Shown: positions 1-64,000 of the stretch, in pieces
How the letters are laid out: each line of letters starts with the position of its first letter
Numbering within the stretch: position 1 is the stretch's first letter
Source: Coriobacteriia bacterium
GTDB lineage: Bacteria; Actinomycetota; Coriobacteriia; Coriobacteriales; RUG033
NCBI GenBank assembly: GCA_015655215.1
Contig: JAATFL010000008.1
Coordinates: 1 to 64,000 of the forward strand
Reading direction: 5' to 3'
DNA length: 64,000 bases
Notes under the pieces: model-generated
What the model was told of the DNA's origin: nothing
The model's input: the letters and a program-made list of their open reading frames with translations, nothing else
Databases searched by the model: none
Made by a program: the position numbers and the translations under genes

Positions 1-140
1 CGATCATTCAAGCTGCGAAGCGGACGGCCCGAGGATTCCGCAACTCCGCGTACTTCAAGGCAGTGATCTACATGAATCTAGGCAAGCTGAGGTACCCTGT
101 CATGGAAAGTTGTGCTACCCACTAGAAACAGCGAAGAGCC
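1..140 (+). mobile_element. 3' end of an ISL3-like transposase gene and putative right terminal repeat
   Basis: Frame 3 reads IIQAAKRTARGFRNSAYFKAVIYMNLGKLRYPVMESCATH* (stop near 123-125), like the C-terminus of ISL3 transposases (ARGYRN.x.F..MIY..x.GKL). The sequence GAAGAGCC follows, resembling ISL3 end sequences. Truncated by the window start. Confidence 0.6.
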
Positions 141-904
141 ACTTTTAATATAGGCTTTTTTGATGCAGACCTTGATCTCTATGAAAGGGTTAGGAAAAGT
201 CAGTCAAATCCGTATTCTCTTCTAATAAATGTGGTGAGTTGTTGTCAATGGTCATTGATAACCCGATCGATGAACCCGTAATCGCTAGTGGCGCTTTGGT
301 CGATGCAGCCAGATATAGGCTCGTATCCACTGCTTTCCCGTTCTGCTACCTTGAAGGTTGGAAGATTCTTGGGAACCGTCCATGTAAAAATTTTCCTATC
401 GGCTTATATGTGCGAAAAATCGGGGTTGGCTACTTTCAAGGATAACCGATATACTATCGCATCGAAGCCTCTCCTTATCAAAAGGGTAAGGGGCTCTAGA
501 GAGGCTGCTGACAATTTCATTAGACAAAAATCATGCCCCACTCCAGCCTTCTGACTCGTTTTGAGGTCAGGCTTTCATCCGCGCTTCTCCCCACTGAACT
601 GCTCATAACATCTACATCTGGCCATACCTCACTCGCTGGTAGTCGACTTTGGGATCATCCTCTTATCGTTGCTTTCCGTCAGATAATTGTAGGTGGAATT
701 AGTATCAGACTCCGCATCCACATGCTCATGACCGTGCTCATACTCTCATCAAAGAGGGCCTACACGCTTCAGGTGGTATTTGTTCGGGATGGGGAACATC
801 CCACATCCTTCATGTGTGGAGAAGGTCTTCGCCTTCACTAAGATTGGACGACATGGCAGGTAAACGAGACGTGCCATGTTCGATCATCATACGGGGAGGT
901 TCTT

Positions 905-2581
905 ATGAATGACAAAGCAGTGACCTTGGATAGGCGAGCGTTTCTGAAAGGTACGGCTCTGGCTGGCATGGCGGTCGCAGGTGCGACTGCGCTTTCGGCA
1001 TGCTCCACGACCACGACGAACACTTCGGATGACAGCGACAGTGCAACCAATTCGTTCGAGGTAGCTCCTGCGGCGATCACCGATGATAAGATCAAGGAAA
1101 CCGTCGAGGCCGATGTGATTATCGTGGGTGCAGGCCCTTCGGGTCTGGTCACAGCGCTCTCGGCCGCCGAAGAGGGTTTGAATGTAGTCTTGTTTGCCCA
1201 AAGTGGGAATGTCGTCGCCCGTGGGGGGTCGAACGCAGCCGTCTACTCCAAAAAGATGGAAGAACTCGGGCTCGAGAAGATCACCCCGCGGTTCATGCTT
1301 GAGCAGATCACCCAAGCCGGTTTCAATATCGATGTCAGTAAATGGTATAAATGGTATGCCTCATCTGAAGAGGCGATGAACTGGATCATCGATAGAACCG
1401 CTAACTCCGGTCTCAGGCTGAATATCGAGCAAGGTAGCGTGTGGAGCGATGACACCTACCCGCTGTACGGCGCTGAGATGTCACACTGTTGGAACAACGA
1501 TACGTATCCGGTCGTTGCTGACGGCCAACCATCCCTTGCGCTCGAACTACGCAAACAACTCGAAGCGTTGGGTGTGAGGTTGGACTTCAATACGCAGGCA
1601 CAGGAACTTGTCCGAGGCGGTGTGGCAAATGGCACGAAGGGGCGCGTCGATGCCGTCATCGCCGAAGACACACAGGGTGACTATGTCAAATACGTGGGCA
1701 CGAAAGCTGTCGTACTGGCGACGGGCGACTTCTCTGGCGACCGCGAGATGATGGAGAAGTACTGCCCGGAAGCGGTCGAATGGGTTCAGAACTGGAACAT
1801 GGCTACGGATCCGGATGTTCTCGACAAGGTGTATGGCGGTCTTTACACGGGTCAAGGACAGAAGATGGGGCTCTGGATTGGTGCGGCTTGGCAAAAGACC
1901 TTCCCAAACGCTGCGATGGTCGCAACATTCGCTGCACCGAACCCCAACCCCTGGAACGCACCTACGACTCTCATGGTCGACGATAAAGGCGAGCGTTTCT
2001 GCAATGAGGAGATGGGATGCGGACATCTGCCCTATGTCATGAAGCATGTTGGTCCGGTGAATGCGATCTTCGACTCGGGGTATCCTGCCGCGCATCAACC
2101 GTGGCATAACTGGAAAAACGTCCTGGGAGAGGGCGACCAGACTCCCGAAGAGGTGCTCAAGGCTTGGGATACGGCATTGATCAAGAGCGACACGCTCGAG
2201 GATCTGGCTTCACAGCTTGGAGTGGACTACCAAGGTCTGCAGTCGACGGTGGATCATTATAACGCACTATGCGAAGCAGGGAATGACCCCGATTTCTTGA
2301 AGCGTGCGGAACTGCTCACTCCCATCAAAACGGCACCTTTCTATGCATGGCGGAAGACAATCCCCACGCTTCTTACCGTCATGGGTGGCCTCCGGACGAA
2401 TATCGACATGCAGGTCTGCGGCGAGGATGATGAGCCCATCGGGGGTCTTTACAATGTCGGCACCATGATTGGCGATAGTTTTGGAAACATCTACAATTTC
2501 CTCGTCGAGGGTCACAACCATGGTATGAACTGCATCACGTTTGGTTATCTGACGGGGAAGCACATCGCAGAAGACGAATAG
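905..2581 (+). CDS. Tat-exported FAD-dependent reductase (fumarate reductase/flavocytochrome c-like), lipoprotein
   Basis: Tat motif DRRAFLKG, lipobox LSAC, dinucleotide-binding motif VIIVGAGPSGLVTALSAAEEG, C-terminal GGLYNVGTMIGDSFG. Confidence 0.9.
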   Translation: MNDKAVTLDRRAFLKGTALAGMAVAGATALSACSTTTTNTSDDSDSATNSFEVAPAAITDDKIKETVEADVIIVGAGPSGLVTALSAAEEGLNVVLFAQSGNVVARGGSNAAVYSKKMEELGLEKITPRFMLEQITQAGFNIDVSKWYKWYASSEEAMNWIIDRTANSGLRLNIEQGSVWSDDTYPLYGAEMSHCWNNDTYPVVADGQPSLALELRKQLEALGVRLDFNTQAQELVRGGVANGTKGRVDAVIAEDTQGDYVKYVGTKAVVLATGDFSGDREMMEKYCPEAVEWVQNWNMATDPDVLDKVYGGLYTGQGQKMGLWIGAAWQKTFPNAAMVATFAAPNPNPWNAPTTLMVDDKGERFCNEEMGCGHLPYVMKHVGPVNAIFDSGYPAAHQPWHNWKNVLGEGDQTPEEVLKAWDTALIKSDTLEDLASQLGVDYQGLQSTVDHYNALCEAGNDPDFLKRAELLTPIKTAPFYAWRKTIPTLLTVMGGLRTNIDMQVCGEDDEPIGGLYNVGTMIGDSFGNIYNFLVEGHNHGMNCITFGYLTGKHIAEDE

Positions 2582-2656
2582 GAGAGCGACCTCGTTACCA
2601 TCCATAGCCTTCATAAGGTATCTTTGACTCGGATGTCGCTTTCGGATACCCATATC

Positions 2657-2690
2657 CCTCATAGGAGGTGCGTACGCACCTCCTATGAGG
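2657..2690. terminator. perfect 34-bp inverted repeat (terminator or operator)
   Basis: CCTCATAGGAGGTGCGTACGCACCTCCTATGAGG, downstream of the FAD reductase stop. Confidence 0.6.
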
Positions 2691-2787
2691 TTGCTTTCGC
2701 CTTTACGGGACGGTATCGTTCAGAGTCACGCCCCTCGCTCTCTACCCGTGCGGCGTGTACTAACCGGGTTTCACTGAGAGGGATTCC

Positions 2788-4326
2788 ATGTCTTCCTCTT
2801 CGAGACTGCTCAAAAAGAAGAATTTTCTGCTCCTGTCCGTCGTTGGCTATGGACTTCATATCACGTTGGTCACGCTGGTGGGCTGGCCCGGATCCCCCTC
2901 GATCTTCGAAGCTAGCGCCGGATCCGAAGACCTCTTCAGCCCGTTCGCGCTTTCGAAGAACATCGCTTTCTGCGCGGCCTTCCTCGTCTGGTTCGCATTC
3001 GCGCTCTTTGGAGGAAAGCGAGTCTATGGGCTGTTCTCGGGGAAGGTGTTGTATTTGCTCTTCTCCGGCATGGTCGTCATCGGCATGGCACTGACCCTGG
3101 TTGCCGCGAATGAAACCTCCTCTGTGTGGGTGGAATATACAAGCGGGATACTGATGGGAGTTGGGGTCTCGGGCAATTTTGCCCTATGGCAGCGAACGCT
3201 TTGTGAGCTCGAAACCCCGCTCGATGCCCAAGGGTTGATCGGGGGTACGGTTCTTGGAGCGGTCCTCTATTTCATCATCGCATGGTTTCCCGTATGGCTG
3301 ATACGTGTTCTGGCTATGGTCGCGATCGCGCCGGGCACCGCCATCCTGCTTGCCATCTGCAATCGGAACGTCAGTGACTTGACCCAATTCCCCGTCGAGG
3401 TGAACGAACGGCGTGCAAACCTGAAGAAGGGCATCGTCTCGCTGCTCATGCCTGTCATCACGATTGGTGCGATTGGTTTTGTGATTCAAACCGTTCGAGT
3501 CTTCATCTCAGAGGCGGCCCTTTCGAATACTCTTTTGAACAATCTCTTCAGCATCGCACTCATCCTCGGGTCTCTCGCGACCGCAATCATATTCGAACGT
3601 ACGAGATACCGTATCAACATGAATATCTTCTACACGTATGGTGCCCCCATCATCGGCGTGATGCTGTTCTTGCTTCCTGTCCTCGGTGAAGGGTACGCTT
3701 ACGCTTTCGTCTCCGGAGCCTATGCGTTGTTCACCATCGCCTCCATCATGGCGATCCTTGCTAGCAACCAGGTCGCCCGTTATTACAACATCCCTCCGAT
3801 CGCCATATACTCGCTCACCTTCGGGATCATCTACACAGCTCGCTTCCTACCGGTGCTCCTTCTTGGAATCTTCAGATCATTCGGCCTGACGGGATTCGGG
3901 TTCATCGAAACGCTCTTCATCGCACTTCTCTGTACAGAGCTGATGTTTGGCGTCTACGTTGCATCCAACAGGTTCCGAACGTATCAAAGCAAGAAGGAGA
4001 TCCTTTCCTGGGAATCTGCCCTACCCGAGGAGCCAGTATCTTCTCAACGACCCTTGACCGAAGCCATCCGGTCATTTGCCCTCTGGAAGGGACTGACCGA
4101 ACGGGAGATCGAAGTGCTCTTGCTTCTCCATGAGGGGAGAAGCGTTCCTTACATCGCCACGAAGCTCATGGTGGCAGAGAATACGGTCAAGTTCCACTGC
4201 AAGAACATCTATTCGAAGCTCGAGGTGCACACAAGGCAGGAGTTGCTCGACCTCCTGCCCGATGAGAGCACATATTCCCGCGCTAGGAACACGATCTCCC
4301 CCGGCAGTCGGGATGTTGATCGTTGA
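2788..4326 (+). CDS. LuxR-family regulator with polytopic membrane N-terminus
   Basis: Many hydrophobic helices, then C-terminal LTEREIEVLLLLHEGRSVPYIATKLMVAENTVKFHCKNIYSKLEVHTRQELLDLL. Confidence 0.88.
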   Translation: MSSSSRLLKKKNFLLLSVVGYGLHITLVTLVGWPGSPSIFEASAGSEDLFSPFALSKNIAFCAAFLVWFAFALFGGKRVYGLFSGKVLYLLFSGMVVIGMALTLVAANETSSVWVEYTSGILMGVGVSGNFALWQRTLCELETPLDAQGLIGGTVLGAVLYFIIAWFPVWLIRVLAMVAIAPGTAILLAICNRNVSDLTQFPVEVNERRANLKKGIVSLLMPVITIGAIGFVIQTVRVFISEAALSNTLLNNLFSIALILGSLATAIIFERTRYRINMNIFYTYGAPIIGVMLFLLPVLGEGYAYAFVSGAYALFTIASIMAILASNQVARYYNIPPIAIYSLTFGIIYTARFLPVLLLGIFRSFGLTGFGFIETLFIALLCTELMFGVYVASNRFRTYQSKKEILSWESALPEEPVSSQRPLTEAIRSFALWKGLTEREIEVLLLLHEGRSVPYIATKLMVAENTVKFHCKNIYSKLEVHTRQELLDLLPDESTYSRARNTISPGSRDVDR

Positions 4327-4561
4327 CGGTATTCCTCGACGAACATCGCTTGATGATAGGCGGAGGGTAGGCGGGCCCGGACGATGCAGCAGCGTTTTGG
4401 CTCTGGATTCCTCGACAGTCCATATGTTCTTGTGACCACCGTGACCTTGGCCGGTATGTGATGAGTACCTTACTCAGTGTGCAATGTGTTAAGGATTGCC
4501 TGTGCCGGCATCTGCTATAATCGAACGATAAGGGGTACGCCTTGCGCATTAGTGGGGAAAG

Positions 4562-6004
4562 ATGCGAATCTTGGAAACGAGCGTCAAAAAACCAGCCTAT
4601 GTGATGTACGCCATAGGTATCAGCGTATGGATGACACTCGTCTCGTGTAGCGGTTCGACGTACATGTTCCCATTGCTTCCTTCCGTGGCCGACAACTCCA
4701 CGTACGTTATCGCCCAGCAGTTTTTCTACGTGGCCGCTTTCTTCGTGACCGCCGGCGCTGCAAGCAGATTCGGGCCTCTGAAGCCCCATGCCCTCTGCCA
4801 TGTCACCGCCGCCGCCTTCGTCGGCGCCGTTCTGGTTTCTGGCGCTGTCTTTCTCCTCGGCCATACGGAGACATACGTGTTGGTGCTTTATGGCTTGTGC
4901 GTCGGAGTCGGTCTCGCCACGGGCTTCATCCAATGGATAAGGATCGTTGCCGGCAAACCGTTCTCTGAGATCAAATCACTTCTCTTCATCGCCTCGTTCG
5001 TGTCGGTCTTTTCAAGCATCGTCTTCTGCTTCGTGTCTGTCGAGTTTCGTGTGCTGATCTTTGGTGCCGTTCTCGTCCCCATGAGTTTGGTGTTCCTTTA
5101 CTACAACACAAGGCTCTCGGGGGTTCAAAAGCCTGGTCATGCAGTCAGCAGAGGCAAGGATGGGGTTAGACGGGTTTTCGCGGATGTCGCCGTTCCGCTT
5201 ATCTGCGCTATCGCGCTGATACTCATCGCCCCTATAGCAAGTTCGGCATACGTAGATACCACCGGCCAAGATCTCTTTCGCCAACTGCTTGCTCAAGCCG
5301 CAAACCTGACTGCCCTGCTCGTATTGGCCATCATCATGATCGGGTTCAACAGGAACGTTAGATTATTCGGAGCGTATTGCGTCCTTCTCCCACTCCTTTC
5401 AAGCTCCATCCTCTTCGCCCCGTTGCTCTTGCCCGATCAGCGATGGTTCGTCTTGTTTCTTGGTGATATCAGTTTCTGCACGGTGTCCTTCTTGATGTTG
5501 CTCACGTGCTGTGCGACCGCGAAGAGACTCGACGTATCGGTGGTCGTTGTCTATGGATTCTTCGGAGGTTTCGTATACCTCGCTCGCTTTCCGGAAATAG
5601 CCCTCGTCCTTGCTCCCAAGGCGTCGGTGATTCCCATCGAATCCTTTGCGATCGCGGCGCTGCTGCTCTATATACTCACCATTCCCGCTTTCTTCCTTCC
5701 TTATCTGCGCAAGAAGGAAAGCGGTGATTGGAAGCGCGCGATGGAGTCGTTCACGACGGCAGATGTATCCAGAGCATGTGACTTCCTGTCTGCGAGGAAC
5801 AAGCTATCCCAGCGTCAGAAAGATGTCCTGAAACTACTGGTGACTGGCCGAGATATCCCCCATATCTCCGAATCTCTATGCCTTTCCCCCAACACTGTCC
5901 GCACCTATCGAAAAGCCCTGTACGCGTCGTTGAACGTGCACTCAAAGCAGGAGCTTCTTGATCTGATCGAACATACGATGAGTGTTGCAGATGAAACCTG
6001 TTGA
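4562..6004 (+). CDS. LuxR-family regulator with polytopic membrane N-terminus
   Basis: Hydrophobic N-terminus and C-terminal LSQRQKDVLKLLVTGRDIPHISESLCLSPNTVRTYRKALYASLNVHSKQELLDLI. Confidence 0.88.
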   Translation: MRILETSVKKPAYVMYAIGISVWMTLVSCSGSTYMFPLLPSVADNSTYVIAQQFFYVAAFFVTAGAASRFGPLKPHALCHVTAAAFVGAVLVSGAVFLLGHTETYVLVLYGLCVGVGLATGFIQWIRIVAGKPFSEIKSLLFIASFVSVFSSIVFCFVSVEFRVLIFGAVLVPMSLVFLYYNTRLSGVQKPGHAVSRGKDGVRRVFADVAVPLICAIALILIAPIASSAYVDTTGQDLFRQLLAQAANLTALLVLAIIMIGFNRNVRLFGAYCVLLPLLSSSILFAPLLLPDQRWFVLFLGDISFCTVSFLMLLTCCATAKRLDVSVVVVYGFFGGFVYLARFPEIALVLAPKASVIPIESFAIAALLLYILTIPAFFLPYLRKKESGDWKRAMESFTTADVSRACDFLSARNKLSQRQKDVLKLLVTGRDIPHISESLCLSPNTVRTYRKALYASLNVHSKQELLDLIEHTMSVADETC

Positions 6005-6033
6005 GAGTAGACGCTGCTTCTTGGGCAAAGAGA

Positions 6034-6063
6034 GAGGCGAAAGCGCCGTGACGCTTTCGCCTC
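6034..6063. terminator. bidirectional terminator-like hairpin between convergent genes
   Basis: GAGGCGAAAGCG-ccgtga-CGCTTTCGCCTC. Confidence 0.6.
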
Positions 6064-6115
6064 GTGATCAGGGCTGTACCGAAGAGCGAGGAGCGCAGCC
6101 TATTCGGCCGTATCT

Positions 6116-7783
6116 CTACAGGGTCTTCTTTGCGACTTCGGCCGCATAGTATCCGCAGAAATACGAGAATGCCGAACAAGAGCCACCAAAGCCGTGGCTG
6201 TACATAGTCATGAAGAACTCGCTGGCGTCGGCGCCACCGGCATACAGGCCCTCGATGGGGTCACCGTTTGCATCGAGTACATGTAGATCGGCATCGATTT
6301 TCACGCCGCTCAAGGTCGAGAACCAAGCGGGAACGACCTTGATCGCATAGTAAGGGGCGGTGCTGATCTCCTTGAGGGCGACGGGATCTTTCCAGAGGTC
6401 CGTATCCTCGCCGGCCTTGCACAGCTCGTTATAGTGCTTGACGGTGGCGACGAGTCGCTCGGTCTCGATACCTGCGGCATCGGCAAGACCTTCGAGGGTA
6501 TCGGCCTTGTAGATGGTCCCAGCCTGTGCGGCCGCATCGAGTGCATCGCCCATGGTGGGAATGGGTTTCCCGTCCGTTTCTTTCGCAATGACCCAGCGGG
6601 ATCCCATGATGGGGTTCTCGGTCTCCATCCGCTGGACGGCGCTCGCGTCGAAGACGTTCCAGTAGTAGCTCGTATTCTGGCGATACGCGGTGCCATAGTT
6701 CGAGGAAATGGCGTTCCACTTCTCGTTACCAACACGCCATCCGCGTTCGTTCACCCAGAGGTTCGCCTCACGGCATGCGCGGTCAACCTCGGTGTCCCAT
6801 GCATCGGATTCGGGAGCTCCTTGGGCGGGAGCCGTAGCCCACATGTTCTGGCCTTCGACAGCCCCGGCACCGAGCATCATGGAGATACCGTCGCCGTCGT
6901 GCGGAATGCCCATCTGCTTATCTCGCTTGGATGCGATGGTACCTGCCTCGCCGATGTAGAACTCCACCATATCAGGGTTCGTTCCAAAGCCACCGGTTCC
7001 GATGAACACGTTCTTTGCCGAGAAGTACATGTCCTTCTCGTCCTCCGAGTTGGCGACGACACCAACCACATCGCCATCGTCATCTACGACCAGCTTGGTG
7101 GCTCCGGTGGACAAGTACACGCGGCCCCCGCCATTTTGAAACTCTTCGGCCAGCTTGGTGTTGACTCCCACGCCGGTGCCTTCGTACATGATGCCGCCGA
7201 CAGGAGCCTCGACACCCCCGACTGATGCAAAGACAGTGCCCATGCCGTGGTCGTATAGCCAATCGTGCACCTCGTGGTTGTGCTGAATGTAGTTCGACAC
7301 GAGCAGCGCATCCGGCAGCCAGGCATTCTGCATCATGAAGTAGTGGTAGATCTCGGTAAACGTGCCGCTTACCTGGTTGCCATCTTTCATGTATTTGCAG
7401 TCACCGAACGCCTGTGAAACTTCGGTACCTATACCGGCGCCTCCGGTCCAGGAGTTCTTCTCCAGCAGGATCGTATCCATACCCAGGTCAACGCCATGGG
7501 CAGCCGCAAACAGACCGGTGTTACCGCCGCCGATGACGAGCCAATCGCATGTCTCGTCCGGTGTGCCCAGCTCCGAAGCCTTGGCGGGCGTGATGGCGAA
7601 CTTGTCGATACCCGACACGCGTGTCGCGTAGGTGTCCGACGAGACGTCATCTGAACTTGAACTTTGAGCGTCCGAGTCGTTCGTGGCCGATGCAGGACTG
7701 CAGCCCACCATGCTTGTCGCTGCGGCGCTTGCAAGCGCCGCAGCACCGAGGCCGATGAAGCTTCTTCTCGTGACATCCTTCAT
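6116..7783 (-). CDS. Tat-exported FAD-dependent reductase, lipoprotein
   Basis: Start moved to MKDVTRRSFIGLG (RBS GGAGGATCC) from the longer ORF. Lipobox MVGC, FAD motif WLVIGGGNTGLFAAAHG, C-terminal EGLYAGGADASEFF. Confidence 0.9.
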   Translation of the reverse strand: MKDVTRRSFIGLGAAALASAAATSMVGCSPASATNDSDAQSSSSDDVSSDTYATRVSGIDKFAITPAKASELGTPDETCDWLVIGGGNTGLFAAAHGVDLGMDTILLEKNSWTGGAGIGTEVSQAFGDCKYMKDGNQVSGTFTEIYHYFMMQNAWLPDALLVSNYIQHNHEVHDWLYDHGMGTVFASVGGVEAPVGGIMYEGTGVGVNTKLAEEFQNGGGRVYLSTGATKLVVDDDGDVVGVVANSEDEKDMYFSAKNVFIGTGGFGTNPDMVEFYIGEAGTIASKRDKQMGIPHDGDGISMMLGAGAVEGQNMWATAPAQGAPESDAWDTEVDRACREANLWVNERGWRVGNEKWNAISSNYGTAYRQNTSYYWNVFDASAVQRMETENPIMGSRWVIAKETDGKPIPTMGDALDAAAQAGTIYKADTLEGLADAAGIETERLVATVKHYNELCKAGEDTDLWKDPVALKEISTAPYYAIKVVPAWFSTLSGVKIDADLHVLDANGDPIEGLYAGGADASEFFMTMYSHGFGGSCSAFSYFCGYYAAEVAKKTL

Positions 7784-8123
7784 TCTTGGATCCTCCCTAT
7801 CCCCCTTGAAGCCCGATGCTTCAAGAACAAGGAGGATGTTAGATTCCGTGGGTGGTTCTCGATAGCCCCGACTGAGAGACAATAGATCCGTTTGATACCC
7901 CCAGGTGGGGGATATTTGACAGACATAGATGATTCAAGGGCCGTTTGCGTGGTAAAGGCAGTCGGACCCTTGTGCCGTATCGGTAGAGTCGGTACTTCGA
8001 TTTCCATAAAGCCTGGGGATACTATGCAGTGAAGCGACTTTCGGTTAAAATGGTGAATAAATACGAACAGGGGATGCTTGACATGTTCAGTTCTCTCATG
8101 GGGCGCGGGAAGCTACGTGGTTT

Positions 8124-9614
8124 TTGGAGAGGTCGGGCGCGCCTATGAAACGCGAATCCAAACACCCGCGGTTTGGAATGCTCAACGTCTGGGTACTGCT
8201 TTCCTCGACCTGTTACTGGGCATGGTTCGATGAGTCCATATTTCGGCCGACGTTCTTCGTGCCCTTCAAGGGGTCCGAGGTTTTCTACAGCCTTTATTTT
8301 ATCGTGACGATGGTGAGCGGTGCCGTGATACTGCTCGTGGCGGCACTCAACAGCAAACGCGTCACCTCCTTTCTCGCGCTCAAGCCCTACGGGCTTACCA
8401 ACATGGCCGTTGCGCTGACCGGCACCCTGGTGGTCATGCTGGGAGCGTCGTTGATGAATCTCGTGGTCGTGCTTGTCGGCTCCGTGCTGACGGGAGCTGC
8501 CTGCTCGTTCTTTCTGCTTCAGTGGGCGAGGATATACTCACGAGAGGGCGCGAAGAGCGCAGGGATTCTCATCTCCGCCGCTATCGCATCGGCTGTCCTG
8601 ATCGACGTGTTCATCATCGGCTTGGCACCTTTGTTCGCGGCCTTCTTCACGGTGGTGCTCCCCCTTCTCTCGACCATCCTTCTGGTCGGTTTCCACAACA
8701 TGGTCGACGATTCGGCTCCGGCAGAGCGGGTTCTGTCACTTCAGATGATTTTTCCAGCGAGCCGTCATCGCTTCTTCGGGTTGTCGCTTTCACTTGTCGC
8801 GTCGTTCTTCATCTTTGGACTCTCGTTCGGTTTCATGCAGTTCAACTCGGCCTTCTATCCAACGGAGCTCTATCCCTTCTCGTCCGATACCCTCTTGATC
8901 TCACGTGGTATCACGGCATTCATTATTTTCACGGCGATGTATTTCTTTCCACAACGTACCTACACCGTCTTTCGCATCGGCATCCTTGTGGGCATCGCCG
9001 GATTCATAGCGGTTCCTTTTCTGAGCACTCTGGGGAACAGCAGCCTTGTCAGTGGTTTTGTCATAGCCGTGGGATATACCACGTTCGATATCATCACGTG
9101 GACGATTCTATCCGAATTGACATTCGTCACCGGTTCCGATGCGGCCTCGACATTTGGCTCAGGGCGCTTTGTCGTCCACGCCTCCATCATCGTCGGGTTT
9201 CTAACAGCTTTTCTCCTCCTTTCCAATCCACAGACCTATGCGCTACAGGAGACCTTCTCGACGACCGTAGGTTATTTCCTCATCGTTGCGGAGATGTTGC
9301 TGCTTGGCGAGAACTCGGCACTGTGGACCCTTATCAGAACCAACTCCCTACCGGGACAGATCGAGGCTCCGGCACTTGAGCCTGATGAGCATGCAGGGTC
9401 CTATACGGTGAGCAGCCTTGCTCAGATAATAGAGACATACGGGCTTACCGAGCGCGAGTCTGAGATCTTCCGATGTCTGCTCACGGGCCGTAGCAGGCCG
9501 CGGATCGCACAGATGCTCTTCATCTCGGAGAACACCGTCAACTCGCACATACGGCATATCTACAACAAGCTTGGCGTACACGGCCTGCAGGATCTGCTTG
9601 ACCATTTCTCATAG
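8124..9614 (+). CDS. LuxR-family regulator with polytopic membrane N-terminus
   Basis: Hydrophobic N-terminus and C-terminal LTERESEIFRCLLTGRSRPRIAQMLFISENTVNSHIRHIYNKLGVHGLQDLLDHF. Divergent from the FAD gene. Confidence 0.88.
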   Translation: MERSGAPMKRESKHPRFGMLNVWVLLSSTCYWAWFDESIFRPTFFVPFKGSEVFYSLYFIVTMVSGAVILLVAALNSKRVTSFLALKPYGLTNMAVALTGTLVVMLGASLMNLVVVLVGSVLTGAACSFFLLQWARIYSREGAKSAGILISAAIASAVLIDVFIIGLAPLFAAFFTVVLPLLSTILLVGFHNMVDDSAPAERVLSLQMIFPASRHRFFGLSLSLVASFFIFGLSFGFMQFNSAFYPTELYPFSSDTLLISRGITAFIIFTAMYFFPQRTYTVFRIGILVGIAGFIAVPFLSTLGNSSLVSGFVIAVGYTTFDIITWTILSELTFVTGSDAASTFGSGRFVVHASIIVGFLTAFLLLSNPQTYALQETFSTTVGYFLIVAEMLLLGENSALWTLIRTNSLPGQIEAPALEPDEHAGSYTVSSLAQIIETYGLTERESEIFRCLLTGRSRPRIAQMLFISENTVNSHIRHIYNKLGVHGLQDLLDHFS

Positions 9615-9949
9615 ATCCGTGCCAACGTTGGATGGGGTGATCTCCCCTCGCCACGATCTCTCCTCGCGACACATAGAAGCTTGTCTCGTGCACCTCACCT
9701 GATTCCGGCGAAGTGGTCTTTTCACCATGTTCCGGCCATGCCAGATGTGGGACTTCGCTTCATCCCTGCGATGCGGTCTATCCGGTGGGGAAGAATACTT
9801 GACCCAATCCCGCCATGCGGGGAAATGTGCGAGTCGCTGGCCATGCGCACCACCAACAAGAGACACCAAACGTATGGACGATGGGCAGGGCCTGAGATTC
9901 GCATCAAGGCGAGTGAACTCACTGGGGAGCTCGCAGAATGGAGAGGGTC

Positions 9950-11596
9950 ATGGCTCAAAAGGGAACCAAGGCGACGGGAATCTCAAGGCGATCGTTTCTG
10001 ACCGGGGTGGGTGCTGCCGGCACCTTGGCGGCAGTTGGCATGATTGCCGGCTGCACGACAGGCACGCAGGCTTCTTCCGGAGTGGATGCGACGGAAACCT
10101 CCGACGTCTCTTGGCGTACGGTTCCTGACGTCCCCGGGGGAAGCGACGTCTCAGAGACCGCGGATGTCGATGTGTGCGTGGTGGGTGGTGGCAGCTCGGG
10201 TCTTGGAGCGGGTCGCTCCGCCTTGCTCCATGGCGCGAAAAGCGTGCTTGTGTTGGAGAAGAACGGAACCTCGCGCGTTGGCGGGGGCGTACACGGCATC
10301 CTGGGTTCCAAGTATGCACAGGCGATCGGCGTCGAGTACAGTGACACCCAGGTTGACGAGATGATCAAAGAGGAAGTCAAGATGTCGAGCATGCGTGCCG
10401 ACGAGCGCTACTATCGTTTATGGGCAAAACGTTCGGGAGAGGTCTTCAGCTCCATGCTCGATGGCTTCGATTCCCAATACGTGCACTGCACGAACAACGG
10501 TGCTGCTCCATACGATCAGCTTTCCGATGAGTACTTCTCGGAGTCGGCGTACCCGGGAGAGGGTCTGCAGGTTTCATCCGGAGACGTGAACACTCCCGTC
10601 ATCGATGGCTTCACGCAATGGATCAACCAGAATGGTGGTGAGGTCCGCTACAACACCGCAGGCGAACAGCTGATAAAGGAAGGCGATAAGGTCGTCGGTG
10701 TCTACGCCAAGAAGGAGGATGGCTCGTACCTGAAGGTTAGTGCCAAGGCGGTCATCGTCTCGGGAGGTGGCTTCGAAGGCAACGAGGAAATGGTTGCCGA
10801 ACTGGCTCCACACGCCATCGGTACGCACGTTGCCAACACGGTTCCGGGCGATGGGTCCGCAATCAGCATGTGCGTCTGGGCCGGAGGCGTGACGCAGATG
10901 TCCCCGTGCTGCATCATGCTGTCCTCGGCGAAGTCGCCAGACGATCCCAACGTTCCCAACCCCATCCCGTTCATCTGCGTCAACAAGAATGGGGAACGGT
11001 TCGCCAACGAGGCGACGAGCTCGTTCGTCATTCCCTATTCCATCCTGAACCAGCCGGATAGGCGTGCGTGGCAGATTTTCGACGCCAACTACGCGCAGAC
11101 CATCAACGCGTTGCAAATCCAAACCTGGATGGGCACCATCGTCTTCAACGATGAGAAGATCGCGAAGTTCGAGGAAGCTGCGACCAAGGCCGACACCCTC
11201 GCGGAGCTCGCCGATAAACTCGGGGTCGACCCGGATGGGCTGCAGGAGACCGTCAAGACGTACGGCGAGATGGCAACGGCCGGCCATGACGACCAGTTTG
11301 GATTGCCGCTGCGCTTCATGAGCGCCGTCAATCCGGTGACTCCCCCGTTCTACGGCATGGAGATCCCGTACAACTGCCTCGTGTCCCTCGGCGGCGTCGT
11401 CTGCAATCCTGAAACATCCGAGGTCCTTGATGAGAGCCGCAGCCCGATTCTCGGCCTCTACGCTTCCGGCAATACCGTTGGCGAACGCTTCGGCATGGCC
11501 TATACGAACAATGTGACAGGTCTTTCCAACGCCTTCGGCGATATCGGTGGATACGTCGCTGGCGAAAGCGCCGGCGCATACGTCACCACGGCATAA
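9950..11596 (+). CDS. Tat-exported FAD-dependent reductase, lipoprotein
   Basis: MAQKGTKATGISRRSFLTG, lipobox IAGC, FAD motif VCVVGGGSSGLGAGRSALLHG. RBS GGAGAGG suggests this start within the longer ORF (9938). Confidence 0.9.
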   Translation: MAQKGTKATGISRRSFLTGVGAAGTLAAVGMIAGCTTGTQASSGVDATETSDVSWRTVPDVPGGSDVSETADVDVCVVGGGSSGLGAGRSALLHGAKSVLVLEKNGTSRVGGGVHGILGSKYAQAIGVEYSDTQVDEMIKEEVKMSSMRADERYYRLWAKRSGEVFSSMLDGFDSQYVHCTNNGAAPYDQLSDEYFSESAYPGEGLQVSSGDVNTPVIDGFTQWINQNGGEVRYNTAGEQLIKEGDKVVGVYAKKEDGSYLKVSAKAVIVSGGGFEGNEEMVAELAPHAIGTHVANTVPGDGSAISMCVWAGGVTQMSPCCIMLSSAKSPDDPNVPNPIPFICVNKNGERFANEATSSFVIPYSILNQPDRRAWQIFDANYAQTINALQIQTWMGTIVFNDEKIAKFEEAATKADTLAELADKLGVDPDGLQETVKTYGEMATAGHDDQFGLPLRFMSAVNPVTPPFYGMEIPYNCLVSLGGVVCNPETSEVLDESRSPILGLYASGNTVGERFGMAYTNNVTGLSNAFGDIGGYVAGESAGAYVTTA

Positions 11597-11619
11597 CCGC
11601 TCGTACATCCCCGATTCCT

Positions 11620-11656
11620 GGAAAACCCATCGGACGCGAAGCCGATGGGTTTTCCG
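11620..11656. terminator. terminator-like hairpin
   Basis: GGAAAACCCATCGG...CCGATGGGTTTTCC followed by GTT. Confidence 0.7.
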
Positions 11657-11867
11657 TTATGCGGAAATCCTCGTGCAGGGTTGGATGGGACGACCCGGAG
11701 ATTGGAATTGCGTCGCGCCGGTTCGAAGTGTCCATTACAGGCACTGCCCCTCCTTACCGTAACAACCCCAGCCGATGGCCGCCTTCTCGTCTCACGCGTT
11801 GTGCATGCGCCTATCGGAAGCCCGCATCCCCGGCTTCTTGCCACGTCAACCCGCTCTAGGATTTCTG

Positions 11868-12860
11868 TCAAAGCTGTCTTGTGGGTGTTCGCGTTTGCTC
11901 AACAGGCATTCTCACCGCACTTGATGCCGGTTTTGGGCAGTCAAGGATCGAACGGTTGGCGATGACATCCCTTACGGATTCGGTCAGGTAGTTGATGAAT
12001 GTTCTTTCAGCGGGGCTCCAGTTATGGTCTTTCAAGCGCGAGACGCCGAACTTCCAGTAGACGCCTTTGATGGGGACGTTCATGACCGAGTCATCATCAG
12101 GTAGACAGCTTGTCAGATGCGGGGCGCTGCAACCAATACCCTTGTTACGCTGCGCATAGTTGTACAGCCATATCATCTCAGCGCAGGTCGCCATTGACTT
12201 CAGATGAATTCCCGTCTTCTCGCAGCCCGTCAGCACCTGGTCGTAGACTTTGAAGGACCTGTCCATGCATGCGAAGTTCTGGTCTTCCAAATCCTCGAGG
12301 ACCAAGAACTCCTTCTCGCTCAGCTTGTTCTTCTTATTGATCCAAACGGATAGCTCCGTGCTGTAGATCTCGACGGTCTCGAACGCGTCGTTGTAAGGGG
12401 CGACGGTTAGGGCGAGGTCGTATTCGCCGTTGAGGAGCTCTTCCTCGCATCGGGAATCGGGAGTCTCTACACACCGTACCAAGATATCCTTGTGTTTCTT
12501 CATGAAGTTCTCGACGAAGTCGATGCCGAAGAACCCTGGGATGCCTATGGCGGCCCCTAGGTGGATGTGCTGTCGGTCATCGGCTGATATCCGGCGAAAA
12601 TCCTCTTGCATCACCTTGAGGTTCTGATACCAGCTGAGTACGTGCTCGTAGAGCACGTCGGCGTATGGCGTGGGGCTGAGCATCCCGCTCTCATCCAATT
12701 TGAAAAGCGTCACGCCGAGCTCCCGCTCGAGCACGTGTATCGCCTTGGTGAAACCTTGAGGCGACATCGGGATGGTCCTCGCCGCCGCCGAGAAGCTCCG
12801 TTTTCTGTAGACGGTGGTGAAGTAGTCGAGCTGACCGGTACTAATCGAAATAGTAGCCAT
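11868..12860 (-). CDS. LysR-family transcriptional regulator
   Basis: N-terminal HTH MATISISTGQLDYFTTVYRKRSFSAAARTIPMSPQGFTKAIHVLERELGVTLFKLDESG. Start chosen inside the longer ORF. Confidence 0.85.
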   Translation of the reverse strand: MATISISTGQLDYFTTVYRKRSFSAAARTIPMSPQGFTKAIHVLERELGVTLFKLDESGMLSPTPYADVLYEHVLSWYQNLKVMQEDFRRISADDRQHIHLGAAIGIPGFFGIDFVENFMKKHKDILVRCVETPDSRCEEELLNGEYDLALTVAPYNDAFETVEIYSTELSVWINKKNKLSEKEFLVLEDLEDQNFACMDRSFKVYDQVLTGCEKTGIHLKSMATCAEMIWLYNYAQRNKGIGCSAPHLTSCLPDDDSVMNVPIKGVYWKFGVSRLKDHNWSPAERTFINYLTESVRDVIANRSILDCPKPASSAVRMPVEQTRTPTRQL

Positions 12861-13225
12861 CGGTTCCCCCTCAAATCCCCTGTCGGCTCCCCTAAGATTC
12901 CGACGCAGCGCCATGTCTCATTGCGGCGACATCCATGATGCGATGATAAGAGGCGCTGTCGACACGCATGATACACACTATCTTCCATCACGTCATGCTA
13001 ACCGAAGAGCGTCCACCGTTGAAAGGGTTGAAACCAAGAGATGCAAACCTACAGTTTTTGGCGTTAGGAACGACGCTCCCGAGAGGTTTTTCGCCTTCTA
13101 TACTTCTTACGTAGGTACGAGAAGGTCGCTCGAAGGCAGCAAAGGGCTGGGCCAGCGGCAGGGTCCTTCTCCAACCGCATCGTCGAAGAGGAAAACCGGG
13201 AACCAATAGTGAGAGTGGGGGAAGA

Positions 13226-14866
13226 ATGATAGAAGAGAGAACCGAGGGCGTTTCCCGTCGGACCTTCCTGGAAGGTGCCTCCCTGGCTGCTGTCGTCGCC
13301 GCTACGGGTATGGCTCTTACGGGCTGCGGATCCACGAACACGACCACCGGATCGAGTACGACTGAGGCTGGGACCGAGGGTTCGGCTTCGACAGACACGG
13401 TATGGACGATTGAGGAGCTCGGGGAACCAACCGAGACCATTTCCACCCAGGTCTGCATCGTGGGAGGCGGTGGGACCGGCCTCGCCGCCGGCGTCCAGGC
13501 CAAGCAGCTCGGCTTGGATGCCGTTGTGTTGGAGAAGAAGGGGAATACTGGTGGATCGTTCATCGGCACCGAGGGCTTGTTCGCCGTCGGTTCCCATTGG
13601 CAGATTGCCGCTGGCGAGACCGTCACGGCTGCCGAAGTAATCAAGGAGTGCATGAACTATCACCACTGGGTCCCCAATATCGAGCTCTACAGGGCATTCT
13701 TCAACAAGACCGCCGCGACCGTTGACTGGCTCGAGAGCATCGGCGTCGAGTTCGATCACGTGCAGGCTTTAGGTGACTCCCACATCTGCTGGCATATCTA
13801 CAAGGGCTCTCTGCACCCTGGCGTCGAGTTCATGAAGAGCATGGCCGCAGCGGCGGTAAACGTCGATCTGAACATACAGCCCAGCACCTCCGGCAAGAAG
13901 GTGCTCATCGAGGACGGCAAGGTCACAGGTATCCTCGCCGTCAAAGATGATGGCTCGATCCTCAAGGTCGAGGCGCCTGTCGTTATCATCGGCTGCGGCG
14001 GCTATGCGAACAACGAGGACATGATCACCTCCCTGTCCGGTGTCGATGCTTCCCTTACCTGTGCAGCCGGCATGGACGGTCGCGATGGCGACGGTATCAA
14101 GATGGGTGTCGACGCGGGTGCCGCGCTTGCCCCCGACCCTGGCACCATCATGTTCTACGGCCCTGTCGCCAAGACGACCAACTGGGGCTCCATGGCGACT
14201 GCCTGTTCCCAGCAGCCGCTTCTCCTGGTCAACCAAGACGCCAAACGCTACGTCGAGGAGAACATGCCCCTCAGGAATTTCGCGTTCGCCGGTATCGCCG
14301 AGAAGATGCAGGAGAAGGTCTATCAGATCTTCAACGAAGCTCTGCTCGAGAAGCTCGAGAACGAGGGGGCGCTGACGAGCGTCGGCGTCTATGTCATAGC
14401 CGGCAGTCCGATGACAGGTCTCAACGATGAGATCCAGGCTCTTGTCGATAAGGGCGAGACCGCTTTCAAGTCTGACAGCATCTCTGGACTTGCCTCTGCG
14501 ACGGGGCTGGATGCCGCTACGTTGCAGGAGACCTTCGATACGTACAACACGTACTGCATGACCGGTATCGATGAGGACTTCGGCAAGCCCGCGGACTACC
14601 TGATCGCCATGGAGGATGGTCCGTTCTACGCCGTTGAATGCGTGAATGGTTATTATACGACGTGCGGTGGTCTGAAGGTCAGTCCGAACACCGAGGTTCT
14701 CGACGAGAATGGGGAGATCATTCCCGGCCTGTATGCTGGTGGTTGCGACACCGGTGGATTCTACGGTGACGCCTACGATGTGGCGATCGCTGCTGGATCC
14801 GGTGCCTCCTGGGCCATCAACTCCGGTCGTATCGCCGCAGCGGCTGCCGCCGATTATCTAGCTTGA
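13226..14866 (+). CDS. Tat-exported FAD-dependent reductase, lipoprotein
   Basis: GVSRRTFLEGASL, lipobox LTGC, FAD motif VCIVGGGGTGLAAGVQAKQLG. Divergent from the LysR gene. Confidence 0.9.
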   Translation: MIEERTEGVSRRTFLEGASLAAVVAATGMALTGCGSTNTTTGSSTTEAGTEGSASTDTVWTIEELGEPTETISTQVCIVGGGGTGLAAGVQAKQLGLDAVVLEKKGNTGGSFIGTEGLFAVGSHWQIAAGETVTAAEVIKECMNYHHWVPNIELYRAFFNKTAATVDWLESIGVEFDHVQALGDSHICWHIYKGSLHPGVEFMKSMAAAAVNVDLNIQPSTSGKKVLIEDGKVTGILAVKDDGSILKVEAPVVIIGCGGYANNEDMITSLSGVDASLTCAAGMDGRDGDGIKMGVDAGAALAPDPGTIMFYGPVAKTTNWGSMATACSQQPLLLVNQDAKRYVEENMPLRNFAFAGIAEKMQEKVYQIFNEALLEKLENEGALTSVGVYVIAGSPMTGLNDEIQALVDKGETAFKSDSISGLASATGLDAATLQETFDTYNTYCMTGIDEDFGKPADYLIAMEDGPFYAVECVNGYYTTCGGLKVSPNTEVLDENGEIIPGLYAGGCDTGGFYGDAYDVAIAAGSGASWAINSGRIAAAAAADYLA

Positions 14867-14878
14867 TCGATTGGCAAG

Positions 14879-14922
14879 GCCATGTGGACGCGTTCATGGT
14901 TTCTTGAAGCGTCCACATGGCC
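14879..14922. terminator. terminator-like hairpin between convergent genes
   Basis: GGCCATGTGGACGC...GCGTCCACATGGCC. Confidence 0.6.
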
Positions 14923-14975
14923 TCCTTCCAGGTACGCCGGCGTCCGCACCCTATCACCCGTCATGCTCGAATGTC

Positions 14976-15959
14976 TCAGTCTATGGTCGCGACGACCTTT
15001 CCAAATGCGCCTGACCGCTCCATGAGCGCATGCGCCCGTCCGATCCGGTCGAGCGTGAACCGCGCCCCGACGATAGGGTGCATGTCGTGGGCGGCGATAT
15101 GGGAGAAGATGGCATCGATGGTCTTCTGGTCCGGATAGTTGCTGAAGAACCCGGAAAGCGAGACGCCATTGGGGATATCCTTGATGGGGTCGAACCCGTT
15201 CAACTCGTACTGGTTGCCCAGCACGCCCGACATGCAGACACGACCCGGGTTTCCGGCGAGGTGCATGGACTCCAGCAACGTGGAAGGTCCAACCAGTTCC
15301 AGTATCGTATCGAATCCATGAGGATGCGACGCGAACGCCCGGTCGGCCAACGTCTCGTCATCCAGGAGCACCACGTCGGCACCTGCCTGTAGCAGCTTCG
15401 CCGCCTTCGTCTGGCTCCGCGTGGTGGCAGTGACCACGCATCCCAGGCTCCTCGCAATCTGCAACGCAGCGAGCCCTAGAGCGCTCGTTCCCCCGCGGAT
15501 GAGCAGGCTCTCGCCAGACTGTAGGCGCAGGCATTCGAACAGCGAACCCCATGCGGTGAACCATGTCTCGGGAATGGCCGCCATCTGGTCCCATGGCAGG
15601 TCGCTGTCGACCGAGAACACGATGCTCTCGGGCAACAGCGCGTACTCGGCATAGCTGCCATCGAAACTGCGACCCATGCCCCCCATCAGGGCGACCACGC
15701 GGTCGCCTGTCTTGAAACGGCTGTCAGAGGGGTCGGCTATCACCCCCACGCATTCGATGCCGAGGATGCGCGGGAGTCGTATGTGGTCCTCCTCGGCTTC
15801 GAATGCGCGCAGCATCACCTCGGAGTGGTTCAATCCGAACGCTTCCACCTGCACCAGCACCCATCCGGGCTTTACCCGGGGGACGGGCACGCGTGATGTG
15901 TGCAGCTCCTCGGCGGCACTGGACCGTTCCAGTACCACGGCTCTCATCGTTGATTCCAT
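14976..15959 (-). CDS. zinc-independent MDR/quinone oxidoreductase-like dehydrogenase
   Basis: MRAVVLERSSAAEELHTSRVPVPRVKPGWVLVQVEAFGLNHSEVMLRAF, GTSALGLAALQIARSLGCVVTATTRS. The start ATG (15959-15957) overlaps the stop of the upstream radical SAM gene (TGATG). Confidence 0.85.
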   Translation of the reverse strand: MESTMRAVVLERSSAAEELHTSRVPVPRVKPGWVLVQVEAFGLNHSEVMLRAFEAEEDHIRLPRILGIECVGVIADPSDSRFKTGDRVVALMGGMGRSFDGSYAEYALLPESIVFSVDSDLPWDQMAAIPETWFTAWGSLFECLRLQSGESLLIRGGTSALGLAALQIARSLGCVVTATTRSQTKAAKLLQAGADVVLLDDETLADRAFASHPHGFDTILELVGPSTLLESMHLAGNPGRVCMSGVLGNQYELNGFDPIKDIPNGVSLSGFFSNYPDQKTIDAIFSHIAAHDMHPIVGARFTLDRIGRAHALMERSGAFGKVVATID

Positions 15960-17002
15960 CAGACGACTCCTTCGATCTCTTTCCAGCACTGCGGGTCAGG
16001 GGCGTACATGCTCCCCGAGTAGCCGTATGCTACGGCGGGACAGCCACGGCAGAATCCCATCAGTTCGCACTTGCTGCACTTCTGCAGCTTGTCGAATCGA
16101 CGATATTCGTCCATGCTCGCGCCCAGGAAGATATCGCGCATGGACGAATCGAACGCGTTGCCCACGCGACTTTCCATGCGGCGGCAGGCGTATACGTCTC
16201 CGTTCGGCAGGATGGTCATGTGCTCGATCCCGCAGTGGCAGCCATCGTAGATAATGTCCGGCTGCGCGTCCTCTGGGATGGTGAACAGTCCCTGCTCGTA
16301 GCGCAGCAGCGTCCAGAGGTGGTCTTTCAGTTGAAACGTGGTGCCGCATCCTCCATGTGCGTCGATGCGTTCTTGGCACTTCAGCAGAAAGCTGCGGTAG
16401 CTTGATGGTTCGATGTGGAATTCCCGACTCTTCTGGCCACTGGTGGGGCAGTAACGTCCGAAGGCGTAGACATCCACGTGGTGTTCGGCGACCACGTCGA
16501 TCAGATGGGGGATGTCCGCCATGTTGGCGCTGGAGACGGTGGTCATGACGGCGCACCACATGCCACTGTCGCGGATGAGGGGGATGGCCTTCAGCGTCGC
16601 CTCGAACGAGCCGGGCTTGCGGAACACGTCGTGTGTTTCACGCAGGCCATCCAGCGAAAGTTGATACTTCCTGCAGCCCAACGCAGCCAGGCGCTCACAG
16701 ACCTCGCGAGTCAGATGGAATGGGTTGCCCATAACGGCGAATCCGAATCCGCGGGTATGCAGCAACTCCGCCAATCGCCAGAAGTCGGGATGCAGGATGG
16801 GATCGCCACCGGTCAGGTAGAAGTAGGGTTCGCGCCCCAATTCGTCGCACATGACGCTGCAGCTATCCACGATGTGCTGCATCTTTTCGAATGGCATGTT
16901 CTCTGGGGATGCGCATGCACCCTCCGAGAAGATGTAGCAATGCTTGCAGCGCTGGTCGCACTCATCGGTTATGTGCCATTGGAAAGCGAAGGAGGGATTC
17001 AT
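15959..17002 (-). CDS. radical SAM/SPASM peptide-modifying enzyme (candidate RiPP maturase)
   Basis: CX3CX2C motif CDQRCKHCYIF, TGGDP, and a SPASM domain with cysteines CHCGIEHMTILPNGDVYACRR...CSKCELMGFCRGCPAVAYGYSGSMYAPDPQC. Confidence 0.9.
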   Translation of the reverse strand: MNPSFAFQWHITDECDQRCKHCYIFSEGACASPENMPFEKMQHIVDSCSVMCDELGREPYFYLTGGDPILHPDFWRLAELLHTRGFGFAVMGNPFHLTREVCERLAALGCRKYQLSLDGLRETHDVFRKPGSFEATLKAIPLIRDSGMWCAVMTTVSSANMADIPHLIDVVAEHHVDVYAFGRYCPTSGQKSREFHIEPSSYRSFLLKCQERIDAHGGCGTTFQLKDHLWTLLRYEQGLFTIPEDAQPDIIYDGCHCGIEHMTILPNGDVYACRRMESRVGNAFDSSMRDIFLGASMDEYRRFDKLQKCSKCELMGFCRGCPAVAYGYSGSMYAPDPQCWKEIEGVV

Positions 17003-17024
17003 GAAGTGCCTTTCGGTAAACGAT

Positions 17025-17060
17025 AAGAGCCCGGGACGCGAAAGGTGCGCCCGGGCTCTT
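17025..17060 (-). terminator. hairpin between precursor and maturase genes (possible attenuator)
   Basis: AAGAGCCCGGG...CCCGGGCTCTT, in the gap between the 53-aa ORF stop (17093) and the radical SAM start (17002). Confidence 0.6.
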
Positions 17061-17092
17061 ATTTTTCGCGTTCGCGGGTTCGCGCAGGTCCG

Positions 17093-17254
17093 CTATTTAG
17101 GATCGGCCGTACCGCAACCACCGGAAACCTTCGGATCGGCCGTACCGCAGCCACTGGAAACCTTCGGATCGGCCGTACCGCAGCCACCGGAAACGGCGAC
17201 GTGGTGGGTGGGGCTGCACCATGTGGCGACCTTGCTCAGGATCTGATTCTCCAT
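17093..17254 (-). CDS. putative RiPP precursor peptide with three tandem Cys-Gly repeats
   Basis: Not in the ORF track because it is short. Reverse complement reads MENQILSKVATWCSPTHHVAVSGGCGTADPKVSSGCGTADPKVSGGCGTADPK*. AGGAGG RBS just upstream; maturase directly downstream. Confidence 0.85.
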   Translation of the reverse strand: MENQILSKVATWCSPTHHVAVSGGCGTADPKVSSGCGTADPKVSGGCGTADPK

Positions 17255-17527
17255 TGCTACCTCCTATAACGAATGGGCCTCATCCTGTTCGAGAGGCTAT
17301 CATCGCATCGTAGACACCTATCCGAGGATTCACAAGAAGCCACTTGTTTATCGGTTAGTTACAAAAAGGTAAGTAAGTTATCGAGGCGCTACCCTGTCCG
17401 GTCTCGTTTGACAGGAGTCACCTTGCAGATAGACTGCTTGTCGAGGTGATCGAAACCGACGTTGGAACCCTTCTCCCTCTCACCAGTGCATGGTGAGCGA
17501 TGTATGGTCAAATGAAATGAGGCGGTC

Positions 17528-18317
17528 ATGATTTCCGTACGAGAAGGATTCGAGATACTCGCATCACGCCCGGCACGCACCAGTTGGAAGATCCCCGCGT
17601 TCTGCAACAATGGCTGGGCGGCGATTCGCCTCTTGCGGTTCTGCGAGGAGATGGGGGTCGAGCGCCCCTTTGACATAGCTTATGGAGCGCCTTTTGCGCC
17701 TGGTCAGGTGGGCGTCCTATAAGCTCACGCGTCACATACGCGAGACGCACCCCACCATCAAGTTGATTGCCTCGCTCAACAAATGCATGTGCGACCTGCG
17801 CAAGGACTCCTCGCGTGAGACCGAGTATTACCGTCAGCTGTTCACGCAGTTCGATGAGGTCGTGGTACGTTGCGAATACGTACTCGATGACGTTTCCATC
17901 CACCAGCTCGATGATGTGAAGGACCGCGTGGAGATCATCGTCAATCGGTTCTGTGTTCCCAATTGCCAGCATTGCTACGAGCATATCTCTGCAGTCGAGC
18001 AATGGAATGACGAAAGGCAACGGGGAGTCTGTCAGCAGTGCTTCTACCTAAAGACCGCCGGCGACATCAACAGGCGTTTGAACGAGAGCCTGTTCATATC
18101 GGACAAGCGGATAAACGAGTTGGTCGATTCCGGTTTCTATAAGATGAAACTCGCCGGACGCAACGCTCCTCTGCCCAAGTTCATCGACATGCTTGCAACC
18201 TATGTCTTCGAACCGACGGGCGTGATCAACTTCATGAAGAACGACATGATGCGAGAGTTCAAGATGCTGGCGCAAACCCGGGGGCCCTCGTTCAATCCTT
18301 GTTCACTGATTTCCTAA
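17528..18317 (+). pseudogene. decayed U32-like (TIM-barrel) protein gene, frameshifted or internally deleted
   Basis: N-terminal part in one frame (CNNGWAAIRLLRFCEEMGVERPFDIAYGAPF), a short AWSGGRP in a second frame, and the C-terminal part in a third (YKLTRHIRETHPTIKLIASLNK...RVEIIVNRFCVPNCQHCYEHI...GFYKMKLAGRN). Confidence 0.5.
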
Positions 18318-18350
18318 CGAAACCGCTCTGAGGTGGTATCATGAATTAGT

Positions 18351-18977
18351 ATGAACGATACAACTAAAAATACAACTCGATATAATGCAGGGCGCTTTCA
18401 CATCGCCGTGGTCATGGATTATCTTTGCGAGGACACATCTATCGAGAGCATCACAGTGAGTTCCATCTGCCAGAATGCCAAAATATCGAGAACGGTCTTC
18501 TATAGATTGTTCGAGGATAAATACGAGGTTGCAAACTGGTTCATGTCTCAAGCGATAAACCCTGGCATCAGCGAAAGGGGACGCACGCTCACTTGGTCTG
18601 AAGGTATCATCGTCACCCTGTCTGGCTGCGAACTTCTCAAGAACCTCATGTGTGGTGCCTGGAAAAGTCCTGGGTACCATGCGATGAAGGAAACCGGCAT
18701 ACGTAAATGCCGAGACAACCTGACTGAAACGGTTGTGAGTATGAAAGGCGTGGAACTTACCGAGGAGTTGCGTCTGCAGATAGATTTCTACGCACATTCC
18801 GAAAGCTACGTCGTTCGTAACTGGATCGCCGACCGAGACCATTGCTCGATCGAGGAGATCGCCCATCTGCTTGAGACGTGTGTCCCGCCCACGCTCCACG
18901 ACCTGCTCGCCGTACCGATAGACCCGCAGCCGATGCAGAAACTGACCTGGGCAACATTGGTCATGCTTTCCTCCTAA
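18351..18977 (+). CDS. TetR/AcrR-like transcriptional regulator
   Basis: N-terminal HTH-like segment IESITVSSICQNAKISRTVFYRLFEDKYEVANWF. Confidence 0.7.
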   Translation: MNDTTKNTTRYNAGRFHIAVVMDYLCEDTSIESITVSSICQNAKISRTVFYRLFEDKYEVANWFMSQAINPGISERGRTLTWSEGIIVTLSGCELLKNLMCGAWKSPGYHAMKETGIRKCRDNLTETVVSMKGVELTEELRLQIDFYAHSESYVVRNWIADRDHCSIEEIAHLLETCVPPTLHDLLAVPIDPQPMQKLTWATLVMLSS

Positions 18978-19053
18978 GGACTCCTCACTCCCCATACCAT
19001 CGTGCCCCAATCCTGCATTCCTCAACCTTGCATCCCACGGCTGTGGTAGGAGG

Positions 19054-19152
19054 TTTGTTACAAAACGCATGATCTGTCCACACTTGTTACAGGTTCGGGC
19101 GATTGTCGTCGTCTGGGACACTTCTTTGTGACTGATGCGAATTGTTACAAAA
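19054..19152. promoter_or_regulatory. phased TTGTTACA repeats, candidate operator array
   Basis: TTGTTACA begins at 19055, 19084 and 19142 (spacing 29 and 58 bp). Two copies extend to the near-palindrome TTGTTACAAAA. Confidence 0.5.
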
Positions 19153-19284
19153 GTGGGTGCTTGAGATTTGACCCTCCGTTTTCTGGATTCTAACGTGATC
19201 GGCGGGGGAATCGTCTTAACAAGCTATGCATTGATTGAAGGGATGTCCCTCAAAGACGATAAGGATTTGTCGGAAGGGGTAAAG

Positions 19285-21120
19285 ATGAGTGAAGGGATTT
19301 CACGCCGCAGTTTTCTCGCAGATGCTGCTCTGATGGCTGGAGGTGCAACGCTTGCTGCCGGATTGAGCGGTTGTGCTTCCAGCACGAACGAGACGGCCAG
19401 CGCGTCTGATGCGGCCAGCGAGATCGAGGTGGGGACACGGCCCGAGGCTGGCGGCCTTGCTGGACCTCTGCCGATGCAGACGGGGAAGATCGGTCCAGAC
19501 GCAAAGCCTATCCTGCCGATTGATGCACCCGCGAACTGGGATGCAGAGTACGATGTCGTCGTCGTCGGCAGTGGGTACGGCGGATTGGTTGCCGCTGCAT
19601 ACGCTGCGGAGAACGGATACGACGTCGCGCTGCTCGAGAAGAGTGATACGACCGGCGGTGCCTCCCGCCATGCAGCCATCAATATGGTGGTGCCCGGTGG
19701 GGCTCAAAGTCAGAACGAAATGGGCTACGCATGGCCGGGCGACACCTTCGACGTTGAGGCAGCCGCCGCGCAACTGGAAGAGAACTTCAACTTCAACATC
19801 GACATCAAGCTTTTGAAGGGCGCCATCGAGGCTGGTGGCCCGTGGGCTGACTGGATGTGCGCTCAGTCTGGCGTCCAGTGGGTCTGCGAAGGATCGAGCT
19901 TCGTTGATGTCGACATACACGACGGCAAGCGCAATACCGTGCTGGGCAACGACCGTACCTGCGACGCGCTCGAGACCAACGCTCGCAACGCCGGTGCCGA
20001 TGTCAAGCTGCAGTGCGAATGCAAGGCTCTTGTCCAGCAGGATGGCCGCGTCATCGGCGTCAAGTGCGGTGGCGATGACGAGCTCTACCTGAGGGCGAAG
20101 AAGGGCGTCATCCTGTGCGCAGGCGGCATGGGATACAACCTCGACCTGCTCGAGCAGTATGTTCCGACGGCGTACATGTACACCGTCCAGGGAGGCCCGT
20201 TCCCGTCCCATACCGGCGACGCGTTCCGCATGGGCTTGGGCATGGGGGCCGACGTGTCCGGTTTCAACTCCTACTGCGCATGGGAGGGCGGTTTGGATGA
20301 ATACTGGGGATCCGGTGACGGTCAGTTCTTCCATTACTTCTGGAACGGCGCCAAGCAGCTCATCCAAAACCCCTGGCTGCTCATCGACAAGGCGGGCAAT
20401 CGACTGCCGTACTTCCTGAAGAGCTTCACCAAGGGTGAGATCTTGCAGGAGCGGGCCGACTTCGAATCGTTCAGCATGGGGGACTTGCCGAGTGCGGCCG
20501 CTTGGATGGGTTCCGCGGGTCATCGTGCGTACGCTATCTTCGACTCCAATTACAAGAGCAGCCTTACGCAGTTCGAGCCGACGCTCACGTGCCTTGACGA
20601 GTCGCGTATCGTGCTGAAGCCCGATGGAAAGACCGTTGAGAACGACTTCTGTGGGACCGACTGGGAGGGCGATTTCGAGAAGGCGGTCAATCGCGGTGCC
20701 ATCCAGAAGGCCGATACCCTCGACGAACTGGCCGAGCAGCTTGGATTGAAACCCGAGCGTTTGAAGGCCGCCGTCGAAGACTGGAATAGGATCTGTGCGC
20801 AAGGCTACGATGACGAGATGCCGTGCCCGTATCTGAAGGAATGGCTGGTCCCTCTGAACAACCCGCCCTATTATGGTGCAGCTGAAGGCGGTGTTATCGG
20901 CAAGACGTTGGCCGGTCTGCGCGTCAATGAGAAGATGCAGGTCGTCGACGATGATGTGGATGCCATCCCGGGTCTTTACGCCGGGTGGACCACAGCCGGC
21001 GGTATATGCGGCGAGTCGAGCTTCTGCACCTTCGGCAACCCATCGCTTGATGGCGGTGTCGGTATGTCGGGTGTGGGCGGTTGGATGGCCATCAAAGGTC
21101 TCCTTGCGAGCGAAGAGTAA
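19285..21120 (+). CDS. Tat-exported FAD-dependent reductase, lipoprotein (3-ketosteroid dehydrogenase/fumarate reductase-like)
   Basis: MSEGISRRSFLADAALM, lipobox LSGC, FAD motif VVVVGSGYGGLVAAAYAAENG. Start placed at the M before the Tat motif. Confidence 0.9.
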   Translation: MSEGISRRSFLADAALMAGGATLAAGLSGCASSTNETASASDAASEIEVGTRPEAGGLAGPLPMQTGKIGPDAKPILPIDAPANWDAEYDVVVVGSGYGGLVAAAYAAENGYDVALLEKSDTTGGASRHAAINMVVPGGAQSQNEMGYAWPGDTFDVEAAAAQLEENFNFNIDIKLLKGAIEAGGPWADWMCAQSGVQWVCEGSSFVDVDIHDGKRNTVLGNDRTCDALETNARNAGADVKLQCECKALVQQDGRVIGVKCGGDDELYLRAKKGVILCAGGMGYNLDLLEQYVPTAYMYTVQGGPFPSHTGDAFRMGLGMGADVSGFNSYCAWEGGLDEYWGSGDGQFFHYFWNGAKQLIQNPWLLIDKAGNRLPYFLKSFTKGEILQERADFESFSMGDLPSAAAWMGSAGHRAYAIFDSNYKSSLTQFEPTLTCLDESRIVLKPDGKTVENDFCGTDWEGDFEKAVNRGAIQKADTLDELAEQLGLKPERLKAAVEDWNRICAQGYDDEMPCPYLKEWLVPLNNPPYYGAAEGGVIGKTLAGLRVNEKMQVVDDDVDAIPGLYAGWTTAGGICGESSFCTFGNPSLDGGVGMSGVGGWMAIKGLLASEE

Positions 21121-21150
21121 GAATCCTGTACAGCACTGGAAGTTTTGATG

Positions 21151-21184
21151 GAGGACGCCGGGTGATCGACCACCCGGCGTCCTC
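21151..21184. terminator. terminator-like hairpin
   Basis: GAGGACGCCGGGTG-atcgac-CACCCGGCGTCCTC. Confidence 0.65.
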
Positions 21185-21210
21185 TCGCGTCCCGCAATGG
21201 TCCGTCACCC

Positions 21211-22893
21211 GTGCACCTGTCGACGAAGACCTTGCCGAAGCCTGTACCCCGAAGCCTCGTCTCTACGATATTCGATAGGAACTCTAGGTCTTGCAGCCAG
21301 TTTTCTCCCAAAGCAATGCAAGCTCATGCTCTCGCAACGCCCACCCTCGTCGTATACTACATCAGGACAGAAAGGTGGCGCACCCTCCAGCAGGGTCTGA
21401 TGGGACTACCGGGGTTCAGAGGAAAAACGTTGAGAGATTCGAAAAGGCAATTCGACACGGGTGGCACATCTGCGAACCGCACATCTTTGTTCAGGTTCAA
21501 CGCCTCATACCTTTTTCTCGCACTGCCCATGTATGCAACGTATCTGCTCACCTCGATCCCGACGGACGAGTATGACAACGTCTTGACGCTGTATGCTACG
21601 GCCCGATACCTCATCCCCTTGACGATGACCGCCGCGGTGGTCCTCCTCGCGATCTCCTGTCTTGCCTCCTGGAAGCCCGAGCGGTTCGCATATCCTCTGG
21701 TTCTACCGTGCGTCTTCTTCCTCGTCGCTGCGATCCTGCTGTACGCAGCCGGTGAGTTTGGGGTCCTCACCTGGGGCTATCTCCCCCTGGTGGCGACGGC
21801 CTCGTTCGCCGTAGGGGGGAGCGTGCTCCTTTTGCTATGGGCGAGAGCGTGTTCTCTCCTCCACGATCCGACCATCCTGTTCTACACGGCCCTTTCCTTC
21901 TGTCTCTCGGTGGCGTTGAAGTCCGTGATCACCCTTCCCACCACACCGAACATCGTCTATATCGTCGCGGCTTCGCTGCTCATGATCTCCGCACTGCCCC
22001 TCGAGCGCATCTTCCTCTTGCACAAGGAGGAATGCGAGCTCATGCATCCCGGCACGCGAAAACCATGGGTCGTGTTCGACGAGATCAAGAAACCGTACCT
22101 CGGCGTCGTGCTGTGCGTCATGATCATCAGTTGCACCTGGGGAACCTCCCTGGGAACGAACATCGTCCCCCGTGAAGCCGGAAGCACCTCGCTCGGGCTC
22201 ATCTGCCAGGTCTTCGCAGGGCTGCTTCTCATCCTCCTCTCGCACGCAGCCGCGCAGGACAAACCCTGGGCCGCCACGGTCTTGGGGTTTTTCCCCGTCG
22301 CGTGCGTCGCGTTCCTGCTCCTCTCCTGGTTTTTGGCCCTGATAGATTCACAGCACCTCCTCGTCTACCTCAACGCCCTCAGGGACTTCTCCTCAAGCGG
22401 CCTTGCCATCCTGTTCTGGAGTGCTCTCATCAGGGGCACCTCAAGGCATCGGTGTCGTGCTTTCGCGGTGGGCGGACTCTTCGTGGGGTCGATGTTGGTG
22501 GTGATGCTGGTATGCATGGCGGCGGGGTACTACCTCCAAAACGCCGCGGAATACGTCACCCCCATCTTTGCGCTCGTCTATCTCACCATCGTCAACTTCA
22601 ATTTCAAAGGCAGGAACACGAACGAATTCGACCACTCCGATGGCATGGAACTCGCCAAGGATGACGAGTCGTTCACCGCACGATGCGAGGAACTCGCGCA
22701 CCTGCACCATCTTTCACCACGTGAGGGCGAGTTACTTCCCTATCTGGCGCGCGGGCACAGCGCAACCTACATCTCGCAAGAGCTTTGCATCTCCCTCAAC
22801 ACCGTCAAGACCCATACCCGCCGAGTCTATGGAAAACTCACCATCCACACCCGCGACGACCTCATAGCGCTCGTCAACACGAGGGAGCCGTAG
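21211..22893 (+). CDS. LuxR-family regulator with polytopic membrane N-terminus
   Basis: C-terminal LSPREGELLPYLARGHSATYISQELCISLNTVKTHTRRVYGKLTIHTRDDLIALV. True start is uncertain and probably internal. Confidence 0.85.
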   Translation: MHLSTKTLPKPVPRSLVSTIFDRNSRSCSQFSPKAMQAHALATPTLVVYYIRTERWRTLQQGLMGLPGFRGKTLRDSKRQFDTGGTSANRTSLFRFNASYLFLALPMYATYLLTSIPTDEYDNVLTLYATARYLIPLTMTAAVVLLAISCLASWKPERFAYPLVLPCVFFLVAAILLYAAGEFGVLTWGYLPLVATASFAVGGSVLLLLWARACSLLHDPTILFYTALSFCLSVALKSVITLPTTPNIVYIVAASLLMISALPLERIFLLHKEECELMHPGTRKPWVVFDEIKKPYLGVVLCVMIISCTWGTSLGTNIVPREAGSTSLGLICQVFAGLLLILLSHAAAQDKPWAATVLGFFPVACVAFLLLSWFLALIDSQHLLVYLNALRDFSSSGLAILFWSALIRGTSRHRCRAFAVGGLFVGSMLVVMLVCMAAGYYLQNAAEYVTPIFALVYLTIVNFNFKGRNTNEFDHSDGMELAKDDESFTARCEELAHLHHLSPREGELLPYLARGHSATYISQELCISLNTVKTHTRRVYGKLTIHTRDDLIALVNTREP

Positions 22894-23130
22894 GACTTCG
22901 GCTATCCTGTCGATCCCTCTGGCATGCCAACGGCAGTCGAGACCCACGATCTGGGGTTCTGCTGGGGAAAATCGGCGCCATCACCCATTTTGGTAACAGC
23001 GATTCTTGCAAATCGCCCGTTTGGGTTCTGCAATGAAGATGCTGGGAAACATACGCTTCTCCGTGCAAGGGGATGGAAAACCAAGCCTTATCTCCTTGCA
23101 ATCCTGCATACGAGGGAAAGGGAGAACAGC

Positions 23131-25041
23131 ATGTCGTCAAACGGGAGTACCACCTCACGGCGAGATTTCCTCAAGGGCGCCGCACTGACCAGCGCCGCTC
23201 TTGCGGGAGCAAGCTTCCTATCAGCCTGCTCCTCGGGAACATCGAGCGAGAACGTGTCTTCGGATAGCGCAACCGCCGATTCCGGCCGCGTGACCGGGTA
23301 CTGCGGTCCTGGTGATTGGCTCGGGGAGGCTCCCGCCGTCGCAGACTCGCAGATTACCGACACCATCGACGTCGACGTCGTGATCTTGGGCAACGGTCAT
23401 TCGGGCGTGGGCGCTGCGATGGGGGCTACCGACGCAGGGCTCACCGCGGCGGTGATCGAGAAGCAGGCCTGGAGCACCTATGTGAACGACAAGGGAGACG
23501 GGACGAACATGGCCGGTTGGTATGGCGAGGATATCGGCCATGTCAACTCGCAGTTCCTCATCGACCGCGGCTTTGGCCCCTACGACACCGGCGAGATCGT
23601 CTCCGAGTTCTGCAAGCGTGGTGCCGGACGCGTGAACCCCGACATCATCAAAGCGTATGTGCAGAACTCGGGTGCCATGTTCGACCGGTACCATGCGATA
23701 TACAACCTGTATGGCGATGAGCGGGAAAAGGACGACAGCGCCGTCTACCTGACAAGCCCGATCGATGGGAACTCGTCGGGGACATACGACCTGAGCGATA
23801 TGTTCCAGTATCCTCTGTGCAACACCCAGGCATGCTATTCCGGAGCGAACGTCTCATATCCCATCTCTGCGGGCGGTTATAAGACGTGGCCTTGCAATGC
23901 GCAGTTCTACGGTATGCAGGGCAACAACATCGAGTACGTGCACAAGTACATCGTGCAGCATGCACAGGAAAACGGAGCCACCTACTACTTCGAGCATACC
24001 GGCGTGGTCCTCACGCAAGATTCCGACGGTGCCGTCACCGGACTCATCGCCCAGGACTCCGCGGGGAACTACAAGAGGTTCAACGCAGCGAAGGGCGTCA
24101 TCCTGTGCGCTGGCGACTACATCGGCAACCCCGAGATGTGCTGGGCCCTGCTCAACGAGGGCATGGAGTGGGGAGAGCGCTCCGGTTCGACCAACGAGGA
24201 CTGGACGCAATCGGGTAGTCGCATCGGTGACGGACACAAGATGGGCTGTTGGGCAGGGGGCATGGTCGAGCCGTCGCCACGTGGATGGATGGCGATCGGG
24301 GCGGGTTGCAACGGACCATGGGGTGCGGCACCCATACTGCAGCTCAACGCCGAGGGCAAGCGCTTCTCCAACGAGGCCGCCATCGCGCAAGCCGGCCCGG
24401 TCGACCTGCGGCAGCCCGCTGGGGCCGCCTGCTGGGTGTCGGACGCGAACTGGAGCAAGACGGTTGCCTCGGCGCCACTTGACCACGGCGCCCCCAACTT
24501 TGGCATGGACGACTTCTATACCGACCTGAAAGCTGACATGGATGCCTGCGTGGTAGGGCCTACCGCCAACCAGGTGATCGGCGCGGCCCTCGGTGAGCGC
24601 AGATCGATGAAGGGGAGCGTGTTCGCCGCGAACACCCTTGAGGACCTCGCCACCTATCTGGGATACACCGGGGATGCCGCCACGAGCCTCCTCGCCTCGA
24701 TCAAGGCCTACAACACCCTCTGCGAAGCGGGCGTCGACAGCGATTACGGTAAGGATGCGAAGTACATGGTGCCAATCGACACGCCGCCCTACTATGGCGG
24801 GACCGGGACCTTCTCCCATTCCTCCACTCCCATGATGGTCACCATGTCCGGGCTGGTGACCGATGCCCATCAAAACGTGCTCGATACGTCTTGGGAGCCG
24901 ATCAAGGGGTTGTATGCAGCGGGTAACTGCCTGGGTGGCCGATACGGTTTTGGCTACAGCACCCCGTTTGCCGGCAACAGCGTCGGAATGGCCATCACCC
25001 ATGGCTGGCTCGCCGCCCGTACCATTGCGGGTGTCGCATAG
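23131..25041 (+). CDS. Tat-exported FAD-dependent reductase, lipoprotein
   Basis: MSSNGSTTSRRDFLKGAALTSAALAGASFLSACSSG. C-terminal KGLYAAGNCLGGRYG. Start moved to the M before the Tat motif. Confidence 0.9.
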   Translation: MSSNGSTTSRRDFLKGAALTSAALAGASFLSACSSGTSSENVSSDSATADSGRVTGYCGPGDWLGEAPAVADSQITDTIDVDVVILGNGHSGVGAAMGATDAGLTAAVIEKQAWSTYVNDKGDGTNMAGWYGEDIGHVNSQFLIDRGFGPYDTGEIVSEFCKRGAGRVNPDIIKAYVQNSGAMFDRYHAIYNLYGDEREKDDSAVYLTSPIDGNSSGTYDLSDMFQYPLCNTQACYSGANVSYPISAGGYKTWPCNAQFYGMQGNNIEYVHKYIVQHAQENGATYYFEHTGVVLTQDSDGAVTGLIAQDSAGNYKRFNAAKGVILCAGDYIGNPEMCWALLNEGMEWGERSGSTNEDWTQSGSRIGDGHKMGCWAGGMVEPSPRGWMAIGAGCNGPWGAAPILQLNAEGKRFSNEAAIAQAGPVDLRQPAGAACWVSDANWSKTVASAPLDHGAPNFGMDDFYTDLKADMDACVVGPTANQVIGAALGERRSMKGSVFAANTLEDLATYLGYTGDAATSLLASIKAYNTLCEAGVDSDYGKDAKYMVPIDTPPYYGGTGTFSHSSTPMMVTMSGLVTDAHQNVLDTSWEPIKGLYAAGNCLGGRYGFGYSTPFAGNSVGMAITHGWLAARTIAGVA

Positions 25042-25063
25042 GGACGGCACAGAACGCTTGGAC

Positions 25064-25108
25064 GTGCCAGGGAGACCACGCCATTATGTGGCATGGTCTC
25101 CCTGGCAC
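25064..25108. terminator. terminator-like hairpin
   Basis: GTGCCAGGGAGACCA...TGGTCTCCCTGGCAC between the FAD and radical SAM genes. Confidence 0.6.
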
Positions 25109-25146
25109 GCATCGGGGTCATGTTGACGGGAACGAGAAGGGGAGTC

Positions 25147-26106
25147 ATGGGCAAGGAACTTCAGGTATATGTGAACCTTCCGTTTTGCATTCACCGGTGC
25201 GCATACTGCGGGGTCCTGGTCAAAACGGGAGATTCCGCAGCGAAGGGACGCTATCTCGGTGCGTTGGAAGACGAGATGGACGCAGCAGTCCAGACCCTCG
25301 GTGAGTATGACATCACCAGCATCTACCTAGGTGGTGGCTCGCCCTCCATCTTCAACCCAGATGACATGGCCCATACGATCAACACGCTTCGAGACCACGT
25401 CGACCTCGTCCTGCACGCCGAGGTCGGCATCGAGATGATGCCGCAAACCGTTGGAACCCCAAGCCTCACCGGGTTGGGAGCCGCTCGTCTCAACCGTATG
25501 AGCCTTTCCATGCAATCGGGCGATCAGGATGAACTGAAGGCCCTCGATTGCGGCTTCACCCTCACCGACGTCGAGAACTCGATACTGTTCATGCGCAAGT
25601 TCGGAGTGCGCAACCTCAACATCGACCTGATGTACGGAAACCCTCTGCAGACGATGGCCTCCTGGGAGCAAACGCTTTTCCTGGCATGCGGGTATGGTCC
25701 TGAGCATATATCGATCTACCCGTTTACAGCGCCTTATGCGGAGGGGATGCTCCCGTGTCCGAGTGCGGCAGAGCAAGAGGACATGGTCGCTTTCGCAGCG
25801 TCCCATCTCGCAAGGAGTGGATATACCCGCTACTCGAAGTACCACTTTGCGCAAAGTGGCTTTGTCTGTCGGCACTTCTCCGATCGGTACCATGGCAGCG
25901 ACTACATCGGCCTGGGCTTGGGTGCGAAGTCGTTTATCGATGGCATCTCCTATGAGAACACCAGCGATTACCGTCAGTATGTCGAGCACAGCTCTGAGTT
26001 CGAGCAGGTAACCTGCAACGTGATGCGATTCGACGAGGAGCAGCTCGAAGAGCGATTGGCCACCTGCCGTGCGTTGCTCGTTCCCGATGCATCGCTCGCT
26101 TCTTGA
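25147..26106 (+). CDS. HemN/HemW-family radical SAM protein
   Basis: CX3CX2C motif FCIHRCAYC, IYLGGGSPSIF, and the HemN-type order LNRMSLSMQSGDQDELK...NIDLMYGNPLQ. Start after the terminator hairpin. Confidence 0.8.
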   Translation: MGKELQVYVNLPFCIHRCAYCGVLVKTGDSAAKGRYLGALEDEMDAAVQTLGEYDITSIYLGGGSPSIFNPDDMAHTINTLRDHVDLVLHAEVGIEMMPQTVGTPSLTGLGAARLNRMSLSMQSGDQDELKALDCGFTLTDVENSILFMRKFGVRNLNIDLMYGNPLQTMASWEQTLFLACGYGPEHISIYPFTAPYAEGMLPCPSAAEQEDMVAFAASHLARSGYTRYSKYHFAQSGFVCRHFSDRYHGSDYIGLGLGAKSFIDGISYENTSDYRQYVEHSSEFEQVTCNVMRFDEEQLEERLATCRALLVPDASLAS

Positions 26107-26119
26107 CCATACGGGGTCG

Positions 26120-27256
26120 TCAGAACCGGAAGATTCCCGCAACCCCACTTGCAACGGGCATGCGTTTTGCGGGGAGCACCAGTATCTCCCCACCTTGGCG
26201 GACGACCATCTCCACGAGCTGGTCGAGGAGATCCGGCGCATCCGTCTGGTGCGAATACTCGACCGCACCGGTGTCCTCATCCAGCTTCCCTCCAATCCGC
26301 CTGTCGGATTCCACGAGAAGCGTCGCAACCCTACCTGCGGCGGCGGCACGGGAGATCTCCGTGGCATCGCCGCTCGCATTCCCCTGTCCGTACGCCGTCC
26401 CAAACCGCTCGACCGCCTCATCCTCGAGCTTCAGACGATGATGTTCGAGGATCCCTCTCGCGCGTTCGTTCATCTCCTCTAGCGAAAGGGCGAACGGATC
26501 GACCTCGATTCCCTCCGCTTCGAGCAAGGGGTTCTTGCTCACGCTCCGGAAGAGGGCGTGATGCTCGATAAGGGCCGCGAGTATAAGGGGAAAGCCCGAC
26601 GGACGGGAGTAATGCTCGGTGATCCAACGGTCTACGATGCGGAAGAACCTCTCGGCATCGACATCGATCTCGTCGCGACGTGCACCCGCACCGTGGTAGG
26701 TCGACGACATCCCCCGGGCATTGGAGGAGTATGTCTGATATGGCTCGGTCAGCTGATCGCCGAGAGCGTCTTCGATGGTCTTGGGCGCGCCGGGGTCGAG
26801 GTCGATTTCGCGAATCGACTGCCCATCACCCTCGAAGAGTCGCATGCTTTGCAGGTTGAGGGCGAGGATGTGATAGCGCCCGGTCGACTCAAGGGCACCG
26901 ATCAAGGGCTTGGTATGGAACCTGTCGCCCACGAGGACCATCTCGTCGACCTTGACCCGTAGCGGGTAGACGTGCATCTCCCCCTGTGCTCCGAGGACCG
27001 CCAAGCTATCGAGGGTGTTGTTCCAGACCTCTTTGTCGTCGGCGATCTCGCGAAACGGGGCGAGCAGGACTCCCGCGTCCGCCTGGGGGTACCTCTCATG
27101 GAGGCTGTTCTCGGCCTGGCGTATCAGATTGCGGAATCGGATGGGGTCCTGCAGCCTCTCTGGAGAGCTTCGATGCGTCGGAAGATATATCGATATGCAG
27201 GGTGGTGTCTGCTCTCCTGTAGGAAGTGACCGGTTGCTGTGGGCAAGAAGATGCAT
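26120..27256 (-). CDS. bacterial archaeo-eukaryotic release factor (baeRF)-like protein
   Basis: PPCISIYLPTHR start, HGAGARRDEIDVDAERFFRIVDRWI, PLILAALIEHHALFRSVSKNP, GGEILVLPAKRMP. Confidence 0.75.
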   Translation of the reverse strand: MHLLAHSNRSLPTGEQTPPCISIYLPTHRSSPERLQDPIRFRNLIRQAENSLHERYPQADAGVLLAPFREIADDKEVWNNTLDSLAVLGAQGEMHVYPLRVKVDEMVLVGDRFHTKPLIGALESTGRYHILALNLQSMRLFEGDGQSIREIDLDPGAPKTIEDALGDQLTEPYQTYSSNARGMSSTYHGAGARRDEIDVDAERFFRIVDRWITEHYSRPSGFPLILAALIEHHALFRSVSKNPLLEAEGIEVDPFALSLEEMNERARGILEHHRLKLEDEAVERFGTAYGQGNASGDATEISRAAAAGRVATLLVESDRRIGGKLDEDTGAVEYSHQTDAPDLLDQLVEMVVRQGGEILVLPAKRMPVASGVAGIFRF

Positions 27257-27546
27257 GGTCTTTCCCCTTTCGATTGGCGACGGGAACGCATATGGAATCT
27301 ACCCGTCTAAACGAAACCAGTCCCGCAGGGTCATTCTAGGACATCGATCTGGCAAAGAGAACCCCCACCCCAACCAACCAGGTCCAGCATGGCACCGTGC
27401 CCCCGATGGCTCTTCCGCACCAGATCGCCACCTCAGGGGGTTCGGATATGCGGGCATTCATTTCGATGCCATATGGGAGAAGCACACGTCGACGCGTATA
27501 ATCGACTGAAGGTAAAGAGGTGATGGAGTGGTGGACCACTTTGGTT

Positions 27547-27693
27547 GACGGTATACACGGAGGATACCTTCACGGTGCAACCCGTGTGCATCCCCGTCAC
27601 AGGGAAATCGTGAAACTCGATACCGCACTCGCTGGTCGTATGCAAGCATGCGTGCAAGTCCTTTGCGGCAGCCCTGCTGGATACGTTGCCGCC
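27547..27693 (+). ncRNA. cobalamin-riboswitch-like leader (divergent)
   Basis: AGGGAAATCGTGAAACTCGATACCGCACTCGCTGGTCGTATGC resembles the cobalamin riboswitch core, and GGATACGTTGCCGCC resembles the B12 box (GGATACCTGCCGCC). It ends just before the RBS/GTG start of the GGDEF/EAL gene. Confidence 0.5.
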
Positions 27694-27715
27694 AGTTGGT
27701 TTGGGGGGTGTCTTG

Positions 27716-30448
27716 GTGATAGAACTGCATCACGTCTACGTTATCCTGTACGCCATCGCCGCGGCCTTGGCCCTGATAGTGGCCGTGGTCGTTTGGCGGC
27801 GTCGGTCCGCCCGAGGCGCGCTGTCCCTCGCGGCCATGATGTTTGGTATCTCCATCTGGTCTTTCACCTTGGCCATGGAGTGGTACGTGCCCACTCTGAG
27901 CGAGCAGGCCTTCTGGTTGGCAATGGGAGGTCTGGGAAAATGGATATGTCCCGTCGCCTTCCTGACTCTGGCGTTCAACCTCTCGGGTAGGAGACGCTGG
28001 CTCGCCTTCGGCCGTATCGTGCCCATATCGATCGTCGCATTCATATTCGCCAACATCGAGTGGCTGAACCCCAGCCAGCTGTTCTACAGGACGTTCGTCG
28101 CGACGACGATGGGGCCCTATACGCACTACGTAGCCGTGCGCGGTCCCCTCTACTGGGCGTCTGCGGCCTTCGTCTACACGCTGATCCTCATAGCTTCCAT
28201 CATCATCTTCCGCGTGCATTCCCGGACTTCTGGATCCGAGCGGACGCAGGCGGCGATCCTGCTTGGTGGCGGCGTGCTGCCGCTTGTCATCGACATCGTC
28301 GGTCACATCCTCTTCGGATCGCTGAACGGCCTCGAACTCGCACCGTTCGCGTTCCTGGGCACCGGGGCCCTGTGGTTGATCGCGCTCCAGCGTGGCGCGC
28401 TCTTCAACATCCTCCCCATGGCACGCGACGCGCTCGTCGAGCAGATGTCGGACGGAGTGATGGTCCTTGATGGAGAGGGTCTCGTGGTCGACGCGAACCC
28501 TGCGGCCTGCACGATCCTCCATATCCCATTGGCACAGATGATCGGAGGACCCGCCATCGTGGCCCTCGAGGGCATGAGAGGATCGCTCGACCTCCTTCAC
28601 GGCAGTGGCCGCAGACGATCGGTGCTGTCGCTGGGCGATGGTGACGATCCCCGCTTCGTCGAAATGGAGGTGACGCCGCTTGCCGTCGACCCGGGGCAGC
28701 CTCCCGCGAACCTCGTCACCCTTCACGACCTGACCGAAGAGCGCCGCAACATCGAACAGCTCAAATTGGCTCGCAAGGTGTTCGATACGGCGAACGAGGG
28801 CATACTCATCACGCGTCCCGACATGGACGAGCACATCGTCGATGTCAACGAGGCATTCTGCCGTCTGACCGGACGGACCAGGGAAGACCTGATCGGCATG
28901 AACGGAAGCGCCCTGCGTTCCGGCGAGCACCCACCTGAGTTCTACGAGGCTGTCGGAGAGACCCTCCGCACCACGGGAGCATGGCATGGCGAGATGTGGC
29001 AGACGAGAGCCGACGGGACCTCGTTTCCCTCTTGGATGTCCATGGCGCTCGCGAAGGATGGCGAGGAGCGCGGGGGGAACATCGTCGGTATCTTCACGGA
29101 CATCACGGAGATCAGGGAGGCCGAGAGCAAGCTGCAGTTCAATGCGACCCATGACTCGCTCACGCAGCTACCCAACCGCCTGCTGTTGGATGACCGGCTC
29201 GAACACGCCCTCGCCCATGCCCGGCGCACCGACGGTGGGTTGGCGGTCCTCTTCATCGACTTGGACAACTTCAAGGACGTCAACGACACGCTCGGGCATG
29301 CGCAAGGGGACGCCTTGCTGGTCGAGGCGGCCCGGCGCATCACCGCCGTCTTGCGCGAAAGCGACACGATCGGTCGCTTCGGTGGCGACGAGTTCGCCGC
29401 CGTCATCGCAGAGGTGGACGATCCCGTGCAGGTCGAGACCACGGCACGGCGTCTGCTCGATACGATATCGTCAAGCTATCGGTTGGGTGCCAAGGAGGCG
29501 CATATCAGCGCAAGCATCGGCATCGCCCTCTTCCCTGCCGATGGATTGGATGCGGCCAGCCTCATCCAGCATGCCGATATCGCCATGTACGGGGCGAAGG
29601 AGCTTGGCCGCAACGGGGTTCAGTTCTTCTCCGAGAGGCTTCAGGCGACCCTCAACCGGCGCAGGGCAGTCGAGCAAGAGCTGTGGGGCGCTCTCGAGGA
29701 GAGGCGCTACTTCCTTCTCTACCAACCGCAGGTGAATCTCTCGACGGGGAAGATCACCGGCGTCGAGGCGCTCGTTCGGCTGCGTGCCCGTGATGGCACC
29801 ATCCTCTCGCCGACGGAGTTCATCCCCATCGCCGAGAACTCCGAGCTGATCGTCCATCTGGGGGACTGGGTGCTGCGCACGGCCTTCGCCGAGCTGGCGG
29901 CCTTCCAGGCGATCACCCCCGATCTCGTCATGGGCGTGAACTTCTCGATGCGCAATTTCGAGGAGATGGACGTGACCGCGCTGCTCAACAGCGCGCTGGA
30001 AGCCTCCGACGTGAAGCCGCAATCCGTGAACCTCGGGATCACCGAGACCGCGTTTCTGGCCGATCCGAAGGAAGCCGCCGCGAAGGCGGAGAAGTTGCGG
30101 GACATGGTGGGCGTGGGGCTGTCGCTCGACGATTTCGGGGCTGGCTACTCCTCGCTCACGTATGTCCGTATGTTTCGTGCGAACACCATCAAGATCGACA
30201 CGAGCTTCGTCCAACTCCTGCCCGACGATCCGGAGGCCCGCTCCGTGGTCTTGGCGATCATCGCACTCGCGAAGAGCTTGGGGGCGACCGTCGTCGCCGA
30301 GGGGCCTGAGACCGAGGAGCAGGTATGCTTTCTCAGGGCGAATGGCTGTGGTGTCGCCCAGGGTCTCTACTTCAGCGGCCCTGTTCCTGCCGACGAGATC
30401 GCGCTTCTTCTCCGCAAGGGCCCCTTCCGCCTTCCTGTCGTGCAGTGA
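27716..30448 (+). CDS. membrane PAS-GGDEF-EAL cyclic-di-GMP turnover protein
   Basis: N-terminal 7-TM histidine-kinase-type segment, PAS regions, intact GRFGGDEFAAVI and GVEALVRL, DDFGAGYSSLTYVR. GTG start inferred from the GGGGGG RBS. Confidence 0.88.
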   Translation: MIELHHVYVILYAIAAALALIVAVVVWRRRSARGALSLAAMMFGISIWSFTLAMEWYVPTLSEQAFWLAMGGLGKWICPVAFLTLAFNLSGRRRWLAFGRIVPISIVAFIFANIEWLNPSQLFYRTFVATTMGPYTHYVAVRGPLYWASAAFVYTLILIASIIIFRVHSRTSGSERTQAAILLGGGVLPLVIDIVGHILFGSLNGLELAPFAFLGTGALWLIALQRGALFNILPMARDALVEQMSDGVMVLDGEGLVVDANPAACTILHIPLAQMIGGPAIVALEGMRGSLDLLHGSGRRRSVLSLGDGDDPRFVEMEVTPLAVDPGQPPANLVTLHDLTEERRNIEQLKLARKVFDTANEGILITRPDMDEHIVDVNEAFCRLTGRTREDLIGMNGSALRSGEHPPEFYEAVGETLRTTGAWHGEMWQTRADGTSFPSWMSMALAKDGEERGGNIVGIFTDITEIREAESKLQFNATHDSLTQLPNRLLLDDRLEHALAHARRTDGGLAVLFIDLDNFKDVNDTLGHAQGDALLVEAARRITAVLRESDTIGRFGGDEFAAVIAEVDDPVQVETTARRLLDTISSSYRLGAKEAHISASIGIALFPADGLDAASLIQHADIAMYGAKELGRNGVQFFSERLQATLNRRRAVEQELWGALEERRYFLLYQPQVNLSTGKITGVEALVRLRARDGTILSPTEFIPIAENSELIVHLGDWVLRTAFAELAAFQAITPDLVMGVNFSMRNFEEMDVTALLNSALEASDVKPQSVNLGITETAFLADPKEAAAKAEKLRDMVGVGLSLDDFGAGYSSLTYVRMFRANTIKIDTSFVQLLPDDPEARSVVLAIIALAKSLGATVVAEGPETEEQVCFLRANGCGVAQGLYFSGPVPADEIALLLRKGPFRLPVVQ

Positions 30449-30498
30449 TCCGCCAAAGGGTTGGAGATGGGGGCATCCTGTTCGCGAACGGGCGTATC

Positions 30499-31017
30499 TC
30501 AGCCGATCTCGACATGGTCCGGATACTCATCGGGATCCGGATACCACTCTTCGTTGGTCATGGTGCTGGGGGAAATCTCGGAGACAGGCGCCTTCGCGTA
30601 GATTGCCTTTCCCTGGGCGAGCACCACGCCCTCCTCGTCGAGGATATCGCCTGAGCCCTCGAAGGTGCGTGAGCCGACCTTGTCCACACGGCCGATGCAG
30701 TGAAGCGGGACCCCATAGGGAACGGGCTTTCGGTACTTGACCGCGAGTTCCATCGTCACACCCCACACCGTCTCCCCCGAGGCGATGTTGCAGGCTCGTC
30801 CGATCGTCTCGTCAAGGATCGCCGAGATGATACCGCCGTGCACGCGACCCGGATAGCTTTGATGCTCGGGACGTGCCGTGAAGACGCAGAGGACCTCGCC
30901 GTTCTCGAGGTTGTAGAAATGGCCGTGCAGACCCAAGGGGTTATCTGCACCGCAAACCAGGCACATGGAGGAGATGTTCTGCGCGCTGGTTACCTCTGCC
31001 GAGATGGTTTTCTTCAT
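30499..31017 (-). CDS. PaaI-like hotdog thioesterase
   Basis: CLVCGADNPLGLHGHFYN...PGRVHGGIISAILDETIGRA. Confidence 0.85.
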   Translation of the reverse strand: MKKTISAEVTSAQNISSMCLVCGADNPLGLHGHFYNLENGEVLCVFTARPEHQSYPGRVHGGIISAILDETIGRACNIASGETVWGVTMELAVKYRKPVPYGVPLHCIGRVDKVGSRTFEGSGDILDEEGVVLAQGKAIYAKAPVSEISPSTMTNEEWYPDPDEYPDHVEIG

Positions 31018-31259
31018 GGGGACCCCTTCGAGCGGACATGGAACGCGCGGTGTATGGTATGCCGTACCGTATCAGACGGGAAGTCGAGGCGTGTGGGAGA
31101 TGGTCGAACCCGCTCTTTCAAGGTACGCGGGTCGCGGTTGGATGGCTGGTCACGTCCTGGGAACGCTATACTGCGCATGTGCCCGGCAACCACATATCGA
31201 CCGATGCTGCGCGATGCCATACGGCAAGTCCGCCACGGCGTCGACGCTAAGGGGGAACC

Positions 31260-31868
31260 ATGGTAGACGCGTCCCAAGGGTACGTCGACCTCACAAAAGA
31301 GGTTGAGAGCGTTCGACCAGACGATATGGACATCCCTCGAGAGATCGTCTCCCTCGCCTCGTTCACGGTTCCGATGCTGCTTGACATGGTGCATCGCCGA
31401 GAAGCCCTTCCGCCTCTGCTCATCATCGGGCGTGAGAACGATGACACGTATGCGGTAGAGCCCATCGAGGAGGAACTGCACGGTGTCGAGGACATCCTCG
31501 CCTATGCCGCGAGACGGATGGAAAACGACGTGCGGGAGGGTGATTCCCGTGCGGATGGGTTTCGGGGGGCCGTTCCCCCGATGCCGATCGTCGCCTATGC
31601 GATCGCCTACGATGAGCGCGATCCCATCTTCGGGGTGATGCCCGAACCCCAGATGACCCTGCATGTCCTGATGGGTTGCCATGCATGCGCCGAGGGCACT
31701 GCCGTGAGTCAACCGTATCGACCACGTCTGTTCGGAGGCGCGGTCCTTACCGGTCCCCCTATCATCGAAAGGGGTCCCGACTCCCTCGTCTATCGTGATG
31801 CCATGGCCGAGAAGCCTCCCATGGGTCTGGAGAGTCAAGGAGATATGGGTGGAAACGATGTTGTCTGA
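31260..31868 (+). CDS. hypothetical protein
   Basis: 202-aa ORF between functional neighbours; no family recognised. Confidence 0.55.
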   Translation: MVDASQGYVDLTKEVESVRPDDMDIPREIVSLASFTVPMLLDMVHRREALPPLLIIGRENDDTYAVEPIEEELHGVEDILAYAARRMENDVREGDSRADGFRGAVPPMPIVAYAIAYDERDPIFGVMPEPQMTLHVLMGCHACAEGTAVSQPYRPRLFGGAVLTGPPIIERGPDSLVYRDAMAEKPPMGLESQGDMGGNDVV

Positions 31869-32098
31869 GGCTTTTGGGCGAAACCAGAAGTGGCCTGGTC
31901 GCCGTAGGGCGAAAGCCGAGGGTTTATCGATGGCCGTGTCGGGATCGTTGCTATGATGGTAACCTGCTCACCTGAAAGCCGGCCGCGCCCTCATCGCGCC
32001 ACTTGGGTTGAATGGGTACAACGCCGCACGCTCTCTTGCGATTTGAACGGCAGGAACGACCTTGCAGGTGCATGGTACCGATTTGAGAGGAGAGTCCC

Positions 32099-32635
32099 AT
32101 GGTCGAGACCGATGAGGACCGCCAGGTAGTCGAGCTGAACGAGGATCTGGAGAAGGTCATCCTCTATGCGTTCAACGAGGCCGAGGAAAAGCTCTCGGCA
32201 GATGACGGTCTCGTTCCCTTCACCATCGTCATGTCAGGGGATAACCTCACCATCGAGGAGCACGGCGGAGAGAATCCCGATGAGTGGCGCGCATCCGCCC
32301 GTCGGGCACTTGTCGGCGACCCGGCTTCCGTCGATGGATATGTTTTCGTCTACGACGGATACGTCGAACTCGAGGATGCCGAGAACGGGTCGCAGGATGC
32401 GATCATCCTCGAGTTCGCCGAACCCGACGATGAAACCGCCACCGTGCTGTGTCGTCTGTATTCCGAGACCGGCGAGGGGGTCTTCGAGGTCGAGGAGGAG
32501 ATCGCCGTAGTGGGCGAGAACGACTCGCTCTATCCCCTGGACTACCATCCGGCGCCGGCGAATCCTCTCTCGGAGGACGAGGTGGAGGAGGATGGGATCG
32601 ACGACGAGGAGATGGATGACGAACCCGAGCGGTAG
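32099..32635 (+). CDS. acidic hypothetical protein
   Basis: 178-aa ORF with AGGAGAG RBS and very acidic C-terminus (DEVEEDGIDDEEMDDEPER). Confidence 0.65.
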   Translation: MVETDEDRQVVELNEDLEKVILYAFNEAEEKLSADDGLVPFTIVMSGDNLTIEEHGGENPDEWRASARRALVGDPASVDGYVFVYDGYVELEDAENGSQDAIILEFAEPDDETATVLCRLYSETGEGVFEVEEEIAVVGENDSLYPLDYHPAPANPLSEDEVEEDGIDDEEMDDEPER

Positions 32636-32875
32636 GTCTCGACCATCCGGGTACCTCACGTCCGAGGACCGACGATCCGGCTCCATCCCCCATCCCACCG
32701 TTTAACGGTTGCATGTTTCCTTCTTAACGGGAAGCGAACGGGCAAAGAGCCTTGATGGACAAGGGTATATGCTTGGGTCATCAACCGTGAACGCGTGAGT
32801 GTCCGTCTGCGCAGGGAACGAGTGCCTCGAAGCAGGGGGCGCCACGAATGCCGCTTTCAGGAGAGGGTGAGCACA

Positions 32876-33988
32876 ATGGAGAACGCGGGTTATCTCAAAC
32901 GAGCTTGGCGATCATTGACTGCCGATAAGGAATGGTGGCAGCCGATGATCATCTTTTCCTTGGTGAGCCTCATCCCCATCATTGGACCCATCTTGGTGTT
33001 GGGCTATGTCCTGGCCTGGTCACGTGAGGCCGCGTGGGGGCTCGATCGGCCCATCTCCCACGGCGTGGGAGACCTGGGCGATATGCTCAAGCTGGGTTTC
33101 TTCGGGACGGTGATCGAGTTCGTCTGGGTGATGGTCCTCATGATCATCGGCGTGGGCCTTGGCTCGCTTCCGAGTTTCCTCGGGTTTCTCGGGTTCGTCG
33201 CTGGACAGGTGCTGCTCATCGGCGGCTTCATGGTCTGCGCGGTTGCCATGCTCCGGGCCACCATCTACAACTCCATCACCCCGGGATTCCAACTCAAGAT
33301 GGCCTGGGAGATGTCCAAGCATGACGGGAAGGGCTTGGGGCGGGTCTTGCTCATCGCCATCGTCTGCTCGCTCATCGTCGGCGTCATCTTCTTCCTGTTG
33401 CTTCTCCCGGTCCTCGCCGGTGTGGGCATCTTCGCCAGCGGGGTTCTCAGCGGGACGGCCACGCTCACGGCGAGCGTCATCTCGCTGGGTATCTTCGCCA
33501 TGCTCTGGGTCATCGTCATCGCGTGTCTCGGCGTGTTCGCCTCGACGCTGATCAGCTTCGTCTTCTTTCGGGCGCTGGGTATGTGGATGGAGCAGTTCAA
33601 GCCGGCCACCTGGGGTCCATCGCAGCAGCTCCTGCCATTCATGATGGCCCAGCCAGCGGGGGCGGTTCCGACGCAGCCGCAGCAGCCCCAGCAGCCCCAG
33701 CCATCTTCACAGGCACAACCGGCACCCCAGTCGACACCGTTGGAGCCACCGGTCGTGATACCGCCCGTACCCGCGACGGAGGTGCTACAACAGGAGAAGC
33801 GGCCGATACCGATGCCTCCGGTTCCCGAAGAGGCCACGGCCGTTGTCGACCCGGTGTCAAACGATGAGGACGAGGCGCCAGCGCCCGTTCCGGCCGAGGG
33901 GTCCTCGGGGCTTGCGCCCGACGTGCCGAAGGCGCCTGCCTCCGGTGTCGATGATGGTGGCAAGCCCGATAAGGCCGAACGAGAATAG
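32876..33988 (+). CDS. DUF4013-like membrane protein with Pro/Gln-rich tail
   Basis: MENAGYLKRAWRSLTADKEWWQPMIIFSLVSLIPIIGPILVLGY; several TM segments; QPQQPQQPQPSSQAQPAPQ tail. Confidence 0.75.
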   Translation: MENAGYLKRAWRSLTADKEWWQPMIIFSLVSLIPIIGPILVLGYVLAWSREAAWGLDRPISHGVGDLGDMLKLGFFGTVIEFVWVMVLMIIGVGLGSLPSFLGFLGFVAGQVLLIGGFMVCAVAMLRATIYNSITPGFQLKMAWEMSKHDGKGLGRVLLIAIVCSLIVGVIFFLLLLPVLAGVGIFASGVLSGTATLTASVISLGIFAMLWVIVIACLGVFASTLISFVFFRALGMWMEQFKPATWGPSQQLLPFMMAQPAGAVPTQPQQPQQPQPSSQAQPAPQSTPLEPPVVIPPVPATEVLQQEKRPIPMPPVPEEATAVVDPVSNDEDEAPAPVPAEGSSGLAPDVPKAPASGVDDGGKPDKAERE

Positions 33989-34029
33989 ACCTCGAGCCGT
34001 CTGATTTGCTCCGTATGCAGTATCGTTTT

Positions 34030-34071
34030 GGCAGGTGGGGTCCTTAGAGGCCCTGCCTGCTTTTTTTAGGC
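34030..34071 (+). terminator. rho-independent terminator
   Basis: GGCAGGTGGGGTCCTTAGAGGCCCTGCCTGCTTTTTTT. Confidence 0.8.
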
Positions 34072-34159
34072 GGTATCTTATGCAGATGCCTGGACACGGG
34101 GTACGTGTGCAAGTACCGTTGTCTTGTGCAAGTCGATGGATGCGTTGAGGAGCTCGGAC

Positions 34160-35965
34160 ATGTCGCAGATGCGCCCCAATAAGAAGCCCGTCACTCCTGA
34201 GGTGACGATGGAGGACCTGCAGGCCGAAAGTTCCTACGGCCAGTTGGTTGCATCGTCATGTCGTCGATTCTGGTGGTTGACGGGTGACCTCGAGATAACC
34301 CTCGGCCTTTGGGCTATCGTCGTCGGTATCGTCTGCATGGCATTTCCCATCGACAGCGTGTCATCGGTGTTAGGTTGGCTACTGCTCGGGGCGTCCCTCG
34401 TCGTGCTCGTGGTCGTACCCATCGCATTGAGAAGCCGCGTGGTCCTTCCCTCGGGAGTCTGCCTTTCCGCGCGTCCTCGACAGGCTCCACTCTCCGGTCT
34501 TCTCACGGCATCCGCCCTGCTCTATGGTGGCGTCGCGATATATGCCATGCACTATGTCACCACATATCAGCCAACCATCGTCGTGGCATCATGCGCTGCC
34601 CTTGCTGCGACAGGGGCCTATGCCCTATCTGGATGCACCAGGCACTTCCTGCTTGCAGCATGGCTTCAGGTGATGATACCCTTCGTGTTCGAGAAGGCTA
34701 CGGCCTTTGTGGCTTCCGGTGTCTTTGGGGCACAGGCTATCTACGGGTCCTCGGGTATCGTGGGGATCCTCGGTCTCGGAGAAGCCCTTCCCTTTGCCCT
34801 CTCGATCATCTCGGTCGGGGTCGCGGTGCTCCTCTGCGGGGTCGTGGCGTTTACATCAGGGCTCATCGGTCGTGTCGTCGCACGTGCCGAGAAGGACGAG
34901 GCCATTCGGCTCATCGGCCTTCTCGCTGGTGATGATGGGCAGATGAGGTTTCTCTCCGTCGTCTATCTCGTGCGGAATCCTGAGCCTGCGACCGTGATCC
35001 AGCTGCTGCGCACGTCCGATGACGAGAACATCGCCATCGCACGCACGGCCCGCCTTGCGCTCACCCAGGTGTGGGGCCCCACGGCCGATGAGATGCTCGA
35101 CTGGTATCTCGGCAGATCGAACCTACGGGGCAAGACCCCCATCGAGTTCACGACGGGGGAGTGGCACCTCATCGACCAGGAGCGTCGGCGCTTTGAGAAG
35201 AACGAGGACGATCGGCGGCACGCCGTGGTTCAGGCGTTCATCACCCAGTCGGCCGATGCACCTGCGCTTTCCGAGCGCCTCATCGGACTTACGAACCTTG
35301 CTGGTTCGGAGCGTCCGATCGCATGTGCCGCGGCAGAGCTGCTGGGGTCGACCCGGCAGGCTAGCGCATACCGTCGCCTCGTCGAACTCATCGTCACCTC
35401 TGATGGTGACCGAGAGATGGCCCGTGCCGCGACCAATGGATTCACCGGTGCGAACTCCGAGGCGGTCTCCCATCTGCTTCCCCTCTACGGTGACCGGCGC
35501 GAGTGGGTTCGGGTGTGTGGCATCGATGCGTTGCTCGGGTTGATCGAGACGCTCTCCGGATTCGACTCGAGGGAGGTGGCGCATGCGCGGGAGTTGGCGC
35601 GCACAGAGGTGTTCTCGCTCGTTGCAGATTCGCATGCGGTGACCCGCGGCCTTTCCCAACGGCTACTCGAAGGCTATGGGGCCGACGCGGTCCCGGTGCT
35701 TGAGAGGAACTGTCATGATGCGGCACCCCTCGTGAGGGCTCAGGCCCTGATAACCCTTACCCACGTCGACGAGACGGTCGCTGCCCCCTTTGTCTACGAC
35801 GCGCTCATCGACCCCCGCGCACACGTACGCGGTGCTGCCATCTACTGCGCCGAGGAACTACGTCTTTTTCGCGCGGTCGATCGGGTCGCCGTGCTGGTGA
35901 ACGACCCTTCGGCCGCCGTCGCCGCCTTGGCTAATCAATATCTGCTGATGATGCAGGACTGGTAA
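34160..35965 (+). CDS. membrane protein with HEAT-like repeats
   Basis: Hydrophobic N-terminal half, then repeat-rich helical C-terminus (AIARTARLALTQVWG, RAQALITLTHVDE, HVRGAAIYCAEEL). Start uncertain. Confidence 0.65.
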   Translation: MSQMRPNKKPVTPEVTMEDLQAESSYGQLVASSCRRFWWLTGDLEITLGLWAIVVGIVCMAFPIDSVSSVLGWLLLGASLVVLVVVPIALRSRVVLPSGVCLSARPRQAPLSGLLTASALLYGGVAIYAMHYVTTYQPTIVVASCAALAATGAYALSGCTRHFLLAAWLQVMIPFVFEKATAFVASGVFGAQAIYGSSGIVGILGLGEALPFALSIISVGVAVLLCGVVAFTSGLIGRVVARAEKDEAIRLIGLLAGDDGQMRFLSVVYLVRNPEPATVIQLLRTSDDENIAIARTARLALTQVWGPTADEMLDWYLGRSNLRGKTPIEFTTGEWHLIDQERRRFEKNEDDRRHAVVQAFITQSADAPALSERLIGLTNLAGSERPIACAAAELLGSTRQASAYRRLVELIVTSDGDREMARAATNGFTGANSEAVSHLLPLYGDRREWVRVCGIDALLGLIETLSGFDSREVAHARELARTEVFSLVADSHAVTRGLSQRLLEGYGADAVPVLERNCHDAAPLVRAQALITLTHVDETVAAPFVYDALIDPRAHVRGAAIYCAEELRLFRAVDRVAVLVNDPSAAVAALANQYLLMMQDW

Positions 35966-36289
35966 CTTGGCGACACGGCCGGCCGGTACGTCCGTTGCGG
36001 CTCCATGGTTGGATAGCCGTTAGATATATGTGAAAGCGGGAGCTGTGGGCGTCAGGCTCGATTGCCATGCTCTACCTACAGGGCACGGCAGCATGGGGCA
36101 CCTGTGGAAGGAGGAGAGGCGCAGTCGTCGGCGTGACGAGACGGTGCGGTGTGGCCGTTACCGGCCACACCGCTCGGCGGACTGGTTTTGCCAGGGAACC
36201 GGTTCGATGGTAAGGTTCATGAGTTCATTTCCTGTCCCGGGTTCTGCCTTCATGGCCCCGGGGCCGTTTAGCCCAGAGGAGGTGACTAT

Positions 36290-36583
36290 ATGAAGGCCTA
36301 TGAAATGCTGTTTTTTGTCAGTCCGACACTCGACGATGAGACACGTCTGGCAACGATGAAGCGTGTTGACACCACGGTTACCGGCAACGGTGGTATCGTG
36401 GACGGTGTCGAAGATTGGGGCAAGCGCAAGCTCGCCTTTGAGGTGAACGGCCTCACCGATGGCAATTACACCCTTATCAACTTCCACATGGATCCCGCTG
36501 CCATAGCCGAGCTCGACCGCATCATGCGCATCACCGATGCGATTGCCCGTTTTATGATCGTCCGTCGCGACGATCGGGCGTAG
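36290..36583 (+). CDS. rpsF: 30S ribosomal protein S6
   Basis: MKAYEMLFFVSPTLDDETR...DWGKRKLAFEVNGLTDGNYTLINF; upstream of ssb and rpsR. Confidence 0.95.
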   Translation: MKAYEMLFFVSPTLDDETRLATMKRVDTTVTGNGGIVDGVEDWGKRKLAFEVNGLTDGNYTLINFHMDPAAIAELDRIMRITDAIARFMIVRRDDRA

Positions 36584-36652
36584 GGCGATGCAGGCTGCGA
36601 TGCCCCACGGTATCGCATCGACACGGATGAATCGAAAGGGAAGTGGTTTACG

Positions 36653-37084
36653 ATGAGCATCAATCGCGTGAACATCACCGGCAACCTCACCCGCGACCCC
36701 GAGCTGCGCACCACGGCGTCCGGCATGGCCATCATGAACCTCGGCGTGGCCGTCAACGACCGTCGCAAGAACCCCCAGAGCGGCGAGTGGGAGGACAGTC
36801 CCAACTTCATCGATTGCACGATGTTCGGGACCCGCGCCGAGGCCGTGAGCCGCTTCCTGTCCAAGGGATCCAAAGTGGCCATCGAGGGAAAGCTCCGCTG
36901 GCATCAGTGGGAGACCAGCGACGGCCAGAAGCGCAGCAAGGTCGATGTCATCATCGACGAGATCGAGTTCATGACCGGACGCGGCGATGGCGCCGGCGCC
37001 CCCTCGGCGGCTCCCCGCGCCACGGCGAGCGCTCCAGCCGCACCCGTCGATGCGGTCTATGACGATGAGGATATCCCGTTCTAA
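36653..37084 (+). CDS. ssb: single-stranded DNA-binding protein
   Basis: MSINRVNITGNLTRDPELRTTASGMAIMNLGVAVNDRRKN; C-terminal DDEDIPF tip. Confidence 0.97.
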   Translation: MSINRVNITGNLTRDPELRTTASGMAIMNLGVAVNDRRKNPQSGEWEDSPNFIDCTMFGTRAEAVSRFLSKGSKVAIEGKLRWHQWETSDGQKRSKVDVIIDEIEFMTGRGDGAGAPSAAPRATASAPAAPVDAVYDDEDIPF

Positions 37085-37150
37085 TCAAACACAGGTGATG
37101 ATGGGTTATCCGCCATCACCATCGCTATGCACGTGAAGGAGGTAAGGATC

Positions 37151-37411
37151 ATGGCTGAATATGTTCGCCCGCCACGCCGCAAGTATTGCCAGTTCTGCAA
37201 AGACGACGTGAAGCTCATCGATTACAAGGAGACCCAGCTGCTGCGCAAGTACATGACCGACCGCGGCAAGATCAAGCCCCGCCGCGTCACGGGCGTGTGC
37301 ACGCAGCATCAGCACGCGCTTGCCATGGCCATCAAGCGTGCGCGCGAGATGGCTCTCGTCCCCTACACCGTACCGGTGGTCAGTGGACGTGTCGATCGTC
37401 GGAGCCATTAG
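37151..37411 (+). CDS. rpsR: 30S ribosomal protein S18
   Basis: [49 protein letters not shown]. Confidence 0.97.
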
Positions 37412-37417
37412 CCTCTC

Positions 37418-38428
37418 ATGGAACCTGTCGATCAGCAAACCGGTAGCACCAGACGACTCTTCCCCAACCGAGGCGTTGGGTCGCTTGCGGCCATCTGTTT
37501 GCTCGGGGGCGCCTGCGCCGTTGGCGTTCCCGTCATCGGTGCGCCCATCATCGCCTTCGCGGCAACCGCACTCGTCGAGAGGAGACGCACCGGCTATGCT
37601 CTGATCGCCGCACTGCTCGGGGCATCGCTGGGATTCTTCTTCGACGTCAGCCTCGGTGCGATCGGGGTGGTCGTCGCACTGAGTTCGATAGGCGTCGCGT
37701 TGATCGGGGTACGTCATCTCAACCAACTGCTCGTCATCGGCTGGGGGGTGCTCACGGCGGCACTGTTCGCCGCCAGCGATGCGATCGTTCTGGCCCTTAC
37801 GGCAGGTACGACGATCTGGGACTTCATGTCAACGACGATCGACGAGGTGCTTCAGACAACCGAGGCGGCTGGCGCGATGACCGCCGACGTGGCGACACAG
37901 ATCGGACAATGGCACACCATCATCATCTGGATGTGGCCTTTCGCGTACATCTTCCAGGCGTCGGTCATCGTAGGACTCGCGTTGCTTGCCTGTTTGGCGA
38001 TGCGCCGACGTACCGCATCTGCCGAGCAGGTGGTCGATGGTGCAGGCGTCCCCCGTCTTGGGCAGCTCGACCTTTCGCTACACGTGCTCTGGCCTCTTAT
38101 CCTCGGGTGCGTTTGCGTCGCCCTTGGGCTCGTGCAAGGGACAGCCAAGGACCTTCTCCTGGCAGTGGGCATTGACACGCTTCTCGGTGTGCGGCTGCTC
38201 CTGGTCATACAGGGACTCGCCGTATTCACTCACATGCTCGATCGTACGAAGGCATCGATGCCGGCGCGTGTGCTCATGTACGTGCTCACCATGTTCATGG
38301 AGATCTCGTTCTTCGCCGTGAGCTTGGTCGGGTTACTCGATTTCTGGATGAACTTCCGTCATCTTCCGCGCGCGGGGTCATCCAAGTACGATGACGTGAC
38401 ACCCCCGGATTCGACAGGGTGTGAATGA
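37418..38428 (+). CDS. DUF2232-type membrane protein
   Basis: Polytopic membrane protein at the usual position between rpsR and rplI. Confidence 0.75.
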   Translation: MEPVDQQTGSTRRLFPNRGVGSLAAICLLGGACAVGVPVIGAPIIAFAATALVERRRTGYALIAALLGASLGFFFDVSLGAIGVVVALSSIGVALIGVRHLNQLLVIGWGVLTAALFAASDAIVLALTAGTTIWDFMSTTIDEVLQTTEAAGAMTADVATQIGQWHTIIIWMWPFAYIFQASVIVGLALLACLAMRRRTASAEQVVDGAGVPRLGQLDLSLHVLWPLILGCVCVALGLVQGTAKDLLLAVGIDTLLGVRLLLVIQGLAVFTHMLDRTKASMPARVLMYVLTMFMEISFFAVSLVGLLDFWMNFRHLPRAGSSKYDDVTPPDSTGCE

Positions 38429-38480
38429 AGGTTGAACAACCGGGAGGTCCATCGTCCCGGTATCACAAAGAGGAGTAACA

Positions 38481-39032
38481 ATGAAAGTCATTCTGTTGCA
38501 GGAGCTAAAGGGCAAGGGAGGCGAGGGCAACATCGTGGATGTTGCGCAGGGATTCGCCGTCAACTACCTGTTCCCGCGCGGTATCGCCCAACAGGCGACC
38601 CCGGGAAACATCAAGCAACTTGAGGCTCGTGGCCATAACATCGAGAAGCGCGAACTCTCTCGCACCACCGATGCGGCACGGATTCAAGGGGCGTTGGACG
38701 GCAAGACGGTAACCATCCCCGCGCGCGTGGGCGAGGAGGGCCAGCTCTTCGGGTCGATCACCTCCACTCAGGTGGCCGAGGCCATCGCCGATCAACTTGG
38801 CGTGCCGGTCGATCGCAAGAAGGTCGTCGTGGCCCATCCCATCAAGACCGCTGGCACACATGACGTGACGGTGGATATCTACCGCGAGCTGAAGGCGACC
38901 GTCACCGTGAACATCATCGACGAGAAGGAAGCGGCTTCGCTCGTCGAGGCTTCCGAGATCATCGTCGAGGAGGTCGTCGTCGAGGAGGTCGTCGTCGAGT
39001 CCACACAGGTCATCGAGACCGACGCCGAGTAG
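38481..39032 (+). CDS. rplI: 50S ribosomal protein L9 with extended acidic C-terminal tail
   Basis: MKVILLQELKGKGGEGNIVDVAQGFAVNYLFPRGIA. Confidence 0.97.
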   Translation: MKVILLQELKGKGGEGNIVDVAQGFAVNYLFPRGIAQQATPGNIKQLEARGHNIEKRELSRTTDAARIQGALDGKTVTIPARVGEEGQLFGSITSTQVAEAIADQLGVPVDRKKVVVAHPIKTAGTHDVTVDIYRELKATVTVNIIDEKEAASLVEASEIIVEEVVVEEVVVESTQVIETDAE

Positions 39033-39297
39033 TCGCGATCTCTCCCGATATCCGTCTTGCTGCGGTGGGTGTGGATATCGACTGAATTGACACGAGGGTG
39101 CATGTCCATGAGGGTTCCTATCCCTGCGTAGAGCGGTGGCTAGGGGCCCTTTGGCTTGGTCCCGTCCAGGTGTCATGTGATGTCTTGCCACATCGGCGTG
39201 CCGAAGAGCCGGTCCCCCTCCCTTACCCGCGGGGTCTCCCGCGCGTCGTTGCAACGAGACTAGTATCATGGTCGCTATCACGATCGGAAGGTGGACA

Positions 39298-40689
39298 ATG
39301 GCCGTAAACGATTTCTCCCTTGGCGCGATGAGCCAGGGTACCCCCGGGCTCAATCGGGTGATGCCGCAGAACCTCGACGCCGAGAGGGCGGTACTTGCCG
39401 CGATGATCCTCTCGAAAGAGGTGGTCGAGGATATCGTCGCGCGCATGAAGCCGGACCACTTCTACCGGCCGGCGCATCAAAAGATCTTCACAGCCATCAG
39501 CGAGCTCGTCGAGCGAGGCGTTCCCGTCGACCAGCTGTCCCTTGCCGATCACCTCGCAGCCTTAGGCGAACTCGATGCCACGGGTGGCAAGCCGTACATC
39601 ATCGAGCTCGCCAATAACTCGTTCGCGCTGGCGAACTGGTCCAACCACGTCGAGATCGTCAAGCGCTGCGCCCTTCTCAGGGATCTCATCCGAGCGAGCA
39701 CGCGCATCACGGCCCTGGGTTACGATGCCCCCGATGACCTCGATTCGGTGGTCGAGGAGTCCGAGAAACTCATCCTCGAGGTCACCAACAAGCGGGTCGA
39801 GAGCAACTTCAAGGACATATCGACGTTGCTGACCGAGGCGTTTGACCAGCTGGGGGAGCTTGCCAAACAGCAATCGCACCTGGTGGGCGTACCGACCGGC
39901 TTCTCGGACCTCGATGTCATGCTGACCGGTCTGCGGTCCGGCGAGCTCATCATCATCGCGGCACGTCCCGCAGTGGGTAAGACGGCGTTCGCACTCAACC
40001 TGGCCGTGAACGCGGCGAAGGCCGGTATCACGGTGGCGCTCTTCTCGCTGGAGATGGATGCGGAGCAGCTCGTGCAGCGCATCCTGTGCACGGAGGCAAG
40101 CGTCAGCTTGAGCGACGTGCGATCCGGCCGTATCCCGTCGGACGCATGGGTCATCCTCACCGAGGCGGCCAACACGCTCTCCAACTGCAGCATCTTCATC
40201 GATGATACGCCGGCGGCCTCGATACTCGAGATCAAGGCGAAGGCGCGACGTCAGCTTCACAACGTGGAGAGGGGAAAGGGGCTCGTCATCGTGGACTATC
40301 TACAGCTCATGCAACCGCAGACCGCGCGGCGCGACGGCAACCGTGCTGTCGAGGTGGCTGAGATGTCCCGTGGACTCAAGATACTCGCCAAGGAGCTGGG
40401 TATGCCGGTCATCGCCCTGTCCCAGCTGTCGCGTGCTGTCGAGAGTCGAACCGGTAAGCGCCCGCAACTCTCCGACCTGCGCGAATCCGGTTCCATCGAG
40501 CAAGATGCCGACATCGTCGCCTTCATCGACCGGTCCGTCGACGAGGCGGAGGCAGGTGCCAACGGCCGTCCAGAGCTCGGTACGGCCGAGATAATCGTGG
40601 CCAAGCATCGCAACGGGCCCGTGGGTCGGGTGACGCTCTCGTTCGTGGACCGCTACACGAAGTTCACCAACTTCGCATCGCATCTGTAG
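39298..40689 (+). CDS. dnaB: replicative DNA helicase
   Basis: MPQNLDAERAVLAAMI, GELIIIAARPAVGKTAFALN, VIALSQLSRAVESR, SDLRESGSIEQDAD. Confidence 0.97.
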   Translation: MAVNDFSLGAMSQGTPGLNRVMPQNLDAERAVLAAMILSKEVVEDIVARMKPDHFYRPAHQKIFTAISELVERGVPVDQLSLADHLAALGELDATGGKPYIIELANNSFALANWSNHVEIVKRCALLRDLIRASTRITALGYDAPDDLDSVVEESEKLILEVTNKRVESNFKDISTLLTEAFDQLGELAKQQSHLVGVPTGFSDLDVMLTGLRSGELIIIAARPAVGKTAFALNLAVNAAKAGITVALFSLEMDAEQLVQRILCTEASVSLSDVRSGRIPSDAWVILTEAANTLSNCSIFIDDTPAASILEIKAKARRQLHNVERGKGLVIVDYLQLMQPQTARRDGNRAVEVAEMSRGLKILAKELGMPVIALSQLSRAVESRTGKRPQLSDLRESGSIEQDADIVAFIDRSVDEAEAGANGRPELGTAEIIVAKHRNGPVGRVTLSFVDRYTKFTNFASHL

Positions 40690-40746
40690 CCTCTCCGTCC
40701 CGTGAAGCGGGTGTGCCCGGCGCCTTTGCGAGAGGATCGGGCACCT

Positions 40747-40776
40747 TCCACCACTCTGGCACGCCAGAGTGGTGGA
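40747..40776. terminator. terminator-like hairpin
   Basis: TCCACCACTCTGGC-ac-GCCAGAGTGGTGGA. Confidence 0.6.
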
Positions 40777-40906
40777 TCGCCTGACCGCCGTCTGACCCGC
40801 CTACGTTTTATCTCCTCCGACCTCGCACCGCATACGCGAGCCTGTGCCATACTTCTTCCGTCCGCTGCACTCGACCTGTGCGCAGCATGGCCGTTGGATG
40901 ACGTGA

Positions 40907-42241
<1,335 letters not shown>

Positions 42242-42251
42242 GGGTGCTGCC

Positions 42252-42524
42252 ATGCGTCTGCCCATCATCGTGACCCCTCGGTCGCAGCGCGACGCCATCG
42301 TGGGATGGCACGTCGACGCGACGGGTGGTCGCGAGCTTGCGGTGTCGGTGCGTGCGATCGCCGAGAAGGGTCGTGCCACCAGGGCCGCCTGTGCACAGAT
42401 CGCCACGTCCATCGGGGTTCCCAAACGCGCGGTCACGTGCGTGCGTGGCGAGACGTCGCGACACAAGCAGATCGAGATAGACTGCACGCAGGAGGCCTTC
42501 GACGCCTGGTTGGCCAGGATATAG
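42252..42524 (+). CDS. DUF167/YggU-family protein
   Basis: IVTPRSQRDAIVGWHVDATGGRELAVSVRAIAEKGRATRAACAQIA. Confidence 0.8.
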   Translation: MRLPIIVTPRSQRDAIVGWHVDATGGRELAVSVRAIAEKGRATRAACAQIATSIGVPKRAVTCVRGETSRHKQIEIDCTQEAFDAWLARI

Positions 42525-42586
42525 AGGGAAGCGTCGCCCGCACCGTTTTTTGCCTGACATGTCGCGGACCTGGTGGTTTGGCGAGG

Positions 42587-42632
42587 GACCGGAAAGGGGC
42601 GTGGGAGATATCCCCCACGCCCCTTTCCGGTA
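42587..42632. terminator. bidirectional terminator hairpin
   Basis: ACCGGAAAGGGGCGTGGGAGATATCCCCCACGCCCCTTTCCGGT between convergent genes. Confidence 0.75.
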
Positions 42633-42668
42633 TAGCGGCATCGATCGCCGCCCATGCGATCGTATATG

Positions 42669-44093
42669 CTACTTCGTGGCGACGATGGGGATGTCCGCCG
42701 TATCGAACTCGTCGAGGTTCCCGTCGTACACGTAGTGCTTCGTATCCTTCCAGATGAGCCCGGAGAGGGCGAGCACCGCGATGACGTTGGGGACGGCCAT
42801 GAGCGCGTTGGTTATGTCGGAGATGTTCCAGACCAGGTCGCCGATGCCCACGGCGCCGACGAAGGCCACGGCGATGTAGAGGATCTCGTAGGGCAGGATC
42901 GCATGCTTACCGAGGAGGTAGGCGACGCAGCGGTTGCCGTAGTAGGACCAGCCGAGGATGGTCGAGTAGGTGAAGGTGACCATGCCCACGATCAGGACGA
43001 CGGTGCCGATGTTGTAGGGGATGAGCGCGAAGGCCTGGTTGGTCAAGGTCGCGCCCTTGGCGATGTTGCCGGCGACGATGTCGGCACCCAGGGAGGGGTC
43101 GGCGCACATCGTGGTGACGAGGACGAGGGCGGTCATGGCGCAGATGACCACGGTGTCCCAGAACGTGCCGGTCATGGAGACGAGCGCCTGACGGACGGGG
43201 TTGCGGGTCGTGGCCGCGGAGGCGACGATGGGAGCCGAGCCAAGGCCGGATTCGTTGGAGAACAGGCCGCGCGCGCAGCCGTACTGCATGGCCATCTGGA
43301 TGCCGTAGCCGGCGAAGCCGCCGATGGCCGCACGGGGTACGAAGGCATCGGTGAGGATGACGCTGAACGCCTGTCCGAGATACTGGCTGTTGATGCACAG
43401 GATGATGAGGCAGCCGGCCACGTAGAAGAAGGCCATGAAGGGGACGAGCTTCTCGGTCACCTTGGTGATGGACTGCACGCCACCGATGATGACGATGCCC
43501 GAGAGGAAGGCGACGACGCCGGCGATGACCCAGGTGAGCCACCAGGGAGCGCTGGGGATGGCGGTGACGACGACGCTCGTGAGGGCGTTGGCCTGTACGG
43601 CCGAGCCGATGCCGAACGAGGCGATGGTCCCGAAGAGCGCGAAGCAGATGGCGAGGAACTTGCCGAGCGGCTTGTTCTTGAAGCCGCGCTCGAGGGCGTA
43701 CATGGCACCACCGAGCATGTTGCCCTTGTGGTCCCTCACGCGGAACTTGACGGCGATGAGCGTCTCGGAGTACTTGGTGGCGATGCCGAAGACGCCGGTG
43801 AGCCACATCCACAGCAGGGCACCGGGGCCACCGGCGACCAGTGCGGTGGCGACACCCACGATGTTGCCGGTGCCGATGGTGGCGGCGAGCGCGGTGGCGA
43901 GGGCGCCGAACTGCGAGACGTCACCAGGTGCGTCGGGGTCCTTGGTGACCGACAGCCTGATGCCCGTGAAGAGCTTGCGCTGGATGAAACCCGTGCGAAC
44001 GGTCATGAACAGGTGCGTGCCGAGCAGCATCACGATGAGCGGTAGACCCCAAACAAACGTATCGATGTTGCCGATGATTGTCGCGACGTCCAT
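42669..44093 (-). CDS. alanine/glycine:cation symporter (AGCS family)
   Basis: ATIGTGNIVGVATALVAGGPGALLWMWLTGVFGIATKYSE; NESGLGSAPIVASAA. Confidence 0.95.
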   Translation of the reverse strand: MDVATIIGNIDTFVWGLPLIVMLLGTHLFMTVRTGFIQRKLFTGIRLSVTKDPDAPGDVSQFGALATALAATIGTGNIVGVATALVAGGPGALLWMWLTGVFGIATKYSETLIAVKFRVRDHKGNMLGGAMYALERGFKNKPLGKFLAICFALFGTIASFGIGSAVQANALTSVVVTAIPSAPWWLTWVIAGVVAFLSGIVIIGGVQSITKVTEKLVPFMAFFYVAGCLIILCINSQYLGQAFSVILTDAFVPRAAIGGFAGYGIQMAMQYGCARGLFSNESGLGSAPIVASAATTRNPVRQALVSMTGTFWDTVVICAMTALVLVTTMCADPSLGADIVAGNIAKGATLTNQAFALIPYNIGTVVLIVGMVTFTYSTILGWSYYGNRCVAYLLGKHAILPYEILYIAVAFVGAVGIGDLVWNISDITNALMAVPNVIAVLALSGLIWKDTKHYVYDGNLDEFDTADIPIVATK

Positions 44094-44652
44094 GCATCCT
44101 CCTTTTTGCAGTCCCCTGTCGGATAACGCTATCCGCAGGACTAAGCCGATGGGGGGACTCTGGACCCTGCGAGCAACGCATAGAGAAAGTATCAGGTGCG
44201 ATGTATCGAATATGTTTCGAAATCGTCACCGGATAGACAAAAAGGCTGTAATCCCTAGGTGGGCGGCTTCGAGACGATGGCATGGCAGAGCGGTTTACCT
44301 TGTCATATGCGATTCATGGCATCGGACATCGGAGGAGCGCGGGCTCTGCAAAATCCCGGTGACCCACGGGAGAGGGATGTGCGAGGGGATGGGTGATCCT
44401 ATGCCGACGAGCCTCTCACCCTCACGAAACGAGGCGTCAACGGTGGGCTTTGCAGGTCGCCAACGGAGACGATAACGTTCATCATGGATACGGAACCTCA
44501 GGCTCCTTGCGCCAAGCCGCACGTGCTGGCGGTGCGATCTCCGGTTGTGCATCGACCCCGGCCGCATGTATCATCGGCGCACCCGCGTTCGCTCCAACCT
44601 GTCCTGACAGCATCGGCAAGGGAAAGGGTCACCCTCCATGATCGAAGACCGG

Positions 44653-45942
44653 ATGAACATCCTCATTCTCGGCTCGGGTGGTCGTGAACACGCCATCGCC
44701 GCCTCGCTCACCGCCTCCCCGCACGCCGGTACCACCTACGTGGCGCCGGGCAATGGCGGTACCGCCCTCTGTGCCGTCAACGTCGCCGCCCTCGACATCC
44801 TCGACCAGGACGCCGTGGTGACGTTCGCTCGAGCGCACGACGTGGGGCTCGTGGTCATCGGCCCCGAGGCCCCTCTCGTCGCGGGCGTCGCGGATGCCGT
44901 GCGCCGTGCCGGCATTCTCGCATACGGACCAGGGGCCTCGGGGGCGCGCATGGAGGGGAGCAAGACGTTCGCAAAGGAGCTCATGCGTCGCCATGGGATC
45001 CCTACGGCTGCATACGGCAGCTTCGCCACCGAACAGGGCGCCCTCGCCTATCTCGAAGGCCACCATGCCCCCATCGTGGTCAAGGCCGACGGTTTGGCCG
45101 CCGGCAAGGGAGTCATCATCGCGATGACGGATGAAGAGGCACGCGAGGCCGTCAAGGCCTGTTTCGCCGGGGAGTTCGGTGCCGCGGGGGCGACCGTAGT
45201 CATCGAGGAGATGCTGATCGGCCCCGAGTGCTCGCTTCTCGCCTTTACCGACGGCGCGACGATGCTACCCATGGCGACGGCACAGGACCACAAGCGCGCC
45301 TTCGAGGGCGATACGGGCCCCAACACCGGCGGCATGGGCGTGTACTCCCCGGTGCCCATCGTGACCCCCTCGGAGCACGATCAGATGGTGGACATCATGC
45401 AGCAGACGGTGGATGCGCTTCGCGAAGAGGGCATTCACTATCGCGGTACGCTTTACGGCGGCTTCATGCTCACCTCGGCCGGGCCCAAGGTGCTTGAGTT
45501 CAACGCGCGGTTCGGCGACCCCGAGACCCAGGTGATCCTACCGCGCCTTGAAACCGACCTGTTCGAGGTGATGGTCGCGACGGCCCAGGGTCGTCTCGAC
45601 ACGGTCTCGCTCTCGTGGAGCCCGCTCTGGGCGGTCTCGGTGGTACTCGCAAGTGCTGGCTATCCCGGGTATTACGAGAAGGGCAAGCCCATCCGTTCTA
45701 CGCACGAGGCCGAGGCTCTCGACGGGGTGACGGTGTACCATGCGGGCACGCTTTTGCAGGACGACGGCACGCTCGTCACCTCGGGAGGTCGCGTGCTCGA
45801 CGTGACGGCGCTGGGCAGGGATTTCTCCACGGCGAGGAACACCGCCTACCTGGCGGCGTCGCTCATCGGGTTCGAGGGTAAGTTCCAACGCAACGATATC
45901 GGTGCCCGCGCCCTGCGCGGGCGCGCGGCATGGGAGGAGTAG
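44653..45942 (+). CDS. purD: phosphoribosylamine-glycine ligase
   Basis: MNILILGSGGREHAIAASL...GPEAPLVAGVADAVRRAGI...VKADGLAAGKGVIIA. Confidence 0.97.
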   Translation: MNILILGSGGREHAIAASLTASPHAGTTYVAPGNGGTALCAVNVAALDILDQDAVVTFARAHDVGLVVIGPEAPLVAGVADAVRRAGILAYGPGASGARMEGSKTFAKELMRRHGIPTAAYGSFATEQGALAYLEGHHAPIVVKADGLAAGKGVIIAMTDEEAREAVKACFAGEFGAAGATVVIEEMLIGPECSLLAFTDGATMLPMATAQDHKRAFEGDTGPNTGGMGVYSPVPIVTPSEHDQMVDIMQQTVDALREEGIHYRGTLYGGFMLTSAGPKVLEFNARFGDPETQVILPRLETDLFEVMVATAQGRLDTVSLSWSPLWAVSVVLASAGYPGYYEKGKPIRSTHEAEALDGVTVYHAGTLLQDDGTLVTSGGRVLDVTALGRDFSTARNTAYLAASLIGFEGKFQRNDIGARALRGRAAWEE

Positions 45943-46820
45943 ACATGGTTCTAGGTGACGAGGGGCTTGGTCAGGGGGAAGTGGGCTTCGGTGGGGATGG
46001 GATCAGGGCGCAGAGACCCTCCGATCAGCCCCTCTCCCCCGATCCCATCGACGAGCAGCCACCATTCGCCCCATCCCATCGTGCAACGCCGCGTCAAGCC
46101 GACCTCTCCACCGGCGTGTCGCTCTTTGAGCCGTCGCGTCCTCAGACGCCGTCGCCGGGGACCGAGACGGCCGAGATACGACGCATCGTCCAGGAGTACG
46201 ACGCCATCATGGCGGCTCGGCATGCGACGAGCTCCGCGGGCGATTCGGTCGTCTGCGGGGATGCCGACGGGGATGCGGATCTCAAGGAGACGATACTCGG
46301 CTCTGATCGCGTCTTCTCGGGGCAGCTGATCAAGGTCGACCACGTGGACGTGTCGCTCCCCAACGGGCGCACGTCGAGTCGCGAGGTCATCCGCCATCCC
46401 GGTGCCACGGCCATCATCGCGCTTGACGGCAAGGGGCGGATACTGCTGGTGCGCCAATACCGCGTCGCCCTCGAGCGCGTCACACGTGAGATCCCAGCAG
46501 GGAAACTCGACCTCGGTGAGGATTGCGAGGCATGCGCTCGACGTGAGCTGTCGGAGGAGACCGGCTACACGGCCGGTACCATGCGCTATCTCATCCCGAT
46601 CTCGTCGGCCGTGGGATATTCCGACGAGATCGTCCACTTGTTCATGGCAACCGACCTGATTCCCGGGGAGGCGCACCCGGACGATGGTGAGTTCATCAAC
46701 GTGGAGTGGGTCGACCTGGGGGAGTTCATCGACGAGGTGCTCGACGGTAAGGTCGAGGACTCGAAGACCATCATCGCCGCGCTCGTGTGCGACGTCATCG
46801 CCCGAAGGCTGCATCGCTAG
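45930..46820 (+). CDS. NUDIX hydrolase (ADP-ribose pyrophosphatase-like) with N-terminal extension
   Basis: Nudix motif GKLDLGEDCEACARRELSEETGY; about 110-aa Ser/Pro-rich extension. Overlaps the end of purD. Confidence 0.85.
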   Translation: MGGVDMVLGDEGLGQGEVGFGGDGIRAQRPSDQPLSPDPIDEQPPFAPSHRATPRQADLSTGVSLFEPSRPQTPSPGTETAEIRRIVQEYDAIMAARHATSSAGDSVVCGDADGDADLKETILGSDRVFSGQLIKVDHVDVSLPNGRTSSREVIRHPGATAIIALDGKGRILLVRQYRVALERVTREIPAGKLDLGEDCEACARRELSEETGYTAGTMRYLIPISSAVGYSDEIVHLFMATDLIPGEAHPDDGEFINVEWVDLGEFIDEVLDGKVEDSKTIIAALVCDVIARRLHR

Positions 46821-46890
46821 GGATCACCCACCTGTGTAACGAGCGGGCCGAAGGGGAGCCAGTGCCGGATTGGCGGTGCCGGCTCCCTCG

Positions 46891-48414
46891 TCACGCGCCG
46901 GCGTTCGTCGTCTCCGCGGATGAAGTGGCCGTGTTGGACGTGCTGGTCGATGCCGTCTCGGTGGCGATGCCCTCGTCGACGATGCGTTTGAACTGGTCGG
47001 CCGTGAGGGCTCCCGTCACGCTTCCGGCGATACGTCCATCGGTGGTTATGACATATGTCTTGGGAAGCCCGTCGACCCCATACGCCTCGAAAGAAGCTCC
47101 GCTGCCGTCAAAGAGCACGGGGAACGTGTAGCCGTCGGTTGCGAGAAGCGAGGTGATGCTCGACTCGGATGAACTGGCAAAGGAGGCGAGGAGAGCGGCC
47201 CGTTGCTGCGCTACGCTCGTGTCGCCCGAGGCGGTCGATGAATCGACGGTGTTGGAAAGGTTGGCGGTGGCCTGCGTTGCGGACTCTGAGCTTGTCGACA
47301 TCACCACGGTGAACACCGTCACCGCGGGGCGCGACGTGGCCGTCGTCGCACTCGAGGAGCCAGAGAGGTTCCCCGTGCTGGTGTTTGCCGTGTTCCCGGA
47401 TGCCGTGTCCTGGGATTCGAGTTCCTGCTGCTCCTCCTTTTGCGCGGAGACGATCATGTCAGCATAGTATGATTGAAGGTCCCCGAGAGCTGAGATCGAA
47501 GCCTTCGACTCCGTCGACCAGAAGACGAGCACGACGATGGTGCCCTCGTAGTCGCTCAGCTTGTGATGGATTCCAAACTGGTCGACCAGATCGAGGTCGG
47601 GGGCATCGACGAGCTTGGCGGATGTCGTGATGTTCGAGTTCGTGGATGTCTCGTTGGCGGTGTCGTTCGCATTGGCGTTTGACGAGTTCGCATTCGACGA
47701 GTTGGCGGTCGTCTCGTTTGACGGGATGGTTACCGGCGAGAGATAGTCGGTTGCACCGTTCATCCAACCCGTGAGCACCATGAACCCCACGACGACGAGC
47801 CCGACGCCGCAGACCTTCATCCAAATCCGCAGCGATTTGACATGTCTGCCAATGACGCGAGCGGCTTGACGTGCGGCAAGCCTCGATGCGAGCAATGCGA
47901 CGAGGAAACCGACGGTGAACGCGGTGGTGGACAGGAGCCCGGCACTGACGCTGTTGGCGCTGACCGCGAACAAGAGCATGGCGAGCACGATGGGTGAGAA
48001 CGATGGGACCCAGCCGAGGATGAGGCGAACCCCGAGGTAGAGGGAGTTCAGAGACGAGCCAGCGCGGTCCCGCGTGCGAAACGTGGGAAGCATGAGTTCC
48101 CGTTGGAAGAGGCCGGCGCTCATGGGTACGAACTCGAGCACGCCAAGGGCGACGATGCCCACCCCGGCGATCCGCACGACGAGGAGGCGTGGTGCGGTGA
48201 TATGTGCGCCGATCACGGACGAGAGATACCCTAGGACCATGATCGCCATGGTTGAGCCGACCGCAAAGGCGATGACGTGCAGGAGGCCGTGGGGTCTGTT
48301 GGCAACGGCCGAAGACGTCGAGTGGACCACCGCGGGGGAGAAGAACGACAATATGCCGATGAGCGCAAGTACTGCGTACAGCGCCACCTGTACCAACTGC
48401 TGCGGACCGAGCAT
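46891..48414 (-). CDS. CcdA-like membrane domain fused to thioredoxin-like domain, predicted redox-inactive
   Basis: CcdA-like helices GILSFFSPAVV and LGWVPSFSPIV, then a TlpA/thioredoxin-like domain VLVFWSTESKASISALGDLQ and GLPKTYVITTDGRIAG; Ser/Thr/Asn-rich linker and insertion. Confidence 0.75.
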   Translation of the reverse strand: MLGPQQLVQVALYAVLALIGILSFFSPAVVHSTSSAVANRPHGLLHVIAFAVGSTMAIMVLGYLSSVIGAHITAPRLLVVRIAGVGIVALGVLEFVPMSAGLFQRELMLPTFRTRDRAGSSLNSLYLGVRLILGWVPSFSPIVLAMLLFAVSANSVSAGLLSTTAFTVGFLVALLASRLAARQAARVIGRHVKSLRIWMKVCGVGLVVVGFMVLTGWMNGATDYLSPVTIPSNETTANSSNANSSNANANDTANETSTNSNITTSAKLVDAPDLDLVDQFGIHHKLSDYEGTIVVLVFWSTESKASISALGDLQSYYADMIVSAQKEEQQELESQDTASGNTANTSTGNLSGSSSATTATSRPAVTVFTVVMSTSSESATQATANLSNTVDSSTASGDTSVAQQRAALLASFASSSESSITSLLATDGYTFPVLFDGSGASFEAYGVDGLPKTYVITTDGRIAGSVTGALTADQFKRIVDEGIATETASTSTSNTATSSAETTNAGA

Positions 48415-48853
48415 GGGCTTCCTTCCTCACCGTGGTGCGATCGCGCGGGGACGCGCAGAGGACCACACGCTCAAGGATACCGTTTCATGGAATGACAATC
48501 CACCAAGCAGCCGACGCCAAAGGCCACCAGGGACGTCATGGCGGTTCCCATCGGTAAACATGGACATGACGATGCAATCGCCGGTGGAGGCGATGCCCGG
48601 TGCATCCGAAGGTCGGCACGGCCCTGGGGCGGACATCCGTCGCCTGCCGAGCAGACCACCATGCGGTTTGTCGCGAGCGACGGCATCCATCCGCCCACAT
48701 CTGGTTTCCACTCGCCGCATGGTTGCCACCTACCGAGGGCGACGGGGTAAACGTGCGCGCTACATTGAGGCCGTCAGCTTGTCGACTGCATCACGATAAA
48801 AGCCAACGCCGGTGAAGGCGTTCATCGTCTATCTCACGAGATCCGAGGTCTTC

Positions 48854-50185
48854 ATGCTCTCTGAACGTATGCTCTCATCCGTAGTCCGGCACATGAACAA
48901 GCGCTATCTCGACCTCAAGCCCACCAGCGAGACGATCCTGCCAGCTCCCCAACCGGGGCGCGCCTACATGCTTTACCTGCACGTCCCCTTTTGCGAGCGC
49001 CTGTGTCCGTATTGTTCGTTCAATCGATTCCCCTTCAGCGAGGAGCGTGCGAAGCCATATTTCGACAGTGTCCGCACGGAGATGCGCATGCTCGAGGACC
49101 TCGGTTACGACTTCGAGGCACTCTACGTGGGGGGCGGCACTCCCACGATCATGATCGATGAGCTCGCCGAGACCATCGGGCTGGCGCGCGAGCTCTTCTC
49201 CATCAAGGACGTGTCGAGTGAGACGAACCCCAACCATCTGGTTCCCGAGTACCTCGAGCAGCTCTCGCAGATCGTGCAGCGCCTGTCGGTGGGTGTCCAG
49301 AGCTTTGACGACGGCCTTCTCAAGCAGATGGATCGATACGAAAAATATGGCAGTGCCGAGCAGATCCTCGAACGCTTGCAGTCCGTCGAGGGCATGTTCA
49401 AGACACTCAACGTGGACATGATCTTCAACCTCCCCGCGCAGACCGAGGAGATGCTGCTCCACGACGTCGAGATGCTCAAGCAGGCGCGGTGCACGCAGAC
49501 CACCTTCTACCCGCTCATGGCGTCGCCATCGGTGGAACGCTCGCTCAAGGCCACGATGGGTGAGGTGTCCTATGGTCGAGAGAGGCGCTTCTACGAGATC
49601 ATCGACCACGCACTCACCGACGTCGACCCCATCACGGGCAAGGCACCGTTCGCACACGGCTCCGCCTGGACCTTCTCGTCCACGACCGGTGGCATGATCG
49701 ACGAATACGTCGTCGATTACGAGGAGTACCCCGCCATCGGCAGCGGTGGGCTCACCTACCTCGACGGGAGCCTGTACGTGAACACGTTCTCGCTCAGCGA
49801 ATATGGCGAGGCCATCGGTGCGGGGCATATGTCCATCATGGGCAAGACGAGCTTCACCAAGAGCGACCGTATGCGATATCGCTTCATGATGTCGTTGTTT
49901 GGCCTGCGCCTGGACAAGCGGGAGTGGGAGCGTGACTTCGGCTGTACCGTTGCCGGTGGACTGCCCGTGGAAAACGCCTTCATGAAGATGAACGGTGCCT
50001 ACGATGTGGACGATGACGACGAGATCACCCTCACGCCCAAGGGGCGCTACCTGATGGTGGCGATGATGCGGCAGTTCTTCATCGGCGTGAACGGCGTGCG
50101 CGACAGAGCTCGCGCCGCCTTGCCGGTCGAGGAGCACGACCTGCTGTTTGGCGATGGCTCCCGGGTGCCGTCCTGCGTGGCGTAG
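48854..50185 (+). CDS. HemN/HemW-family radical SAM protein
   Basis: MLYLHVPFCERLCPYCSFNRFPF, LYVGGGTPTIM, QRLSVGVQSFDDGLLKQM, NVDMIFNLPAQTEEML. Confidence 0.85.
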   Translation: MLSERMLSSVVRHMNKRYLDLKPTSETILPAPQPGRAYMLYLHVPFCERLCPYCSFNRFPFSEERAKPYFDSVRTEMRMLEDLGYDFEALYVGGGTPTIMIDELAETIGLARELFSIKDVSSETNPNHLVPEYLEQLSQIVQRLSVGVQSFDDGLLKQMDRYEKYGSAEQILERLQSVEGMFKTLNVDMIFNLPAQTEEMLLHDVEMLKQARCTQTTFYPLMASPSVERSLKATMGEVSYGRERRFYEIIDHALTDVDPITGKAPFAHGSAWTFSSTTGGMIDEYVVDYEEYPAIGSGGLTYLDGSLYVNTFSLSEYGEAIGAGHMSIMGKTSFTKSDRMRYRFMMSLFGLRLDKREWERDFGCTVAGGLPVENAFMKMNGAYDVDDDDEITLTPKGRYLMVAMMRQFFIGVNGVRDRARAALPVEEHDLLFGDGSRVPSCVA

Positions 50186-50198
50186 GGGTCGCGGCGGC

Positions 50199-51635
50199 TC
50201 AAGCGTGTCGTTCGAGCAGGTTGAGCAGCTCCTCGCGGTTCTCGGCGCCGGTCTTGAGGTAGATGTGCGAGAGATGCGTCTTGACGGTGTTCTTGGAGAT
50301 ATGGAGCCTCTCCTCGATATAGGAGCTCTGGTGCCCCGACGCCCATATCTGCAACACGTCCGTCTCACGGGGCGAGAGGCCATGGGCACTGGCGAGCGAT
50401 TGGACGCGGGTCGCCAGCGTCGACTGGCCGGAGAGGGGGACCTCGATCCCCTTGAGGGCGAAGCTCCCATCGCCCGAGAGCAGCAGCGCGGCGACGATGA
50501 GCAGCAGCAGGATGATGAAGACGACGGTGAGGGGTTGGTCGATCAACACGAGTCCTGCCAGCTGGCCGGAAAAGGCGCCGAGGAACCACGCGGCACGCAG
50601 GCATCCGAAGGCGATGAGGGCCGGGATGCCCCGTGAGGTGACCAGCTCGATGAAGAGCAACCATACCATCAAGTAGACCAGGTTGATGCCGGCATAGGCG
50701 ATGAGGAACACGATCGGATTTCCCGTCGCGCCCATCTGGGCCGCCGATATGGCGGTGATGGCGATGAAGGGTATGGCGACGTAGAAGGCGATGCTCGTCT
50801 TGACGCGTTTGGCGAAGAGCGCCAGCGCCACATCGCCGATGACCGCCAAGGTGAGGCTGCCCGTGCCCAGCGTCCATCCCATGAGGTCGAGCCCGGACGT
50901 GCTGTCGGGGGTGCTCAGGGTACGGAGCGCCCCGTAGGCGAATTCGACGATGAAGACCAGCATGATGAGTCTCCACGGCTTCGCTCGGGCGAAGAGCCGC
51001 CATGCGTCCCCGAGCACGGTTCCCATGGCGAGGTAAGGACTTCGGCTCGGGCGCAGCGAAAGCGCGGATACGATGGGGAGGAGGATGACACTGGCGACGG
51101 CGATGCCCTGGGGAAGCAAGGAGACCGTCAGATAGAGAAGGTAGCCGGCCACGCTGGCGATCCCCATGCACAGCGCGGCGTTCGTCGTGGAATGCGTCGC
51201 GAAGAGCTCGTCCCAGGCGATCTGAATCCACGCAGCTCCCGTACCGCCGAGCACGAAGCCAAGCGTGGTGAGCCAGCCAGGTATGACGTCGAGGCTGGCA
51301 AGGGAGATGAGGCAGGTTCCCGCGGCGCAGGCGAGTCCGGCCACGAAGTGCAGCTCGCGACGGGGGTTGAGCGGGGAGAGGTGGGAGGATCCGGCGATCA
51401 GCAGCAAGGGGACGAGTCCGGTGGTGAGCGAGCTGAGGGCATGGAGGTCGAGGAGGGAGATATGGGGCTGAGGGGTGAGGAAGAGCACGTTGCTGTCGAA
51501 GAAGAAGAACACCCACGCGGTGATGAACCCGTAACCGACGAACTGCCTGAGGCCTTGGAAGGAGAAATGCTCCGTCTCCTCCGGGGATTCTCGGGAATCG
51601 AGGTCCGATGTCCCAACCATGCCACTCGCCATCAC
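50199..51635 (-). CDS. LuxR-family regulator with polytopic membrane N-terminus
   Basis: C-terminal LSPRETDVLQIWASGHQSSYIEERLHISKNTVKTHLSHIYLKTGAENREELLNLL. Confidence 0.88.
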   Translation of the reverse strand: MMASGMVGTSDLDSRESPEETEHFSFQGLRQFVGYGFITAWVFFFFDSNVLFLTPQPHISLLDLHALSSLTTGLVPLLLIAGSSHLSPLNPRRELHFVAGLACAAGTCLISLASLDVIPGWLTTLGFVLGGTGAAWIQIAWDELFATHSTTNAALCMGIASVAGYLLYLTVSLLPQGIAVASVILLPIVSALSLRPSRSPYLAMGTVLGDAWRLFARAKPWRLIMLVFIVEFAYGALRTLSTPDSTSGLDLMGWTLGTGSLTLAVIGDVALALFAKRVKTSIAFYVAIPFIAITAISAAQMGATGNPIVFLIAYAGINLVYLMVWLLFIELVTSRGIPALIAFGCLRAAWFLGAFSGQLAGLVLIDQPLTVVFIILLLLIVAALLLSGDGSFALKGIEVPLSGQSTLATRVQSLASAHGLSPRETDVLQIWASGHQSSYIEERLHISKNTVKTHLSHIYLKTGAENREELLNLLERHA

Positions 51636-51749
51636 GAAACCCCACCATCCCCGTCGTCATCGAATCGACTGGCCCCAGGATAGCAGCATCGGCGTTTTCG
51701 GGGTACCGATAGGGTCCTTGTGATGGGGAACCAGTGCCGTTGTAAGATA

Positions 51750-51780
51750 GAGGATGCCCCGGTCATACTGGGGCATCCTC
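51750..51780. terminator. terminator-like hairpin
   Basis: GAGGATGCCCC-ggtcatact-GGGGCATCCTC between two minus-strand genes. Confidence 0.65.
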
Positions 51781-51819
51781 TGTGGGTAGAGGGAAACCAG
51801 CAGACCTCGACGAGGTGGT

Positions 51820-53628
51820 CTACGATATCTCACCGGAGGCTATCCGCTGACCGAGCAACATCCCCTCGGTGAGGCAGAAGCCCAGGCTCATGCCGGAAAG
51901 CGGTGTCGCGTACTGCACGATGAACCGGTTTCCCGAGTCGTTCCCCGCAGCGAACAGACCAGGGATGGGTGCGAGATCGTCGTCGAGCACATGGTGCTGA
52001 TAGTCCGTGTCGAGGCCGGTGGTCTGGCAGAGACCAGGGTTTATGCTGGTGGTGCTACCGACGACGGCATAGTAAGGCGGGGTATCGAGGCGTGTGACAG
52101 CCAGGATGCGGGAATCCTTGGCGAAGTCCTCATCCTCACCGTTTTGACAGTATCCTTGATATTTCTCAATCTCGGCTATGGCAGCTTTCTGCTGGCTTTC
52201 ATCCCAGATGCCGACGATCTTCACGAGTTCCTCGATGGTTTGGGCACAATAGACGTCAGGTTGGGAGGAGTAGGCGATGGCCGTAGTCGGTTTGTCGCCT
52301 GGCTGGACGGCATTCATCGAGTCGACGGTCTCCGGCCAGCCCTGGCTCCGGCGGTAATCGACGGCCTCATGGGCGGGGGGCATCGCGTAGACGAGGTCCT
52401 GCCAGTTGGCGTCGTTGATCGCGACGACGGAACCCTTGGGCTGACGGGGAACCAGATACGCCGACCCCTCAGTGCCACCCGCGCACTCGTCGCAGAACCG
52501 CAAGCCGTTCTGGTTGAGCATGGGTGAACCCGGTCCCCAGGGAGTCTCGGGGCCCGCTTGGCCCGTGTTCATCCCCGAGTGCGGCCCGACCTCGATGTGC
52601 CCGCCGGCCCACACCCCCATCTGGATTACGGAACCGTCGCGGGTAAGCATCATGGGAGCGACGGTGGCAAGCTCGATATCGCCCAGGGATTCGGCGAGAT
52701 GACGGTACTCGTCGTTGATGTCGCGCATCATGTCCTCGTTGCCGGCGAAGTCGCCGCCGGTGAGGATGATGCCCTTGGTGGCGGTGTAGCGCAGGTAGGT
52801 TCCACCCTCCTGATCGAGCACCACGACGCTCACCACGCGGCCGGAGCCGTCCTTCTCGAGATACTCCGCATGTTGGTTGTAGTTCCAGACAGCGCCATCG
52901 GCGATGGATTGGTCGCGATGATGGCTCAAGATGGTCGGTCCCCAGTTCCACTCGGACAGTCCGGCACTGGGTGATCGGAAGATGGTGGTACCGGTGTAGA
53001 ACTTGTAGTCGGAGGGGTCCATGACCATGCGGTCATCCGGTGGGCAGGAGCCGATATGGGTGTTCTCCTCCATCCATGTGGTGTCGATGTCTTGGATGGC
53101 CCAGTCTAAGAGTTCGCCAGAGTGTTCGACGTAATCCTTGATGAGGCGCTGGTCGCTGCGACCTTCGTTACGGCGGAACACCTCGCGCATGAATTCCTGC
53201 GGATCGATCGTCCTGGCTCCATGGCTAAGTGCCCACTGCGAGTTGATGGTGCCTACCTCGCCACCGATCCACATGTGGTTCTCCTCGGTCTGCATCTCGA
53301 TGACCGCGACGGACAGGCCGTTCTTGCTCGTCGAGCGTGTGGTCCACAGGCCCGATTCGCCGCCCCCCACGACGATCACATCATAGGTGCCCCCATCGGC
53401 GATCTTCGACTCGTCGATGGGGTTCGGTGCGGTGTGCCAACTCACCGCCGCGGCAGACTGCCAACGGTTTCCCACGGCATCGTCCGAGCCGGTGTCATCG
53501 GAGGTTTTTGGTGAGCAACCGACGAGGCCGCTCACCGCCGCAGCAGCGCCCACCAACGCAGCGCCCTTCATGAAGGTGCGTCGGTCGGTGGTGATCACAC
53601 CCTTCTCCACGCTCTTACCCATGGTCAT
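51820..53628 (-). CDS. Tat-exported FAD-dependent reductase, lipoprotein
   Basis: TTDRRTFMKGAALVGAAAAVSGLVGCSPK, VIVVGGGESGLWTTRSTSKNG, C-terminal PGLFAAGNDSGNRF. Confidence 0.9.
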   Translation of the reverse strand: MTMGKSVEKGVITTDRRTFMKGAALVGAAAAVSGLVGCSPKTSDDTGSDDAVGNRWQSAAAVSWHTAPNPIDESKIADGGTYDVIVVGGGESGLWTTRSTSKNGLSVAVIEMQTEENHMWIGGEVGTINSQWALSHGARTIDPQEFMREVFRRNEGRSDQRLIKDYVEHSGELLDWAIQDIDTTWMEENTHIGSCPPDDRMVMDPSDYKFYTGTTIFRSPSAGLSEWNWGPTILSHHRDQSIADGAVWNYNQHAEYLEKDGSGRVVSVVVLDQEGGTYLRYTATKGIILTGGDFAGNEDMMRDINDEYRHLAESLGDIELATVAPMMLTRDGSVIQMGVWAGGHIEVGPHSGMNTGQAGPETPWGPGSPMLNQNGLRFCDECAGGTEGSAYLVPRQPKGSVVAINDANWQDLVYAMPPAHEAVDYRRSQGWPETVDSMNAVQPGDKPTTAIAYSSQPDVYCAQTIEELVKIVGIWDESQQKAAIAEIEKYQGYCQNGEDEDFAKDSRILAVTRLDTPPYYAVVGSTTSINPGLCQTTGLDTDYQHHVLDDDLAPIPGLFAAGNDSGNRFIVQYATPLSGMSLGFCLTEGMLLGQRIASGEIS

Positions 53629-53963
53629 CCCTTTTCTCTTGCTGCCGACTCAGTGCGTCTCATGCGCATCGGGTGACGAGGCGGTTGGCGGCCCGTCGGC
53701 CATAGGGTCCGTCAGCGTTTGCCATCATGAGTCGTCTGGCTTCCATCGTCCTCACCGTTCAACTCCGATTGAGATGGTTTTGGCACAAAGGGCATCACCG
53801 CTGAGGGGTGAATGCGCCGTCGCGTGTCCCGAAGGGTCGTTATACGTGTCGATACGATGGATGTGGGGTCCTCGAAGTGTATCCTTGTCAGTTGACACGT
53901 CGGACATCTCTTGGTTGAGACGTCCGGCCAGCAGGGAACGCGACCAGCAAGGAGGCGGACTTG

Positions 53964-54434
53964 ATGTCCGAGATAGAGGGCACGCCACTCGTGGGCATCA
54001 TCATGGGCTCGAAGAGCGACATGCCCACCATGGAAGGCTGCACCCAGCAGCTCGATGCGCTGGGTGTGCCATATGAGCTCATCATCGCGAGCGCCCATCG
54101 CAATCCCGCGAAGGTGCACGAGTGGGCCGAGGGTGCGGCAGACCGTGGTATCAAGGTCATCATCGCGGCTGCCGGTAAGGCGGCGCATCTCGGTGGCGTC
54201 GTGGCGGCCTTCACACCCCTGCCCGTGATCGCCGTGCCTATGAAGACAAGTGACCTGGGGGGTTTGGATTCGCTGCTCTCGATGGTCCAGATGCCGACGG
54301 GGGTGCCCGTGGCGACCGTGGCCATCAACGGTTCGAAGAACGCCGGGATCCTCGCCTGTCAGATGCTGGGCACGTCGTTGCCGGCGTACCGGCAGAAGAT
54401 CATCGACCTCAAGCGGGCGATGGCTCAGGACTGA
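53964..54434 (+). CDS. purE: N5-carboxyaminoimidazole ribonucleotide mutase
   Basis: [18 protein letters not shown]...[17 protein letters not shown]...[25 protein letters not shown]. Confidence 0.97.
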
Positions 54435-54554
54435 TGCGAGCGCTCACGTGTCCTCGATGCGGTTGGTCTTCCTGCCACACCGAAGCCTTGCCCTCTCCTG
54501 CACTCCCTGTCCCGAACGTGGCGTTTCGACCCATCATACGAAGGGAATCACCTC

Positions 54555-54998
54555 ATGAACCGCAACGAGCTCAACGAAGGAATCAAGACCGCCCTCAAGG
54601 CACATGACAAGGTGCGTCTCATGACCCTGCGCGGTGTCTTGGGGGAGGTCAAGAACCTCGAGGTCGACAAACATGCCGAGGCATCCGAGCAGGAAGTCAA
54701 CGACATGGTGAAGCGCGTGCTGAAGCAGACCGGCCAGACGCTTGAGATGTCGCGTAAAGCTGGTGACAACCCCGACCGCACGGCCGAGTTCGAGCGGCGT
54801 GTCTCCATCCTGGAAGGGTGTTTGCCGCAACAGGTGGAAGGCGACGCGCTCAAGGCGCTCGTCACCTGGGCCATCGCCGAAACCGGGGCCGTCTCCAAGC
54901 GCGACATAGGCAAGGTCATGGGTGCGGTAGGTACCAGGACCGGCGGCAACTTCGACAAGGCGGCGGCGGCCAAGATGGCCGGTGCAGAACTGGCGTAG
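54555..54998 (+). CDS. GatB/YqeY-domain protein
   Basis: MNRNELNEGIKTALKAHDKVRLMTLRGVLGEVKNLEVDK; KRDIGKVMGAV. Confidence 0.9.
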   Translation: MNRNELNEGIKTALKAHDKVRLMTLRGVLGEVKNLEVDKHAEASEQEVNDMVKRVLKQTGQTLEMSRKAGDNPDRTAEFERRVSILEGCLPQQVEGDALKALVTWAIAETGAVSKRDIGKVMGAVGTRTGGNFDKAAAAKMAGAELA

Positions 54999-55076
54999 CC
55001 CGACGGGGAGATGTGGTCCGTGTCGACTCAGGCAGAGGGTACTGCAGTACCCTCACGGATAAGGAGCACGAATCCT

Positions 55077-55559
55077 ATGCGCAACCTGCCGGCAAAACGG
55101 CTCGATCCCCGCATCGTCAGCGTCTGGCGCATCTCAGAGGCCCTCAGCAGCCTCATCGGTGCGGGCGTCCTCATCGGCATCTTCGCCATTCTGTGGAGAG
55201 CCGATGTGCTCGGGACGTCCTGGTTCGTCGGCGCCATCGTGGTAGCCGTGGCGCTCGCGGTCGTCGACGTCGCCATCGTTCCTCGCGTCCGATACATCCG
55301 TTGGCACTACGAGGTCACCGAGGAGGAGGTCGACCTCCTCGAGGGCATCATCGTCCACAAGCATACCGTGATCCCACTCGTGCGCGTACAGCATGTGGAC
55401 ACGAAGCAGGGTCCCATCGCACGGGCGTTCGGCTTGGCCGCGGTCACGGTGGCGACGGCGGCTGGTGAGCATGAGGTACCCGGTCTTCCGGTCGAGGAGG
55501 CCGACGGTCTCCGCGACCGCGTGGCGACCTTGGCGGCCCTGGCCCGGGAGGATTCGTAG
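55077..55559 (+). CDS. bacterial PH domain membrane protein (YdbS-like)
   Basis: Two TM segments, then YIRWHYEVTEEEVDLLEGIIVHKHTVIPLVRVQHVDTKQGPIARAFGLAAVTV. Confidence 0.85.
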   Translation: MRNLPAKRLDPRIVSVWRISEALSSLIGAGVLIGIFAILWRADVLGTSWFVGAIVVAVALAVVDVAIVPRVRYIRWHYEVTEEEVDLLEGIIVHKHTVIPLVRVQHVDTKQGPIARAFGLAAVTVATAAGEHEVPGLPVEEADGLRDRVATLAALAREDS

Positions 55560-57284
55560 ATGAGCGCCATAGCTCCAGGTCCACACCATGTGCATAAGGC
55601 CTACATCATGTTCAAGGCCATCGAGAACCTCAGGCAGCTGCTCGTCCCCATCGTCGTCTCGCTGTTTCCCCTGCTCAACCTCAACGACTCGTCTCTGCCC
55701 GTGCCGGTGCTGATCGCCCTTGTGGTCGCGGTGTTCGTGGCGATCGACGTGACGGTGTCCGTCGTCTCATACCAACGATTCACGTGGGAGCTCACCTCTT
55801 CCGAGTTGCACATCAAGAAGGGCATCTTCAACAAGAAGCACGAGCACATCCCCTTCATGCGCGTCTACGCCGTCAACGCGACGGCAAACGTGCTCGAACG
55901 CCTGCTGGGACTGGTCACGCTCACGGTGGATACCGCATCGGGCAGTCAGGGAGGGGGGCACATCAAGGCACTTACGCTCGGCGAGTACGAGGCGCTGCGA
56001 TCGGAGATGTTCGACCGCAAACGGCGGTTGGTGGGCGAAGGTGCGATGGGGAGCGCCCCCGTCTTGCCTGCGACGCGATCTGCGCAGTTGGAGAGGCATG
56101 TGGCGCAGTTCGAGGGCACTGCCGATGAGGGCGTTGGAGGTGGCATGGCCAAGGGGCTCTCCCGTGCGCGGACCGAGATGGACGGCTCCTCGGGAAGCCT
56201 GCGCGGGATGTTTGGCGGCGACTTCACCGATGATGCGGCAATCGGGTTCGAACGTACGCTCACCGGCAAGCAACTCCTGCTCAAGGGACTCTCGGGTTCG
56301 AACGTCTTGCTGCCGTTGCTCATCACGATGGGGTTCATCTCGCAGTTCTCAAGATATCTGCCCGACTCCGTCAAGCAGCAGGCGGCCGATGCCGTTGAAC
56401 TCGCAGGCGCTCAGCTTCTTGCGGCCGGTGCGGTCCTGATCGTTCTCACGCTGATGCTCGTCCTCCTCGTCAGTTGGGTCTTTGGCGTCATCTCGTCCAC
56501 GCTTACGTACGGCGGCTTCGTCGTGCGTCGACGAGGGGGCCGCATCGAGGTCGAGCGCGGGCTGCTCTCGCGCTACTCCTCCGGGGTTTCGGTGGTGCGC
56601 GTGCAGGCGGTGCGCATACACCAGGGATTCCTGAGCCGTCTGATCGGCTACGCCGAGGTGTCGCTCGTGACGGCGAGCGAGGGGAACCATCGTGCCGATG
56701 CCGTGGCCGGATCGCTCGTGGTGCATCCGTTCATCCGTCGCAAGGAGGCGCGTGCGTTTGTCGACGAGCTTCTGCCTGGCTACGATGCGGCACCCGAGAG
56801 GCTTGGCGGCTTGCCGCCGGTCGCGGTTCGAAGGTCGTTCAACCGCTTCGCACTGTGGCCAGGACTCGTGCTCGCCCTCGTCGCGGCTGGAGCGTCGCTG
56901 CTCCTTCCCGCTTCGACGGTGCCTGTCGACGTGCGTTTGGGGAGGGCCATCGTGGGGCTGGCGCTCGTCGTCTGTCTTGCCATGGCGGTGGCGTATGCGG
57001 TGCTGTGGTATCGTCACGCCGGCTTTGCGCACAACGCGGGCTTCGTCGTCCTGCAACATGGTGGATGGGGCGTCACGCGCACCATCGCACCGCGCTCGCG
57101 CATCCAGTGGGTGCGCACGAGCGAGACGCCGTTTCAAGAGCGTGTCAAGGTGGCCACCATCAAAATCGCACTGCTTGCCAGCCCGCCAGGGGTTAGAGTG
57201 TCATTGCGCGATCTTCCCGTGGAGCAGGCGAAGGTGATTCTCGACTGGGCGCGCCCGCGTGCGCTTGACGGCAGTGCGGCATGA
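55560..57284 (+). CDS. bacterial PH domain membrane protein (YdbT-like)
   Basis: Repeated PH modules: SELHIKKGIFNKKHEHIPFMRVYAVNATANVLERLLGLVTLTV and GGRIEVERGLLSRYSSGVSVVRVQAVRIHQGFLSRLIG. Confidence 0.85.
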   Translation: MSAIAPGPHHVHKAYIMFKAIENLRQLLVPIVVSLFPLLNLNDSSLPVPVLIALVVAVFVAIDVTVSVVSYQRFTWELTSSELHIKKGIFNKKHEHIPFMRVYAVNATANVLERLLGLVTLTVDTASGSQGGGHIKALTLGEYEALRSEMFDRKRRLVGEGAMGSAPVLPATRSAQLERHVAQFEGTADEGVGGGMAKGLSRARTEMDGSSGSLRGMFGGDFTDDAAIGFERTLTGKQLLLKGLSGSNVLLPLLITMGFISQFSRYLPDSVKQQAADAVELAGAQLLAAGAVLIVLTLMLVLLVSWVFGVISSTLTYGGFVVRRRGGRIEVERGLLSRYSSGVSVVRVQAVRIHQGFLSRLIGYAEVSLVTASEGNHRADAVAGSLVVHPFIRRKEARAFVDELLPGYDAAPERLGGLPPVAVRRSFNRFALWPGLVLALVAAGASLLLPASTVPVDVRLGRAIVGLALVVCLAMAVAYAVLWYRHAGFAHNAGFVVLQHGGWGVTRTIAPRSRIQWVRTSETPFQERVKVATIKIALLASPPGVRVSLRDLPVEQAKVILDWARPRALDGSAA

Positions 57285-58291
57285 TGGTCCATGGGAAGGC
57301 ACGGGAGAACCAAGGTTCGACCATGTCGAGGATGGAGGCTTTCATGTGTCGCACGGGGAGGAGACCTCACAAGGGCCTCTTGATCGTCATCGTCGTGGCC
57401 CTGGTGTTGCTTGCAGGGTCTGTCGCGCTCAGGGTGACAATGGTCCCTGCATGTAGCAGCTCGTCTGCATCGGACGCTGCGACGACGGTCGAGCAGAGGG
57501 CTTCCCTCAACGATTACAGTTGGGATGAGCTTTCACGGCTGTCGTCCATGATCGCCGCGGCCGATGGCGATGATGGGGCCCTGCAGGTGGAGAGGGACTA
57601 CAACCTGGTGGACTCAAGCGGCCATCTGACCGGTGCCACCAAGGACTTCACCCTTTCCGACGGCACGGCCGTCAGCGTGCAGATCGCCGGCTTCCGCCAT
57701 GACACGAGATCGGATGGTTCCGGCATGGCCGGGATCACGTTCATCTTCACGGACTGTATCGCCAGCCGCCCGATGTGCACCCGTGCCGACAACGCGGGGG
57801 GCTGGAGATCGTCGGCGATGCGCGCCTACCTTAACTCCGGGATGCTGGAGGAACTGCCCTCCGACCTTCGGGAGGAGATCGCCGCGGTGGACAAGCGCAC
57901 GAACAACGTCGGCGAGACGGATGACGTTTCCCTGGTCTCCACGACTTCCGACAAGCTATGGCTGTTCTCGTTCGTTGAGGTGACCGGTGATGTCGATTCG
58001 TGGTGGGAGACGGGTCGCCAGCCCTACGCCGACGTCTTGGACGCGGAGGGTACGCAATACCAACTCTTCTCTGAGGCCGGCGTGGCCTGCTCCTCGGGCA
58101 ACGCGGAGAGCGCGATGGGCTACGGCGTGCTCGTGAAATCCTTCGATGGGCAGGCGTGCTGGTGGTGGGAACGTTCAGCTGACGATGACGACAGCAGCAG
58201 GTTCAACGGCATCAACGGCGAGGGGGAACCCAACGTTCACGGCGACGATGCCGACGACGCGACCGGTGTGGTCCCCGGCTTCTGCCTATGA
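57281..58291 (+). CDS. membrane-anchored DUF6273-like protein
   Basis: N-terminal TM segment, then GGWRSSAMRAYLNSGMLEELPSDLREEIAAVDKRTNNVG...DKLWLFSFVEV. Confidence 0.7.
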   Translation: MMVHGKARENQGSTMSRMEAFMCRTGRRPHKGLLIVIVVALVLLAGSVALRVTMVPACSSSSASDAATTVEQRASLNDYSWDELSRLSSMIAAADGDDGALQVERDYNLVDSSGHLTGATKDFTLSDGTAVSVQIAGFRHDTRSDGSGMAGITFIFTDCIASRPMCTRADNAGGWRSSAMRAYLNSGMLEELPSDLREEIAAVDKRTNNVGETDDVSLVSTTSDKLWLFSFVEVTGDVDSWWETGRQPYADVLDAEGTQYQLFSEAGVACSSGNAESAMGYGVLVKSFDGQACWWWERSADDDDSSRFNGINGEGEPNVHGDDADDATGVVPGFCL

Positions 58292-58403
58292 CCGTTTTGT
58301 CATCGCACGGTCATCGGTGCCACCATGCGTTGCGGTATACCGTGCTGAGTGTGCGGAACGTCAACCTAGACCGATCTGCCGGTTACCATCGAGAGGAGTT
58401 GCC

Positions 58404-58613
58404 ATGGAAGACGAGATCCTAAAGGTCGAGGGCATGAAATGTCATTCCTGCGAGAAGAAGACCGAGATGGCTCTGACCGACCTGGTCGGCGTCACGAGTG
58501 CCACGGCCGACTACGAGGCCGGCACCGTCGAGGTCACCTACGATCCCAGTCTCGTCGATCACGATGCCGTGGTCAACGTCATCGAGGACACCGGTTTCGA
58601 GGTCGTCGCGTAG
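58404..58613 (+). CDS. heavy-metal-associated (HMA) domain protein
   Basis: MEDEILKVEGMKCHSCEKKTEMALTDLVGVTSATADYEAGTVEVTYDP; start after AGAGGAG RBS. Confidence 0.85.
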   Translation: MEDEILKVEGMKCHSCEKKTEMALTDLVGVTSATADYEAGTVEVTYDPSLVDHDAVVNVIEDTGFEVVA

Positions 58614-59023
58614 CAGCCGTGTCGCGAGAACCCGTGAGTCGATCGCACCTGTGCAGATGCTCGCCTCGTTTCCTTGTCGCAAGCGCCCACATCGCATCGT
58701 CATCGCCCGTTTGGCGACGGTAAACGTATCCGCGTGTCGACGTTTTGCGCTCAGGTTGCCGTATCGATTGGTCACCGCGCTATAGTTAGTAACATAGCAC
58801 GCTGCTCCTTCAAACCATCTCGTCGAGAGGTCTGCATGTCTCAGTACCACCATCGTACCGATGTTGTCCCGGGGAACAAGATTGGTCCATCGCTTGGGGT
58901 GATGCGCGTATGCCATCCCTCGGCTTCCGATACGCCTCGGCATGGCTCGAGTCCGTTCCGAGAACCGGTGCGTCATCTCCGCACCTCCCCATCCACCATT
59001 GACCTAGGCTGGTCGAGACTTCT

Positions 59024-60391
59024 GTGGACATAGCGTTCAGCATCCTGCTCACCTTCATCCTCGTCCTCATCAACGGCTATTTCTCCATGTCGGAGATGGC
59101 CCTCATCTCGGTGCGCCGCACGGCGTTGCAGCAAGATGCCGACGAGGGTGACAAGAAGGCACAGGCCGCGCTCGACATCTCGGCGGACAGCGATCGCCTT
59201 CTCTCCGCCATCCAGGTGTTCATCACGCTTGTGGGATTTGGCGCCGCAGCAGCGGCCACCAACACGCTCTCCCAGCCGCTCGCCGTCTGGCTTTCCGGCT
59301 TTGGCCTCGCATGGCTCTCGACCATCGCGTCGGGCCTCGCCGTCGTCCTCGTGACCTTGCTCGTCTCCTATGTGACGCTCATCTTCGGCGAGCTCGTACC
59401 CAAGCGCATCGCCTTGGCCGATGCGGAAGGCGTCTCCAAGAAGGTGGCACATCCGCTCGCCGTCGCCGAAAAGGTCGCGGCTCCGGTCGTGGCTTTTCTC
59501 GCCCACTCCACGAACGGCGTCGCGAGGCTGCTGGGCATCAAGTCGGCAGGGGATCGCCAGACCGTTTCAGAGGACGACATCAAGTACCTCGTCTCCGAAC
59601 AGGATTCGCTGCTCGACGAGGAAAAGCGAATGATACACGAGATATTCGACCTCGGCGATACCATCGCCCGCGAAGTGATGGTGCCGCGCGTCGACCTCAA
59701 GCTCATCGAGGATGATGCCACCGTGCGTGAGACCATCGAGCACATGCGCGGCACGGGCTGCTCGCGACTCCCGGTGTTTCACGATTCGCCTGACCGCATC
59801 ATCGGCGTGGCGATGGTCAAGGACCTGCTCGTGCCGCTCATGGACGGCAAGGACGGTGCCTCCATCACCGACTACATGCGCGACCCGGTCTTCGTCCCCG
59901 ACACCAAGGATCTCCTGCCCCTGCTCGGCGAGATGCAAACGTCCCATCAACGAATGGTCATCGTTGTTGACGAGTACGGTGGTACCGCTGGCATAATCAC
60001 CGTAGAGGATATCGTCGAGGAGATCGTGGGCGAACTGGCCGACGAATACGACCCCGACAACAAGTTCCTCACGCAACTGTCCGACCGCGAGTGGCTCGTG
60101 GATGGAAGGTTTCCCATCGACGACTCCCTCGAGCGTGGTTGGCCGGTAAAGGAGTCCGAGGACTATGAGACGATCGCGGGCTGGCTGCTCGATACGATCG
60201 ACTACGTTCCTCGGGCGGGTGACGAGTTCACCATCGAGGGATACGTCTTCAAGGTGCAGTCCATGCGCCGCCGCCGCGTCGCCCTCATCCGCGTGAGTGC
60301 GCCGGACACCCTCTCTGCGAACGTGGATGACGTGTCGTCTGGCGAGACCGATGACGTCGATGCCGAGAGACCCACGGGCGTAGACCGATAG
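59024..60391 (+). CDS. CNNM/CBS-domain transporter (hemolysin C/CorC-like)
   Basis: INGYFSMSEMALISVRRTALQQ, EVMVPRVDLKLIE, VDEYGGTAGIITVEDIVEEIVGELADEYD. Confidence 0.92.
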   Translation: MDIAFSILLTFILVLINGYFSMSEMALISVRRTALQQDADEGDKKAQAALDISADSDRLLSAIQVFITLVGFGAAAAATNTLSQPLAVWLSGFGLAWLSTIASGLAVVLVTLLVSYVTLIFGELVPKRIALADAEGVSKKVAHPLAVAEKVAAPVVAFLAHSTNGVARLLGIKSAGDRQTVSEDDIKYLVSEQDSLLDEEKRMIHEIFDLGDTIAREVMVPRVDLKLIEDDATVRETIEHMRGTGCSRLPVFHDSPDRIIGVAMVKDLLVPLMDGKDGASITDYMRDPVFVPDTKDLLPLLGEMQTSHQRMVIVVDEYGGTAGIITVEDIVEEIVGELADEYDPDNKFLTQLSDREWLVDGRFPIDDSLERGWPVKESEDYETIAGWLLDTIDYVPRAGDEFTIEGYVFKVQSMRRRRVALIRVSAPDTLSANVDDVSSGETDDVDAERPTGVDR

Positions 60392-60530
60392 GCGCACCCG
60401 CATCCGAGGATACGTGCCGCGCGGGCGACGTGAAGCGGATCCATGAGGTCCACGACCTCGATGCCGGGTGACCGGCGTGGTCAGCGAGGGTACGGGTAAG
60501 CGTTCGCAGCGGCTTTGAGGAGGCGGGACG

Positions 60531-62186
60531 ATGGCGACAAGGCATCTATATCGCAGCAACGATGCGATGATAGGCGGCGTATGCGCCGGCATCGCCGACT
60601 ACCTCGGGCTTGACCCGACGATCATCCGCATCATCGCGGTGATCATCCTCATCGCAGGTATTGGCTCACCGATATTGGTCTACCTGGTGCTTTGGTTCAT
60701 CATTCCCCAAAGGCCGCAGGATTTCACCGCATACGTCGATGTGGAACCCGAGGAGGCCAAGCCGTCTCACCGGCGCCGATCGGGTGCGAGTGCACCCGTG
60801 CCGCCTAGAGGTGTTGAGCCCTGTCCTGAGGGTATGTCGGCCGAGGAGTGCGCCAAGGAGCCGCGCCGCGCCGCCGCCTCCGTGGCAAACGCTGAAACGG
60901 CCGATACGGCCGGGTTCACCTCGCGTATCGCCGCTGACGTTCGGCCCGACGACGATTGCGCCCCTGGTGCCGGGTATGCGGCCAGCTACGCACGCGCCTT
61001 CGACCCCACCGCGTCGGCGTCTCAAGACCCCCCTTCCGATAGCGCCGCACGGGGGACGGGCCCCTCCGGGGCACCGGCTTCACGCGGAGTGGTCTTCCTG
61101 GGCATCCTCCTCGTGGCCATCGGGGTGGTGGCTCTCTTCGCACGCACCATCAGCGGCGTCTCGTGGTGGAGCTTCTGGCCCATCGTCATCATCATGGCCG
61201 GATTCTACCGTATGGTTCGAGCCACCCCTTCAAAGGCGTGGAGCATCTCCCACCTCACCTCGGGGATATTCGTCGTGCTCATCGGCGTGTTCCTGCTCAT
61301 GTGCAGCATCGGGAACCTTCCCTGGTCATACATCTCCTGCGTCGTGGCGCTCTGGCCGCTTTTCGTGGTGGCGGCGGGCATCTCCATTCTCGGGTCCGCA
61401 CTCAAGTCGACGGCATGCCGTGTGGTATCGGACCTTCTCCTCATCGGCGTGCTCCTGTTGGGCTTCAACAACTGCTTGAACGAGACCTCCCTGCTCACCA
61501 CCTCCCTTATGGGGCCCTCCGCCGAGCATGCGGTGAACGTCGACGGGCGGGAGCGCGCCACCACCGATGGCCTCGGCTCGTACACGTACTCCAACCTCAT
61601 CGTCAACAGCGGCGGCTCGACGTTCGACGTGGTGGCCACCGACAAGACCGAGGCACGTCTCACCGGCTCGTCGGGGCTGCTCGACGGGGTGAACCTGGAG
61701 TTGACCGACACCGCCACGAGCGTTCCCACGCTCAAGGTCGACTCGGGGATGATGTCGTTCGCATCGAGTTACACGCTCACCCTGCCGGAGTCGGTGCAAT
61801 GGCAAACCGTCACGGTCAACGCCGGTGCCAGTTCCACCACGCTCGACCTGACGGATCTCTCGATAAGCTCGCTCAAGGTGAACGCCGGTGCATCCATGAC
61901 GAATGTGATGTTGGGGGAGCCGGCGCCCAGCGGGTCGTCGGCCACCATCTCCACCGGGGCATCGCAAGTCACCTTCGTGATCCCCGCTGGCGTCTCGGCT
62001 GCCGTCATCTCAAGCGGGCTCGAGGCCGTAACGGCCGATGATGGGTTCAACAGCGGTGTCGATGGGGCGCAGAGGGTCTGGACGACTCCCGAGTACGCGA
62101 CGGCAGTCGCCGCGGGCGAGCCGGTGTGGAACATCGAACTGAGCGGCGGACTGGGTGTGCTCACGCTCGTGAGGTCCACTTCATGA
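60531..62186 (+). CDS. PspC-domain membrane protein with LiaF-like C-terminus
   Basis: HLYRSNDAMIGGVCAGIADYLGLDPTIIRIIAVIILI; beta-rich Gly/Ser/Thr C-terminus. Confidence 0.8.
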   Translation: MATRHLYRSNDAMIGGVCAGIADYLGLDPTIIRIIAVIILIAGIGSPILVYLVLWFIIPQRPQDFTAYVDVEPEEAKPSHRRRSGASAPVPPRGVEPCPEGMSAEECAKEPRRAAASVANAETADTAGFTSRIAADVRPDDDCAPGAGYAASYARAFDPTASASQDPPSDSAARGTGPSGAPASRGVVFLGILLVAIGVVALFARTISGVSWWSFWPIVIIMAGFYRMVRATPSKAWSISHLTSGIFVVLIGVFLLMCSIGNLPWSYISCVVALWPLFVVAAGISILGSALKSTACRVVSDLLLIGVLLLGFNNCLNETSLLTTSLMGPSAEHAVNVDGRERATTDGLGSYTYSNLIVNSGGSTFDVVATDKTEARLTGSSGLLDGVNLELTDTATSVPTLKVDSGMMSFASSYTLTLPESVQWQTVTVNAGASSTTLDLTDLSISSLKVNAGASMTNVMLGEPAPSGSSATISTGASQVTFVIPAGVSAAVISSGLEAVTADDGFNSGVDGAQRVWTTPEYATAVAAGEPVWNIELSGGLGVLTLVRSTS

Positions 62187-62303
62187 GGGAGAAGGCGGCC
62201 CGGTTGAGCGCGAAGAGCCGCGGGACCATCCAGCGTCGGGTCGGGCATGCGACCATCGTCGTCTTGTCCCACCATAACCGGGTTCTCGTCGAGAGGGATG
62301 GAC

Positions 62304-62723
62304 ATGGCAAAGCGATCCTATAAATCTTCCGAAATCTGGGTTGCGCTCGGTGTCATACTCGTTTTCTCTGGAGTATGGGCGCTTGCAGAGCGGGTCTTCT
62401 CGCCATGGTGGCCCGACTTCTCGGCGCTCATCTCCGCCGCGGCAAACGTCATCTGGCCCGTTGTGATCATCGTCGCCGGCATTCTCGTCATCTATGCTGC
62501 TTGCACCGGACGGTTTGCCGCCATCAACGGGATGCGCCTTTACCGTTCGCGCAACAATCGCAAGATCGCGGGCGTCTGTGGTGGCTTGGCTGAGTACTTC
62601 TCCCTCGATCCCGTGCTGATGCGCGTCATCTGGATCGTCCTGTTGTTCGCCACTGCGGGGACGATGATAGCGATCTACCTGCTCTGTTGGGTTATCATTC
62701 CCGAAGGGCCTCGGACGGCATAG
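62304..62723 (+). CDS. PspC-domain protein
   Basis: MRLYRSRNNRKIAGVCGGLAEYFSLDPVLMRVIWIVLLFATAGTMIAIYLLCWVIIP. Confidence 0.85.
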   Translation: MAKRSYKSSEIWVALGVILVFSGVWALAERVFSPWWPDFSALISAAANVIWPVVIIVAGILVIYAACTGRFAAINGMRLYRSRNNRKIAGVCGGLAEYFSLDPVLMRVIWIVLLFATAGTMIAIYLLCWVIIPEGPRTA

Positions 62724-62740
62724 CGATTGGAAGGGCGTTC

Positions 62741-64000
62741 ATGGAAGAAGATACTGGGATTCCGACACGTGATGTGCAGCCTGCGCGGGGTGGTGCCTGG
62801 CCTTGGCACAAGCGTCGTACCGTGGTGGATACCCCGGCTTCGAGCGGGAGTCACCGTCCACCCATCACCGAGGTGGGCAGGGCTCGTCTCGTGGGAAACG
62901 GCGATCACGACGACTGGGCCTCACCATGGCCAAGCGACCCGAACGAGAGCGTGAAGGTCCTCGGCTCGCGTCATGTGGTCGAACCTTCCATCCAGGACAC
63001 CGAGGATCCCGAGGGCGACGAGTCGTATCTCTGCGAACCGGGTGCCCATGACCCCTTCGCTCCCGGCACGTCGAGCTTCGAAGACGACTATGACGACCCC
63101 TTCGTGCCGAATGGCGGTGTGTCTGGATACGACGCCACGACAAGTGAACGGTTCGCCGAGGCGATGCCGGTACACGCGAGCCATCGCCCTCGTCATGACA
63201 GCAATCCGCCGCACATACCCTCCGACATGCCCGAGGTCGACCGCGCGAAATGGCTCACGGCCCGGACGCGGCGCATCGAGGCCGCCGTTCTCGACGTCGA
63301 CGAGAGCGACTTTGCACTTGACGAACAGTCCGGCGCGTTCACGCCGTCGAGGACCGGTGCGTCGGAAGGGGGGAGCACGGACGCCACCACCCCTGAAGGC
63401 GCATCCGCAGGCCGAGGGCCTTTGGACAGAGCATCGACCGTTCCCCCTGCGACCCCCATGGGTCGCGCGAGTGTGCCCTCGGGGGTCTCGTCCTCTCCCA
63501 CATCGGGTCTCATCGACAACCGTCTGCCCTCTCCTCAGGCGGGGCTCGACAAGGCGGCCCCCGTGCCCACGGTCGTGGTGCGCAGGAAGGTCGCCACCAA
63601 GGGGGCGACGCGCGCGACCACGCAGCGCTCCTCGCGCAAGCACGTGTACCGTGAGGTGACGGACGCCGATGCGACGTCGGTCCTCACTCCGCTCGAGGTC
63701 GCCGACATCGTTGGACCATCGGCGGCACGTGACGGGCGATGGGATTCCGAGCAGGAGGGCTCATCGATCGCCAGGGCACAGGTCGATCCCGATGTCGCAG
63801 ACGATGAGGTCGTCCCCGTGGTCGACGAGGCGGCCCAGACGCGAGCCATCGTAACGTGCGTGACGTCCGGCGATGAGGGTCCCGCATCGTCAAACAACGT
63901 ATCGAGTGAGCTTATCCGTCGATACGGGGGACGCTATGCCTCGGTGGGAAGACGTCCTCGTGCCGATCTCGCCCGGGCGGAGCGCGTGGCGCAAGCCGTC
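62741..64000 (+). CDS. hypothetical protein, truncated by window end
   Basis: Open frame from ATG 62741 to the window edge (MEEDTGIPTRDVQPARGGAWPWHKRRTVVDTP...), missing from the ORF track because it has no stop in the window. Confidence 0.7.
   Translation, partial: MEEDTGIPTRDVQPARGGAWPWHKRRTVVDTPASSGSHRPPITEVGRARLVGNGDHDDWASPWPSDPNESVKVLGSRHVVEPSIQDTEDPEGDESYLCEPGAHDPFAPGTSSFEDDYDDPFVPNGGVSGYDATTSERFAEAMPVHASHRPRHDSNPPHIPSDMPEVDRAKWLTARTRRIEAAVLDVDESDFALDEQSGAFTPSRTGASEGGSTDATTPEGASAGRGPLDRASTVPPATPMGRASVPSGVSSSPTSGLIDNRLPSPQAGLDKAAPVPTVVVRRKVATKGATRATTQRSSRKHVYREVTDADATSVLTPLEVADIVGPSAARDGRWDSEQEGSSIARAQVDPDVADDEVVPVVDEAAQTRAIVTCVTSGDEGPASSNNVSSELIRRYGGRYASVGRRPRADLARAERVAQAV

Follow-up and report, generated by a model that had tools for sequence, protein, structure and literature searches.

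A predicted coriobacterial branch of the ACGX radical SAM/SPASM peptide system with GCGTADPK repeats

The closest described relative of the locus reported here is the ACGX system, whose maturase and precursor peptide are represented in family libraries by the models TIGR04340 and TIGR04341. TIGR04341 describes peptides with repeated CG tetrads (ACGX) encoded next to a TIGR04340 enzyme, and the RefSeq names acgA and acgM have already been applied to a copy on a Roseburia plasmid. No paper on ACGX, TIGR04340/TIGR04341, or AcgA/AcgM was found in the open-access literature, and the system has apparently been named but not studied. Three other systems are relevant for the chemistry. The radical SAM enzyme SbtM (TIGR04082) forms a thiooxazole with the loss of four hydrogens (PMC11002830). 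Thiooxazoles are also known on EGKCG repeats, i.e., Cys-Gly with an acid nearby, where they are made by unrelated iron enzymes (PMC12668002). In CX3D/E motifs, PapB joins Cys to an Asp or Glu residue, and it also acts on CXnD with n = 0-6 (PMC9413430).

The locus and its repeat peptide

The window (the whole stretch of 64,000 nucleotides that was analyzed, from a Coriobacteriia bacterium, an anaerobe of the gut type) almost certainly contains an ACGX (acgA/acgM) RiPP locus, in a coriobacterial variant with GCGTADPK repeats. Its features are the following:

17260-17265, minus strand: ribosome-binding site AGGAGG, 5 nt before the ATG (read directly)
17093-17254, minus strand: precursor peptide gene (AcgA-like, 53 aa; from the ORF and its sequence, the repeats, and synteny)
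17195-17254, minus strand: leader region of the 53-aa peptide (L-x-x-V-A-x-(W/F/Y) motif)
17162-17194, minus strand: core repeat 1, VSGGCGTADPK (repeat analysis)
17129-17161, minus strand: core repeat 2, VSSGCGTADPK (repeat analysis)
17096-17128, minus strand: core repeat 3, VSGGCGTADPK (repeat analysis)
17023-17062, minus strand: strong hairpin in the gap that separates the precursor and maturase genes (-40 kcal/mol, z -3.82)
15959-17002, minus strand: radical SAM/SPASM maturase (AcgM, TIGR04340), 347 aa (NCBIfam, Pfam, AlphaFold)
14976-15959, minus strand: MDR-family oxidoreductase, PIG3-like quinone oxidoreductase (Pfam ADH_N/ADH_zinc_N)

The peptide consists of the leader MENQILSKVATWCSPTHHVA and three copies of an 11-residue unit with the consensus V-S-(G/S)-G-C-G-T-A-D-P-K, each of which contains a CX3D/E motif (CGTAD). 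The ORF, its sequence, its strand, and its AGGAGG site had been given in a preliminary description of this DNA and are confirmed by direct reading. The same description held that the repeats persist at the DNA level with mostly synonymous or conservative changes. The three 33-nt units are in register and 91-100% identical, with one replacement (GGT/AGT, Gly/Ser) and three synonymous codon differences among them. With its three near-identical single-Cys repeats, the peptide lends itself well to use as a substrate. Of the 65 other unique leaders of the ACGX-related family, 29 have the L-x-x-V-A-x-(W/F/Y) motif of the window leader as well. The window leader additionally holds a Cys at residue 13 (17216-17218, minus strand; context WCSPTHH) that is not followed by Gly. 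A repeat-containing ORF on the opposite strand (16944-17246, plus) was dismissed as a shadow ORF of the precursor gene.

Pfam assigns Radical_SAM and SPASM domains to the maturase, which scores 545.8 bits against TIGR04340 over residues 4-343 (NCBIfam, cut-off 400). The CX3CX2C motif of radical SAM enzymes is present, and so are the seven SPASM cysteines, the full set that the preliminary description had ascribed to it. C15, C19, and C22 as well as C255, C273, C309, C312, C318, C321, and C339 are invariant in an alignment of 41 family members (the enzyme alignments omit loci L068 and L069, which are frameshifted or stop-containing). An N-terminal RRE-like extension is not apparent. The AlphaFold model (pLDDT 89.7) matches the folds of SkfB, SuiB, PqqE, and anSME, and searches of the PDB by sequence and by fold confirm that the protein is a SPASM enzyme, with matches that discriminate no single chemistry.

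Hairpins comparable to that between precursor and maturase occur in relatives (median z about -3.5, mononucleotide shuffles). The hairpin is a probable partial terminator or processing site and, because it lies between the two genes, the peptide would be made in excess over the enzyme. The start codon of the MDR gene overlaps the stop codon of the maturase (TGATG). This gene scores 184 bits against TIGR02824, below the cut-off of that model, and clusters with the MDR genes of other ACGX cassettes at 59% identity.

Elsewhere in the window, two overlapping ORFs in different frames (17528-18317, plus) resemble one interrupted gene (FCVPNCQHCYEH motif), the longer ORF having no Pfam or NCBIfam match. 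Furthermore, four large flavoprotein-like oxidoreductases with twin-arginine-type leaders (9938-11596, 13226-14866, 19168-21120, and 22924-25041, plus) were recognized by eye in the ORF list, near LysR- and LuxR-like regulators.

Family membership, distribution, and substrate pattern

The preliminary description had pointed to TIGR04340 for the enzyme and TIGR04341 for the peptide; the former holds, whereas the window peptide gives no match to TIGR04341 at E <= 10 (cut-off 28 bits). Its coriobacterial sister peptides likewise give no match (L022) or 17.9 bits (L068), and the model does match peptides from Bacteroidales, Ruminococcus, and others. The window units read GCGTADPK rather than as repeated ACGX tetrads, and the peptide does lie next to a TIGR04340 enzyme, with 90 nt from its stop codon to the maturase start. 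Since the peptide fails TIGR04341, the earlier caution that the 11-residue repeat is not a simple ACGX tetrad was justified. The two repeat types are bridged by L068, from an Eggerthellaceae genome, in which VSGGCGTADP stands next to ACGTACGSADP units within one peptide.

A CG-repeat peptide was found upstream of the maturase in 74 of the 77 related loci with readable upstream DNA; among the remaining three, the peptide of L042 has masked bases, and L037 and L054 showed none. Most of a set of 30 archaeal loci carry the peptide beside the maturase as well. The repeat number ranges from about 2 to 11 in clear examples. Thus, the recurrence of repeat peptides beside orthologous maturases, to which the preliminary description had tied its proposal, is observed, as are the homologous loci with varying repeat number for which it had suggested a search. 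In a tree of 41 members, the window enzyme groups with other coriobacterial AcgM in a starred clade (100/99), which branches within the ACGX enzymes.

Judged by sequence and gene order, the enzyme is a member of the ACGX maturase family, and the peptide is a divergent variant missed by the present TIGR04341 model, i.e., the syntenic equivalent of AcgA despite its failure against that model. The locus as a whole is, on the same grounds, a divergent coriobacterial branch of the named ACGX system. The earlier proposal of a RiPP precursor with a SPASM maturase, belonging to ACGX or a sibling, is thus supported by the TIGR04340 score and the bridging sequences. It is very improbable that the repeats arose by chance or as a structural artefact and that the enzyme does not act on the peptide. 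The missing TIGR04341 match speaks for such an artefact, but a triple tandem of this kind appeared in 0 of 100 shuffles of the precursor region, synteny is kept across phyla and domains, and L068 supplies a bridge.

A scan of 85,000 species genomes with the maturase returned 80 loci at 55-69% identity, which belong to Clostridia, Coriobacteriia, Bacteroidales, Treponema, and Methanobrevibacter and come mostly from assemblies titled gut, rumen, or faecal. AcgM exceeded the TIGR04340 cut-off in 12 of 298 sampled Coriobacteriia genomes, in 9 of 398 from the phylum of Desulfosporosinus, and in 31 of 152 from that of Methanobrevibacter. A Roseburia plasmid (L108) carries the whole ACGX cassette, and a Methanosphaera plasmid (L109) carries a regulator, a CG-repeat peptide, a split maturase, and a zinc-type dehydrogenase. 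These plasmid copies suggest that ACGX genes have been transferred across domains.

Several viral or more distant sequences were also seen. An IMG/VR contig (L103, 4707-6023) encodes AcgM with a Bacteroidales-type ACGX peptide and, by eye, a protein resembling a phage tail tape-measure protein. A second IMG/VR contig of 504 kb (L104, 4941-6026) encodes an AcgM of 480.8 bits, and no precursor was recognized there. On a viral contig of 70 kb that also bears a DNA-polymerase-like gene (L106, 4880-5990), a SPASM enzyme scoring 213.6 bits against TIGR04340 and 174.7 bits against SbtM (TIGR04082) adjoins a 33-aa peptide that ends in YCSGCNGCG and has no acid at +4. The pair may represent a new, phage-borne subfamily of RiPP systems; a search for relatives of the L106 maturase returned only L106 itself. 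L102 (712-2529) encodes an AcgM-like protein of roughly 605 aa with about 260 extra N-terminal residues (369.7 bits, below the TIGR04340 cut-off), and no CG-repeat peptide was found within 1.5 kb of it. In L120 (2887-3174), a distant maturase relative (241 bits) is followed by a long-leader peptide with the Cys-rich end SSDCDSCCNGGQPDGDCSECFAACCQ.

The 73 unique cores together contain 387 Cys. At +4 from Cys, 222 of these have Asp or Glu and 110 have another Cys; the 110 are Cys of tandem units without an acid at +4. An acid at +4 thus follows 222 of the 277 terminal Cys, compared with a mean of 47 when the other residues are shuffled. Most exceptions are CGSD units of Methanobrevibacter, which have the acid at +3, and other archaeal peptides contain CGSE, CGGE, CGAD, CGEE, or CGAGD. 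In L093, the unit is CGAAE. Gly directly after Cys is near-universal in core units. From the +4 counts, the archaeal +3 units, and the Asp/Glu variation in L093, a common rule can be read for about 80 precursor sequences: C-G, a short variable stretch, and an acid, which stands at +4 in the bacterial and at +3 in the archaeal peptides. As an optional part, another ACGX tetrad stands in front, so that tandem units have a second CG at +4.

Candidate bond chemistries

The SPASM enzyme would modify the Cys of every C-G unit. With regard to the bond formed, enzyme likeness and substrate spacing pull in opposite directions. Among NCBIfam models, SbtM ranks second for the window enzyme, with 191.2 bits (below its cut-off of 350), whereas the PapB model (NF047865) gives 60.1 bits against a cut-off of 340, which is below even heme-synthesis radical SAM families; the +4 acid, on the other hand, recalls PapB. 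We tentatively favor, at somewhat less than even confidence, a 5-thiooxazole at each core Cys in the style of the SbtM family over a thioether. Such a product would be lighter by 4 Da per Cys and by 12 Da in total for the three core Cys. The SbtM model matches all 41 family members with the best E-value after TIGR04340, and the near-universal C-G, which the known thiooxazole repeats EGKCG also show, as well as the lack of a +4 acid in the viral L106 peptide and at the tandem Cys are further points for a thiooxazole. It does not, however, account on its own for the strict +4 Asp/Glu, and the interchange of Asp and Glu in L093 and methanogens also speaks against it. Moreover, the TIGR04082 score, a likeness to the family model, lies far below the cut-off of that model. 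In 299 genomes of the Desulfosporosinus phylum, no SbtM was found at E <= 1e-60.

The spacing of the acid would instead suit a freyrasin-like thioether from the Cys sulfur to the beta carbon of Asp (gamma of Glu) in CX3(D/E), with one ring per repeat and a mass change of -2 Da per Cys-acid pair, which is the change per repeat that the preliminary description had had in mind. For this reading, the exceptions to the +4 acid or +4 Cys are mostly archaeal CX2(D/E), and the Cys at +4 in tandem units may itself be the acceptor. The fixed acid together with the interchange of Asp and Glu (CGAAE in L093, archaeal CGSE) fits the substrate pattern of PapB (PMC9413430). We nevertheless regard the thioether as unlikely: apart from the low PapB score and the RRE-like domain that is not apparent at the N-terminus, the Gly that almost invariably follows Cys is not required for freyrasin chemistry, tandem units have two Cys per acid, and a Cys-to-Cys beta link would be new.

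Similarly doubtful is some other Cys-centered chemistry (formylglycine as in anSME, epimerization, or an unknown ring), in which the acid would serve only recognition or metal binding. The best structural matches include anSME and PqqE, neither of which, to our knowledge, has a fused RRE. SPASM enzymes of similar sequence catalyze diverse reactions, and no family member was found to be characterized in the literature. Nothing, however, favors one such reaction, and the sulfatase motif CXPXR/CXAXR, known for anSME, is absent. Beside the favored thiooxazole, a ladder of bonds from Cys to Cys, Asp, or Glu (i to i+4) would also be compatible with these data.

Possible redox-stress context and comparison with known systems

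The content of the gene cassette was determined by clustering of neighbors with coverage limits and by Pfam/NCBIfam scans. A divergently transcribed HxlR regulator is present in 45 of the 64 loci with enough upstream sequence, and a single Cys is invariant in all 50 of the 50 HxlR proteins. The one that was scanned is similar to the redox regulator RrpB, at 111 bits and thereby short of the 175-bit cut-off. HypR, YodB, and CatR, which are of the same regulator type, sense HOCl, quinones, and diamide via N-terminal Cys residues (PMC6943732). Downstream genes in 47 loci encode Sir2 (22), nitroreductase (21), PNPOx-ferredoxin (19), MDR (16), macrodomain (11), and DUF1848 (7) proteins, and 39 of these loci have at least one of nitroreductase, MDR, and PNPOx-ferredoxin. 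The window retains only the peptide, the maturase, and the MDR gene (quinone-type oxidoreductase), and no HxlR gene was found near the locus or in its 79%-complete genome.

In relatives, a Cys-based, redox-type regulator would thus control the peptide, which would be made alongside flavin-, quinone-, and nitro-reducing enzymes. There is accordingly about an even chance, judged from the gene neighborhood, that the product serves the cell under thiol-specific or electrophile stress, as a soft nucleophile or as a ligand for metals. No conserved exporter, immunity, or peptidase/protease gene was seen in the neighborhoods of related loci, so that an intracellular action of the product is probable. 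For lack of such genes, a bacteriocin reading was rejected. Taken together with the regulator and the reducing enzymes, the missing exporter and peptidase genes make an intracellular stress factor more likely than a bacteriocin. A broader and rather improbable proposal is that ACGX is the anaerobic radical SAM counterpart of the captophorins, i.e., that bacteria, methanogens, plasmids, and phages share intracellular poly-thiooxazole peptides built on CG repeats and induced by thiol or electrophile stress. If this were true, the CGxxD units of the coriobacterial peptides would represent a variant with a single site.

What the analysis adds is the common substrate rule (CG with an acid at +3/+4), a divergent branch missed by current models, and the conserved redox-stress neighborhood in both bacteria and archaea. 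With these, it becomes possible to test directly both the chemistry (a loss of 2 or 4 Da for each repeat) and the role (induction by stress).

Among known systems, captophorins and bufferins (thiooxazole peptides with EGKCG repeats made by MNIO enzymes) share Cys-Gly repeats with an acid nearby; in their case, however, unrelated iron enzymes install the thiooxazole, and their signal peptides and copper context are not seen here. The PapA/PapB ranthipeptide system, which yields freyrasin, likewise has repeated CX3D/E motifs beside a SPASM maturase, but the window differs from it in scoring about 60 bits against the PapB model, in lacking an RRE-like region, in its near-invariant CG, and in the tandem Cys units of its relatives. 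SbtM/SbtA, a thio(seleno)oxazole system (TIGR04082), has the closest other maturase family for all members tested and a small Cys-containing substrate, although the window enzyme reaches 191 of 350 bits and lacks the N-terminal part of about 200 aa of the SbtM model. From the ACGX system (TIGR04340/TIGR04341) itself, the window is set apart by its GCGTADPK 11-mers without the CGXACG tandem, by the unmatched TIGR04341, by the lack of an adjacent HxlR gene, and by a cassette cut to three genes, while it shares with that system the maturase family, the gene order, a small leader with a C-G repeat core, and the MDR oxidoreductase downstream.
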